Part shown: positions 1 through 64,000 of the stretch, piece after piece | Layout: each line of letters starts with the position of its first letter | Numbering within the stretch: position 1 is the first letter of the stretch | NCBI GenBank assembly: GCA_022453515.1 | Contig: JAJNNY010000023.1 | Coordinates: 434,001 to 498,000, forward strand | Direction of reading: 5' to 3' | Source: Astrocystis sublimbata | Taxonomy: Eukaryota > Ascomycota > Sordariomycetes > Xylariales > Xylariaceae | DNA: 64,000 nucleotides | Translations under genes and position numbers: made by a program | Notes under the pieces: generated by a model | What the model was told of the DNA's origin: nothing | Database searches by the model: none | What the model saw: only the letters and a program-made list of their open reading frames with translations

Positions 1-462
1 TCTCATAGTGCCTGCAGCCAACGCACTAGTCTGGCTCGTCCAGTAACCGATTGGGCATCGTGGAAGGAGCATTAAGCGTGATGGTTCGCGCGGGATCGGT
101 TTTTGGAGCTAAAGAACAAGGATGGACCTTGACGTGTTGTGTTTCTTGTAAGTTTTTATTTCCGCGCTTTCTTAACGACAGTCTCGATGAATGAAAATAT
201 AGAAACATGGCCAATTGCCAGATGTTCACAATCTCGGCCCAGGTTTATCACAATACGAGCTGCAGATATGTGAGGAAATTAAGATGAATCATGCGCTTGG
301 TACGCTCAGGTAGGAAGGTGGACGTAGAGTATTAAAAAAAAAAAAAAATTAATAAAAAAAAAAAAAAGAGGCTAGACAAAAATTGACAGCACTGTTTGTA
401 TCAGTGTACATTCCCATCCAAAATATCAACCAACACATCTTCGTTGCAAACTTCGAAGCATA
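1..462. other. Intergenic left edge with A-rich tract
   Basis: No gene is supported here. The stretch lies 3' of the terpene synthase that ends at 463. It contains two neighbouring poly-A runs (about 334-348 and 354-367) separated by a few T/A bases. The short reading frames have no recognisable protein features. Confidence 0.5.
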
Positions 463-1880
<1,418 letters not shown>

Positions 1881-2448
1881 TCAGATGCTAATGGTATGTT
1901 CATTATCACATGGCTAGAAACTGGACAGGAGGGCCAACGTCTGCTTTTAAATTCAGAAAGATGGAGGGCGATATTCTTAGTTAGCACAGCATTGCTGGGA
2001 TAGTCGTACCAAAGATGTCTCGGTTCTCTCACTCCAGATCCCAATAACTGTTGGTCGAGGCAGCAACATTCACTCTGGTTACATTGCATTGTGGACCTCG
2101 TTCATGAACCATCGAAGCAATATGTTATACGACTGAAACTACGAAGTCTGAGTGAGCGGTCAGGACCGAATTCAGTTACAGCCAATTACATTGTCAGGAC
2201 ACTCTGGAATGTCTTTGCTTATTCAAGTATCGATCCCAACCCCCCCAAGGATCTGGCCGTACATAGGCTTGTGGAATGTCGGGTATCACATACGACTCAC
2301 CAGTGCCGATTATGCTAGCGGCAATCTAATCCTTCGTTCGTATTACTAGAGCGTCGTGTGACACAATTGGGTTGTGGGGATAGGATATCCTCATCATTCA
2401 GCCTCATCCTTGGCACACGCATGGGACCTAATCGCGTCATGTACCCAT

Positions 2449-2484
2449 ATAGCCTTCATGGATGACAAGAGCCATGAAGGCTAT
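2449..2484. repeat. Perfect 13-bp inverted repeat with 10-nt loop
   Basis: The arm ATAGCCTTCATGG at 2449..2461 is exactly reverse-complemented at 2472..2484 around a 10-nt spacer. It is not followed by a T-run and no gene ends beside it. Its role is unknown. Confidence 0.8.
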
Positions 2485-3780
2485 CTGGTCACAATATAAA
2501 GAACATGGCTCTGCTTGACAAGGGCGAATCATGTGACCAGGCTCTTATGTGACTCGATTAACCAAGAACACAACGGCCCTGTCACCTCGGGAATTTGCGA
2601 AAGGGCGGATCTGGTCCAGACCAGAATGAGTTTCCACGCAATTTGTGGAACATGGACAGGTGTATTAAACGTAGAAGTCTGGGAGAAGTGGGTTTATCGA
2701 CCGCCACAAGTTCAGTGAGCGCGGCCCCTGTCATCTTTTCTTCTCTAAATAGGTCCAGACGGTGGTTGCTGCGGAAGGAGCAGGTACAGACACAACAGTT
2801 TTCCGGTCCCGGATTCCTGTATCAGCTGACTGGCAATTGCAGCGACGGGAAGTACCAAGGTTGTAGATTCTTGAGCCGTCTATCTTCTCGGTTGACTTCG
2901 AATAGGGATTCATTACTAGAGGCAAAGTCACTGATAGGCCGGCACACGTGATACTCAGCCATGAGGCTGATGTCAGATTATCAGGATCTTCACGACGAAC
3001 ATATGATGGGATACGTGAATAGTCTCGTCACATACACCTTGGTTTCCCGTCCCAATTAAAAACTGCCAGGTATTGGACTAAGACTTGTCAGATCGAGACT
3101 TGAGTCCACAAGGCTACGCCGCATTGCATTGATTACCTAGCATATTGTTGAGGCCCGGTTTGGCAATCTTACGCATACGGTCGCACAGCCAACTCAGAAG
3201 GCGTTGTCTCGAGTCGCAAAGCGCGCTTGTCGCGTAAATAATGATACGGCGTATCGAATCTTGGGTGCCGACGGAGTGAAGAGCCTAGCCAGACGCATGT
3301 CTCGCCTGTCCCATGTTGAGTGGCATGCCGAGGGGCGTCAGCTCCTCGTCACAAATAGAGAGATCCGAGAAGAAATATGTCGCTCCGGGTTGCATGAACC
3401 AGTTCCACCTTCCAACCATCATGGCGTAAGCACGTGCAGGTGATATCAGCGCCGAGGGTGTCGTAGAAGATCCCTCCGGATATCATCCTTCCAGCCCTAC
3501 GAGGTCCGGATGGAAGCCGAAGTACCTGGCTAGACCGCTACCTCGCGAGCTGACGGATGGCGGGCGACTGGGGTACATAGAACATGACTACAGGCAGTGA
3601 CGTACAGTTGCTCGTCTTCACCGAAGGTCGAGAGGCACGGGATTGGCCTGCGAGTGGGAGCTGGTCAGCGCCAACAGTTCCACTTTTCCGGAATATGGCG
3701 CTTTGGTGCGAGGCAATGTCGGCCCGGCAGTAGTCGGGTTCGAGGGATGGCCGTGACACACCGCCTGTGTCAAGGTCGGG

Positions 3781-3868
3781 TGGTATCGTGGTGTCGTGGT
3801 ATCGTGGTATCGTGGTATCGTGATATCGTGGTATCGTGATATCGTGGTACCGTGGTATCGTGGATGCG
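3781..3868. repeat. 8-bp minisatellite, unit TGGTATCG
   Basis: Ten near-perfect tandem copies of TGGTATCG plus a partial eleventh; variant units are TGGTGTCG, TGATATCG (twice) and TGGTACCG. Because 8 is not a multiple of 3, the array is open in several frames and creates artefactual reading frames rich in I-P-R-Y-H-D on the minus strand. Confidence 0.95.
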
Positions 3869-4789
3869 TTATGTACATGTATGTTGCAGATAGTGGCAAA
3901 TGCTCCCAGATCCGGACATGCTGCATGGAACGCGCTCATTGAAGTTGGCATCGTCACAACTAGTGTCAAGCATTATCTTGGCGCGGCACCGTGGACCATT
4001 GTAAAACCGGTAGCGCCGTGGACAATAGCCCAATGCATTTGTCTAGCTGGCGGGGGGCGGGGGTCTGGACTGTGAAGGCAGTGAGATGTGCTCGTACTGG
4101 ATGGAACGCGCCGCATCGGGAGTCGGGACCGATAGCTGCCGCTGCCTGCCCAGGTGTGGAAAAGTGCCTCATCTCACCGCAGTGTCTGATTGGTGCGAAG
4201 TCTGTAGGTATAATCCTACACTAGGTACCTACCTAGGTAGAGTACCTCAGCCGCAACTGCCATTAGGATTTACCTACACGTACCTACATAGTACTCAATG
4301 CATCAACATGTGACCGGTTCTGGTAAGACAGCCACACCGAGCGACAAGTTCACACACCTAGACTGCGACTAGACCCTAGGTGGCATCCTAGCACCCTAGA
4401 GGGCCTAGCACCTGGCTCGCCCGAGTAGTACCTAACGGCTTCAGCCGCCTGACATACGGACCGAAGGTAACCTAGCTCGCCTAGCTCGCCTAGCAAGGTA
4501 AAACCCCCTCTTATCAGTTGCCCATCGCAAGCCCACTCTGCCAATAAACGAAGTAAGTCATGGACCAAACATAGTTGCAGTTGCTATGAATCAAAAGGTC
4601 TCAAACTTCTGTCCATCGCGTTATCACGAAAAATGGTGTTACTGCATGATTGTTTGTCCTATCGAATTGTCACCTTGATATCGAGCCTGCGTACCTTATG
4701 CAGGCTACCTTACTGCCTCATACTGGCTTAAGTAAAAGTCCCAGTCGGCTGTATGCACCCCTGAAATCATCTCATCCCAATCCTCACAA

Positions 4790-7310
4790 TCAAGCCAGAC
4801 CTCCGTCCTCGACCACTTTCTCGGTCACCTTTCCGTCAGCTTGTACGACCACCTTGACAACGTTCTTTGAAGCCTTGACCGGGCTCGGCTGATTATAGAC
4901 CCATTCCAGCTCCTCAAGCGTGCGACCCTGTGATTCCACACTTTAGGAAGGCTGTTAGCATTGTTCACATGGGGAATGCGAGAATAAAGTACTAGGTAAG
5001 TAGCTAATACAGAACCAGGAGATAGATATCTTACCCCAAGATGTACCATGCGGCTGTCTCAATCACATCCCAACCCACGAAAACAAAAATGTACTTGTAC
5101 CCGATGTTCTGCAGAGCAATGGGGCCGGCGAACTGATTGATAAAGCCTACGAGGTTCACGAAGACGGCAGACGCTGCCAGGCCCTTTGCTCGCATGGTTG
5201 TCTCTAACGCCTCAGTGGGTATCACCCCCTGTAACGGGGTGTAGCTGAATGAGAAGACGATGTTGAACAGAAAATATCTGCGTGCCATGGTTAGTTAGTA
5301 CGTGTGCCGTGGCGTTTGCTGCAAAGTCTTAGGCGGACTCACGACGCCAGCGCACCCTTGGCATAGGAGCCCTGAATATTATCCCCTTGGGAGTCTAGTG
5401 CGCTGCTGAGACCTGCATTCAGCGCAAGAGAAACAGCACATGCTTTTTTCCGCGCAAAGGTTAGTAAATTCAATATCCATGCTGGAGACGGGGACTTACC
5501 GAATGTGCCATAGATCAACACCGGACGACGATGCATCTTATCTGTAAGCAAGGTCCCTGTAATCGCCCCAACCGCACTCAGGAAAGAGTTCAATAAGTTG
5601 TAGCCGAGCTGTTGCGAAACTGTTTTAGCTCCAATGTTCTCAAAAATGGTCGCATTGAAGTAGCCGAGTCCGTTTCCAGAGAACTGCCCGAAGACGGAGA
5701 TCACTGCAACCGCTGGAGTCAGTAATTGCCTTCTACACTAAGAGAATTATGTCCATGAAACAGTGGACTGCAGGTGTCTCGGGAGTAAAGATATCTGTTG
5801 GGGCAATTCATCCTCCCGAGACTTGCCAAAAGGGTGGAATGGATGACTCCAAGAATTGCATACTGATGACCTGCGCGAACCGCCAACGGCCGTTATGCGT
5901 CAGGAAGAACGGACGATCTAGCGTAGTACTTTAGCGGCCCAATAGTTTGATCCAGAGATAACTTCAGACTGGTACTGACAATCCCACGGTGTCTTATCGA
6001 TGCCATCAATTCTAATATTTTCTCTCCACTCCTCGATTTCCAGACGCACTAAGCGGGAGTTCGGGTCGCCATTGCCGTGATACTTCACGAGAAATTCGAG
6101 AGCCGCGTCGGTCTTCCCGTTGGCCATGAGAAACCGAGGGCTCTCGGGGATGAACCAAACAGTTAACATCACGATCAAACTAGCGAAAGCTTGAAGCAGC
6201 AGAGGTATCCTCCAAGCCCAATTACTTGGGATGTATTCAGTTCCGAACACAATCGCAGCAGCGGGGATAGATCCGCCAAACCACCCACAATTATAAAAGC
6301 CTCAAACTTCCAAGTCAGCGAGCTGCGGCAAGAAAAAAGAAAGAAATTCATATCACTTACCGGTAGCACGGCCGCGCCAGTGAGGAGGGGAGATCTCCAT
6401 AGCATAGGCTGGGGCACTCACTGTCACAATTGCAATCTATAGCACCTTCGAGTTAGTGCTTCCGATTACATGAAATACATCTTGACTCATGATCCGTAAC
6501 CTTGATATTCCAAGAACGTCATGTACTGACGAAAACAGTCCATGTTTGTGAAGCATGCCAAAAGGAGCAGTAGGAACACCAGCAGGTACGTACGGCAACG
6601 CCGAGAACAAACCGTCCTACAACGAATTGAGGAATAGTCGAGCTACTCGCAATAATAGCAGTGCCGATTATAATGATGAAACATCCGATGAACATTGCCT
6701 TACGACGCCCGAGTTTATCGGACAAGACAGCTGCGAAAGGTGCACCGACGATTGAGCCCCTGTAAGAAAACAACACAGATCAGCGTTGTATGTTGTTGTT
6801 GCCTCAATGAGGTCAAACTTACACCGTATATAGAGAGAACAGCAATGAGACTGTTGGCCCAGTTTTGCCGCTATGGAACACGTCCTGGAACTGTTGCATA
6901 GCAACAATACCGGTGAGCAGGGAGCCTAAAGAAGCCCGCATTAGGTAAGTATATTTGTCATGATCGGGAACAGGCAGAGGCTGGAAACCTCACTATCGTA
7001 GCCGTTGGCGCACGCGCAGAGAAATGCAGTGAAAATAGCCACTATGTGAGTTATTAGCCATCTCAAAACCCCCGGGGTTGGTAATGGCGTTGTAGTTACA
7101 GTATATAGTTCGTGATTCTTTACTCCAGGGTTTAATCCGGGACTCTTGCAGTGCGGCAAACAATTCTGCGTTGTGAACTTCCTTGGATGTTGCACCCGCA
7201 TTATTGGCAGTCTTGCCAGTGCCTTCGCTCACGACAACCTGAGTTTCGGGTTCAATTGACGATCTGTCCGTCGCACCGGTACCATGTTCGTTGGGCTTTG
7301 AGCCTCTCAT
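4790..7310 (-). CDS. MFS sugar transporter (hexose/lactose permease-like)
   Basis: Eleven exons (minus strand): 7100..7310, 6994..7041, 6925..6823, 6759..6594, 6436..6361, 6300..5980, 5917..5864, 5703..5500, 5442..5343, 5277..5035 and 4940..4790, giving 558 aa with all phases consistent. It matches the fungal sugar-porter branch of the major facilitator superfamily in the plasma membrane. Family signatures visible include CANGYD in TM1, SDKLGRRKAMFIG in the TM2-3 loop, the RFVLG stretch, PESPRFLM after TM6, GQFSGNGLGYF in TM7 and DKMHRRPVL in the TM8-9 loop. The C-terminal tail carries ESQGRTLEELE, close to the usual E-T-K-G version. Substrate is likely a mono- or disaccharide but cannot be specified. 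The start at 7310 is the first ATG; the few codons upstream in frame lack ATG. Intron 7 (5704..5863) is an introner-like element, described separately. Confidence 0.9.
5704..5863 (-). mobile_element. Introner-like element A (intron 7 of the sugar transporter)
   Basis: A 160-nt intron with donor GTATGC and acceptor GTTGCAG, in phase 1 (ATC A / TG ATC). Its sequence is clearly homologous to the intron at complement 50021..50177 in an unrelated gene. Shared blocks in sense order are GTATG near the donor, TGGAGTCAT, ATTCC, TTGGCAA-like, CTCCCGAGACACCTGCA, and a 3' block GGCAATTACTGACTCCAGCG. The 5' TTGGAGTCA and 3' TGACTCCA are inverted repeats. The ACTGAC inside the 3' repeat fits a branch point 21-22 nt before the acceptor. 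The other introns of this gene are about 50-100 nt and unrelated. Confidence 0.85.
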
Positions 7311-8004
7311 TGTACCTGCCTGCACTTAAGACTGGCTACAAGCTAGATATTCAAGGGCGGGACGAAGAACCGGCTTGAGAATAATTACTGAATATTATAG
7401 ATTACCCAGTATTCTGATTTACATTTTGATGTCATCTTTGCCATTTTTCAAAGTGGTCGTATGAAGATTTTATATCAGTACACCTCACCCCCCTACACCT
7501 TCCCCAGATTCCCCCTCCAACACATTCCCGGAATGGGAGCGCGGATCAATCGTCTCCATGACCGAATAAGGAAATGGCTGTGGCGCACAAAGCCAATCAT
7601 CTCCAGAGTCACAAGGTCGTCAGCATGTCCATGTCCTGGTCACTGCCCACCCTATGACCTAATGTACAGCAGAGGCCCAATCCATTACATAGTATTGCCG
7701 GAGTGGTCGCGTACCTGTACGCGCTTTCATAAAGCCTTCTTAGAGTGCCAATCGTAATACTGAAGCACATTTCGAAGCTGATACGAATAGGCTACTATAA
7801 CAGTCAGATCAACGAGCTGTACTGTCAGAAGTGCTGCTGCCAAGTGGGAGTCCATGTAAGCTAGCTTAGGTAGCTAGCATTTGATTTGATTTCATCATGT
7901 GATCGATGACGGCCGCTGGCCAGACTTAAAGATGCAGCTGCGGTAAAACCCGGTGTAAGAGCGCGACGACAAGAGCTCATCGTCATGGAACAAAGCAGGT
8001 ATCA
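7311..8004. other. Intergenic, about 0.7 kb
   Basis: Spacer between the transporter start and the HET gene end. It contains a short inverted repeat GCTAGC-TTAGGTA-GCTAGC near 7860-7878. No gene seen. Confidence 0.5.
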
Positions 8005-9917
8005 TTATAAATCTTGTACTAGTCTTTCCTTTTTGCCTTCTATTATCGGAGCTAGAGAGCTAGGTGTCCGTCGTTTCAGGAATGGCGAAACCACCACGTC
8101 TGCTTCTAAGCTCACGATTGAAGCATGGCGAGCCTCTATGACTTTGGGCGCTATACTTAGATATCCTTTTGATGATATTTGATTTTTCACAGCAGCATGT
8201 CTTCGTACATCATACGTAGCATCTTTGACTTGAGCCCGCAATCCCTCCTCATCTCCCGCCATGGTTGCATTAGCAAGTGTATAGGCCTTCAGGCCAGTCA
8301 CCTTGTTGAGTGCGACATGTTTCTGGAGCACTAGAACAAAGCCATGGCCACTTGGGTTTCTGTACTCTAGCACACAAGGCTTTTGGGGCTCGGTTGCCGA
8401 CGTAAAACTCGAGATCACAGACGACAGGGATCCTGTTGGATTGTTTTGCCATTCCATGTCGGAATTGGTCTGCATGAGGTTGAATTCGGACATAGGAAAG
8501 CCAAGCGGCTGGATTAGTACAGGCCTATCAGTCTGGTAGATTGACGCGACAGGGGAACGCTCAGTCTTATTTTGCATCTGTATGAGAAGGTCGGTATGCG
8601 TCGCCTTGTCCATCGACTCTCGAGTTGGAATCAGCGCAATGCCAGACTGGTAGTTGACTCGAATATATGATCCGGACTCCGAGTCCTGTTCAATGTATAA
8701 GCCGACTCGGAGATCGTTGTCATCAGATGGCTGGCAATTCAGCACCGCAATGTTCCCCGACGACGCTGTCGACAGCATGACGCTTGGAACTGTGACATTG
8801 TTGCCTCTCCGAGACGAAGGCACCAGCATAGAACTCGTTGATTCGGACCTCAGAAGTGGTAGCGATATTTGCAATCCCTTGTTAGTCGCTGCGTATGGGC
8901 CGTACACGGGGCGATTGCGTGACTTGACTATGTGACCCGAGTCCGCAAACAATGCCGGTGATGAAGCGAGAAGGCCGCCGCTCAGGTTAGGGCTTGCACT
9001 TGAGAACCAGGCGAACAGGGTTTGGTCATCCGATTGTTTCATGATTTCGTGCTGAAGCCGCAGAAAGGCTTGTTCACCTTCTCCGTACAGAAGTGGCATG
9101 TTGACATCGAACAGACCAAGCAGACAGTATGCTTGATCCTCGATCCTCGTTGTCTCTCGTTGCGAGGCCCAAGACATTCGTTGGGCGATGCTAAAGTCAG
9201 CAAAGTTCCCCGTCTCGAGAGATTGTATGTTTATTTGGGTGGTTTGTGATATTAGCTCTGCGAGGTCGCGACGCGTGCCAATACGAGCCCAATCCCGGGA
9301 ATAAAAGACCACAACTGAGGGGGCCAAGAGCTCTTGCAGTGTCCAGCCTCGAGTAAACCAACGACTGAGCCTTATGCCATCGGTCTCGCTGCTGACATCT
9401 TCAAGGTATGCGTAGCAGATGGCAGCATCCTGGTACCACTTGAACATGGAATTGATGGCCTCGGACAATTCTGCCGAGCTACGCTTGTCTATGCAACAGG
9501 TGTCGATCCACTGTGCCCGACACATTAGGACACTGGAAGGTCTGGGATGGATGAATAGAGAGGGCTTCGCACAACCAGGTCCAGGCCATCAGACTCGGCT
9601 TGCCTGCAACAATCCCTTATCTTCGGGTAGCCTTGCATGGACGCGCGCCCTTCTTTGTCGTCGAAGTCCACGAAATTGACTTCACCCGCTCCCCATGTGT
9701 GAGACTGCGCATATCAATCAGGATGACGCGTCGAAAATGACACCGAGATGTTCAAAACATGCGCCGGGGAGTGTGTGCAGTCGTCGCATCGCATCTCGCA
9801 CGCACACTTTCTTGCTTACGCACGGCTGTTGGCGTCACTTACCAGTATCGCATAGGGTGGAACCTCTTCCCCCTGATATTCACGCAGAAGCATTGTGGGT
9901 ATATGTATCAGACGCAT
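8005..9917 (-). CDS. HET-domain (heterokaryon incompatibility) protein
   Basis: Three exons: 9843..9917, 9573..9704 and 8005..9510, giving 570 aa. The N-terminal third is a complete HET domain: an MRLIHIPT-type start, PPYAILSHTWG (formed by splicing), GYPKIRDCCRQA, WIDTCCIDK, SRWFTRGWTLQELLAP, and the later RMSWAS-RETTR-EDQAYCLLGLFDVN and LLYGEGEQAFLRLQ blocks. HET domains are found in fungal nonself-recognition proteins that trigger cell death when incompatible hyphae fuse. Family members are numerous and fast-evolving, so a role in incompatibility is possible but not shown. The C-terminal half has no NACHT, ankyrin or WD repeat that I can see. The start was chosen because it gives the conserved N-terminus. 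The exon 2 donor could be shifted by one codon. Confidence 0.9.
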
Positions 9918-11465
9918 TTTGGCCGATGTCTGTCGTAACACTTGTAAAGGCTAACCACCACGCAATCACTGTAGATGCCTACTCGTGCCTAGGTTACCTA
10001 AACTTCAAGTAGGCTTTCGGCATAGCCGCTAGGAAACCGAGGAAACATTTGGGAGTGGCTGAAGGATCACATACCCCGCTTCTTTTTTTGCCCCCTTCGT
10101 CTACTTGGTCGGCGGTCCATGTACACGCTAACGTCAGATTCGGGAATTGGGTTCGTCTAATCCTACCTATTTACACAACGTCCGAGACGCCCGAGACGCC
10201 CAGCTTTCCCATGATTCTCTCAATCACGGCGAGCACGGCGAGACGGTAGGCGTAGATATGACCAAGTTCCAAAAGAATTTCCCACTATTCCCAGTTATGC
10301 CACTGTTGCACGTCTATCTCTCGTGCGTGTCCAACAGTCTCATTCATGGATGCTGTCATGAATAGCGAATGTGACCTAGTCACGCTTGGTCACAGCATCC
10401 GCTCAACCTTCGCTAACAGTAGACGCACAGTGCCATCAACATTGCTATCATTAGATACCTAAACATAGGTACCTACGTAAGCTGCACCCAATCTCGGCGA
10501 ATTGAATAACCAACTTTCGATCACCAGCAATGGGTATCAACTATATTCGCTCGACTTGTGAGGCAAGGACTGTAACTGCCTATAGAGACAATACAAGTCA
10601 AGAAGCTGTGAATGCCTCAGGTTGAAGCTTTAGACCCGGCAAGCTAAGTAATCATGGTTAATCGCTAGAGTCGGTCTTTTATCAGTCTTAATTCACTCAC
10701 ACAACCAATCAACAATGATACTTATGTAGATTCTGAGTATGCATTGACTACCCATATGAGGAGAATATCAATTTAAATGTTTCGATCTCTGCCTCAGCAA
10801 TGCAGAAGCTTCACCTACGCATTTGGTCGTCAATTATATGTACCTATCTTGTCCTGATCTAACTAAGTAGAGCAGGAAACAAGTGATAATGTTTATAGTA
10901 TAGGATGTTTTTAAAAAAACACGAGCACTTACCTAGGGACCCAAAGAGCTCAATTGTGTCCTACTAATACTGATGTTCTTTATTTTTAAACCTAAGAGTG
11001 AATAAAAAAAAGCAGTAAAACACATAGTATCGGAAGAGGCTACTGTAACGCGGGCTTGCATGTCAACACCCGTATCAAAACCGATCTCATCCAAGCTTAA
11101 ACTCAATATTCGCGACGTACACGTCGTCAGTCATGCCGGTTCAAACTCAATACAATCGGTACAGGGTAAGTCAGATTGCCGTCCCTGACTGTCTATTGCA
11201 TTTCCCTGTCTCTACCTGATGGGACGTGCATTGTCTAGACCGTGGACTTCACGTGCAAACAAGTTCACGATAGAGTCTTCGGATGGGAAAGATCTAGCGC
11301 CGTCCGGTGCTCACCGAGAGTTCCTCAATATCCATTTTGTTTTAAGAAGTTCGGAACTCCTCCATCAATGTTTCCTAGTAGGTAGGCTTACTCACACCGT
11401 TCCTCTCCGTATCAGTCTTTCGCTTCAGAATTTGCTATCCAGAATCCTCATCCAATATCGCCGCG
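9918..11465. other. Intergenic, about 1.5 kb, AT-rich
   Basis: Between the HET gene start and the secreted-protein gene. It is AT-rich, especially 10440-11050, with scattered GGTACCTA motifs. No coding exon is supported. Confidence 0.5.
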
Positions 11466-11984
11466 ATGTTCCGATTTGCACTTAGCGGACTGCTGTCCTT
11501 GGTCGCCCTAGCTCAGGGAATATCAGCAGTGAACCTCGTCGTCAACAACAAATGCCACTTCGACGCATGGTGTGGCTCGGCAGCAAACGATGGCACGTTC
11601 ACGCCTGCCGTGTTAGTGAAGTCATGGGGCTCATATCTCTCTCCGCAACCGGCGCATCCGGGAGTTCATGGTGTCGTGGTGAAATGCGGGCTGGATAGCA
11701 GCTTGCACGAGCCGTACCAGCTGGAAGTGACCCAGGACAAGGACATGAGGACCTGGTTCGACCTTTCCAACTTGAATGGGAGCCCGTTTCACCGGTGGAA
11801 TCGGCATGCCGAAATGCCCGGAGTAAGTTGTTTCGTCCCCGAGGGTGAAAAGATAAGGGGCTGACGAGTGCTTCTAAATCAGACGAAATGCGTTCTCGAC
11901 TGCAAACCAGGCCAGACTGACTGCGAATGGCCTTACCAGCTCGATTGTTACACTTCGCAAGATGTGATTTTGACATTATGCTAG
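11466..11984 (+). CDS. Small secreted cysteine-containing protein, BYS1 family
   Basis: Two exons, 11466..11822 and 11883..11984, separated by a 60-nt intron, giving 152 aa. Residues 1-21 form a signal peptide ending near SA. The mature part has the features of the BYS1 (Blastomyces yeast-phase-specific) family: an early VVNNKC, a WFDLSNLNGSPF block (family form IWYDLSNINGNPF), and a cysteine-rich end with TKCVLDCKPGQTDCEWP and a terminal ILTLC. The second exon supplies five of the cysteines, so reading on from exon 1 without splicing would lose them. The fold resembles thaumatin-like and antifungal-type beta proteins. Family members are secreted and of unclear function; some are listed as candidate effectors. 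An effector role here is inference only. Confidence 0.82.
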
Positions 11985-12675
11985 GAGTCTTAGGCACTAG
12001 CTTGCGGTCGCCGAGGACTATTGTTTAGTATCCTCTCGGCCGGGATAAGCTTTTGTCGCGGTCCAGGGAAGAAAATATCAGGACATGGCGACATTCCATT
12101 GTTTCCTTCAAGCAGACATGCTTCTATAGATATTATCATTTTTAATCGGGAGCCTCAAGTACCGGCCTGGATGCGAGGAGGATAGAGGAGGCTAGCCCAC
12201 ATGCTAATAGCATTGCTTAATTAGAAGGTCCATTGGTGATATATCTCGACGGGGGCATTCGGCCATATAATTAGTTTTATTTATCAATCCATTCAAATCA
12301 ATTAAATCGCTCGATCATTAGCAGATATTTAGCCCATTAGATATGTTCCCGCGAAACCTGACTAGTCAGTCAGTCTACTGGTGGTGGATGCGCCAACCTT
12401 GCTAAAGCTTAAAAGTCACCGAGATGCAGGAGACTTTCGGGCACTTATCAAATGGGCGAGGTTTGACGGAATGTTACCGACAATCTCTATAAAGCCCAGC
12501 AAGTGGTAAACTTTTTGATGGTATCTACTTATCTCTACTTGTAGCTCCATGTATTATCAGAAACCTTTCGCTAGCATAAAATTTGACATGGAGCAATTTT
12601 CTTCGCATTCGTTGCTTGCATTGTAACCCCCCACCATTTCTTGTTACCATCACGCGACGACACAATCACCACAAG
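11985..12675. other. Intergenic with TATA-like promoter of the methyltransferase
   Basis: No gene. CTATAAAG at about 12488-12495 lies roughly 185 bp before the methyltransferase ATG and may be its TATA element. Confidence 0.4.
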
Positions 12676-13545
12676 ATGGCGTCTAAGAACCCCGAATCGA
12701 ACAGCAACAAAGCCCACTTCTCTCGCGGCGCCATGTACGAGAAGCTCGCGGGTGAAACGAGCACGCGCCTATCGGCCACAGCTCTTTCTTACCTGCCATT
12801 GTCATCCTACACGTCCACAAGCCGGATCCTCGACTCTGCGTGCGGACCCGGGATAGTGAGCAAACTGCTCTTATCACCCTCTCCAGAGTATGTATCGGTG
12901 TCAAATCTACCAATCAATCCGCCGCCTCAGGTGACGGGCATCGACCTCTCGGAACCCATGATCGAGCAGTACAACATCAACAAAGATGCGCTGGGCTGGG
13001 CCACGGCAGAAGGTCGTGTCCAGGACTCTCAGGACCTGACGGCATTTTCAGACGACACAATCGACGCGGTCGTTATGAGTCTTGGTATCTTCTCACTTCC
13101 GGACGCCGTCGTGGGAGTAAGGGAGATGCATCGCGTGCTGAAGCCTGGAGGCCACGCGGTCGTGACGACATGGAAATCACGGCGACCGATCGAAATATTG
13201 AGACGCGCGGCGAACAGTATCCGCCCTGGTGCAGGAGAGATCACGGATGTCGACCCGAAATGGCTGACAAGTGAGCATTTGGCAGCAGTCATGGTGGAGG
13301 GAGGGTTCGAACCAGGGAGCGTGCAGTTGTCAGAGGCTGACCCAAACTGGCGGCTCGAGTCCCTGGATGACTTACTCGAAGGGATGAACTCGCCGATGTG
13401 GACTGCGCAGTACTGCAAGGGGTGGACGCAGGAGGAATCGGCTCGATGGACGGATGCGGTGTACAAGCAGCTTACCGAGGAAGAGAGGGCGACCAGCACA
13501 TTGGGTATGGTTGCACATGTTTGCGTGGCTCAAAAGAATGTATAG
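12676..13545 (+). CDS. SAM-dependent methyltransferase (class I, UbiE/COQ5-like fold)
   Basis: Intronless, 289 aa from ATG 12676. An open frame extends 93 nt further upstream, but the ATG with context CACAAGATGG gives the expected N-terminus. Motif I is ILDSACGPGIVSKLL, followed by the acidic VTGIDLSEPMIEQ, which contacts the adenosine ribose. A DAVVMSLGIFSLPD motif and the post-motif HRVLKPGGHAVVTTW match small-molecule methyltransferases of class I. The substrate is unknown. It has no secondary-metabolite backbone gene next to it, so a role in a pathway with the distant terpene synthase is not supported. Confidence 0.85.
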   Translation: MASKNPESNSNKAHFSRGAMYEKLAGETSTRLSATALSYLPLSSYTSTSRILDSACGPGIVSKLLLSPSPEYVSVSNLPINPPPQVTGIDLSEPMIEQYNINKDALGWATAEGRVQDSQDLTAFSDDTIDAVVMSLGIFSLPDAVVGVREMHRVLKPGGHAVVTTWKSRRPIEILRRAANSIRPGAGEITDVDPKWLTSEHLAAVMVEGGFEPGSVQLSEADPNWRLESLDDLLEGMNSPMWTAQYCKGWTQEESARWTDAVYKQLTEEERATSTLGMVAHVCVAQKNV

Positions 13546-13749
13546 GGACGTTGAGGTCTGGGATTGGCGAGTCTTGGGAACGAAGTTGAAACTGGGGTTC
13601 GGCGGCTAGCTAGCTGCGAGTTCAAGGTTTACCTTACCTGTCCGCGATGTGTAACTTGAAGCAACCAACAAATGTACAGAAACAATACCATCTACATCTA
13701 GGACGCTAATTGTGTGAATGAATTCGTATTCAAGTGGAACAGAGCCCGA
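13546..13749. other. Convergent 3' spacer
   Basis: The roughly 200 bp between the methyltransferase (+) and dehydrogenase (-) stop codons. It includes a GGCTAGCTAGCTG repeat. No gene. Confidence 0.5.
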
Positions 13750-15461
13750 TTACGTATGTGTCATGGACTCCTCAAACAACTTCCTTAACTGGTCTCTTTC
13801 GTGCTCGAGCTCCTTCGCTAAGCCCGGGGCCAACATCAGCACTCTTGCTTGAGGAATCGTGCCTTCCACGAGGCTTTCGATGTGATCGGTAGTGAAACCA
13901 AGGCCCTTGAGCCCATTAGGCTGATCGCCAAGATCAGCAAGGAACTTCGCTACAGCCTCTCCCAGCACCTCGCCCGCGTCCTCGCGCTTCACGTTTGTGA
14001 TATCCACGCCAAATGCTTCTGCAGCCGCTAGGTGGCGGTCGGGGTTTGAGGGGGCGGTAAACCGGAACACTGCTGGAGCGGTTACGGCGACCGTGACGCC
14101 GTGCGGGATGATAGGTGACGTAACAGCGTAGCCGGCGTGCTTATAGCCCGGGTTCTGGCCGGAGATCGGATATGACATGCCTAACAAATTACCGACGTAA
14201 GCTCTCTCTCTCATCTACTCGCATAGAATCCTGTGCTGTACTGACCGTGGCATAAGTGAACACCGGCGTTACCAAAGCCGACGCCCGCTAGAGTAGCTGC
14301 CAAGAGCATCTCACTCTGCGCCTCGAAATCATCCGGGTCTTTTACCGAGCGCGGCAAGTATTTGACGGTAGTGCGCAACGCATTCAGGGAGAAAATGTCA
14401 CTTATAGGATTGGCGCCCTGATATGCCGGTCTCAGGATCGGGTTCGCCGGTCGCGGGGTTCTCTCGTTGAAGGGTATCGCAGTCCAAGACTCCAACGAGT
14501 GGAACAGAACATCCAAGCCAGAGCTCGCCTTCACCGCAGCGGGCATGGTCCTGGTGTTGAGCGGATCACATATGCCGAGTGTCGGCTTGAGGTTTCGATG
14601 TGCGATGCCCGTCTTGGCTTTCTTCGCTACCAAGTCAAAGATGGCCGTACCCGTGGTCTCGCTACCAGTACCGGCTGTCGTGGGAATGGCGACCAGAGGT
14701 TTCAGCTTCTTTTCGATGGGCCTCCCATTGCCTAGCGGTGCATTGACGAAGTCCAGGAAGTCAGCGTCGGGATACTCGGTATATAAGTTCATCAACTTGG
14801 CTGTGTCAATGACGGATCCTCCACCGACAGCTAGGAATGCATCCGCTTGGTAAGGCTTTGCGAAAGCGATCGCCTCTTTGATGCTGCGGCAGTGTCAATT
14901 TAATGATCGTCGTACGTACGGGCCATGCATCTATGTATGTAATTACTACTCACGAGCTATCTTTAGGTTCGACTCGCACCTTATCAAAAATCTCATATTC
15001 TATACCTTCTCTGGACAGTGCTTCCTCAACTTGCTTGACTGCGGTGAGTTGCCGAACGGTGGGGTCCGTCACCACACAAACGCGTTTGGCGCCCATATTA
15101 GTAAAGTCCATGCCGACTTCTTGAGTTACACCAGGACCGAACCGGATCGAGGATGCGGCCATCTCAAAGGCGTACTCCTTCTGCTGAGCGTGATTCATAG
15201 GCGAGGCAAAGCCGCGTCGTCCGGTCTCCTGGGCCCGCTGGGCGTACTTCTCGACCTGTGGGCGGGCATGGCGATGGTGGTAACCCGGATTAGAGTGACA
15301 CGGACAGTTTGGTGGGTGGGTGAACTGGACTGTCCTGAGTAGACTCGCGGCTCGGGTCGCAGCCTTGTGACTTCAAATTAAACCCTGCTTCAGTCGATCG
15401 CGGTGTCAGGGACAAAGTGAAGAAGACTCACGGATGGCGTTACGCGAATCGCGGCGCTCAT
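13750..15461 (-). CDS. Iron-containing alcohol dehydrogenase, hydroxyacid-oxoacid transhydrogenase type
   Basis: Four exons: 15432..15461, 14954..15363, 14246..14883 and 13750..14180, giving 502 aa. The short first exon (10 codons) joins to a basic, Ser/Arg-rich leader with TRAASLLRTVQFTH and CPCHSNP, as in fungal and animal ADHFE1/HOT proteins; this suggests mitochondrial import. Family motifs include GGGSVIDTAK (NAD binding), VAIPTTAGTGSE, DVLFHSLESW, and the metal-binding His region NAGVHLCHGMSYPISG plus IPHGVTVA. HOT enzymes couple oxidation of 4-hydroxybutyrate or similar hydroxyacids to reduction of 2-oxoglutarate. The fungal substrate is not established. The exon 3/4 junction falls inside the HLCHG/MSYP motif. 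Confidence 0.9.
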
Positions 15462-16207
15462 CTTGGGGATGGAGTGTGAGTGTGTCCTTGGGCTTAACAG
15501 TTGAACAGCTTTTCTCAAAAGGGACCGGTTGCCTGAGTAGATTTTATCAAACATTGAGTTACCCTAATACTTTTTTTTTCAAAAATATAATGGTCTGCAA
15601 TCTGGATGATGCAGTACAGTGTTGCTCACTGAGGTGAAGGAAACGGATGACGACTTCCACAGCTCTCGGCTAGATCAGAAGACTAAAGAGCTTGTGTGGG
15701 GTAGTTTGGCAAGACACCCGAGCATCCCCGCGTGCCCCGGATTCCATGTGGGGTGAATGGAGACAATAAGCATAGTATACTCGACCCGAACTCGACTCTC
15801 CGCACGGCATTGGAGTTACTGCCCGTGTTGACATTATGTGTACATGTATATATACAAGTGATTCATCGTATCAGTGATGGAAGATAGTGTTATGCCATAG
15901 TATACGGCGCTTGGTCTGCAATTTGTAATCATCCATGATGAGAGTAATCATCAGTTCTGATGGAGTGTCGACGACGATCCAATTCCCTATCTTGTTATCG
16001 GTGTGACTCAACTTGCCGTACCCCTCTTCATGCACTTATCCGTGTATCAAATTGGGTAAGTAGGTAGGTAATGAAAGACGATAAGATGAGGCCTTGCGAC
16101 ACTTGTTACACAACTATATGATTCATTAGAGCCAACAAGGTCCGTTGCGCTTTAGCTATCATCTCACTCGCTATTGTCAGTTCGATAACCCATTTCAAGC
16201 GTTGAAC
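15462..16207. other. Divergent promoter region, about 0.75 kb
   Basis: Shared upstream region of the dehydrogenase (-) and the S58 peptidase (+). Contains a T-run (about 15571-15579) and GTAGGTAGGTAATG near 16060. No gene. Confidence 0.5.
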
Positions 16208-17868
16208 ATGTCAACTTCCGACTCCTCGGCTGGCAACAAGTTGCCTCGTATGCGAGTCCGTGAGCTCCTACCAAATGTTCACTTCGGAGACTGGGCGCCC
16301 GGGCCCCTGAATTCTTTGACCGACGTGCCTGGGGTCTTAGTCCACACCCAAGAGATCCTATCCGACGATGGCAATGTGAATACAGGTGTGACGAGCATCC
16401 TACCAAGACATGACGTATGTACTGTCGATGATGCAAATGATCCCCAGAAATGCACTGAAGAGCATGTCTGATTCTCAAAACACCTGAAAGCTCCCTCGTC
16501 ATCAAGGAATCCTTGATTTTGAATGATAGTTACTGATTCCAGTGATCAAAGTGGTTCCATCAAGCATGCTATGCAGGTCTCTTCAGCTTCAACGGATCGG
16601 GGGAAATGACTGGCAGCCACTGGATCAATGAGACTGGGTTGTTACACTCGCCGATCATCATCACCAACTCTTTCGCCGTCGGAGCTGCGTACCAAGGGCA
16701 AGTATTTTGATCCATTCAAGTTCGTTTACTATAAGATGGACATTTTGCGTTATGGCCACTAACAGTTCCTTGCTATTTGTAGCATTTACGAGTATGCGAT
16801 CAAAGCCCAAAAGTCGGCGGCAGGCAATGTGGATTGGTTTCTACTGCCCGTTGTGGCGGAAACATTTGACGGGTATCTCAATGACCTCTCGCAATTCCCG
16901 ATTACCCCAGCACACATTGTGAAGGGCCTCGAGAGTGTATCCAGCGAACGCGTCCGTGAGGGATGTGTAGGCGGAGGTACAGGGATGATTTGCCGTAAGT
17001 GAGAGATGTCCATTCTGTTGCTGATCTCAATGGCAATGATGAAGAAACTAAAGCAACCACCACCTTGCTGCCCCTGATTTGAGGTGGACAGCGCTGACAA
17101 CAGCTGGAACAGATTATTTCAAGGGCGGCACAGGTAGCAGTAGCCGTTTGGTGGAAGGGTTTGACATTGAAGGAAAACCCAAGACTTACACTGTCGGTGC
17201 CTTGTAAGGAGATTTCTATATCATAGGACACGTCGATTCTTCTTGTTGGGCAAGGACAGTGTCCAGACCCCACAAAGAGCGCCCGCTATAGCCCCCGACT
17301 AACTTCGAGCAGAGTTCAGGCGAACTATGGAAAGAAGCCTCATTTTCGCATATCGGGCGTGCCCATCGGGAGAATCCTGGCGCGCGAGGAAGCTGAAGCG
17401 GCCGAGCTGGATGCCGAGAAGAAGCGTGCGATGGAAAGTTTGGAGCGGGAGAAGGAGCGGAAAGACGGGAGCATCATCGTAATATTGGCGACTGACGCAC
17501 CCCTCCACCCTACACAACTCCAACGGCTGGCCAAGAGAGCAACTGTTGGTCTTGCTAGAGTAGGCGGACGAGGCCACAACCCCAGCGGCGACATCTTCCT
17601 CGCCTTCTCGACCGGCAACCACATCCAGGTACAGTCTATATCCATGGAGAGACGTACGGTGGATCCTTTCAAGCCCACGCCATATTCAGCGCAGGTGATA
17701 GACGACCAGTCAATCAACGGCCTTTTCGAAGCAGCAGCGGAAGCGACCGAGGAGGCGATCTATAACGCCGTATGTATGGCGGAGACGATGGTCGGGAACC
17801 AGGGACATAAAATCGAGGCGCTTCCGCTTGAGAGGGTTAGGGAGATCATGGAAAAGTTCAGCATATGA
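16208..17868 (+). CDS. Peptidase family S58 (DmpA/L-aminopeptidase D-esterase) protein
   Basis: Five exons: 16208..16414, 16552..16697, 16783..16994, 17113..17203 and 17313..17868, giving 403 aa. The N-terminus has [20 protein letters not shown] and [12 protein letters not shown], typical of the family. Later come [53 protein letters not shown], and [14 protein letters not shown]. In DmpA-type Ntn hydrolases the chain self-cleaves between Gly and Ser, and the new N-terminal Ser is the nucleophile; here that would be G271/S272. The insertion rich in Glu/Lys/Arg before the cleavage site is as in fungal members. Peptide substrates are N-terminal small residues or D-amino-acid amides in characterised relatives. 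Intron 1 looks like a degraded introner and intron 2 is a GC-AG intron (both described separately). Confidence 0.9.
16415..16551 (+). mobile_element. Degraded introner-like element C (intron 1 of the S58 peptidase)
   Basis: A 137-nt phase-0 intron, donor GTATGT, acceptor CAAAG. The last 27 nt align without gaps to the last 27 nt of element A at 18 of 27 positions, with seven of nine differences being transitions; the shared core is TTACTGA-TCCAG. The middle has A-ACACCTG-A near the A/B block GACACCTGCA, and GAAGAGCAT resembles CAAGAGCAT of element B. The 5' part is only weakly alignable. The unusual use of AAAG as acceptor, past an upstream CCAG, is explained if the element's layout was inherited. 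Confidence 0.55.
16698..16782 (+). other. GC-AG intron of the S58 peptidase gene
   Basis: The reading frame of AYQGIYEYAIK is kept only by splicing CAAGG at a GCAAGT donor to CATTTACG after TTTGTAG. The nearest GT (GTATTT, four bases on) gives the wrong frame. GC donors with this GCAAGT context are a known minor class. Confidence 0.8.
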
Positions 17869-18924
17869 GATGTCGGCATTATCTTGTATGGGCCATATGA
17901 TAGGGCGGAAGGAGCAGTATAGGTTAGGTAGGTATATTGCCTTTATGGCAAGTAACTGCTGGATTGTCTTGGTCAACCTGTTGAGATAGGAATGAGGAAG
18001 ATGCATGTGCTGGAGGATGAATGCCAGTTTATTTCATGTCGCGACTGCCATTGAAACCAATGCAAAGGTCAGATTATTCACCCAGGTAGGGGAGTCATCA
18101 TGGACTAGGTTGAGAGTTCAGTTCCGAGGCGATATAAAAGTATAAGAATTTGCGGTGGTAATATTTCTCCAAAGCTAAGCTCTGCTTCGCATCCCAAACC
18201 TGCAGGTGGGCAAGATTGGAAGCCGAATTAAGTGCAGCAGCGCTGTGCTGTAAGTAAGTCTGTTCGCTAAGGTACCTCCTACGGAGAGGTGGTGGGGGCT
18301 GTTTCACCCACTGTTCAAGGCTGTCAGATTGCCGTTTCTGAGGTCCCATCCCGTGTGCCACTTCCTCTCGCCTGTCCAGGTACCTAGGTACCTCCTAGCA
18401 GGCGCCCCAGAAGGCCCAGCACTTCGGCCGCCCCCTGTCGCCTGTCGAATCTACCTACGTCGGTACGTACCTCTTCTACTATGACCCGCAGGGAACCTGG
18501 ACGACGCAGGAGGTGGACGGGCATCTTGAAGGTGCAGTGCCCCGATGTACCTACATACCTACAATGTACTTACTGATTGCCGATTTTCTTCAACCGTCCG
18601 TCCCGTCGCCCAACTTCATCCAGATGCTCACACTTATTCCCTAGGCTCATTTCGAATTTCCCCCTCCTCCCTCGTCTCTCGCCCTCTGCTCTGCGTCGCG
18701 GTCGGACGCATTACAAGCGTACCTAGTCGCTGTCGCCGCCGCTCTGGCACCCGCCCGGGTTTGTGCCCCCGTCTGCATGATAGTCGAAGATGCGCCACGA
18801 GCTGCCTCGTATCCTCCGATGATCGCGCTGTTCTCCCCACGACCCCCTCCGTCCTGCCCTTCCTAGCTTGCCACCAGGCACACACGATCCAGCAGACGAT
18901 ACAGACGACCCGGCACCCACATCA
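17869..18924. other. Intergenic and SEC3 upstream region, about 1 kb
   Basis: No gene supported. Contains the perfect 16-bp palindrome AGGTACCTAGGTACCT (18378..18393), further GGTACCT copies (18271-18278, 18473) and a pyrimidine-rich stretch (about 18640-18690) likely in the SEC3 leader. Confidence 0.5.
18378..18393. repeat. 16-bp palindrome AGGTACCTAGGTACCT
   Basis: A perfect palindrome made of alternating GGTACC and CCTAGG. Shorter versions of the same motif recur in most long spacers of this window (for example 4222, 26507, 42690-42790, 51340-51375, 56985, 63148). Confidence 0.8.
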
Positions 18925-21900
18925 ATGGAGCCTCCGCGACCGCCACGCGCTGCGCCCGGATTCGCCCCCGGGCCCGGTCCCGGTCCCGGTTCAGGCCCAG
19001 CCCCAGGCCGCGGCCGCGAGATGAACAGGGCCGAGAGGTTCGAGGAGGAGAAGCGTCGCATCGTCGAGAGCTGTTTCAACAAGAAGGACACGGACGGATC
19101 CGGTATGCCAACCCGCAGTCCCCCAGTCTCCCCCGTACTACGCCGTAGCATGCGTACGTAGTATAGGCATTGGCCGTGAAAGCCAGTCACTGATCCTCCC
19201 TCGCCCGTGCTGCCAGTCATCGAAACCTACATCACCCACATCCGAATCACCGAGTTCGCGTCGTATCCCGTCAGCCCCCCGCCGCCCGAGCACCGCCGAG
19301 AGTCTGAGAAGCCCCGCGTCATCATCGTCTCCGTGCGCAAGTCGGGCCGTGTGCGCATGCACAAGTCCAAGGAGAATGCGAACGGCACCTTCTCTATCGG
19401 CAAGACCTGGGACCTCAACGACCTGACCACCATCCAGTCCTTCACCGCCATGTCCAACGAGCCACTGCAGCGCCAGTGGGCCGGTGACACCGGCTTCATC
19501 GTCGACATCGGAAAGCCTTACTACTGGCAGGCCCAAGCCGACAAGGAGAAGAAGTTCTTCATTGCGAGCCTGATCAAGATATATGGCAAATACACCGGCG
19601 GCGGCCAGCCCGACCTGAAGGGCTTCGATCCCCGTGAGCTTGACCAGGTCCTTGGCTCGCGAAAACCGCAACCGCCGATGATGCGTCAGCCGCCTCCTCC
19701 CCAAGACGCTGGTCCGCCGCCGCGGCCTGATATGACGAGCACGCCACCTCGGCCGTCGAATATGCCCCCGCGACCCGACGTCAGAGGCCCAACTTCTTCC
19801 CCGCGTTCCGATGGCGTGCCTCCCCCGAGGGCCGCCAACCGGCCTCCATCGCGGCCAGGGTCGAGGCCGCCCTCACGTTCGCGACCCGAGCCCAAGCCGT
19901 TGTGGGCCGAGACACCGCCGGGACAGGCAGCACCCCCTGCTATTCCCAGCCCAAGGGCTTATCAACCTTCATCAACGCCACCAATCCGCGCTGTGGGGCC
20001 CAACGGCACATCATCCCCAGCACCCAGTCTTGATTCAGGTCGTATATCCAATCAACCTCCTGCGCTGCGGAAAATTGCGTCGAGTAATCAAAGTCACGAT
20101 TCTCTTGCGGCGTCCTTTACTACGGCCAAAAGCGATGATGGCGGCAGCATACCTCCGCGGGATCGCAGTGCCATGTCAGGATCTGGCACACTTGGAAGAT
20201 TTGGGGAACCGCAAGAAGTCACCTCCCAGGTCGATGTTCCTGATAGGAAAAGGCCGCCCATGGATCCTTTACGACCTCAGGGTCCCGCCGATAATGATCT
20301 TGTGCCCGCTCCTCTAATGAGTCAAGGGGCTCGAAGAGAGCCTCCCCCTCGGAGCAATGAACGGGCCAACAAATCTCGAAACGACTCGGTGGGCAGCCGC
20401 CCCGAGACCAGTAGCTCAAGAACGGAGAAATCAGAGTCTGGCACCGAACAGTTCAAAGAGCCTTTGACTATTACTGGACCGAGCCCTAATGGTACCCCAG
20501 ATGCTACTATCTCTGAAACCCTGGCACCACAAAGCCCATCGGCTGACTCGCCTAAAGAAGAGGCAGAGGAGGACACGCGGCCAGGATTGGGGCCCATGAT
20601 CAAGAAGAAAGGCTCTCAACAAAAATTGGCGGGCGCATTATGGAAAGCTGCAACGGCGGCTGGTACCTTCAAACCTCGACCCGGAGGGGCCGGAGAGCGG
20701 TTGCGGGAGGCGGCCAAGAGGGCCCAAGGAGAAGGCCCTGATGGCATTACCAGTGTAATTCCCGCCCCGCCCCGCCCCGAGCCTCCAAAGCCGGCCGAGC
20801 CCGTGCAGAAACCTGATGCGAAGCTGGCATCTGTTCCTGAGGTGAGGGTCACCGTACCCAACTCTAGCCAACCGTCAAGCCTCGAGACGGTTGTCAAAGA
20901 TGCCCAGAAGAAGCAGCAAGAAGCAACGCGCAAAGAGGAGGAGGCCCGACGACTAGCTGCCACCAGTAATGACACGAGGTATTTCTCGGCTCTGGGTGTG
21001 GATGTCACGCTTCTTGCGGATCCGGCTACGGATTTCGCCAAATGGCTGGACCATTTTGGTTGGGTGCCAGGCAATCAGATGAGAACTCGTAATTTTGAGG
21101 AGATGAAACTCGATATAGAGCGGGAACTCAATAAGGCTCAGGCTGGAGGTTGGGTTGCTAGGTTCCAGGAAGAAGATGAAAGGGTAGATGCGATAAAGGG
21201 AGGCTTAGATGTTGCTATTACCGAGTGTGACGAGCTTGACAACCTTCTCACATTGTACAGCGTGGAACTTTCAGTAAGTAAGATGGATCTCATGTCATGA
21301 GACACCGCGGCTAACAATTGCACAGACACTGTCTGATGATATCGCCTACATCGAAGCCCAGGGACAAGGTTTGCAAGTACAGGCGTCCAACCAAAAGCTA
21401 CTACGCAACGAGCTGGAGTCCCTTCTCGACATATGCGCCATAACCGCAGATGATCTACAACCCCTTAAAGTGGCCCCATTGGAGAACAGTACTGGCCTCG
21501 AAGATATCGAAGCGACGTTGGTGACACTGTACAAAGCCATGATGAAGATCGATCCGTCCGCGGCCGGCCCCGAGCCACGGAAAAGTGAAGACACAAGCTT
21601 GAATGAGCAACAAGCGAGCCTCAATCCAGACTATGGCAAGATGCGTATTGTGCAAGAGAAGAAAGAGATGTACTTGTCAGAAAGCAAGGGTTTCTTGAAC
21701 AGACTTGGTGGCTTCATGTCGCGCCAGTTTGATAAGTCCATCCAAGAAACCAAATCTGCCATTACTGGTGCCCTGTCCAAAAAGGTGGACCCTCGCAATC
21801 ACGACGCAGGACGAGACCTACTTTGGCAATACAGCCCGTTGGTCCTGTACGCCAGAGAAGCAAGTTTGGAAGAGTGGGATCGTTATCTTCACATCTACCA

Positions 21901-23424
21901 GGAGAAGCACAACCCGCTTTATCGATCGGAGTTCAAGGATATCTTGGATGTGTGGAAGCGGAACGCAAGAAAGCCTGCTGCCGAAGAGGCTGAATTGCTC
22001 TTCACAGCAAAGATAGAAAAACAACAGGAAGGCACAATGGCAACAGCGAGGCGTGTCACGGTCAAGAGGAGTCAGACCCTGGCAAGAAGTCTCGCCAGGC
22101 CGTTGGGCGACGGAAGCAAGACGAATCTGGATAAGGCATCGGACGGCCGCAGTCATGCCTATGAAATATTTGCCGGCATTATGGACGACTTGGTCCCTCT
22201 TGTTGAAATGGAGCAAAATTTCATCGTGGATTTCTTCCATGCCACAACCCTGGAGACGGCAGACTTCCCAGACCTCGTAGCAGCAACGCGGCCACGCGAT
22301 CGAAAAGGTGGCGACTTGAAACGACACCGACTAATGGAGCCTGATCGGGATCTGGCCCGGAGAGTTACTCGTGCGATGGAGGCTATATTTGTATTCCTCG
22401 AGCAAGATCTTCAAAACTTGATCCTTTGGGTTTTGTCACAAGATGCATTGTAGGTTTTCCTGCCCTTCAATTGACACGCCATTACTGACAATGAACCAGG
22501 CAAGGAGTCGGCGTCCTAGCCGTCTTGGAGCGCAAGCAAGTAGCGATGACATCCTCCAACCAAGACTTCCTGAACAACATTCTCCACAAGCTCAACGGGA
22601 GCCTCGAGTCACGTTTTACAAAGTTTGTCGAGGAGCAGATCCGTGCGATCGAAGATACAAAGGTCAAGATCAAGAAGCGCAAAGGCGTTATATCCTTCAT
22701 GCGCGTATTTCCGAATTTTTCAGCCGCCGTTGAGAACATGCTGGTGAACACCGATACGTCATCTTCAGTTAGACGAGCCGTGGACCGGGAGTATGAGCGT
22801 ATCGTCAAGTCCATGTTTGATTCTCTCAAAGTCATTGCACGGGAGAATCCGGCCACCCTAACGAACAACGGCGCCGATCCTGAGGATAAAGAGGCTTTGA
22901 ACTATCACATCCTCCTCATCGAGAACATGAATCACTTCTCGGAGGAACTGAACACCCACGGTCTTGAGGTGCTGGAGGATTGGAAGACAGCTGCAGCGAG
23001 CGAGATGGCGGAGCACATGAATCTATACCTCAGCGCCGTGATACGCAGACCCCTGGGGAAACTGCTCGAGTACCTCGAGAACCTCGAGACGCAGATCGCG
23101 TCGGGCAAGACGATCACCATCATCGCCGCGCAGCCGAGCAACTCCAAGGCGACGTTCAACAAGATCCTCAGCGCGTACGACGGGCGCGAGGTGCGCAAGG
23201 GCATCGAGGCGCTGCGCAAGCGGGTGGAGAAGCACTTCGGCGACGCGGACGACGAGAGCCTGAGCCGGGACCTGGTCAACCGCGTCACGCGGGAATGCGA
23301 GCAGTTCTACAACGACGTCGAGGTGCGCATCTCGACCATCACGACGACGGTGTACGGCGGCGACGTGGCTTACGAATGGCCGCGCGCGGACGTCAAGGCG
23401 GCCTTCGCCCTCTCGGGTCGGTAG
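18925..23424 (+). CDS. sec3: Exocyst complex component Sec3
   Basis: Four exons: 18925..19102, 19217..21273, 21326..22449 and 22500..23424, giving 1,427 aa. The start is the first ATG in frame, just before a Pro/Gly-rich leader (GPGPGPGSGPAPG). Residues about 60-190 form the Sec3 N-terminal PH-like, PIP2- and Rho-binding domain: ITHIRITEFASYP, VSVRKSGRVRMHKSK, TWDLNDLTTIQSF, GDTGFIVDIGKPYYWQA, and FIASLIKIYGKYTGG. A long Pro/Ser-rich disordered linker follows (about 210-560). Next are coiled-coil segments (KDAQKKQQEATRKEEEARR) and the helical CorEx/Sec3 C-terminal region. Sec3 marks exocytic sites and tethers vesicles at the hyphal tip. The third coding junction restores QDALQGVGVLAVLE across a TT/G split codon. 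The last 450 nt are much more GC-rich at third positions than the rest. Confidence 0.93.
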
Positions 23425-23902
23425 GTCGGGTCCGGGGAATGAGGCGCGGGCATCTATCATCATTCATCGTCGAAGGTTGGGTGCGGGACACATGGGCGCG
23501 GTAAACGCTTCGTGGATAGTGATAGCGGTAGTTGGCGGGATGATAGTAATTCCGCGTAAACGTGTGTTAAACAAGCATGGTTAGCTGTATCTTTATATGA
23601 TGACGAAAGAAGAAAAGATATGCACATACATCACTGACAGTCTTTCACGAAATCCTTGGGCTTAGTGCAACGATACCTATTCGCTACTTGGACTAGTTGG
23701 TGGCAGTGGTCGTAAACTTCAATTGTCCACGTACGTCAAGGCATAATTAGCATGGCTTCGACGCATCATTCCCGATTCGCCAAGACCGAGGCAACTTTAC
23801 TTTTCTAAGTGTTTTTTTGCATTGACAATTGCTACTGGCTACTTTCTGCTATGCTATGAATACATGCTATTCCAAAGTTGCGGGTAACGTTGGGTTCTAA
23901 CC
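23425..23902. other. Convergent 3' spacer, about 0.5 kb
   Basis: Between SEC3 (+) and FBP (-) stop codons; AT-richer than the flanking coding DNA. No gene. Confidence 0.5.
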
Positions 23903-25061
23903 CTACTTGTGGAAGCTCTTCACCTTCTCGACCTCGTCGTAGCTTCCCATGAAGATACCTGAGCGATCGTGGATGTCCTCGGGCACGACTTCGAGCATCC
24001 GTTCCATCTTGCTATTGACAGCCTGGCCGCCAGCTGCGAAATAGGTTAGCACTGTATGGTTTCGCAAGGACAGATGAGGAAGGATGTGATGTTACCGTTT
24101 TCAAATACCATTGCCATGGGGGCGCACTCGTATAGAATCCGCAGCTTGCCCTTGGGACTCTTCTTGTCGGCGGGATAGGCGAAGATACCGCCGTACAGCA
24201 GGGTACGGTAGGCATCGGCGACCATGCTTCCGATGTAACGAGCGCTGTAGGGCTTGCCGTTCTCCTGGGGCAGCTTCAGGGCGTTGAAGTAGGCGTTCGT
24301 GTTGTCCTCCCAGTAGTGCGAGTTACCCTCGTTGACGGAGTAGATGTCACGCTTCTTGGGGATGCGCATGTCGGGGTGGGTCAGGATGAACTCGCCGAAG
24401 GAGTTATCGAGGGTGAAGCCGTTGACGGTGCCCTCCTTCATGGTGATGACGAGCTGGGCCGAGGCGCCGTACATGGTGAAGCCGGCGGCCAGCAGCTCGG
24501 TGCCGGGCCGCAGGATGTCCTCCTTGGTGCCGGTCGAGCCCTCGGCTAGCTTGTGGATGCCGAAGATGGTGCCGACGGAAACACCGGCGTCCAGGTTGGA
24601 GCTGCCGTCGATGGGGTCACAAGCGACGGCGTACCGCGCGCCCGACGTCTGGTCCTTGAAGTATATGATCTCCTCCTCCTCTTCAGACACGAGCAGGGCG
24701 CACTTGCCCGACGACCGCATGGCCGCGATGAATAGGTCATTTCCGATAACGTCTAGCTTCTTCTGGTCATCGCCTGTTGCGTTTGACTGCCCGGCAAGAC
24801 CTGTTAAGTTGACTAGCGTTGCGCGGCGGATGTAGTACGAGATGGCTTTGAAGGAGAACTGGAGAGCGTGGCATAGTAATCTGCGTCATATAAGTAGTCG
24901 GACTTGGTTGCGCAGAAGACTACTACAGCAGCTTACGTGAAGTCACCGGTAGCCTCCTTGTGCTTTGTCTGTTCTTCCGTCAAGAAGCGTGTCAATGTGA
25001 CGATGTCTGTGTTCACGCTGGCAGATTCCGCGGGGGGGATATCGTTTCCGTTGGCGCCCAT
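23903..25061 (-). CDS. fbp1: Fructose-1,6-bisphosphatase
   Basis: Three exons: 24937..25061, 24096..24880 and 23903..24033, giving 346 aa, the normal length. The protein has the family's metal site and substrate motifs: EEEEE (about 108-112), CDPIDGSSNLDAG (D130, D133 bind metal), GTIFGIHK, YWEDN, YIGSMVADAYRTLLYGGIFAYP and LRILYECAPMA, with the C-terminal GGQAVNSK restored by the last splice (AAC G/CT GGC). The enzyme hydrolyses fructose-1,6-bisphosphate to fructose-6-phosphate in the cytosol, the committed step of gluconeogenesis. Fungal orthologues are repressed by glucose and inhibited by AMP and fructose-2,6-bisphosphate. The upstream CCGGGG at 25356-25361 would suit the carbon repressor CreA. 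Confidence 0.96.
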
Positions 25062-28000
25062 GGTGAGGAGAGTATGATCGATGTATACAATGTGTTTCTC
25101 GGGGTGGTGTCGTTAATTGTTAGGTGGGCTAGGCGGGAGAGGTGAGCAAGGTGTGGATGTGGATGGTAGATTCGGGGAATGAAGAATGGGAAGAAAGGGA
25201 GAATGAAGAATGTCACGAGAAGTGCGGCTGTTTTGTCGGATAACCCAATGGGAGAGCGATGAAAGAGGGAAGACGTAATTGGGACAAGGCAAGCCCAATT
25301 GGGTATGGTAGGCTGGAATAGTTATGGGGAATTTCTGCAGAGTTTCAACAGCGGCCCGGGGAGATCGTGATGTCTCGAGCGATATGACGAAGCGGATGGC
25401 CCATGGGATTCTGGCTTCCAAGTCTGGAGGACACGGACGGGCAGTGCCAGCGGACAGTACTGTATTATAGTATATAAGCCGCCCAACCCCACCACGCGTT
25501 CCACGATGCCCCTCCTTTCCCCATGCATGCCACACTTCCTACTTTACTTACCTACCTATATGCACCTCAACCTACGAGATGTATACGCCGTTGATGCCCC
25601 TGTTGCTGCTGTCTCGGGGGGCCAAGATAAGGCCCAAGGCCTGGTCTAGGTCCAGGACGGCGAGACTAAGCTCGGCACAACGGATCTCGTGGCGGCACAT
25701 GGGAATGTGAATGGCAATGGCCTACGGTCATGGGAAACAGAGCAAAAGGGGACTTTCCGGGTCCAGCCGCATGGTGTCTCGGTGCAGGTGGTCGTCTCTG
25801 GCCCATCGTGGGTCGCGGTTGGTTGTCGTTGGCCATTGTGCCGACGCGGGAGATGTCGGTCAACCTCGGCTACGTCACTTGGAGCCATGCCAAATGCAAT
25901 TGGATTTTACGTCGCGTGAGCTCACGAATTCGTGAAGGGCACTCGAGCACTGGCGCTTATTGGTGGGCCGCGACTAAATGCGAAAAGGAGAGACTGCTCC
26001 TAACGACAGCACCCAGTACTACGTTAGGAGTTGTTACTGGTTATTCCCTGGGCTGAATTACGGGCCTGAGATAGCTGAATCTTGTTGCGACTTCCAGATG
26101 CTGATGAGCGAGTGACGCACTTCGAGTCGCACCCCCACCAAGCTCGTCATACCCTCTCCAGTATTCTTATCTTGAGCAAGCTCGACCTCAGGTCCTGCCT
26201 ACCTGAGCCCCTAGGTACGTATGGAGGTGGGCTCGGTAGGTTAGTCAGGTACCGCACTGTGCGCAGCAGGAACGCGGCCAGAAGCAGCAGCAGCACGCCT
26301 CTCCAGTCGTATGGGCCCTTTTGGTGGGGGTTCTGCCGCCTCGCCGCCAACTGACTCCACTACCTAACGCGCTAGCTCGACGGACGGTCCTGCATTGGTC
26401 TGCGCTAGCTGCCTTCGCACCGAGCAGGCTGCCGCCATCTGGACCATCCGGCTGCACCTGGTGCCAGACCTGGCGGCATTCTGCCCCGCCGACTCGCCTA
26501 GGTAAGTACCTACCTAGGTACCTAAGCAGTGGTTGGGCAAAGCTGGGGGCTGGGGAGCTCGGGTTAGGGAGCATCTTTTTCCGGCGGCAGTGGGACCTCT
26601 TCCCCACCGCTGCAGCCGTCCCCCTCCCAATCCGTGATCTGGCCAATCACTGCTCCAACTTTCTTTCGAGCTATTAAAATTTCCAGCTCTGCTATTTAAG
26701 CAAATTTTGAAGCTCGCAGCTCTTCACGACCTACCTCTTTCCACCATCCACGACATGCAAGCTGTAAGTACTGCGCGACCCTCCAAACACTCCTTCCCTT
26801 TCCTTGATGACAAGTTGTAAACCGCAAACTAGAGTCTTTGACCTCTTCGGGGGCATGAAACCTCTTTACACGTCAGTCTGAGCCAGCAACACAAGTCATC
26901 GTGATTTCTTCTCAAGATTCATCGCGAGACGGGGCATGCTAACCTGCTTCTTAGCTATGCCATAGAGTCGCGCATACGTGTCGCTACGTAACGAGGCATC
27001 CTCTCGGTCGAGTGATCAAGGGATGTAGGTCTCATCATTGATTGACATTCCTTGCTGCACTTGGTACGTATCCTCATCCCATTCTCCCGATGCCCCAGGT
27101 TTATCATGATGATCTTTCTATACTTAAGTATAGCTGGAAATTACCGACTGAGACATTAGTCTTTGACGCAACAAATTGGCTGTTGTCTGATATGATAAAC
27201 ACGATACCTTACTCACTGCATTGCCACTATCATACTGGGCCATCACGCTAATTCAGCAAGTAGCAGTGCAGAGTCTCCAACTACGGTATGCACGACTTTC
27301 TTCCGTCCCCGAATATCACGTCGATTTGATGAAGCGGCACTGGGCTCCGATCACAAATAACATGAGTCGATACGCCAATTTGCGGCAGGCCTAGAAAACC
27401 TCGCCCACTGATCACCACATCTCGAACTATATACATTTGGTCACAGAGGGGTGTTATTCGCTGACCTCGAACTTCAGTGATCAGTGCTGTTGTGTGTATG
27501 TGCGTGGCGGCTATTGGCAAAAGTCACATGGCATTTTGATTGCCCATGGTATGACCCGGCTGGGCATTGCTTGCTTTGATCAGCTTCTAAGGTTCGTCTT
27601 GCCGCTTCACTACCAATCCCCCCCGCCTACCTGATGAACACAGATGACGAGTCTGAATCGAATTCTCGTTGAAGACAACCTATTTACCTACCATTCATGC
27701 ATTATCTGATAGCGATGTCCCCATGGCATTTGTTGATTGATCGCCTGAGGCCTGTGGACTAACCATTTCAGCAGGTTAGTTCTACTTTTCGCTAGCACCA
27801 CGACTCGCATTGCAAAATGATGATTCAACCTAAAACAAGACAAGCATATGTCATAGCTTTAAACGGCCTTGATGACACCAGTTGTATCTGACTGCAGCGA
27901 CATGCTACTTGGTACTTCAGACTTGGACATGGTCAAGGCTGACAAGTTGTAGCGAGTCATTTATTGAGTCCGCCTCGAATAGGTACGAATACTACTTCTC

Positions 28001-28802
28001 TTCCTCTTTCCTCTACACTTCACATGATGTTATATTTATCACGACGGTCAACATAGCTCGACAGCTTTGATGATACTGCCTTTGACAAGGCTTCTTTTCT
28101 GAAAGAAATTACATTCCTCCAGCTTGCAGTCATAAGCCACATTCGAACGGGATGCTAATGCCGAATTTTAGTCTGAAATCCATCTCAAGGTCATTTGACT
28201 CCAGGTCATTCTGACTTGAATAGGCAAGTATGATGCGTTAAGCCGGTACATTTATATGCTGTAGCAAATATCAACCATCATGTAGTTCAATAATAAAGCC
28301 ATGTTCAATCAGTATTCAATGTTGCGGTGTCAATGAGTGGCACTCTTCGCGCATTTTGGGACTAGATGCCAGAGTGAATATACCGAAGTGTTGAGCCATC
28401 AAGTCTCGCGTGCTGTGACAACTATTAAATAGCTCGAAGCATTGCAGGCAATTGTTTCGATAATTGAGCTAACGATGATAACGCAGCGGTCCAAGTAGAG
28501 ATGTCGAAGATCTGATCTACAAGCTTGTCGAGTGCTGAAACGCGTCTACGCGAAATGAGATGGGTGGCATGGCATGGCAATTGTTCGAAGGCGCGTACTG
28601 CAGAGGTATTTTTAGACCTTCAGCTGAACGCCGTCATGCAGGGCCCAGGCACACTAGTAGTATTCGGCAGTTAGCGGTCTGGGGCTGAAAAGGGGGTTTG
28701 ATGATAACTTCGCTGCTCTCTTTCGATACTGCAAAATGCTGCACTAGACCAAGCGAGGGCTTCTAGGTTCTGGGGGCTTACCTTCAAGCCAAGCAGCTCA
28801 TC
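25062..28802. other. Gene-poor interval of about 3.7 kb
   Basis: I find no gene with coherent splicing. The first 500 bp is the FBP promoter. A cluster of CTAGGTA/GGTACC motifs lies at 26497-26524. At about 26690-26765 there is a promoter-like arrangement (CTATTTAAG, CT-rich leader, ATGCAAGCT followed at once by GTAAGT), but the plausible acceptor about 70 nt on leads to an immediate stop. From 27000 on the DNA is AT-rich and featureless. Confidence 0.5.
25356..25361 (+). promoter_or_regulatory. Candidate CreA-type site CCGGGG upstream of FBP
   Basis: Fits the SYGGRG consensus of the carbon-catabolite repressor, about 295 bp before the FBP start. Short motifs like this occur by chance, so the support is mostly the known glucose repression of the family. 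Confidence 0.25.
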
Positions 28803-30662
28803 ATGTCGGGTTCAAACAACACTTCGGCCGGGGACATCATCACGTATATTGGAGTTCCGCTCGCAGTGCTGGGCGTGTTGCCAATTCTGTACAACACGCT
28901 CGCGACGCTAACAGCGCTTTCGAAGATTAAGCGCATGTTAAGGCATGGCAAGCTGACGGCATTGACGCGAAGCGATATCATCAACAAAGTTATAGAAGTC
29001 GAATTGCCCCGTTATGCGGTCCAACCATGGGATCGGTTTTCGTCGCCCGAGTACTGGCAGATCTCGCGCCAGCCCAGCTCGATCCCAGGCGGCTCCTGGA
29101 CAACCTTCAACTGGAAGACCAACACGATTGGCATAAAGACCCAGCGTGTTGAATACGCCGACCAGCTGCGACAGCCCCAGGTCGAGGTCGAGTTCCACCA
29201 GCTCGTCGCCTATCTTCTGGACCTGGGCGCTGTTCCGGATGCGCACGGCTGGAGGCTCCTCCGATCCACAGGGCTGTGGACGCCCATGGGTTGCGCGCTG
29301 ATGACAAGTCCTGATGGCTTTCACATAGCTTTGGCCATCGCGCCTTTGGACGACTCGGATGGGCATCTATCCTTAAAAGTCACTTGGGACCCGTCGTGGA
29401 CGACGCGTGATGCCACTACGCTGCCACCTTACTGGATCCGGCTTCCGCCGCCGCCGATGACCGAGTCGGAGGAAACCTCGGCAGGTGCCTCAACTTCCGA
29501 AAAGACGAGTCAGCCTCAAGAGACAGTCCAGTCTGAAGAAGAGACGGGTAGCAAGGACAAGGACAAGGACAAGGATGTAGAGCTCGGCGACACTAAGAAA
29601 GACGGCATGCCGAAGCAATCCCTAGACTCGATAGCAAAGCAAGCCAACAGAAACGCGCGATCGCCGATTACATGCCAATTCTCCGGCGAGGGGCTACAAG
29701 CGGCACTGAGCCAGGACTACGGGCCGCCTGTCTCGGTAGTCGATGTGAACAACCTACACATGGAGCACCTACGGGTCAGCAGCGTCAAGACGAGTGGGAA
29801 GTGGTTCGCGAGCGCGGCGACGGCGTACGGCACGACGAGCCAGACCGTTCTGTGGAACTACAAGATCCCCGACGAGATCCTGGCCTTCGCGCGGCGCGAC
29901 ACGGTGCCGTGCGGCGTGCTTGAGGTCCTAGGCGTCGTCGACAGCGACCGCACGCCGCAGTGGGCGACCACATATGACGACGGCAGGGACTTTCACGAAA
30001 GCTTCGTGCGCAGCTCCCAGGAACAGCGCATCGCGATGCAGGCGGAGGCGAGGATGGATCCGGCGCAGAGACAGATTGCTGCGAAGCAGAGGACGGATCG
30101 CGAAATGATGCAGCGGATGAATGAAAGTATGTACTGCGTCTCTATACACACATACAAACACACAAGCACACACACACATGCAGGGACACCATGAACAGCA
30201 GGTGTGAGGAGAACTTTGACTGACTGGACTGCCTCCTTAGTGCGCGATAGGATGCACCGCGACAATCAGCGGCGCGAGACTCGTCGGCTCGAGGCGCTGC
30301 AGAGCCCAAAGTGGGACGCTGCGCTCGTAGCCGAGCACAACCTCACATGGCTGCGGGCACGGAAGGTCATCGACCCCGAGTTGTCCCTTCGCGACGTGGT
30401 TGGCACTCTTCTTCATCGCATGGTCCTCGACGGCGAGTTCACCAAGTCCATCTGCGAGATGCTAGATGCTTGGAAGGCGTGGGCCGATAATGGAGGCATG
30501 AGGACTGCGGACTTCGATACCATGCAGATGCGTCAGGAGACCTTTGCACAGGCCAGCTTATTCATAGCGTTGATCAAGGACGCGACGGGCGCGCATGAGG
30601 GGACACTGTCTATGGATCTACAGGAGTGTTTGCGGATGTGGCGGATTGTGAGACTCGGGTGA
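28803..30662 (+). CDS. Conserved fungal protein of unknown function with N-terminal membrane anchor
   Basis: Two exons, 28803..30126 and 30241..30662, giving 581 aa; the junction splits a Met codon (A/TG). Residues about 11-38 (IITYIGVPLAVLGVLPILYN) form one hydrophobic segment. After it comes a basic stretch and a conserved-looking soluble region with IEVELPRYAV, PGGSWTTFNWKT, IGIKTQRVEYADQLRQPQ, VAYLLDLGAVPD and LAIAPLDDSDGHLSL. A charged disordered linker follows (about 220-285) with a KDKDKDKD repeat from (GACAAG)n. The second exon encodes an Arg-rich helix and a helical end. I recognise this architecture as a family of uncharacterised proteins found across Sordariomycetes, but know no function, and none is claimed. 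The 114-nt intron contains a CA-rich stretch. Confidence 0.8.
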
Positions 30663-30893
30663 ATGACTGTGATTTCTAATACTACGGCAAGTTGGACACA
30701 TCCACGGGAATATGTACACAATCTGGGACTACTACTATGAATATCTTGGGGTCGGATCGAGAAGTCCGTAAAAAGGACGACATTAAAACATCAATATCTG
30801 CTCAGCATTGTTGGCAGCAGATCGCTAGCAAGCATATATCACCCTGCCCTAGGCTCGTTCTCTCGCCGAGTATTCAGTACTGATAGATGCTAA

Positions 30894-32029
30894 CTACGTC
30901 AAGATTATACCGCCATCCACGAGTTGTGTTTGCCCAGTAATATAATCACTGTCACTGCTCGCCAAAAAGCTGACCAACTTGGCGACATCCTCTGGGACGC
31001 TGACGCGACCCAGGAGCGAGTTGCTGTGAGTATATGCCTCGGTAACCTCCTCTTTATTTACCCCCAAGTGCTCGTGTATACCATCGCTGATGGTATCCCA
31101 CATATTCGTCCCAACAATCCCAGGGGCGTATACATTGGCTGTGATGTTGTGTTTCGCCACTCGCGCCGCATATGCTTGCATCAGGCCGCGGACTGCCCAC
31201 TGATAGCAGAAGAGAGGCAGATATTAGCTCTGAACTGGAAGTGACGCAAAGCGATCCTGGTACTCTTGGTGCCAAGGGGAAATACTTACTTTGGAGGTGC
31301 TGTAGTGAGGCAGCATAAAGAAGGCCTTGAAGCCAACGATTGATGATGACGCGATCAACTTGCCTGGGTTGTCGGGCCTGCAGTCGCCCTGGCTAATGAG
31401 CGTCTTCGCCGCCTCTGCCATGCAGTTGTGCACGCCTAGCACGTTGACGTCTAACATGCGTCGAAAGCTTTCCTCTGATATGTCTAGGAGATCTGCAACT
31501 TGTACTATTCCCGCGTTCGCAACCCTATGTCATTACCCAGTCAGCATACCGTCATCTCTCTCTCTCTCCCCCTGAGTAACCCACAGCCAGTCATTGCGAC
31601 ACGCTGTAGACTTACTTACATGGTCTTTAAAGGCCCAAGTTCGCGAACACTTGTCTGCACCATATTTCTCACCTCCTCTCTTTTCGCGACGTCTGCTATG
31701 GCAAAACAAGACTGCTTCCCCATGCTGCGGATCTCTTCGACGACCTCCTCGCACTTGGCGAGGTTAGGCTTCAAGTCATTGACACAGACATTGTAACCAT
31801 CGGCAGCTAGGCGTAGTGCTATGGCCTTTCCGATCCCTTGACTTGCGCCAGTGACAATTGCAGTCTTTCCCTCACAGGACGCTCGTGAGAGCGACGAGTA
31901 TGTTGCTCTCGTGATCTGCTGGGTCGAGGGCCGTAAATGGCCTGTTGAGAGCGGCTTGGCCCAGGACCGCACCCCGACATGGCGGGCAAAGCGTAGAGGC
32001 GAACAATTCATCATCACGAGCCTGTGCAA
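30894..32029 (-). CDS. Short-chain dehydrogenase/reductase (SDR), classical type
   Basis: Three exons: 31620..32029, 31290..31524 and 30894..31199, giving 316 aa. The cofactor motif TGASQGIG is at 60-67, NAG follows the first junction, the active-site Ser lies in IASSSIVGF, and Y211-K215 form YSTSK, closed by the second junction before WAVRGLMQAYA. The C-terminus has NVYAPGIV and DYITGQTQLVDGG as in diacetyl/acetoin reductases and 3-oxoacyl-reductase-like SDRs. The first 50 residues are Arg/Ser-rich with few acids (MNCSPLRFARHVGVRS), suggesting mitochondrial import, although later Met codons exist. Substrate unknown. The first intron includes a (CT)n run. Confidence 0.88.
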
Positions 32030-32102
32030 GAAAAAGTTTTGGTGTTCCCGTGCGAGTCACCGAGAGAAGTCTGTACCCTCTTGACACGCAACGACGCTTG
32101 AG

Positions 32103-32110
32103 TATATAAA
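32103..32110 (-). promoter_or_regulatory. TATA-like element of the SDR gene
   Basis: TTTATATA on the minus strand, about 75 nt before the SDR start codon. Confidence 0.4.
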
Positions 32111-35100
32111 CATCGCGCCGGGTTTTCCCCACATTAACGTTGGAGGTTAAACGCGGCCACATGGAGAACCCTGCCGGCAAAGGGGTAAGGAAATACTGTT
32201 CCGTTGCCGAGCGAACTTACGACTTCCTGACGCGTCTCCGGGTTATACAGTGGAACGTTGTGCGGCACGGGGCGCATCGTGAAAGAGGGGATGGACGGAC
32301 AGGCGGGCGACTGGCTTGGCAGAACTTTAACTATAGCAGAGGAGTCATAATTCAGTTTCAATTCTACATAGTACTATGTATTAGATCTGGAAGTGTTACT
32401 GTGGACATGCTTGGTAGAATGATCTCACAAGTATTTGATAATGAATGGGCCATCGCCTTTTTATCATATGACTGGGCTTGTACTATCAGGTGTTTGTGCC
32501 GCATCTGTGCATGCAAAAAAAGGCCCTTTCCACCAGCCACTTTCCACGACTGTACAGTGTTAACTTTTCGTATGGTATTGATGCGTTATCCCATACATGC
32601 CATACCCAATACCAGGAGAACACGCCAACTCCGACTGTTAATATTGACAGATGCACCGGGGGGTAGATCCAACCCACAATATCGTCAGCGAAGTAGTAAC
32701 CTAGAGTCCCTGCGAAGGATCTCCAGAGAATGCGCTCTCACAGTCGCGCTAGTGACAAGTTCGCGATCGTGATTGTGTTCGATGTAACTTGCTTCACCAG
32801 TCGCGCAGAGTACCTAAAATCACAGCAGTAGCATAACAACTTACTCATCAACACTGAAATACCACAAGGTATTCGGATTGAGAGACTGATATTTGACATT
32901 GAATGTATGTCAGGCAACTCAGAAATTGTCAAGTAACATGACTCTTTCGCATATGAATTGATTTCTGGAGTGTTCAAGGGGAGGCAAGCGTTTGGGATAA
33001 TCCGCACGTGCCTACCTGGGAGCTAAGATAAAGACCAGTGACAGACTCGATGCAAAAAGCTAAAAGGAAAAGAAAGAAAGAAAGGAAAGTGGTGATCAGG
33101 CGCTGGTGATCGGAAGAAGACGTCGTTTTGAAATAGAAGTGACCTGGAAGGAAAATGGGATGGGTCGTGATTGGATAATCTGCGAATGACACAATACACC
33201 GGCCGTGTTCATGAAGATTGAGGGGGGAATGTTGCGCCTGCATACATCAAGCTCCTGTAATCCCAATCGCATGAATAGGTAACTAGCTTCGTTCTCTGAA
33301 GTAATTAACTCTTGTAGAATTGCGTACGAGTAGAAAAATTAGGCCGCTAGGACCGTCTCGATGCACCCCGGATCCCAGTGTCTCGATTGAGCTCATGGTT
33401 GGTATCCATGTGTTGTTTTGAATCACGTGGGGCTCGGAATTCCCAAGCATTAATAGGTCTTTGAATAATTCGCATCAAAACACGATGAGAGCGATCTGGT
33501 GATCAGATACTACGGTGCTATGATTTCATACACTGCAACAGAATGCGGACCGAGGCACGCGCAAAGATATCATTCTCCGGCTTGAGAGAATTCTTATACA
33601 TACAGATATATATATTTATATTCTTTTCTTCTCTGGCAAACGACGTAGTAAGGAGGACTCGGGCAATGTAAATAACACGAGAGTAATTCATGAAGGCAAA
33701 GGATCGGGTCGTTTCCAACATCTTGGATATCTGGGGTTAGCTTGCATTAGCGAGGGACGATCTCAGACTATGGAGACGGGCTCGACGGGCCTGTCACAAC
33801 AGTAGATCAGCTTATATACTCTGGCATTCTTCTTTCGATATAGGTACTTTGCGCAAGATTGCGGAACTGTCACCTAGACAGGAGCCCGTGACCGTATGCC
33901 GTATTGATGGTTTGGATATATTGACTGAAATTCTTTGCGAAGTGCTGTCGAGAAGCACAATTGACATCGCGTTTCGAGCTGATGAGTTGATGAGTATTAT
34001 GGGCTGATGGGTATAATGCATGAATATATCAAGCAAACCACAAACGGAAGTAGCGAAGACACGCTTTGTGGTGACTCCAGACTACCTAGATCGACAGCAT
34101 ATATCAACTTCTTGCACTGAGGCCTAGGTGATGCCATGTAGAGTCGAGAGAGGCACCATCCTATATCCTCGGCCACTCCAATCCCGAAAGGGCAATGGGC
34201 GCGTTATCTGGTGGTAAACATCGTGATGTCCTTGCTCAGTTTGGATTTCCGGGGGGATATCATTTATTCCAGCAGTTAAGGGTAGGGTTTGTTATCTATT
34301 GTCCGAGCGATGAGAAGGCGCTTTTGCCTTCTGACATTGAATCTTTCTATTGAATTGACAGCTGCGAGTAAAAGATGCCGCATGTCGCTACACATACCAG
34401 GTAGGTAGATATGGCTACATGTAAGTAGTCATATCAATTAGTCAAGCAGTCGGATTCGTTGCAGCTTCCTAGTTAATTGTTGGATGCGAGTATTCTAAGA
34501 GCGAGCCTATTAAGACGTTGCCGCAGATCAATTGGAGCTTTCAATGATGGCGGGCATATGCCAAGACTCGCTTAACTGGCCTATCCTTCAACGTCGTCGA
34601 GGTCCCGCGTCTCCATAAAAGTAACCAACGGAAAAACAAGCTGCGGATTCTACATGAGTGGAGAATGCCAGATAATACCATGCGGGCGGCGCCTACTTCC
34701 CAATTGGGGTTTTTCGGAAGCATCAGCGATCCGCACTCCACTTCTGTATCTGTGTACTTCTGTAGGTTGCGTGATTGTCTAATAGCAACCTCGACAACGT
34801 CGTGCTAACACACCCCTCGCAATCTTGAAACAATACGAAGTAGTAATAGAGGACTCGAGATGGTGGGTGGCTTCTGCCGCTCCCCGCTTTGGCTATATCG
34901 CTGACTGTTATGGCTGCATGAACACATCGATGCGTTTGGCTGTCCAAAGTATGGGAGCGGGCGCCGATCCACTTAGGCAAGGTGAGGGCGATAACCGCTT
35001 GCAACTGTAACACTTGGGCAGAAAGGGCTACCCAAGTTGCATACCACTCCCGCAGCTCTGAGCCTCTGCCGTGCTGAGTGGAAGTCAACAGTCCAGCCCT

Positions 35101-36260
35101 AGCTCTGACAAGGCTATAAGACTTTCCACTGACCTCAATCTCCATACAGCCTGTTAGCCTATGGACAAGTCACCTCACTCAAAGTTCACATACATTAAGT
35201 ACTGATAGTTGGTCTAGTTGAACAGACCTGCAGCGGCCGCCCGCGTGCTGCTCAAGGATAAGTCCTGTGCCCTAAACCTCCAATCTTAATAGGGTGATAT
35301 ATGTCACCAGAGCCTACTCGAAGGTGGAATGTTGTGTCAATGGTGCATCGGACAATAGTATAAAATGGGTTGCCCACAGAACCATAGTCAAGGATCTGCC
35401 TAGTTGATTTGACATGCATCCCCCACGTTACAGTCTTCTAGAACGACGCTCTTTGACATTGCACTGATAGGCAGCACTTCTGATAGGTATATCGCCTTGA
35501 AGGGGATGATACTCGTCGTCGGGTCTCATTCCAAGGGGGAAGGTCAAGGCCACTGTCGGACGACCGGCCGACTTGCTAACTCAACTGAGCAGACAGCACT
35601 GAATAACCACCCCAATGTAGGTCCCGAGGAGACAACCGCTTATGAAATCCGGCTGTTCTGCTTTATCTACCGGACTAATCAACATGCATTGCCAAGAGGC
35701 TTGGACTCCAACACCCCGGACATTTGGAGAGCTTGATAAAGCTTAATGACTTGCCAAGAGCTTGCCTCTTGGGCAGTGTGACCTCCTTCCATGCATAGTT
35801 AGCGCTAAGACAACACAACCCCAGATGGTGATGGCGTCTCGGAGGGAGAGCTGTGGTTTTGCAGACTCGATATGTGGGAGTTCCGAATCATTTGACAATG
35901 AGGGAGACAGGTTGGAGTTCATTGAACGTGAAGCTTAGACTAACTGGTTTAACAATAGATCTGCGTCGATATGTCTTCTAAACTAGTTATCCTCCTGGCT
36001 TTCAACTATGCTCGAAGAACTTGACTTATAAGTATGCCCAACACTTGGACGTTTCAAGTTAAATCAAGACCGAGCAGCTCGCAATGCATCAAGAACCACT
36101 TTGCCCCGGAGCCCTATTGTCCACATCATTTGGCGCCACCAATGTTACTTTCCTTTATCGGTGCCCATGGGCCGACTACCTGCCTGATAGCTACTGGACC
36201 AGCTCAGGGGGGACGAAGACGTCCTATCTATCGTCGAGGTCTCGCTGGTGATCACAAAGT

Positions 36261-36267
36261 TATAAAG
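36261..36267 (+). promoter_or_regulatory. TATA box (TATAAAG) of the deuterolysin gene
   Basis: TATAAAG lies 115 nt before the ATG at 36376, followed by a CT/CA-rich leader typical of highly expressed secreted-enzyme genes. Confidence 0.5.
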
Positions 36268-36375
36268 ACGATCGTTTCCTCATCTTCTGTGGCGATCCTC
36301 AACCCATCAACCTCCAGATCATCCTCAAGCTAGTCCTCTTTCACAGCATCAAGTCCACAAGCACCTCTAGTCAAC

Positions 36376-37626
36376 ATGAAGTTCCTCGGTAACATCGCCC
36401 TTCTGGCCTCTGTCGTCAGCGCTGCCTCCATGGGCAAGCGTGTCTCTCCTCTTGATGTTCAGATCAAGAAGGTTGGCAACTCTGGCCTCAAGGCTACGAT
36501 CACCAACACTGGTGCCGAGGATCTGAAGGTGCTCAAGACTGGCACCCTCCTGGACTCCGCCCCTGTCGAGAAGGTTCACGTCTTCCAGGGCAGTAAGTGA
36601 TACTCGCTTATCTCCGTTTCTGTATGTCACATGCTGACCTAGTGCGTCTAGGCAACAAGCTTGACTTCCAGGGTATCCGCCTCCGCGTTTCCAACACTGG
36701 TTTCGATGAGGAGTCTTTCCAGACGATCCCGGCCGGCCAGGCCATCGAGGTTAACTTCGATGCTGCCGAGCTCCACGACTTCAGCACTACCGCCGAGTAC
36801 GACTTCGTCGCCAACGGCGTGCTCTCCTACGCTGCTGCTGACAGCACCGAGATCGCCGGTGCCGTCCCCTACTCCAGCAACACCCTCACCGCCGAGGTTG
36901 ATGGCGCTAAGGCCGCCGAGGTCCGCTCTGCGTTCCTGAACAAGCGCACTGTAAGCTCTCCCCGCGCGGATTCCCTTCGTCGTTATATCCGTACCTCCGG
37001 GATTTTGTTCGATTTGGACATAGTTGCTGACAGATATGCCCCCCCAAATAGTCCGTCCAGTCTGACTGCACTGGAAGCAAGCTGACTGCCACTCGCAACG
37101 CTGTCAGCGCTTGCCGCTCTTTCGCCGCTGCCGCCTCGTCGGCTGCCCTGAGCAACACCGCCAAGGTCCAAGAGTACTTCAAGTCGACCTCTGTCGGCTC
37201 TCGAGTTGCCTCGGTCTTCTCCAAGGTCATCAGCGAGTGTGGTAGCACCAGTGGCGGTGTCTCCCGCACCTACTGCAGCGACGTCTACGGTGCCTGCTCC
37301 AGCAACGTCCTGGCCTACACCCTTCCCTCGGCCAGCTACATCGTCAACTGCCCTCTGTACTTCAGCGCTCTTCCCGGCACCTCCAACCAGTGCCACGCTC
37401 AGGACCAGGCCACCACCACCCTTCACGAGGTCACCCACCTGTCACAGATTGCCGGCACTGATGACCTGGGCTACGGCTATGCTGCTGCTACCAGACTCTC
37501 CTCGTCCCAGGCTCTGAACAACGCCGACTCCTACGCTCTCTTCGCCAACGGTAAGTCATCCTTTGAACGTGTGTCAAGACATAATAGAGACTAAACAGTG
37601 ATGTAGCTATCCACGTTGGCTGCTAA
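36376..37626 (+). CDS. Deuterolysin, secreted M35 metalloprotease
   Basis: Four exons: 36376..36592, 36652..36950, 37052..37550 and 37607..37626, giving 344 aa. A signal peptide (about 1-16, ending VVSAAS) is followed by a propeptide that ends at the kexin-like K170-R171, so the mature enzyme would start at T172. The aspzincin site is complete: H297-E298-V-T-H301 binds zinc with E298 as base, and GTDDLGYG (307-314) supplies the third ligand D310. The mature part has the six or more cysteines of the family. The last exon is only 20 nt and gives the terminal AIHVGC. M35 enzymes cleave proteins outside the cell with preference for basic substrates such as histones and protamines. Expression is probably tied to nitrogen or carbon limitation (family knowledge). 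Confidence 0.95.
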
Positions 37627-37891
37627 GTGTGTAAAGACTTGACGGAATGAAAGAAAAAAAGATTGGGAGATGAAGAGGGGGTTTGTAACTAGATCTAGTG
37701 TCATGGTTTTAGCCAATGTGTGAAGATCTACTTGAACAGTCTAGAAATATCAATATATCTGGGGTACCCAAAAGCACTTACACCAGCGTCCCCACTATCC
37801 CACATGTGCGTCATCCGCTCCCCAACCAGCGAGACAGGTTTGCAGACCCCCTATTTATCGTTAGCACTGAGAAATCGAGACCCTCAGCTTC
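37627..37891. other. Convergent 3' spacer
   Basis: About 265 bp between deuterolysin (+) and receptor (-) stop codons. No gene. Confidence 0.5.
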
Positions 37892-38940
37892 TCATGCACT
37901 TGAGTAGCCGATCCTGATCGTGCGATCGGACCCCATCCAATGCAGAAATGGCAGCTTCGGCGATTGTCCGTTTGCTATCCTTCGTTGATGTCCTGCCCTC
38001 GATCGCCTGACGAAATTGCGCAGGGTCGGCAGACACACAGCGAGCAGACTGGCAACAATCTCGACGAGAGCCCACACGTCGATGGTGTGCGTGATGTCCG
38101 CCTTTGGCACATTCCTCACCGAGTTCAGCGTGACCCACCTCGCGAGCGCAGCCACAATGCTCAAGGCTGCCACAGCTACCACAAAAGCGAACCCACTCCA
38201 TTCTGCTTTTGTCACCCGTGACTCCGTCGTGAGAGCCCTCCGCCCACGAGCCGAGGTTGCCAGGGCAAAGATCGGAAGGGAGAGGATGACGAGGTCGGTC
38301 GAGATGTTGGCGATGGTAGATATTGTAACAGACCTGATATCGTGGACGGCGGAGCATAGCTCTCCATCAATGTCCCAATTCCTGCTGACCGGACTGCACC
38401 ATCTCGTGAGCAAAGCTATGTGTAGAATGAATGTGCTGGTGGTGTAAATGATGACGAAGGCAACTATAGGCCGTGCCCCACGAGTTCTCATTAACTCCAG
38501 GACACTCAGGATCCCGGCAAAAAAAGAAATGAGCGCGAATTTGGCGGCCCATAGCGATATGTAAATGAAGTAGAGCGAGATCCATGAGACGTATAGAAGG
38601 TGAGCGGACAAGGGGCGAGGGACACCGTAGTACAGGTCGCTTGCCGGATAGTGGACGTATTGTTGTCGCAAACTGTTCTTCCATGCATTAATGCTGATGA
38701 GGACGAGTCCGGAAAGCCAGGAAAGCACTATGAGACTGTCTGAGATGTTGCGACTCGAACGCGGAGGCCCCGCTTCCCTCCATCGTAGCCAGAACCGAAG
38801 GATGATAGGTATAAGGGCTATAGTCAAGCCCACAAAGTCAATAGCTATGAATGCCGCTAGACTGGGCGTTAGCTATCGTGTCTCGCATGGGAGTATCCAC
38901 TTGACGTACGTAAAGGTATGTCGATATCGTGATACACCAT
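37892..38940 (-). CDS. Fungal rhodopsin-fold integral membrane protein (PTH11/SAT4-like)
   Basis: Two exons, 38910..38940 and 37892..38856, giving 331 aa. Seven hydrophobic helices can be drawn. Diagnostic stretches are ISDSLIVLSW, YVSWISLYFIYISLWAAKFALISFF, a conserved Cys pair around TRWCSPV and GELCSAVHD, NISTDLVILSLPIFAL in TM5, ARWVTLNSV and WALVEIVASLLAVCLPTLR in TM7. This is the fungal rhodopsin-domain family (PF20684), which includes PTH11-related receptors; most members are uncharacterised. There is no CFEM domain before the first helix. The short first exon was needed to give an N-terminus (MVYHDIDIPL) and TM1. The ligand is unknown, and G-protein coupling is not shown for this branch. 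Confidence 0.82.
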
Positions 38941-40453
38941 TCTGACGTTAGGTGACTTGATGGATCTGTCTATGGTATGCTGGGAATATTCGCCAAATGC
39001 ATTCTCACTTCATCTTGTGTCTAGTGATATGATGAGATATATAGACAACAAGATGTTGATAGAAAGTGGCTGTACATCTAGGGCGGCAAAGTGCAAATGT
39101 AAGATGCGCCTCGTTGAGCATTTGGACGAAGGTCAAGGTGAGCGGCCAATGAAGATACCCTGTCGACATCATTTATAGTTGTATCAACTGGGCGATAATG
39201 TCCATTGATAATACGCCATGGTGAAAGCCCCGAAGTGGAAAATGTGATTGTTCGAGTGGTTTTGATGCTTACATGCTGTAAGCGTACCACAGACTTGACA
39301 GGCTCAACGTACCCCATAGCCAATAGCGGACAGAGGGCGGACTGGCCGTCTGTGTCATGTATTGTCCTTGATAGAAATGCGCATGGGTTCGGGGTTCCGG
39401 GCTGAGGCTTGCATGTATCCTAGATTAGCTAGTTGAAATATCGGAGTGGTCCGTACAACCAACCCCTGTTCCAGTTGCATATAAAAAGACGCTGAAGTGG
39501 GTGTCTACCAAACCTGAGTAGAGGGGCCAATAAGAGGAAGCCAGGAGCTTCATCAGACGTAATGTGCCTAGAAAAACGGTTGAAAAGAGCCAAGATGTAA
39601 TAGGTACGTTGTTGGGAAGAGGCAGACATACTTAGATTGACATGCTCTTACCTGGGTATCATTGGCTGAATGTCGTTTGAACCTTAGGTACACACGTAAG
39701 CAGAAATTTAGCCCACATATTCCCGTCAGCAGTTCAGACCAAATGCTAAAACCGATGCCAAAGCTTGACGGATCCGGGAAATCACTTAAATACTATTGCA
39801 ATTGTAGCAGTTGCTGGTGTAGGGGTAGCAACCGTAGGTTTTGAGAGTAGAATCGCACTCGATACAAAGAAGTAATGCCCGAATGTGGGCGATGTTGACG
39901 GGAAACCGGTACGTTCATCTCTGACCCTGCTTCGAGCTGTTCAGATGCGTGCCTACATAGGTAGCTCATAGGCAGGCAGCTTTGCTCAATTTGCAAGTCT
40001 GCCAATGATCTATCCATGTAGTTCTGAAGTGCCAATCGCTTACAATAGCCATGCATGCAGTATACTACCCGGATAGGCAAGCCTATATCATAAATAGCAT
40101 AATCAGCATATCTTATCTCCGTTGCAACAAAAGGCGTCCAGACATAGAATTTGAGTCATCGATGGCACATCCGGGCGATTGTCGGTCAACGACAACTAGT
40201 AGCACGCTTGTTCCAGCTATGCTTAGAACCAAAATGGATTTGTGTTTGTATTGGCGAAGTAACTTGATACAATTGCGACTAGGTAAAATTACACTTTGTT
40301 GTAAAGTCGGAATGTGACACGCTTCCGCAGAGCCGAGCTAAAGTTAGACTTCTAACCTTCTCGATCAGCTTTCAGCGGTGCTGGACCAACCTTTCGGTAA
40401 TAGCGATATTACGTGTGTGCCTTACTCAGAAGGCAGCGTCGATCTGGCCATTC
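38941..40453. other. Intergenic, about 1.5 kb
   Basis: Upstream of the receptor (-) and downstream of the spermidine-synthase-like gene (-). AT-rich, no gene recognised. Confidence 0.5.
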
Positions 40454-42328
40454 TTACCATTGATTCCAAATCTCAGCCGGCACAACCGTCCTCATAACCT
40501 TCCAGTGCTTGATAGCACTCTGATCATGCCATTTGGCAAGCTTTTCGGTTTCGTTGGACCTAAGGATTCCAACTTCCTCGCGCGACGAAAACGCTGAAAG
40601 AGGGACCTCATGTTTCGGAAGAAGATACCGTTTTCTTGATATGCTTTTTAGGAAGTCGGCTTCTACAGGTTGCCTGAAGATGATCGCGTCATCTGTCTTC
40701 AAGCAGAACATCATAACGTTGTCGAAATCCCCACCGTCCGATTCCACTTTGTCGGCCGCAGGCGCCTTGTTTTCTCTGAAGATGCGGCAGGATGAGAAAA
40801 TGTCTCTGATAGTGTTTACAACAATGCTCAGGGACGGAAGCGTAAAGTCGCCCGCGTAGTTCTATGGACGTTAGCTGGTATTGCTTGTTAACCACTTACG
40901 AGTCGACTCACAATAACTATGACTCCATTTGGCTTCAGCATATGGTGAAGCCCTCTGAGAAAGGTATCGGTAAACAAATCAACGGGCTCGGCACCTCCAG
41001 TAAAAACATCATGCACTATGTAGTCGTAATGTTCATAGAGTGTTGGCGCATTAGTTCGGCTCCAAGAAACTACATCTTCAATAACTGCTGTGTGGTTGGT
41101 CGGGAGACCGAAATACTGGGTGGCGAACTTGTGCACCACTGGATCGATCTCGACGATCGTGGTATCAATTCCATGCGCAATCAAGGCGGAGGGGGTTGTG
41201 CCGATTCCGAGACCACTGATCTCGATTAGCTCAGCTGGAAGGTGAAAAGAAGTAATACAAGACATACATGTTGAGGGCGTGCGCTTCGCTGTCAGGCACC
41301 TTCCCAGGAACTTCGATGAGTCGGACGGCTTCAAGCTGCGTGAAGACACTGTAGACAGGCTCGGCGACTATCTCTCTTCCAAGCTTCGTCCATTCCCCAC
41401 CGAGGAGGCTGTGATCACACCTCAAGACGCGATAACCATTTGCGTGGCTGTCGAGGACAGATACGTAGCCAGTGTTGGACTCCCAGCGATCAACTACTGA
41501 CCATTCACTCGCGTTGATGTTGGCGTTTAGATCATTGAAGGCGGACTGTGTCATGCGATGTGTATTCCAAAAAAAGAAATGCATAACGCCAGGGAACGCA
41601 TACTTCAGCAACCGCGATCGTCCCATAACGGTATAAGTAGCTGTCAGAACCATTTCTAGCATCATGCGCGTCTGCATGATCGATGATCCCATCTGCTCGA
41701 TGAGTTGTGCGAAGAAAGTTGTCTCGGAGTATCGGAAGACCATGTATGCGACGAGGCCCGGTGCCGGGTTCGCGATAGCACTCGGCAACGCGCCCAGATC
41801 GGCTTGGTCCAGAATGTCTGCTATGCATGACGAGCTGACAGCAACGAGAGGCAAAAGAGTCAATGCTTCCGTAACAGCTGGACCGTACTCGGGGCCAAGA
41901 CTATCACTCAGGCCGAAGAGGTAGAATTGCAAGACGGGAATATGTAAAGCTATCAGTGGCAGTAATGTGATAGTCTTCCACGGCAGAATTCGACGCAAGG
42001 CGAGGTTCCCAGCCCAGCCGACGAAGAGGCCTGCCCATACAACATAGTGATGCAACCTGTTGGCAGGAATTTGGCCATAAACAGGCGACATGGTCAAGAC
42101 CGAGACATTGGCGTAGATGGCTGTTAGTGCGATCAGCGCGGTTGCCTTGCCGTAGATGGCGACCTGTTGCTTAGTCCATTGATACGAATCGGTATTTGCT
42201 TGACCGGCAAGAGACTTGAGTTCCTGCTCAAAGTCCTCTTTGGTTCGCGGTGGGTTGGTAGGACCAGTTTGGGTATTCCTCTTTGGTGGCACCTTTTTCT
42301 CGGGCGTCTTTCGCTTCTTGGCCGTCAT
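40454..42328 (-). CDS. Membrane-embedded spermidine/spermine synthase-like methyltransferase-fold protein
   Basis: Three exons: 41268..42328, 40912..41215 and 40454..40861, giving 590 aa. A Lys/Pro-rich N-terminus (MTAKKRKTPEKKVPPKR) precedes a hydrophobic half with about six to eight membrane helices (ATALIALTAIYANV, YVVWAGLFVGWAGNLA, ITLLPLIALHIPVLQFYLFG and others). Then comes a spermidine-synthase fold: CDHSLLGGEW, NIGLGIGTTPSALI (nucleotide-binding loop, restored by the first splice), TTIVEIDPVVHKFA, YDYIVHDVFTGGAEP, HHMLKPNGVIVINYAGDF. The classical aminopropyl-transfer residues cannot be confirmed. Related fungal proteins are annotated as spermine/spermidine synthase family but lack a proven role. 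The first intron's acceptor is GAGATCAG, past an earlier CTTCCAG that would give a stop. The start at 42328 is the first ATG. Confidence 0.82.
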
Positions 42329-42812
42329 GACGGGGAGACTGAGATAACGGATTGTTTCCAATTACGAGGGAATATGGTGCAATGGTAAGGCTGAAAGACA
42401 ACGTGGCAGCAACTGGGGAAGTAGAGTAGATGGACGCTCTGGACAATTAACAGCCAGCTGTTATTAGAACGGTAGATCTGTTCATTCGGAGGTGATTGGC
42501 ACACCTACACACGAAACAACCGACAGATGCACCTTGAATGTTTAAGTTGCATCAGGGTCCATCCATCAGCGTCCACATGTTTCACGAAACGCGGGTGTGG
42601 CGACGCGAGGTCTGTTACCCGTGGCTTAAGTACCCGAGTACCTAAGGTATCCTGCCTAAGCCACAATGGGACTACCCAGAGACCGACCGCCTTAGGTGAG
42701 TTCCTACCCTGGCCCCCAGGTGCATCCTGTCGAGTGCTTGAGTGTAGATGTTTACATCATGACCCTACCTACTCGCCTACCTAAGGTACTAACCAGGTGC
42801 AATCTTACACGT
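42329..42812. promoter_or_regulatory. Divergent promoter between the spermidine-synthase-like gene and rad10
   Basis: A 484-bp shared upstream region. It contains GAGTACCTAAGGTA (about 42634-42647) and CCTACCTAAGGTACTAACC (about 42776), variants of the GGTACCTA-type motif that recurs in this window. Confidence 0.4.
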
Positions 42813-44027
42813 ATGGATGACGACGACTTCGGCGCGGATGCGGACTTTCTTTCGGCGCTGGCCTCTTCGGCCCCCGCAAACACTGCCAGCCAAAACCTAA
42901 GCCAACCCCGATCGCAGCCGCCTTCCGGCCGTCCGCAACAACCGGCGCCCCAGAAGATACAACAGCCAATTCCCCAACGCCTCGACAAGCGACCTCCTTC
43001 CAATGCCTCGGCAGCAGCATCGTCCGGCTCGAAAATAATCCAGCCGACTCCACAAGCCCTGCCGCAGCGATCCGCAGGCTCCTCCATTCTTGTCTCTCCG
43101 CGTCAGAAGGGCAATCCAGTGCTAGCTGCCCTCCGATCTCTCCCCTGGGAATACAGCGACATCCCCGCGGATTATGGCCTAGGATTGACGACGTGCGCAC
43201 TCTTCCTGAGCCTCAAGTACCATCGACTTCACCCGGAATACATCTACACCCGGATCCGCAACCTACAAGGCAAATACAACCTGCGTATACTGTTGACGAT
43301 GGTCGACATACCAAATCATGAGGACTCGCTACGGGAGCTATCCAAGACGTCGCTAGTCAACAACGCCACGGTTATACTATGCTGGTCCGCCGCCGAAGCC
43401 GCGAGGTACTTGGAGCTGTACAAGTCCTACGAGCATGCCAACTTCAGCGCCATCAAAGGACAGCAAGCGACAAGTTATGCCGAGAAGCTGGCCGAGTTCG
43501 TCACTGTTCCCCGTGGTATCAATAAAGCGGATGCCATCTCCCTTGTCAGCAATTTTGGCAGTATCAAGAACGCCATAAACGCCGACCCTGAGCAAGTTGC
43601 CATCATTGGTGGATGGGGAGAGAAGAAGGTCAAGAGGTGGTGTAGCGTTGTAGAAGAGCCGTTCAGGGTCCAGCAGGCCAAGAGACGTGCTATCACCAGT
43701 GAGAACAACACGCCCTTGAACCAAGCATTGCCGCTGAGTCGAGTTCCCATGAGAGACATGCCCACTTTAACCGCGAGTGCATCACCACAAGTCCAGCAGC
43801 GCGCCGATAAGTCCGTAGCTGCCGCCGGAGTATCTCGTTCTTCAGACACCCATATCGACGATGACGAAGAGGCTATGTTAGCTGCCGCTATCGAGGAGTC
43901 CAAAAAGACTGCCGCCAAGGAGCAAACACACGCGCCCAGTATGGCTTCGGGCGCCGCCACGCGCAAAGCCGACGATCTCAGTGATGGAGTTGCGGCTGCA
44001 CTAGCACGTCTCAGGGATAAGGGATGA
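42813..44027 (+). CDS. rad10: DNA repair endonuclease subunit Rad10/ERCC1 (Swi10)
   Basis: Intronless, 404 aa from ATG 42813 (MDDDDFGADADF). The open frame runs 117 nt further upstream, but the acidic start is the more credible N-terminus. A Pro/Gln-rich disordered region (about 40-95) is followed by the ERCC1 central domain (about 96-210: ILVSPRQKGNPVLAAL, WEYSDIPADYGLGLTTCALFLS, HPEYIYTRI). A tandem helix-hairpin-helix (about 225-285) has INKADAISLVSNFGS and GWGEKKVKRW. It pairs with XPF/Rad1 to cut 5' of lesions in nucleotide-excision repair and in single-strand annealing. The tail beyond the HhH is about 120 aa and carries a UIM-like motif (349-365). The gene shares a divergent promoter with the upstream gene. 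Confidence 0.93.
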   Translation: MDDDDFGADADFLSALASSAPANTASQNLSQPRSQPPSGRPQQPAPQKIQQPIPQRLDKRPPSNASAAASSGSKIIQPTPQALPQRSAGSSILVSPRQKGNPVLAALRSLPWEYSDIPADYGLGLTTCALFLSLKYHRLHPEYIYTRIRNLQGKYNLRILLTMVDIPNHEDSLRELSKTSLVNNATVILCWSAAEAARYLELYKSYEHANFSAIKGQQATSYAEKLAEFVTVPRGINKADAISLVSNFGSIKNAINADPEQVAIIGGWGEKKVKRWCSVVEEPFRVQQAKRRAITSENNTPLNQALPLSRVPMRDMPTLTASASPQVQQRADKSVAAAGVSRSSDTHIDDDEEAMLAAAIEESKKTAAKEQTHAPSMASGAATRKADDLSDGVAAALARLRDKG

Positions 44028-46742
44028 TTTGCAGTCTCCCACTCGGACAGATCGTAGACCAAGTATTTAAATCAACCCAGCGTTTGTGGCTGCTGAGCAC
44101 AAGCACCAAGGCCTCGGAAGTAATAAACAACAAAGGAGAGCTGTCAAACGTCTTGAGGCTCATGATCCATGGGCAAGCCGAGGCTTTCTCCCTGGTGGGT
44201 AACCGTCCACTCTTTCCTAGGGTGCCAAGTGCTGCAGAAAGACACGTTACCTGCGCATCTCTTCGCAGTGTTTGTGCGATGTCCATATGCACACAAACAC
44301 ACAAGGGCTGACGGGTGGTATCATACGAGCTAGAAAAGCCATTGCGTGTGGGCATTGGCTCGCGAAACCTCACCTGTGGCGGTAACGAAAAGCAAGTTAC
44401 ATCCTGGCAGTTGTTCCCTCGGTGCCTTTCAGCGCATTTTCATGGCAATGCATGCAGGAGGAACAGGGATCACAATCATGGTAAGATGTAGGTAGTCTGA
44501 CCGTAACTGTGTTAGGATTCGAGCTATTGGCACTTCGGCAATACCAATCTACTACGCGACTGCGTACATGAGGTACCATCCATTACCACAGTTTCCGTGC
44601 AAGATGAGATCAGTCTATTGGTCACATATCAAAGCTCATGACGTTTATGTTAGGCTCCTAGGACTGGGCTACGTTGGTTTTCCCGATTGCGGCACACGCA
44701 ATCGAATACTACCTAACTCAGAGGATCCATGTTACGCAGCTGCAAATAAAGCATGGACCAGGACCCCCGGCCTATGGCTACGGGTATCATACCTTCCAAC
44801 GAGTGCTCCCTACCAACGTTCCTATCCATTGTACGTACAGCAGATAATCGTTGAACCATTATGTGAGAGACAGGCTTAAAGCTCGCAAAGATAAGCAACC
44901 ATGATATCTCAGTTCCCCTCTGCGTCAGTATAGATGCATACACGAAGCGTTGTGCTCCGTGAGACGCTTTAAGCCTCCCTTGTTACGACTTTGCAGCTTC
45001 GAATGCGCTATATTTCTTTGCTCCCTGACCCCTGGCCTGGCTGGCGGGCCTGGATATGTTGGTGCTAATTGGAATGCGTGAGATTGTTAAAATATAGTTA
45101 CCACAAGGCAAAATCCCCCGCATGCCAAGGCCGCGAACTAACCTGGTCCCTGGCCAGAAGCTGGCGAGTCTAGCAAGCCTGGTCGGCGAGCGGCAAGACT
45201 TCGTCAGGGCTCGTCTCGCTCGTTAGTAGCTTGCGAGGCTTGTTCCCCGCATAATTACCATTCGGCCTAGCACATCCGTTGGCAGAGCGCAGTAGATTTC
45301 ACGGTCAGAAACTTTGCAAGGATGGAATTCCAGGTACTCTTCTCTAGGTCATACAGCAGGGTAGGGTACCATCAAGCTCGGACTGCCACCTGGATTATAT
45401 ATCGAATATCCTCCTCGTCAAGATAACGGAGATAAAGCCCCTAAGTCTGTACCCTGACGATCGCTATCGAGGCGGTCTCTTGTATATTGAGCCTTGGTGT
45501 ACCTGACATCTCACAGCTAGGCCTGCTGGGCTTGCTAGGTTACCCCTCATACGCCATGCTGGGGAGGTCGGGATGGTTGGGGATCATCGTCATGAGTGGC
45601 TCAGCGATCTGCACATCGCCTCCCGCATTTGGAAGGTTGCGATCCTCGAAAATTGCCGTCTTAGGTCAGTTGGCATGAATGAGAAGTTGGAACGAGAAAG
45701 ACCGGCCTATGACAGTGTCGCTTCGCCATGGCCCTTTCCTCGCTTGTCTCCTGTGGCGTATTGATGGCGTTCTTGGGAGCCCAAGGCCGACCCACGCGCA
45801 TGTTGCGAGAGAACCCCGTCACGGATGGACTGACAAGATGGTGAGCTTTTCTGACCCTAAATCGGCTCGTGCTCTGCGACATGGGGCTCGACTACGGACC
45901 ACATGGCCTTCGCATCCTTTCTTGTGTATCGCGATCTCTGGGGAAGCGCCCCGATGTCCTCGAGCCTCATCCTCGTGCCTGGCAGGCCTGGGTCTTCTGT
46001 TGATCCTCGAGTCGCACTACAGCCACGACGGTGCGACCTTCCTGATCGTCGCAGCTAACCTTTGAAGGCATCGAGCCAGCCTCAGGCGAGCTCAGGGAAG
46101 AACTCAGGGATTCCAATCTCAGCGTTACATCACACACAGCAGCAGCCATATGCATGATTCTATGTAATAAGACCCAGCGCTCGGGCTTGCTAACCTACCT
46201 GTCGTGCCTGTGTGCCTGCCATTCGAGTGACCTTTACCTGACCTACCTACCAATTCGGCCTCCCTTGCCAAGTGTATTCCACTCTTACTATGTTTATTGG
46301 CTGCTTGTTTGGGAAAGCAGTCGTCATGAAGCCCGCACCAAGGCGCATACTTGTATATTTTGCGCTCACAAGCACCCCCGGATGAGGCCGAATTCTCCGG
46401 CTCGGATAGAGGAGGGAGGTGCCATGCTCGCCATGGCCTCGACTACACCTGACATGTACCCGTCGATCCACAATCCGTCAACCAGGATCATGATCACAAG
46501 TTCCCTATCGCCCTTAGTTTGACCCTGCCTCTGGCCAGTCGTGCGAAGGAACGTGCTCATTGACTATATAAGACATGGGCATGCCTCGTGCCCGTCCGCT
46601 CGTTAACCGCCCCTCCATCTCCTTCATTCTTGTAGTAGCTACCTCGTTTCTTGAAGGCTTTCATTAGCCTGTTCGCTCCCCTTGGTTCGGTTCTGCTCCT
46701 TCCTGCGGTGGTAGACAGTGTTTTGCGCACATCAGGTAAATC
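44028..46742. other. Gene-poor interval of about 2.7 kb
   Basis: No gene supported. At 45120-45260 and 45510-45545 there are irregular repeats of GCCTAGC/GCTTGC type, but no clean unit. Short frames here lack domains. Confidence 0.5.
46565..46572 (+). promoter_or_regulatory. TATA-like element (TATATAAG) of the GH47 gene
   Basis: TATATAAG is about 170 nt before the ATG at 46743, with a pyrimidine-rich leader after it. Confidence 0.45.
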
Positions 46743-48508
46743 ATGTATCATTACGCCTGGGCCCTCGCTGCCCTGAGTTCTATCTCCCCGATCGTCGTCT
46801 CGGCATCCCCTCTGGCATCTCGTGGCCCAAGCTATGTTAGCCACCCGGACAGGCTTGCTGGCGTAAAGGAAGCCTTCCAGCGATCTTGGGACGGGTACTA
46901 TGAATACGCGTTTCCTAACGACAGTCTGAAGCCCATCTCCAAAAGCTACGACAATGACAGGTAAAGAAAAGCCACACACATGATGGCATTCTATCAGATC
47001 AGATCCGCTCACACAGACCACAGAAACGGTTGGGGTGCAAGCGCAGTCGATGCTCTATCTACTGCTCTCATCATGGAAAATGATGAGGTCGTTAAGCAAA
47101 TTGTTGACCACATCACGACGGTCAACTTCAACCAGACGGTAGAAGGTGGAGAAGGTGTCTCAGTATTCGAGACAACTATCCGCTATCTAGCTGGTATGCT
47201 CTCTGGTAGGCAAAATGGACCCGCACCGATAATCCCAAATCGGCATACTAACTTTGAAATAGGATACGACTTCCTCACTGGTCCTTTCAGGGGAAAGATC
47301 GACGAGAAATCAGTGAACACGATTTTAGACCAGTCCGTCAAACTTGCCGATCTGCTCAGTGTCGCTTTCGACACTCCCAGCGGTGTTCCAATCAACAATC
47401 TCATCTTCAACGGGCCGAACGGACCTGTTACGTCCGATGACACAACAAACGGCATCGCTACGATCGGCACGTTAATCCTCGAGTGGACCCGCCTGAGCGA
47501 CCTGACCGGTGACGACAAGTATGCCAAGCTGACACTGGCTGGTGAGGAGTATCTCCTCAATGTCAAGAACCCTGAGGTCGGAGAGCCGTACCCCGGCTTG
47601 ATTGGCACAGACGTGAACGTCAAGGACGGCACTTTTGCCAGCGGGAACGGTGGCTGGAACGGTGGCGACGATTCCTTTTACGAATACCTTATCAAGATGT
47701 TCCTATACGACACTGAGCGTTTCGGACTATTCAAGGACCGCTGGATCACTGCTGTCGACTCGAGCATCAAATACCTCGCTTCGCACCCCTCGAGCCGTCC
47801 GGAGCTTACCTTCCTAGCTGCGTATAATGGCGCGGGCAAAGAAAACCTCAACTTCGTATCATCGCACTGTAAGTTGTAGCCCTAACCAAGAAATGACCGC
47901 GTAAATCGACTAACCAAGTTGACCTAGTGGCTTGCTTCGATGGAGGCAATGTCATCCTCGGCGGTCTGACTCTCGACAACCAGGCCTACGTAGAATTCGG
48001 CCTCAAGCTCGTCGAGGCTTGCCACGAGACATACCTGGGCACGGTGACTGGCATTGGCCCCGAGAGCTTCCGCTGGCAAGACAGCAAGCTGGGAAACGCC
48101 ACAAACAACGCAGCGGCGCCGAGCGATCAATCTGCATTCTACGCCAAGAACGGATTTTGGATCTCCTCGTCGGCGTATGTGCTGCGGCCCGAGGTGATCG
48201 AAAGCTACTACTACGCCTACCGCGCCACCGGCGACTCTAAGTACCAGGACTGGGCGTGGGACGCCTTCCTGAACATCAACAAGACGTGCAGCATAGGCGT
48301 CGGCTTCAGCGCCGTTATGGACGTAAATGCCCCTGGCGGCGGCTCCTTCTACGACTCTCAGGAGAGTTTCTGGTTCGCCGAGGTCCTCAAGTACAGTTAT
48401 CTCATCCAGGCAGGTGAGGCTGAGTACCAGGTCAGCGCAGACCACGACAACCAGTGGGTCTTCAACACCGAGGCGCACCCCGTCAAGGTCGTTGGTAAGC
48501 CCATTTGA
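46743..48508 (+). CDS. Secreted class I alpha-1,2-mannosidase, GH47
   Basis: Four exons: 46743..46960, 47024..47205, 47263..47868 and 47928..48508, giving 528 aa. A signal peptide (about 1-22, ending VSASP) replaces the membrane anchor of ER/Golgi members, as in secreted fungal mannosidases. GH47 blocks include YYEYAFPNDSLKP, NGWGASAVDALSTA (first splice), VFETTIRYLAGMLSGYD (second), FDTPSGVPIN, LEWTRLSDLTGD, GGDDSFYEYLIKM, SSHLACFDGG (third), TGIGPESFRW, YVLRPEVIESYYYAYR, QESFWFAEVLKY, and NTEAHPVKV near the end, whose Thr binds the catalytic calcium. These enzymes trim alpha-1,2-linked mannose from N-glycans or mannoproteins. In extracellular forms the purpose may be nutritional. The frame ends normally, though a cryptic donor lies just before the stop. 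Confidence 0.94.
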
Positions 48509-49546
48509 TTTCAGTAGGACGGCAAGTACGCCTTTGGTTGTTAAGAGGAAAGACGTTAGATACCCTGCCCGATCCGTTGGCTGTTTGAATATGACATTTT
48601 TATGGGGTGATGGGACTGTGTTCCGTGTGATGACCTATGTATGCTGCTAGTAGCATCGTCATTCATGTATGTCTGAAGATATCGTCAATGATACAATTAC
48701 CCCAAATTCGCCGTACAAGAGGTCTCAAACTGTGCACTAAACCTCGTCAGCTTCAACATCGTCAAGTGACCTTATGGGCTGCCATCATTCGGCCCGTGAA
48801 AAGAGCAAGTAATCTAGCTAGGTATGACATGGTCGATATTTATTGCTCGCATCCAATGTCTGACTGCGTATGCAACCTGGTGCCAGTCGCCGATATCAAG
48901 GCTCTTACGAACATGTTGACCTATCATTGCCATCTCATTACAAATAGGTACTAGCCACCATACCTAATGAGATCGATTATAGATCTATATGTACTAGCTA
49001 TGTAGAACCCGAGATCTAACAAGATCGGCTGATCTCCGCGTACCGTCTCCATGGGAACACGGGTTATTTGCGATGCAAGCAAGACAGACAGGGTGTCGAT
49101 CAGACAAGATCCACAACAAACCAAACACGTGTGACTAGCTTCCGTCGTACGTCAATGTAACTCGTGCTTGTCTCGAAATTGGGGTAGATGTTGGAATGTG
49201 GAACAGAACTCTAGCGTACTGATATAGCCGACAAGCTCCAACTGTCTGCGGACGACGTACGTTGCAGTCTACGATGCATTTCGGTAACTACTTGCCATGG
49301 CCCCGCTCACACTAACACTTACAGGACTGAGACGTCAAAGTGAGCAATTGTTGTGTTTACAATCGGTTAACTTCAATACATGCATGCGACTTGTCTAGCT
49401 ACTGCCACCTCCAGAGATAGACACTACCTAGGTAGGTATTAGGTAAAGTAGGTACTTATAAGCCTCTTGCACATCGATCATGACCAATAGCTATGTAGAT
49501 TCACACGCCATCACAACCCTCGCGCGCAAGATGAGGCGTATCCAAA
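48509..49546. other. Convergent 3' spacer, about 1 kb
   Basis: Between the GH47 (+) and PNPOx-like (-) stop codons. Contains TACCTAGGTA at 49425-49434. No gene. Confidence 0.5.
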
Positions 49547-50589
49547 TCAATCTTCCTGCTTCACCTTGGGTTTCATCGCCGTCGTCGCCTGCCCAAGCGC
49601 CGTCTCCCTCGCATCGTTATTTGTCTCGCGCACATACTCATCCAGATACGCTGGGGTGGCCTTGACTCTATTATACGGGCCCGGCATCGGCTCCCCGTAA
49701 GTATAGTGCACGGGCACGACGCCGGTCCAGACGCTGTCGAGCATGGCCTCGTTCTCGAGGTCGGCCTTCTCGTCGCTCGGCATGCCACTGCGGATCTTGG
49801 CGCTGCCGGCGGCGATCTTGACGCGCAGCACGCTGGTGCTCTGCATCTCGGCGTTGTTGGGCGGCACGCGCGTGTGGCGGTAGCGGTCGCGCACAACGCT
49901 GTCCGTGATGAGCTTCATCGCCCACAGCTTCTCCTCGACATCCGTCACCACCTCGGCGTGCCCAAAAAGTACGGCCGACCGGTAGTTGTAGCTATGCGAG
50001 TTGGGCGTCAGCGACAGCACCTATACCGCTGGAGTCAGTAATTGCCTGTTCGAGTAAAGAAATTGCTCGTGAATCGGGGGTTTGCAGGTGTCTCGGGAGT
50101 GCAGTTACCGATTAGGGTAACTTATGCTCTTGAGATTTGCCAGAAACGGGAATAAATGACTCCAGCGAACTACATACGAGCCCGTCGATGTGGCTCGCGC
50201 CGACGGTGATAGGTAGGCCGCTCGGGGCATCGGCCGAGTCGCCGTTGCTCTTCCGGGACAGGTTGATGATGCGCGACGACACGTAGCCGTGTAAGTACAG
50301 TTCGAGCACCTCGCCGACGTCAGAGCTGGGCCGGGTGAAAGAACCCATTTGTCCTATCATCGGTAGCATCATAGGGAATGGCGAGTCGGGTTGATTGAAG
50401 GATACATGGAGGATGGGACAGGTGTTGACCAGCTCATGGATTGTCTTTAGGGCGTACGTAGCTATCATTCTCATGTCAGTCTGGTCTCATACGGGACACC
50501 CGGTTGCATTTGGATTGGTTACCTCGACCATCGTATCGGTTGACCTTGCTGTAAGGCTTTGTTGGGTATTCTAATGATTCGGACGGCAT
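49547..50589 (-). CDS. FMN-binding split-barrel protein, PNPOx-like (Pyridox_ox_2/NimA-type)
   Basis: Three exons: 50523..50589, 50178..50461 and 49547..50020, giving 274 aa. The N-terminus (YSKVNRYDGRATYALKTIH) and the core ILHVSFNQPDSPFPMMLPMIG, LYLHGYVSSRI, LPITVGASHIDGLVLSLTPN, SYNYRSAVLFGHA and EKLWAMKLITDSVV match fungal flavin-reductase-like proteins related to pyridoxamine-5'-phosphate oxidase. They bind FMN as dimers. The true pyridoxal biosynthetic enzyme is a different branch, so the substrate is unknown. Intron 2 (50021..50177) is introner-like element B, inserted exactly between Leu and Val of DGLVLSLTPN, in phase 0. The last exon is unusually GC-rich. Confidence 0.87.
50021..50177 (-). 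mobile_element. Introner-like element B (intron 2 of the PNPOx-like gene)
   Basis: A 157-nt phase-0 intron, donor GTATGT, acceptor GGTATAG. It is the homologue of element A in the sugar transporter, sharing the 17-nt block CTCCCGAGACACCTGCA and the 20-nt block GGCAATTACTGACTCCAGCG. The ends are inverted repeats: CGCTGGAGTCA at the 5' side (10 nt inside the donor) and TGACTCCAGCG at the 3' side (6 nt before the exon). Eleven bases are fully complementary and the next bases partly so. The element lies in the same orientation as transcription of its host gene. Confidence 0.88.
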
Positions 50590-51568
50590 TTTGAATTTGG
50601 CTATCCTGCCGCAGCGTCTTGATTGAAATGGATGGTGGTGTGAAGCGTCTTGGACAGCAAGCGCTTCTTTGCGATGCCAAAGAGTGGTGCTGAACAGTTT
50701 TATAAGTTCAGGGGCGGTGCTAACTCGTTGATGACTCGAGTGTCTCTTCTAGCATCTACGGGCGTCGGACTTGCTCTTCTTATACCTGCTCAACATCAAT
50801 GATGTCGCTGAACATATTCCCTGTATAGGTAGCTGTTGACTCAGGCAAATCGGCTTGTGTTTCTACCTTCTGTCACGTCGGCCACAGTCCGAATACACTT
50901 ACTAGTACTTACAAATCCCTATCAATCTCACATACGGACCCTGGATACAGGTAGATCGCGATAGTGACGAACGTGCCCATCCACTAAGGTTGGAATCATC
51001 GATTGTCTCATTGGTCTACGAGGAGCCTTGCGAACGGGTTCCCCGCCATGCAGCACAGCTGGCTCGCTGGTTAGTCCGGACTGAGCATGTCCAGCCGAGC
51101 CATGATATCCCCCCGTCAACCTATGGCTCATTTGGGTAGGTTGATAACAAGGTCGTGAGTCTAAAGTCGACCCGAGATCGCTGTGTGACTCTGGGGAAGA
51201 CCATACTAGGCGAGCTAGGTAGGGCCTAGGTAGTTGGCGGCTTAAAATGGGCAGCATTTTGCGATTACTCAATGATACTAGTCACGGTTACGTTCATGCC
51301 CGCCCATCTTCGACTTACATACCTATTAGATACCTAGAGGGCTAAGCTAGGCACCTAGGGGTCTAGGTAGGTAGATGCAACCCCACACACAGATGTGGCT
51401 CGTGCCTTTATCTAATCGCACCAGCCTCAATCGCCCGGCTCCTCCAGAAAGCGTCAGTGAGGGCAGGCGGGCCTCGGGGAAGGAGTGCATCGTTAGGCCC
51501 GCGGTGCAGCCAAGTCGTCCGTCGCATCTCTATCACCACAACGTCGCTGACGACCCAACTCGCCCACC
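50590..51568. promoter_or_regulatory. Divergent promoter region of the PNPOx-like gene and bL33m
   Basis: About 1 kb. A dense cluster of CTAGGTA-type motifs lies at about 51206-51375 (for example GGCACCTAGG and GTCTAGGTAGGTAG), within 200-360 bp of the bL33m start. No other gene seen. Confidence 0.4.
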
Positions 51569-52033
51569 ATGGCGAAGAAAGGTACGAGCCATCTTCGAAG
51601 TCTCCTGGTAGTGGGCTGCCCCCGACCTTCTTCAGCTGACCAACCTCCAAACCCAAATAGTCAAATCTCGCATCATCTCGGTGCGCCTGATCTCCATGGC
51701 CATGACAGGCTTCTTCTACCAGTTCTCGCGCCCCCGAACGACACGGCCGATGAGCATGCTCAAATACGACCCCGTCGGTATGCATTCTCGCTCCCAACAC
51801 GTATCGACCCTCGCCAACACCAGTTACTCAATCCGCTTGTTTCTCAATGCCCTCCGTTTCCCGGCACCTAGATCCTTGGGAATTAACGTGTCCCGGCGAA
51901 TATCCTCTTGTTCTATGATCATACGCCCAAGACCGTGGCGTTCGAACATGCGCGACAACTTGCTAACATGGGGTACATCGCAGTGCGAAAGAAAGTTCTA
52001 TTTCTAGAACAGAAGCGGAAAGCAGCAAAATAA
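51569..52033 (+). CDS. mrpl33: Mitochondrial large-subunit ribosomal protein bL33m
   Basis: Three exons: 51569..51581 (13 nt), 51661..51777 and 51984..52033, giving only 59 aa. The spliced protein begins [18 protein letters not shown] and continues with [26 protein letters not shown] and [15 protein letters not shown], an end-to-end match to the L33 family (yeast Mrpl39). It is basic and lacks the zinc-binding cysteines, as mitochondrial L33 proteins do. The gene is too short and too interrupted to show as one reading frame. Two phase-1 introns of 79 and 206 nt make up most of it. Confidence 0.93.
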
Positions 52034-52681
52034 ATCAAAGGCAAAATAAATATACCATACACTCCAGAACCACGACCGATGACGAGATGCTCTCGTATGC
52101 TTGAGTGTTCACTTCGAAACATACTAGCCCTCACCGGCTTGGAAATCGAATCACGTACGGACTACAAAGAAAGCGAACCTTGGAGGCAAGTCGCACTTCG
52201 GAACCAACATGTAAACATACTTGTACATTAGCCAGCTGCTTATTCACATGCTGCTAGATAATGCATGGATGGTGCAATGTGTTTCGCCCCACATTCCACC
52301 AAGTATCAGCAGTGCTTTATATGAACAAACAGTTCAGAACATAATCCGTGTCTGGCATCTGTATCTCCTCGGTACATGATCAACAAGTCGAGCTTGATCT
52401 GGTCAACATCACGCAAAACCTTCTCCTGCGGCTCAGCTACCAAAACTTCGCGAGCGATGATGTCAGTTATGAGTAATCCCACTCGACAAGGATTGGGCAT
52501 ACAGATATGATTAGCCACCGCCGCAGAAAGCAAATAGGCAAAACAGCAATGTTCAAAGGGGACAGATCCTGATTGTGTCGTTGCGCAAATGTGACAGGAG
52601 CCAATGCCGACCACGCAAACACGGTTTGCTCGATGGACTTCTCGATGGAGCGAGCAGTCGCTCCAAGACATCATGAGAGGC
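52034..52681. other. Convergent 3' spacer, about 0.65 kb
   Basis: Between bL33m (+) and the coiled-coil gene (-). AT-rich, no gene recognised. Confidence 0.5.
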
Positions 52682-55600
52682 TTACTGCGTATTTGAACCT
52701 CGTTGGCCATACGTCACCAAAGAACGTGATCTTCGCTCTATTGGTTCACCTCTCACATGCGTGAACTGGATCTGCTGCTGGTCTGCCCCGAACATGGTAG
52801 GCTCCTCAGGAATGGGTTTGTGGAAGTAATGCGACATGGATCGAGATATTTTTGCCGGTCGCTTTTTGCTAGTTGCCGGCTTCTTGGGGCTTTGTCTCCC
52901 GTCAAGTTTCGACTCAACCCTTTTCCTCTTTGCTGTCGACGACGTATCGGCAAACACAGTCCCTGTGCTCTCAGAAATAGGGTCTGCAGCGAGCTCTCTC
53001 AACCCGAGGACTGGTCGGTTGTACGCACTATGCGATACTAGAACGGGCGCTAAATCACGATCTTTAACCCGTGTTGCCGGTTGTTTCCTGGACTCGTTCA
53101 ACATAGGTGCCATCTGTTGATATGGGGCCTCCGTTTGAGCCTCCACCTGTAGAAGAGCCGACTTCATAATACCGGTGGGTGACGTGGCCCGTCTTCTTGT
53201 CACTCGTTCTTCGTTGACTGACAACGGAACCGCCATCCCATTGCCGGTAGCCTTGCCTTCCGGAAATTGTATCGTAACTCGACGACTCGCAGTATCTGGC
53301 TTCTTGACTGCGCGCTTGGCTTTATGCTCCCGACGACTTTCCTTCTCTATGTCGGCGCTCAAACTCTTCTGTAAATCGGTAGCCCGTTGGAGAGCCTCGG
53401 TCTCCGACCTGTGAAGCTGCCATGTGTCTTCCATTTTCTTTTGTGTGTCCAGAAGCTTGCATAGCTCCTTTTCATTTCCGACGACTGCTTGCTGGTCCGT
53501 GGCTAGTTTTCGGACAACTTGCTGTAAGACCTTCAACTCAATCTGATCGCTTGACCATGTCTCCAGATTCGCCGCCAGATTGTTTTTTCCTTGCTTCACC
53601 GCTTGCAGGCTTTCAGAGATAGCTTTCATGCGAGTGACTGCTGGCTCAACTATTTTTTGGATTTGAACTGCACATTCGTTGTCCTTAGCCCTTAGAGAGT
53701 CTTCGGCCCTCTGCGTGACATGTGCAAGCTCTTGTTGGAGGCTACTGTAGCTCTTCTCAGCACCTTGCAAGCGTTTTTGGATGTCTTGATATTCTTTAGA
53801 AGCTGTTGTGGATGCTTCGGCTTTTGCTTTCTCAACTGCCCGCTGCTGGTCTTCAAGACTACTAGCGATTGTCTGCTGATGTTCTTCCGCTTGCTCGCGG
53901 ATCTGGCGTTCCTGGGCCTCAACTTGACGATGTTGAGCTTCCAGAGCCTGCGCGACGCCTTTCAATTTTCGTTCCAACTCTTTGATTTGATTATCCTTCT
54001 CGCTTAAGGATCTGTAGGTCTCCTGTCTCGCATTTTCAAGTTGGCTGACTCGCGCCTCAGCCTCATCCGTGTCCTTAGCTCTAGCTTCGAGAGTGATGAG
54101 CTCTTGTTGGATACTCTCATATTGTGTCAGCTTCTTCGTGGCCTCATCTCTTATGAGGGCAATCTGTTCTTCAAGTTTGTCTATTTCCTGACGCAAAGAA
54201 AGATTGTGCTCTTGGATCTGCTCATACTTCCCTTTCCATGTCGATGCGCTTTGTGCACCCACAACTTGTTCGGTAAGTCCGGAGCATACTTCGCGGATGG
54301 CTAAGATTTCCTCTTTCAAGTCTTGTGTGGTCGCTGCAGACAGCTCACGTTCGGATGCTGCATTCTCGCGAATTTCCGCCAGGATTCTGTTTCCACCAAA
54401 CTGTGTCAATAATCTGAACCCCAGGCACAGAAACTGGTCACTTACGAATTTTTTATCTCGTTTTGTAGCGCTTCCAGGCCCTTTGCCAACTCGGAACGGT
54501 TTACTGTACTCTCCCTGTTATCTTTCAACGCCTCAAGAGCTGATTGCATTCTAGATAGATTAGTCTAGCTTTCGCCTTCGTATGCGTTCAAAATTTCCGC
54601 TTACTGTGTTCCCTGCTGGTTGATGTGCCCTTCGATCATTTTGAACTGGAGAAAGCCCTGGTTAAACTTATCCATGAGCTCTTCATTTTGTGTCTTCAGA
54701 GCCATGATGTCGTGCTTGTTCATTCGTTGCGACTCTTGCAGCTCTTGATGAAGATTGGCTTTCAGGTTCTCCTCTTCAGCAACTCTTTTCTCACGCTCCG
54801 CTAGCTGCGTTTGAAGGCTTGTTACGTTGGTGTGTACTAAACGACATCAGCTTTGAAGTTAATCTTAACTCTTTTTAGCTTACGTTTCTGTATCTCTTGT
54901 TGAGAAAGTACCCGAACCTCTTCTACACTCTGTTGAATCCTTTCCCTGATCTTATCAGTGGTGGAAAGAGCTTTCTCATGTAGACCCCCATGATCCTTCC
55001 CAGTCTTTTTCATATTTTCTATCAATTCGTGATATCTGGACCGGACATACTGAAAGATTCTCTGCTGCTCCTTAGTAGAATCCTCAATTTGACGTTTGTA
55101 CTCTTTCATCCTTCCTCGCATGTCCTGTCGTCTACTCTCCAATTCTGTCAAAGCACCCTCTTGGCTTTGGTGAATAGCACGTTGTTTATCATTCTCGGTT
55201 TTGAGCTTCTTGATGACTTCTTCCCGCCTATGGATCTTGGCGAGATACTCCGCTACTCTATCGTCTCTTTCGGCTAATTCGTCGGCCATGCTTTCCATCT
55301 TTTCTTCCCAGTGCAGCTTTCGGGTGTCTTCGTAAATAAAATAATCGTTGAATGATTGAGCAAGGGTATGGCGAGGTGCGTTGATGACTTCCTGAGGAAC
55401 TCGACTTGTCTGTTTTCTCTGTCCGTTTCTGTGTCTCGATGATCTGGGCGCTCGTGGCTTTGATACATTCGAAGATTGCGAGACAGGTCGTATTCGCGCA
55501 GCGTGGTCCCCTTCCTGACCTTGGACGTAGGGCCGAGTCATTTCGCCCATGCCAGATCGATTGTTTCGGGATCTACTAACCGCAGCTGAAGTCTGTGCAT

Positions 55601-56543
55601 CGCCGAGGAGTGGAGAACGATTTACCATGGGAGTCGGAGCGGTCTTTTCTCGAGATTGCTTCATTTGAGAATCAAAGGTATCAGGGATCCCGGTAGCGTC
55701 CTTGTCCAAGTCTGAATTATTGTTATTGAACATTGATGGAGACACCCGCTTCGTTTGAGACTTCAAAGGAGGGCTTGTCCGAGTTGATTGGATGAGGGCT
55801 TTACGCTGGATATTTTCGAAAGCCTTCGGAAGCTTTTGGTCGCCTAGCTTGGTAATTGGCGAGCGGGTGTTCCCTTTACGTCGTTGGACGGGGGAGGATA
55901 TCTTCTTGGAGAGAGATTCGGTTTGGAGCGGTGGCATGGGCTGTGGAATATCTTGAGGGAAACTACCTTGCCGCTTTTCGGAATCATCGGAATCATCAGA
56001 CTGTGTATCACTAGGAATGGGGATTGTACAGGATGCCTTCGTTTTCGTGTCCAGCGACGGTATGTTGGTGTGTCTTGCTGTTACGACCCCAGGTGTACCT
56101 CCATTGCGATGAGCGGAATCATCCGCCACCTTGCGTCTGATGTCCGAATATTGATTATCTGTCCTGAGGAACCCGTCGTCCTTCTTTGGGCCACTCTTTA
56201 GGGAGATCGGCGTCGAGGTCATGCTTGGCGGTAGGTGCATATTCTTTGGAGTTGGCGCCATACTAAACTGGAAACTATTCTGAAGCTCTAGAACATCTTC
56301 GTGCTGGGGTCGACTAATAAACGGGAACCTTGGCAGCTGTGGCGGTAGCATCGTTGCTGTAGGTCCAGCCTGAGAATCTGTATTGTTCTGGTCACACGTG
56401 GTATCTTGAGTCTCTTGGGAAGCCCCCAGCAAAGGTATGAGATTTGACTCGATGACTCCTGATTCTTGAGTGTCTCCCAGGTCGCCGGGCTGTTCGGATC
56501 GGGGCAGTTCTGGACTGGAATGTTTGATGTCCTTTGACGCCAT
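52682..56543 (-). CDS. Large coiled-coil protein, probably nuclear, function unknown
   Basis: Four exons: 54884..56543, 54605..54836, 54446..54550 and 52682..54386, giving 1,233 aa with all phases consistent. Residues 1-400 are disordered and rich in Ser/Thr/Pro/Gln. A long coiled coil (about 420-940) follows, with heptads such as KIHRREEVIKKLKTEND and AERDDRVAEYL. The C-terminal third is disordered and basic, with KKPDTASRR and SPKKPATSKKRPAK as likely nuclear signals. The acid-basic-coil layout resembles chromosome-axis and synaptonemal-complex transverse-filament proteins (for example Sordaria Sme4), but I cannot identify an orthologue; a kinetochore or spindle component is equally possible. 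Exon 4's acceptor is AACAG at 54387, past an earlier ACACAG that would shift the frame. Confidence 0.75.
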
Positions 56544-57999
56544 CTTGAAGGTGCGCCAAGGAGCTGGCTGAAGATAAGAAGCAATATGGAACAATAGAGT
56601 TGATGCCTTTGGGCGCCTTTGCGAGCAGAACGGATGTTCATACGTTTGCCCAACAACGTTGTGATGACTGAGCTGTGAACAAAGTGGTGTTGCGGTTTGA
56701 GAACTATGCCCATTTCACCTCGAGATACTGGAGACCCCAAGAAGGCTTTTGGTATCATTGCCTGGGGCTGCGAGCATTTGGATTCCGCAGGGCCACGGGC
56801 ACGGCAACAATGGACACAATGGCAGCAGCTTTTGAAGCAGATGGATGTGGCAACCGACCACAAAAAAGGGCACCGAATAAGGTACCAGATAGAATCACGT
56901 GGGCTCCCTCTCACAAAACCCGGAAGGTGCGTCTGCCCAACGTCGAACTGGATTGCGACTTCCTACCACAGATGCCAAAATACCAAGGTAGGTACCTACC
57001 TACACCTACCTAAGTGCCTCCCACCAAAGGAGCGCGGGCGGGCCACAAGGTTCAATGTTCCATTGGATGGCTCGATCCCGGCTCTAGATTGGGTTTATCA
57101 TATGAAGGTTAGAACGTAGATGCTTTGAGTGTTGCCCCCTTTCGGATACCCCTATTGCCATCTTAGTGTGGAAAGACTGAGCATCGGATAGAGTATCGTG
57201 GAAACCCAGACTCACCTGAACCTGGCAGCATATATGTACGAGTAGCAAATCGCACAAATTCAATGCATTCATTCCCAGCTCGTTCTCAAGAGTATGCGTG
57301 TCTTTCTGTATTAACACAAGCCTATGCTACTACGCCTGCGGGATTTAGACAATATCTTTCACAATGCCTTTCTCTCTCTCCAGAGTCTCTCTCAGATTTC
57401 TCATAGACCAGCATCTTCCCAACAATGTGGCAGTAAATAACGTAAGCTTTGGTACGCGTTTTCGAGCCAGATGCCTCATTCACGTGCCCTGGGCAACTGG
57501 CTTTTCTCGGCCAAGTTTAAGTATACACTGCAGACTTACTAGATAGAAGGCCTACGCTCCTATTCCGATCATTGACAATCTTCTACTGTAGCATTTGTGC
57601 AACTGACGATAATTGCGTGAGAAAAGTCTATCACATAGAACCTAAACTCACGAAGCATATCTGTCCCTCAATGCCAATACCAGAGACTACCTAGGTAATA
57701 CAAAGTGTCACCGAATACGCCAGTTCGCACTAATGGTAAGTAAGCCTCTCCTATCGTATCGAGAAAGCTGGACGTATCTCGGTTGGACTCAGATGCCTGC
57801 TACATAGAGCTTATATCTTTCAAGTGAAAGTGACTCTTGATTTGACATTGATGTCTATACCCATACATCCTCAAAGGGGACTAACAACACTGCAGTTAAA
57901 AAGAAAAGGCCGCGTGGGTGCAGGGGATAACAATCGACTGAACGAACATTGGGAAATGAAGGAGTTGTCTCCCAGCGAGGCAAAAGGTACGACGATATC

Positions 58000-58091
58000 G
58001 CTCAGGATGAGGGTCGAACTCATGACCTTCGCATCACCAATGGTATGATGTCTCATTAGTACGACGCTCTAACCAACTGATGTAACGAGGC
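58000..58091 (-). pseudogene. Degenerate tRNA-Ile(AAT) with intron
   Basis: Read on the minus strand. A recognisable D loop (AGTTGGTTAGAGC), an anticodon arm 5' TCGTA / 3' TGCGA with loop CTAATG-A, an intron of about 19 nt after position 37, and a perfect T arm ATGAG-TTCGACC-CTCAT. The anticodon AAT would be isoleucine. The D stem has two mismatches (CATC against GAGC) and only about four of seven acceptor pairs form (GCCTCGT against CCTGAGC), so it is probably non-functional. Confidence 0.6.
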
Positions 58092-59694
58092 ATGTAGATA
58101 GGGCATTGACTGTGATGGACGCTTTGTAAGTTGTACCATTGGTATATGATTGTTGGTTCACCGCTATTGGGAGTGGTCACTTGTGAATTGTTTGCATCTT
58201 ACCCAGCATTGTCCTGTTGACATTCGGCGAGACAAAACGCAGCGATTTCATTCAGTTAACCATATGTATGGCTGGCTCCTGATGTAGAGAAGTCTGCCTA
58301 CATGTGCTCGGATCTCGGCTAAATGATCTCACCTTCACTATCAATATCAATACTATTATCAGCTCAAGTTCAGATATAGTGTCGCCGTATGGATTTTGAA
58401 TCTCAGGTTGTACCAAGTGTGCAAACAATAGCAGCTTTTATAACACAGCAAAAAGAACATAACATGTCACAGCACTGGCTTACCATCAGGTGGCAATACA
58501 GAATGCTACAAACCAACCCCGCGTCCACGGTGCACCCATACAGAGCCTATACTACAATTAAAAAAAACCAGCCTCATGCGAAACCCATCGATAGATGCGC
58601 TGAAGTGTCTGTAAATCATACGAGACCAAAGGCGCGTGCGTGTCAGAGTGGAAGTAGCTGATCGACGCGGCAAATCAGTTGCGATGGAGAACTTCGCATG
58701 GTAGACCGCCGCGACAGGATTTCTCCAGGTCTGTGTTTGGGCCGGTTTTCATCTCCTCTCTGTTGCAGGTGGACTATAATTATACTCCTTCTCGCGGGGT
58801 TGCTACCTAGTTGCTGGGTGTCTCTGTGCCCGATGGGCGGCAAGTGAGGCCATTCACGTCGGAGCCGAATTGGGTGATAGGAGGCTGGAGGCTGGGACCT
58901 GCATGCAAATTTATCGCCGGCTGAAGGAGATCCGAGCGCTTCGCGGTGGGCGGTGTCGAAAGCAGTGATGTTGAATATTGCTTTAATTGAATTCATTTGA
59001 AAGGAGCCATTGCAAAGAACTCCGAATCAAACCTAGCCGTGATACGTGATACAGTGAAATCAACCCGAATCAAATTGAATTGAGTCCACATGTAGAGTTG
59101 CCCAGTCAGGCCAGTCCCGGTACTGTATGTGACAGCGATTGCCGTCACTTTCGTCAGCTGTGTCTACCATGTCAACGAACCACGGAGGTTCCCCGGCGAT
59201 CAGCCACACACCTGTTCCTTCCTTGGTCGACCCTCTAGCGATGGATACCCAACAAACACATCACCTATAAAACCCATCTTAATGCGAACAGCAAAGAGAT
59301 CTGCCTTTTTTTTGGGCACTTGGTATGAAAAAGTATAAGCATATAAGCAATAGCAATAAGATCGACGCCAAGGTCGGAATCTCATCACGCCAGTAACCGT
59401 CTCCAGCTCTAGATGTGACTGGGCTGGGGCCAAGACACGAATACCCCAGTCGCGGGCCTCTCATTGGCCGCGCGCGCACGCAAACGTTGGAAGCGCCTAA
59501 AGTACCGGCGCTTCGGTCTCCAATGAGACGAGAATAGAGCACGCCTCGACGTCCCTGGGTTTCATGGCACAGGCGTAGCAGAGTAGGCTTGGTACCTTGC
59601 GCACCCAATGGGCAATAACGGAAAGAGAATGCCACACAGGGCCTGTGGTTGCTAGCAGTCTGGTCCATGGAATGTGCCGGTAGCTATGCGCGAA

Positions 59695-59715
59695 GGGGGG
59701 GGGGGGGGGGGGGGG
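59695..59715. repeat. Poly-G tract, 21 G in a row
   Basis: A single uninterrupted run of 21 G (C on the other strand), about 345 bp upstream of the small membrane-protein gene. It could form a G-quadruplex; assembly length is unreliable in such runs. Confidence 0.9.
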
Positions 59716-60059
59716 CACCTTGATATCAACATGTTCCACCAAGTGCTGAAGTAGGCCTTCTTCCCTACATACATGTATACTAGTCTGCCCTGCACACCTC
59801 GTCACATCTCTTCACACGAAGTTGCATGTCACGAGCTGTTGAGTCGACCCTCCTTGCCTCCCTGTTTGTTTGGCGATCGATAAGATATTGTCGGCGCTGT
59901 CCCTCGCTTGAAAGCCGTTGTATCCTCCTTCTCTTCCTGTTCTGCTATACCTCTTGAAAAGCCGGGTCTCACAAGGAGCTGTTATCGCCGGCCGCATTGT
60001 TTCTGCGAGTTTAAACCAACATTATTTCAACTCCGTTGGATCAGGCCACATTTTACGTC

Positions 60060-60586
60060 ATGGCCACCAACACCGCAGACTTTCCCCTAGCGACGGACGA
60101 CCCGTACGCATACAGTGGTCCTGCGCCGGGCGCTGTAGATGATAATGCGGGCGCTGCCGGTGACAGTCCCGGGGCTGCTCAGCTGTCCCATGGTGCTTTG
60201 ATTGCGATTATCGTGGTAGTGGCAGGTGTTGTCATTCTCGGCAGTGAGTATACCTCGTGACATCTCACAAAAAAGACAAGATTGACTAATGGCCATCCAT
60301 AGTCTCCACGGCTGTGCTGTTCTACCTAGCCAAAAAGAAGGAGTGGAGAGTCCGGGAGAACATCAGGCGCTCCGCCAGGAAGGTGGTCACTGCATTGACA
60401 CCCAGACGAGCGGAATTCCCCAGGTCTGCGAAGGACTCATCAGCGAGGGCGGCCCGAGGGCGTGTTCGCCTTGACGACGTACCGCCAACGCCAAAACTTC
60501 GATCTGAAGATGTTGAAAAGGGACTTGCGCAAGCGGGCTATCGGCAAGTTTCTGACGCGCGGGGGAAGAAATGGACGAGGAAGTAA
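60060..60586 (+). CDS. Small single-pass membrane protein, function unknown
   Basis: Two exons, 60060..60243 and 60303..60586, giving 155 aa. The N-terminal 45 residues are Asp/Ala/Pro-rich and uncharged-to-acidic. A membrane helix follows at about 47-70 (LIAIIVVVAGVVILG and STAVLFYLA). A strongly basic tail comes next (KKKEWRVRENIRRSARK, LTPRRAEFPRS, ARAARGRVR), so the tail likely faces the cytosol. The splice (A/TC) joins the helix without interruption. There is no cleavable signal peptide. Similar short acidic-TM-basic proteins are common, uncharacterised fungal membrane proteins. Confidence 0.78.
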
Positions 60587-60792
60587 ATGTGTTATTTGCC
60601 GCTTGATAGAAGGGAATGGCTGGATACCAGAATGCAAATGACTTTGATGATGGACATAGGTGGATGGGTGCTCAACAGGTTTACTGTACGAATACTATGA
60701 TTCATTTTGCACAGACGGATCGCAATGAATGAGCAGGTCATAGTCTTTATACCATTTGCTTTCTAATTTTTTGAAATGAATAACCGGGTATC
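60587..60792. other. Convergent 3' spacer
   Basis: About 200 bp between stop codons; no gene. Confidence 0.5.
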
Positions 60793-62878
60793 TTAGATTC
60801 GCCTTAATGTGTTCCCGCTCGCACTACGCCTTGCCGCCGATCGTTTTTGTGATGTGTCCGCCACGGGCTCTTCTGCCCCCTTCTCTCTGACTTTCGGCTC
60901 TCTTGTGAACGTCATTTCTTTATCGCCAACCACGTCACCGCCCCTAGATTTGGTGGCACGGGCAGGTTTCTGGGCCCTTGATCCAAATGCTGTATCTCGT
61001 TCCCGATTCCCTCCTTCTCGGTTTGAGGAGCTAACGCGCATAACAACCGCGTCTTTCTTTGCGCTCTTAGATACATCTTCGGATTCGTCGCTTGCGTCGC
61101 TACTGCTGCCGCTATCGTCGTCACCTTCTGGCGAAGAATCGCGCGCAGGAACAAGACTCCTGCCAGTGACTGGGTCAACTGTTGTGCTCGGGTTGAGCGC
61201 CTTGAATTCTCGACTGTTCTCATCAATCTGGAACTCTGCATCCTCGAACATCCGGTTGAAACGATCGTCGCCAAGGATTCCGGCCTTTGTATCGACCGTA
61301 GCTCGCTTCTCCTGCTTCTTGAGAAGCTTGTCGACAAGTCGTTGGTTAACCTTGACCTTCTTGTTGCCGCGGATACGGCTCGCCCGTTCCTTCTCGACCT
61401 TCTCCTTGACGCGTTTCGCACGTTCCTCCTCGAAAGCGAACGGATTGGCGATAAGTCGAGCTTGCTCGTACAGTTTCGAGGCTGCGAAATAACCGTGCAT
61501 GTAGGGTCGTAGCAGACTGGTCTTGCCAATCAAGTGGTCCATGCTGAGAGACCTCAGCTCGGGTAGCGTCAAGAACTTGTAGTTCTCGTAGTTGTCTGTT
61601 GTCACTTCGCCCGCCATTTCCTCTGTCAGAGAGTCGAGGTGTGCGGCCCAACGTGGTGAGTTCCCTAACTGGGGAATTAAAAAGGCATGCATCGCCTGGC
61701 CTTCATTTGCTGTCAGGATCATGCCTGTGCCCTTGACCCAGGTCGTGTAGTTGAGGTCGACGATCGGCTCGATGCTGGTCCATGTTTGCCCATTGGACTC
61801 CTCGTTTATCTTGATAAGCTGCTTGTCGCTAGATAATATCTTGCGCTCTGCCGAAGCGGTCGTCATATGTATCAGGTTCTTTATTGGGAACCCACTGCCG
61901 TGATCTTTCTCCCATAGTGGCTTCGGGCTTCGCATGTCGAAAAGCTTGACGACGCCACTTGAGCTTCCCGTGGCTATCGAGAGACCCGAATCGTTGAAAT
62001 CGAGAGCTGTGATCTCTCCCTGCTGGCCACCTAGGACTGCGATTCGGGAACGGGAACGTGGGTCCCAGAACTATCATCCACAGTCAGACATTGAACTGGC
62101 GAGAGATTTGCAGACAAAATCTTACCTCGACAGAGCCTAATGAGGTCCCGAAAGCGAGAAGGTTGTGTGTGTTTTCAGCGATGGATATGGCATTTACGGC
62201 GGGTGCCCATACTATTCGGAAGCACAGTCAGTCAGCACACCAGAAAGACAGGCGCGAAATGGGCAGAGACAAGAGACGGATATGCGTACTGCTACCCTGC
62301 AATCCAACCTCGGAACCACTATCACCCCCGACATCTACTTTGTAGGATTGCATGAACCGCCCTGCTTCAAGATTAAAACGGAAAACCTCGCCATTGCCTT
62401 CAGGTCCCAGGCCTACGGACCCGACCAGGGCCTCGGTCGCAAGCCGGTCGTAGCAGAGATCTCGGCCATATCTGGGCAATTTGACTGTCTCGTGGAGGCC
62501 GGCGGGGGTGTGGAACTCGACTCTTCGATCGCTTTGCAAATGCAGGGACTTGGAGGCATCGGTGGACAGCAAGGTGAACTTGATGTTTAGACTCGTGGTG
62601 TGTCGGGCGTAGGACAGGGAGAGGTGCGGCAGGTAGTGAACGTGGATCTGGGGCTTGTAGGTGCCGGTCGAGACGATCCAGTTGTTGTCCTCGGAAACCT
62701 GGACACAGGCACTGGCCTCCTCGAAGGAGAAGTCCTGCAGGAGTTCGATGCGATTCTGGAACTCAGGGTCGGCTTTCAGACTGCGCTTCCGCCGTCGCGC
62801 GAGCCAGTCGGGGAGTGGTCTCGCGGTGTTGGCACCGGAGACGGTGTACACAGGCACGTCGCCCTGTTGGATATGCAT
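60793..62878 (-). CDS. enp2: Ribosome biogenesis protein ENP2/NOL10 (WD40)
   Basis: Three exons: 62296..62878, 62126..62211 and 60793..62070, giving 648 aa. The N-terminus MHIQQGDVPVYTVSG and PLPDWLARRRKRSLK identify the ENP2/NOL10 family. WD-type blades follow: DNNWIVSTGTYKPQIHVHYL, FHTPAGLHETVKLPRYGRDL, NTHNLLAFGTSLGSVEFWD (exon 2/3), and GSSSGVVKLFDMRS. Next come the family-specific SSDKQLIKI, PRWAAHLDSLTEE and DDRFNRMFEDAEFQID blocks, and a charged Lys/Arg/Ser tail. In yeast Enp2 is an essential nucleolar component of the 90S/SSU processome needed for 18S rRNA maturation. The ATG at 62878 is the first with the conserved N-terminus. It shares a 749-bp divergent promoter with the next gene. 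Confidence 0.95.
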
Positions 62879-63627
62879 GATGGACTGCACCTCCCAAGAA
62901 GGTAGGTTGCAAGTCCGCGGAAGGAGAGCGATCGAGGGTCAAGAATGTCTGCAGTCAACCATGATGCATGGATGCGAGGTAAACTGAAGATTGGCAGCAG
63001 CTGCAACTCGACTTGGAAAAGTTATAGTGGATCCGTGCCTATCGATAAGACCCAGGTGTTAGGTAAGGTTCGACCTGGGGCTCGCTGCAGGTGGGGTCAC
63101 CCAGCCGAGCCCAGCCAGGGGACCAGTTGAGCCGTGTCGGCCGATAAGTACCTAGGTACATCTCTTTCGTACCTGATGCCTGGCGACTCGCGAGCTGTAA
63201 GTCCTACTACCTCCCAGCTCGCCAGCTAAGGTTGCTATAGTCTTTACCTTCCTTCCCGGTTGCCGGTCCACCAAGACAGCCATTTACACCTACTTCGCGA
63301 CCTGAAGGCTGACCCACGGCTTATTATTCGTGTTCCTGGACCCCGTCGCCGCCTCGGCCGCATCCCCCCCCCCTCCCACTGCCTGCTCCTCCTCATCCAC
63401 CTTTCGCTCGCTGCCCTCCGAGTTCCGCCGTCTGTGAAGCGGTCGACATGGAGTCTGGCGCGCGCCGGCGACGTACGACATCGAAACCCCTGCAACACCG
63501 CGGTATCGACTTGAACAGCAGTGCTGCACGCCGCTGAACTGCCGCCAGCAGTCGTGTTCTTCCCGCCCTCCCTCGCCTCGACATTATACAGGGCTGACCT
63601 GTCGAGCCCCCCGACTCGAGCTACGAC
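62879..63627. promoter_or_regulatory. Divergent promoter between enp2 and the MED13-like gene
   Basis: Contains the 12-bp palindrome GTACCTAGGTAC at 63148-63159 and a CT-rich stretch (about 63350-63420). No gene of its own. Confidence 0.4.
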
Positions 63628-64000
63628 ATGGACACCGGCGACTATGAAACTAATGCCCTAGTAGTTGTATGTCTTACTGTCGCTCTGTTGCTGACGCTGT
63701 TGTGAGCTTTACTAAGTCTGTATGTGCCGTTGCAGAACAGTATCGCCGCTGTCGCTTTCGCTTTTTACGAGCCTGCCCCTTCCGCATCTTCGTCGTCGTC
63801 GTCGACTTTCCTCAGCTCCGTTGCTAGCGAGATCGAGGCCTCTCTCCGGAAAGATGGTCACTTGGTGTTCTGGGACGCCAGCCGCCGGAGGCTTTGGTGC
63901 TTCCATTTGCTCATCAAGAACAAGTCCTCGGCTGGCGCAGCAGCAGACGCGCCCAATTTCGAGAGGAGCATCGAAACCGCTGGCTTTGCCCTGATCGTCG
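63628..64000 (+). CDS. Probable Mediator subunit 13 (MED13/SSN2), N-terminal part
   Basis: Partial: the window ends inside exon 2. Exon 1 is 63628..63666 and exon 2 starts at 63736 (intron 69 nt). The first 101 residues read MDTGDYETNALVV, NSIAAVAFAFYEP, a Ser run, then SSVASEIEASLRKDGHLVFW and DASRRRLWCFHLLIK. That layout, in particular the RKDGHLVFWDASRRRLWCF stretch, resembles the MED13 N-terminal domain of filamentous fungi. MED13 is part of the CDK8 kinase module that controls RNA polymerase II Mediator. Because only the start is visible, an unrelated protein cannot be excluded. Confidence 0.6.

What the first reader, a model, noticed from the sequence alone, without database searches (positions are those of the whole stretch)
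5704..5863. Introner-like element in the sugar transporter, homologous to an intron in an unrelated gene 44 kb away
The intron at complement 5704..5863 and that at complement 50021..50177 align over nearly their whole length (160 and 157 nt), although transporter and flavin protein share no ancestry. They share exact blocks of 17 and 20 nt in the same order and spacing. Other introns here are short and unrelated. Spliceosomal introns rarely resemble each other between genes, except where introns multiply as mobile DNA (introner-like elements, known from Dothideomycetes, algae and other eukaryotes). Seen: the homology and reading-frame-verified splice sites. Inference: recent copying of an intron.
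Basis: partly seen in the sequence, partly recalled or inferred. Interest (0 to 1): 0.93.

Follow-up and report, generated by a model that had tools for sequence, protein, structure and literature searches.

The report
Self-copying intron family in a fungus
The two look-alike introns belong to a large family of near-copies scattered through the genes of a fungus, apparently spliced out cleanly, which makes this fungus a useful place to study how new introns are born.

Summary
Confirmed and extended. The window is from Astrocystis sublimbata (Xylariaceae). The introns at 5704-5863 and 50021-50177 belong to a large introner-like family: a 19-mer from their 3' end occurs 195 times in 42.6 Mb against 9 control hits, and the 40 DNA-search candidates scored, of 118, all matched at 77-100%. 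Among 84 fetched copies with clear GT/AG ends, exact excision keeps the coding frame in 69 of 79 evaluable. The deposited permease is spliced exactly at 5863/5704. Two copies at different loci are identical over 157 nt.

There are four subfamilies, near-terminal inverted repeats and a strong hairpin. No family-wide target-site duplication was found, yet subfamilies differ in exon signature: A inserts before T (47 of 49), C before GT (11 of 12), D after (C)AG. Conserved Met codons at two A junctions indicate that A^TG pre-existed.

It works like fungal introner-like elements and is not the [D1,2] stwintron family of Xylariales. Best mechanism, inferred only: precise transcript-linked insertion (reverse splicing). 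A TIR element without duplication is a serious rival. New: the subfamily-specific target rule.

The parts
5704..5863 (-). Introner copy, subfamily A, 160 nt, GT...AG, phase 1 intron in a lactose permease/sugar transporter gene
   Evidence: deposited protein P0121 is spliced at exactly these sites
5844..5852 (-). 5' arm of the core near-terminal inverted repeat (intron nt 12-20, TTGGAGTCA here, CTGGAGTCA in most copies)
   Evidence: sequence; predicted to pair with 5713-5721
5713..5721 (-). 3' arm of the core inverted repeat (intron nt 143-151, TGACTCCAG); overlaps the branch-point-like CTGAC
   Evidence: sequence. That CTGAC is the branch point is inference
5854..5860 (-). 5' terminal arm (intron nt 4-10, TGCAATT) of the near-terminal stem
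5705..5711 (-). 3' terminal arm (intron nt 153-159, GGTTGCA) of the near-terminal stem
5813..5822 (-). 5' arm of the inner hairpin (intron nt 42-51)
5776..5785 (-). 3' arm of the inner hairpin (intron nt 79-88)
5702..5703 (-). Exon nucleotides TG directly after the intron; with A at 5864 they form the Met codon A^TG into which the copy is inserted
   Evidence: sequence; Met in 40 of 40 aligned homologues
50021..50177 (-). Introner copy, subfamily C, 157 nt, GT...AG, phase 0 intron in a flavin-nucleotide-binding (PF12900) protein gene
50157..50165 (-). 5' arm of the core inverted repeat, CTGGAGTCA
   Evidence: sequence
50029..50037 (-). 3' arm of the core inverted repeat, TGACTCCAG
   Evidence: sequence
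50019..50020 (-). Exon nucleotides GT directly after the C copy, first two bases of a Val codon
   Evidence: sequence; Val in 40 of 40 aligned homologues
49547..50589 (-). Host gene 2: flavin-nucleotide-binding protein, two introns, the second being the C copy
   Evidence: read; spliced product 80% identical to Xylaria homologues
5031..7300 (-). Part of host gene 1 (transporter); the gene continues beyond both ends given
   Evidence: frames against deposited P0121

Best explanation
This is a family of introner-like elements: ordinary GT-AG spliceosomal introns of about 157 nt that have copied themselves into new sites in protein-coding genes of Astrocystis sublimbata. Shown here: many full-length copies, in-frame excision for most copies tested, a predicted hairpin closed by near-terminal inverted repeats, no family-wide duplication of target nucleotides, and a short exon signature that differs between subfamilies. 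Inferred, not shown: the copies spread through their RNA. The excised intron, its two ends held together by the near-terminal stem, would be inserted by reversal of splicing between two nucleotides of another transcript or transcribed exon and then be converted to DNA. Family identity about 0.97; the RNA route alone about 0.5.
For: Copies: 195 against 9 control hits, 71 against 0, 113 against 0. Frame: same best frame on both sides after exact GT..AG removal in 69 of 79 at 60 nt, 59 of 71 at 90 nt, 55 of 64 at 120 nt; 68 of 84 copies have an open frame across the junction at 90 nt against 30.5% of 3000 random gaps. Ten chosen host peptides all hit a Pfam family, and in nine the domain spans the junction. 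No nucleotide added or lost: 0 gaps within 6 residues of the junction in 40 of 40 homologues for each of three genes. Hairpins: -62.2, -51.9 and -44.2 kcal/mol, z -7.0, -4.0, -4.0. 15 doubly changed, still pairing cells against 3.9 in shuffles. Deposited protein spliced as predicted.
Against: No RNA-seq and no RNA intermediate was seen. Inverted repeats are more typical of DNA transposons. Reverse splicing alone does not predict an almost invariant exon nucleotide that changes with the subfamily. Core and inner stems decay in A copies with no G-U over A-C preference (24 against 21, 63 against 60), so nothing shows RNA-level constraint after insertion. A weaker coding-score test favoured the sense strand in only 69 of 84 and equal frame in 67 of 84. 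Copies outside genes were not counted genome-wide.
Confidence: 0.6

Rival explanations
1. A non-autonomous DNA transposon (MITE-like) with inverted repeats that inserts without target-site duplication, or with a 2-nt duplication in subfamilies C and D, at a short motif, carries its splice sites and is moved by a transposase encoded elsewhere.
For: Near-terminal inverted repeats in A, B and C; target motif (CA)^TG in A, partly palindromic; C (GT...|GT) and D (AG|...AG) would fit a 2-nt duplication supplying one splice site; most listed copies are full length.
Against: Subfamily A cannot have a duplication: no frame-keeping offset gives equal nucleotides. Copies tested lie mostly in sense coding sequence. 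The inverted repeats start 3 nt in from the 5' end and 1 nt in from the 3' end. No longer element was seen, but only three unpaired 5' ends were read and transposases were not searched.
Confidence: 0.3
2. Break repair: excised intron RNA, or a DNA copy of it, is captured at random double-strand breaks, as Fekete et al. propose for the related-order stwintrons.
For: Seamless insertion without duplication, and a near-terminal stem that could protect a free intron, as argued in PMC12403724.
Against: Random breaks do not predict T after the intron in 47 of 49 A copies, or GT in 11 of 12 C copies, with the bases already present before insertion.
Confidence: 0.08
3. Chance resemblance, gene conversion between two introns, or an assembly artefact.
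For: A few copies are duplicated with identical flanks, as on contigs C95 and C107; these were removed before counting.
Against: Controls give 9, 0 and 0 hits against 195, 71 and 113; hosts are unrelated gene families; similarity stops at the splice sites apart from 1-3 exon nucleotides.
Confidence: 0.02

Closest known systems
Fungal introner-like elements (ILEs) of Dothideomycetes (Fulvia fulva, Dothistroma septosporum, Zymoseptoria tritici)
   Same: Families of near-identical canonical introns gained at new positions, seamless, with predicted stable secondary structure or inverted repeats, in part still active. Source: abstract and passages of PMC4457414 and the Discussion of PMC8469720, which reports van der Burgt et al. 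and Torriani et al.; those two papers were not read.
   Different: Other class (Sordariomycetes, Xylariaceae). van der Burgt et al. are said there to report a preference for AG/GY sites; here the signature differs by subfamily: ^T, ^GT, (C)AG^. Sequence similarity to those ILEs was not tested.
[D1,2] sister stwintrons and cropped sister introns of Hypoxylaceae and Xylariaceae (Fekete et al. 2021, 2025)
   Same: Same order; recent proliferation, seamless, no duplication, near-terminal inverted repeats that hold the ends together, cropped derivatives (PMC12403724 Results and Discussion; PMC8469720 Results parts 1-2 of 3 and Discussion part 1 of 2; PMC9024468 abstract and outline only).
   Different: These are single canonical introns: the base before GT is G in only 7 of 49 A copies and 0 of 12 C copies, and the near-terminal repeat CTGGAGTCA/TGACTCCAG is not NTIRE-10. 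The stwintron papers report no exon bias; here the bias is strong.
Introners of Gozashti et al. 2022 (548 families in 175 genomes), mostly from DNA transposons
   Same: Introns made by insertion of a repeated element into exons; 72 of 177 families assessed there had TIRs and 49 of 130 TSDs (outline, passages and Results part 1 of 2).
   Different: [quoted passage not shown] this ascomycete family has near-terminal inverted repeats. No word beginning 'Xylari' occurs in the main text; its SI was not seen, so inclusion of this genome cannot be excluded.
Spy transposons (PHIS superfamily)
   Same: Recalled: TIR elements that insert without target-site duplication; an abstract start in a search listing says PHIS groups differ in their TSDs.
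   Different: No transposase was looked for here; this element carries splice sites and lies mostly in sense coding sequence.

Membership tests
Fungal introner-like element | Many intron copies similar over their full length in unrelated genes | tested here: met
Fungal introner-like element | Canonical GT-AG ends and seamless excision that restores the reading frame | tested here: met
   69 of 79 evaluable at 60 nt; 40 of 40 homologues without gaps for three genes
Fungal introner-like element | Stable secondary structure | tested here: met
   z -7.0, -4.0, -4.0 for three copies
Fungal introner-like element | New intron positions absent from close relatives | not testable with these tools
   Only proteins of relatives were available; the tool offers no relatives for this genome
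Fungal introner-like element | Splicing shown in RNA | tested here: inconclusive
   No RNA data; the deposited permease protein is spliced as predicted
[D1,2] stwintron | External donor G directly before the internal GT, so that the element begins GGT | tested here: not met
   G at -1 in 7 of 49 A, 6 of 19 B, 0 of 12 C. D copies do begin GGT (23 of 25), but in L097 reading the G as exonic gives a continuous frame (by eye)
[D1,2] stwintron | NTIRE-10 near-terminal repeat (GUAUAAAAAC and partner) | tested here: not met
   Near-terminal repeat is CTGGAGTCA/TGACTCCAG
DNA-transposon introner | Target-site duplication of 3-9 bp | tested here: not met
   No excess of shared k-mers of 2-9 nt within A, B or C (largest z 2.53, two C copies); pooled, 2 of 84 share a 5-mer. 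A 2-nt duplication in C and D is not excluded
DNA-transposon introner | Terminal inverted repeats | tested here: inconclusive
   Inverted repeats are present but near-terminal, not at the very ends
DNA-transposon introner | Related autonomous element or transposase | not tested
   Three unpaired 5' ends were read and showed no longer element; no transposase search was made

The most novel reading that the evidence does not exclude
Target choice is encoded in the intron's own ends. Within one family, subfamilies with different termini insert at different exon motifs (A before T, C before GT, D after CAG), so the intron itself, as RNA or as DNA recognised by its ends, directs where a new intron is born, somewhat as group II introns read their exon targets.
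Probability: 0.3. Interest if true: 0.8.

Novelty: new variant of a known kind. Interest (0 to 1): 0.62.

Why it matters
How introns are gained is an old open question, and fungal introners are the cases in which neither a DNA nor an RNA route is settled. This family combines near-terminal inverted repeats, precise insertion without a family-wide duplication, and a near-invariant exon nucleotide that changes with the subfamily. A random-break model does not predict that. It can be tested in strains, since identical copies suggest recent activity. The same genome holds a second, apparently unrelated intron family, so it looks like an active place of intron birth.

Tried and rejected
Target-site duplication of 2 to 9 nt: position-pair and k-mer tests against shuffles gave no family-wide signal; for subfamily A the offsets that keep the reading frame never give equal nucleotides (reasoning). 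The single-position scan gave scattered pairs up to z 3.14 among several hundred pairs tested, on no consistent diagonal.

'T is carried by the element and replaces a target G': rejected, because two A junctions (transporter, 6PGD) encode Met, whose only codon is ATG, and Met is present in 40 of 40 aligned homologues of each. In the aldo-keto reductase gene the Kv-beta homologue has Val and Leu at the two junctions, again with T in second codon position.

Pairing of left with right exon bases across the intron: no clear excess over shuffles (the largest is C at -1/+1, 11 against 9.1 sd 1.0). G-U against A-C as a sign of RNA-level constraint: no bias in core and inner stems; 50 against 11 in the outermost stem, which I attribute to differences between lineages, untested.

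A longer autonomous element: three 5' ends without a listed 3' partner were read; two have a normal 3' end and one a degenerate one. Rfam: 0 matches above gathering scores in three loci.

Sense/antisense coding score: weak test, sense above antisense in 69 of 84, same frame in 67 of 84. Fifteen copies that failed the strict 60-nt frame test were read by eye; about half seem to continue in frame, a judgement and not a count. One of them, L030, has a Pfam domain across the junction.

Full report
WHAT THE WINDOW IS. The window lies at C106:434001-498000 of a 42.6 Mb, 189-contig assembly. The spliced transporter matches a deposited lactose permease of Astrocystis sublimbata at 100% over the 388 query residues, on a contig of the same length, 555042. 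The species belongs to Xylariaceae, Xylariales. The flavin protein's best homologues are from Xylaria and Nemania at about 80%.

THE OBSERVATION. Removing the first joins ...FAQVI-M-ISVFG..., as in the deposited protein; removing the second joins ...HIDGL-VLSL..., without a gap against the 40 homologues aligned.

THE FAMILY. A DNA search with the first intron gave 118 candidates, of which 40 were scored; those 40 all matched at 77-100% identity. Patterns over the whole genome at up to 3 mismatches, hits against control (the pattern read backwards): 3' 19-mer 195 against 9, 5' 28-mer 71 against 0, middle 21-mer 113 against 0. This gives an order of two hundred copies; older ones will be missed. 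From 91 fetched loci plus the window a profile search kept 111 stretches, 101 after removing duplicates. Three had no recognisable 3' tail; of the other 98, 84 have a clear donor and acceptor. Because the loci were fetched by sequence match, about 95 listed-as-counted places and 20 listed ones were not read. By their ends the copies were sorted into A (51), B (20) and C (13). For the target analysis four were set aside (three with a GTCAGT donor, one followed directly by another introner) and one moved from C to A: A 49, B 19, C 12. A fourth type, D, has 25 pattern hits against 0; five further D copies were read. L003 (in a 6-phosphogluconate dehydrogenase gene) and L004 are identical over 157 nt at different loci; the closest C pair is 97.4% identical.

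PLACE IN GENES. The best codon frame of the 60 nt before the donor equals that of the 60 nt after the acceptor in 69 of 79 evaluable copies (7 and 3 in the other frames); 59 of 71 at 90 nt and 55 of 64 at 120 nt. At 90 nt 68 of 84 copies have at least one frame open across the exact junction, against 30.5% of 3000 random gaps. So most copies tested are sense introns in coding sequence. Of ten host peptides that I chose, ten hit a Pfam family (glycosyl hydrolase 43, EF-Tu GTPase, amino acid permease, Na/H exchanger, zinc dehydrogenase, S8 peptidase, arginase, pyridine nucleotide oxidoreductase, dynamin, MFS), and in nine the domain spans the junction. Some of the copies that failed the frame test may be in untranslated or decayed sequence, and a second, weaker coding test gave equal frames in 67 of 84.

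ANATOMY. The A copy L003 folds at -62.2 kcal/mol (z -7.0; 0 of 200 shuffles as good): nt 4-10 pair with 150-156 and nt 12-20 with 140-148, leaving GUA and G unpaired at the ends, around a long inner hairpin. The window copies fold at -51.9 and -44.2 kcal/mol (z -4.0 each). On 33 aligned copies of A, B and C, 94.4% of cells pair, and 15 cells changed on both sides against 3.9 in shuffles and 1-6 in slid versions; relatedness inflates such counts. In A copies the core and inner stems show no G-U over A-C preference. L033 is a cropped copy of 59 nt (counted by hand). At L039 two introners of 146 and 157 nt stand end to end with no exon between; by eye the flanking frames join when both are removed, so one seems inserted exactly at the edge of the other.

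TARGET SITES. No shared left/right k-mer exceeds shuffles clearly in A, B or C alone (largest z 1.68, 1.83 and 2.53, the last from two copies). Pooled over 84, two copies share a 5-mer (0.04 expected), which I treat as chance or local repeats. The exon flanks are biased close to the junction: A +1 T 47 of 49 (the others A), +2 G 34, -1 A 24, -2 C 23; C +1 G 11 of 12, +2 T 12 of 12; B +1 A 8, T 9, C 2 of 19. Before regrouping A had T in 47 of 51. Independently of the fetched loci, the exact 14-mer TCCAGCGGTTGCAG is followed genome-wide by T 20 times, A twice, G or C never. In D the G before the donor is present in 23 of 25 pattern hits (the pattern itself contains that G), and the base before it is A in the 8 distinct D copies read, CA in 5 of them. 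The A and C signatures seem to pre-date insertion: the junction codon is Met in 40 of 40 aligned transporter homologues (one is A. sublimbata itself) and 40 of 40 for 6PGD, and Val in 40 of 40 for the flavin protein (the best 40 of the 120 listed per search, names). In two A copies in one Kv-beta-like gene the Kv-beta2 residues are Val and Leu, both with T in second codon position. So at the sites tested insertion added and removed nothing, and it chooses its site.

MECHANISM. Reverse splicing of an excised intron explains exact GT-AG ends, sense coding location and lack of duplication; the stem would hold the ends together, as Fekete et al. propose for stwintrons. A TIR transposon without duplication explains inverted repeats and a motif, but not the coding bias. 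Random break repair does not explain the motif. None alone explains why the motif changes with the subfamily. C and D would also fit a 2-nt duplication (GT supplying the donor, AG supplying the acceptor), but A cannot. I lean to the RNA route at about 0.5.

WHAT IS IN PRINT. Full-text searches for 'introner' (67 papers, 40 listed), introner-like elements with Cladosporium fulvum (3), Xylaria with intron gain (10), Astrocystis sublimbata (2, titles not about introns), introners with transposon and fungi since 2023 (5), Xylariales with introner (3, all on stwintrons) and reverse splicing with intron gain and fungi (21, 12 listed) showed no title or abstract start that describes this family. Subscription papers are not held, and supplementary tables, including those of Gozashti et al. 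2022, were not seen.

VERDICT. A real introner family with signs of recent activity: in kind a fungal introner-like element, distinct from the stwintrons of the same order, with a subfamily-specific target rule that I did not find described in the passages read.

Noticed in passing
L005 2613-2761, L055 from 825, L099 (minus strand) from 384; 27 places genome-wide: A second family of similar introns (GTATGTATCAAAACCTGTGG...CTCGACTGACATGTTTTGATATTCGCAG), apparently unrelated to the first, with a near-terminal repeat TATCAAAACATG/CATGTTTTGATA like NTIRE-10: 27 of 27 candidates matched at 72-100%, 24 against 0 for a 20-mer, none in the window.
   Followed up: partly
L039 1027-1328 (minus strand): Two introners of 157 and 146 nt directly end to end with no exon between them, a natural double intron.
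   Followed up: partly
L033 from about 1467 to 1525: A cropped 59-nt copy keeping both near-terminal repeat arms; the deletion seems to lie at a CATTTA microhomology, as in cropped sister introns of Hypoxylon (by eye).
   Followed up: no
window 16448-16546, + strand: Weak match to the 3' part of the family (E 5e-5), perhaps a decayed old copy.
   Followed up: no
L074 1416-1819, L014 1495-2020, L066 493-2610, L068 1437-1930: Several genes or neighbourhoods hold two or three introner copies within 0.4-2.2 kb.
   Followed up: no
G000:C95 about 5.9 kb against G000:C107 about 516.7 kb; G000:C11:39261 (-) and 53851 (+): Identical copy with identical flanks on a 13-kb contig and on C107, and matching motifs in inverted arrangement on C11: possible duplicated or unmerged assembly pieces.
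   Followed up: no
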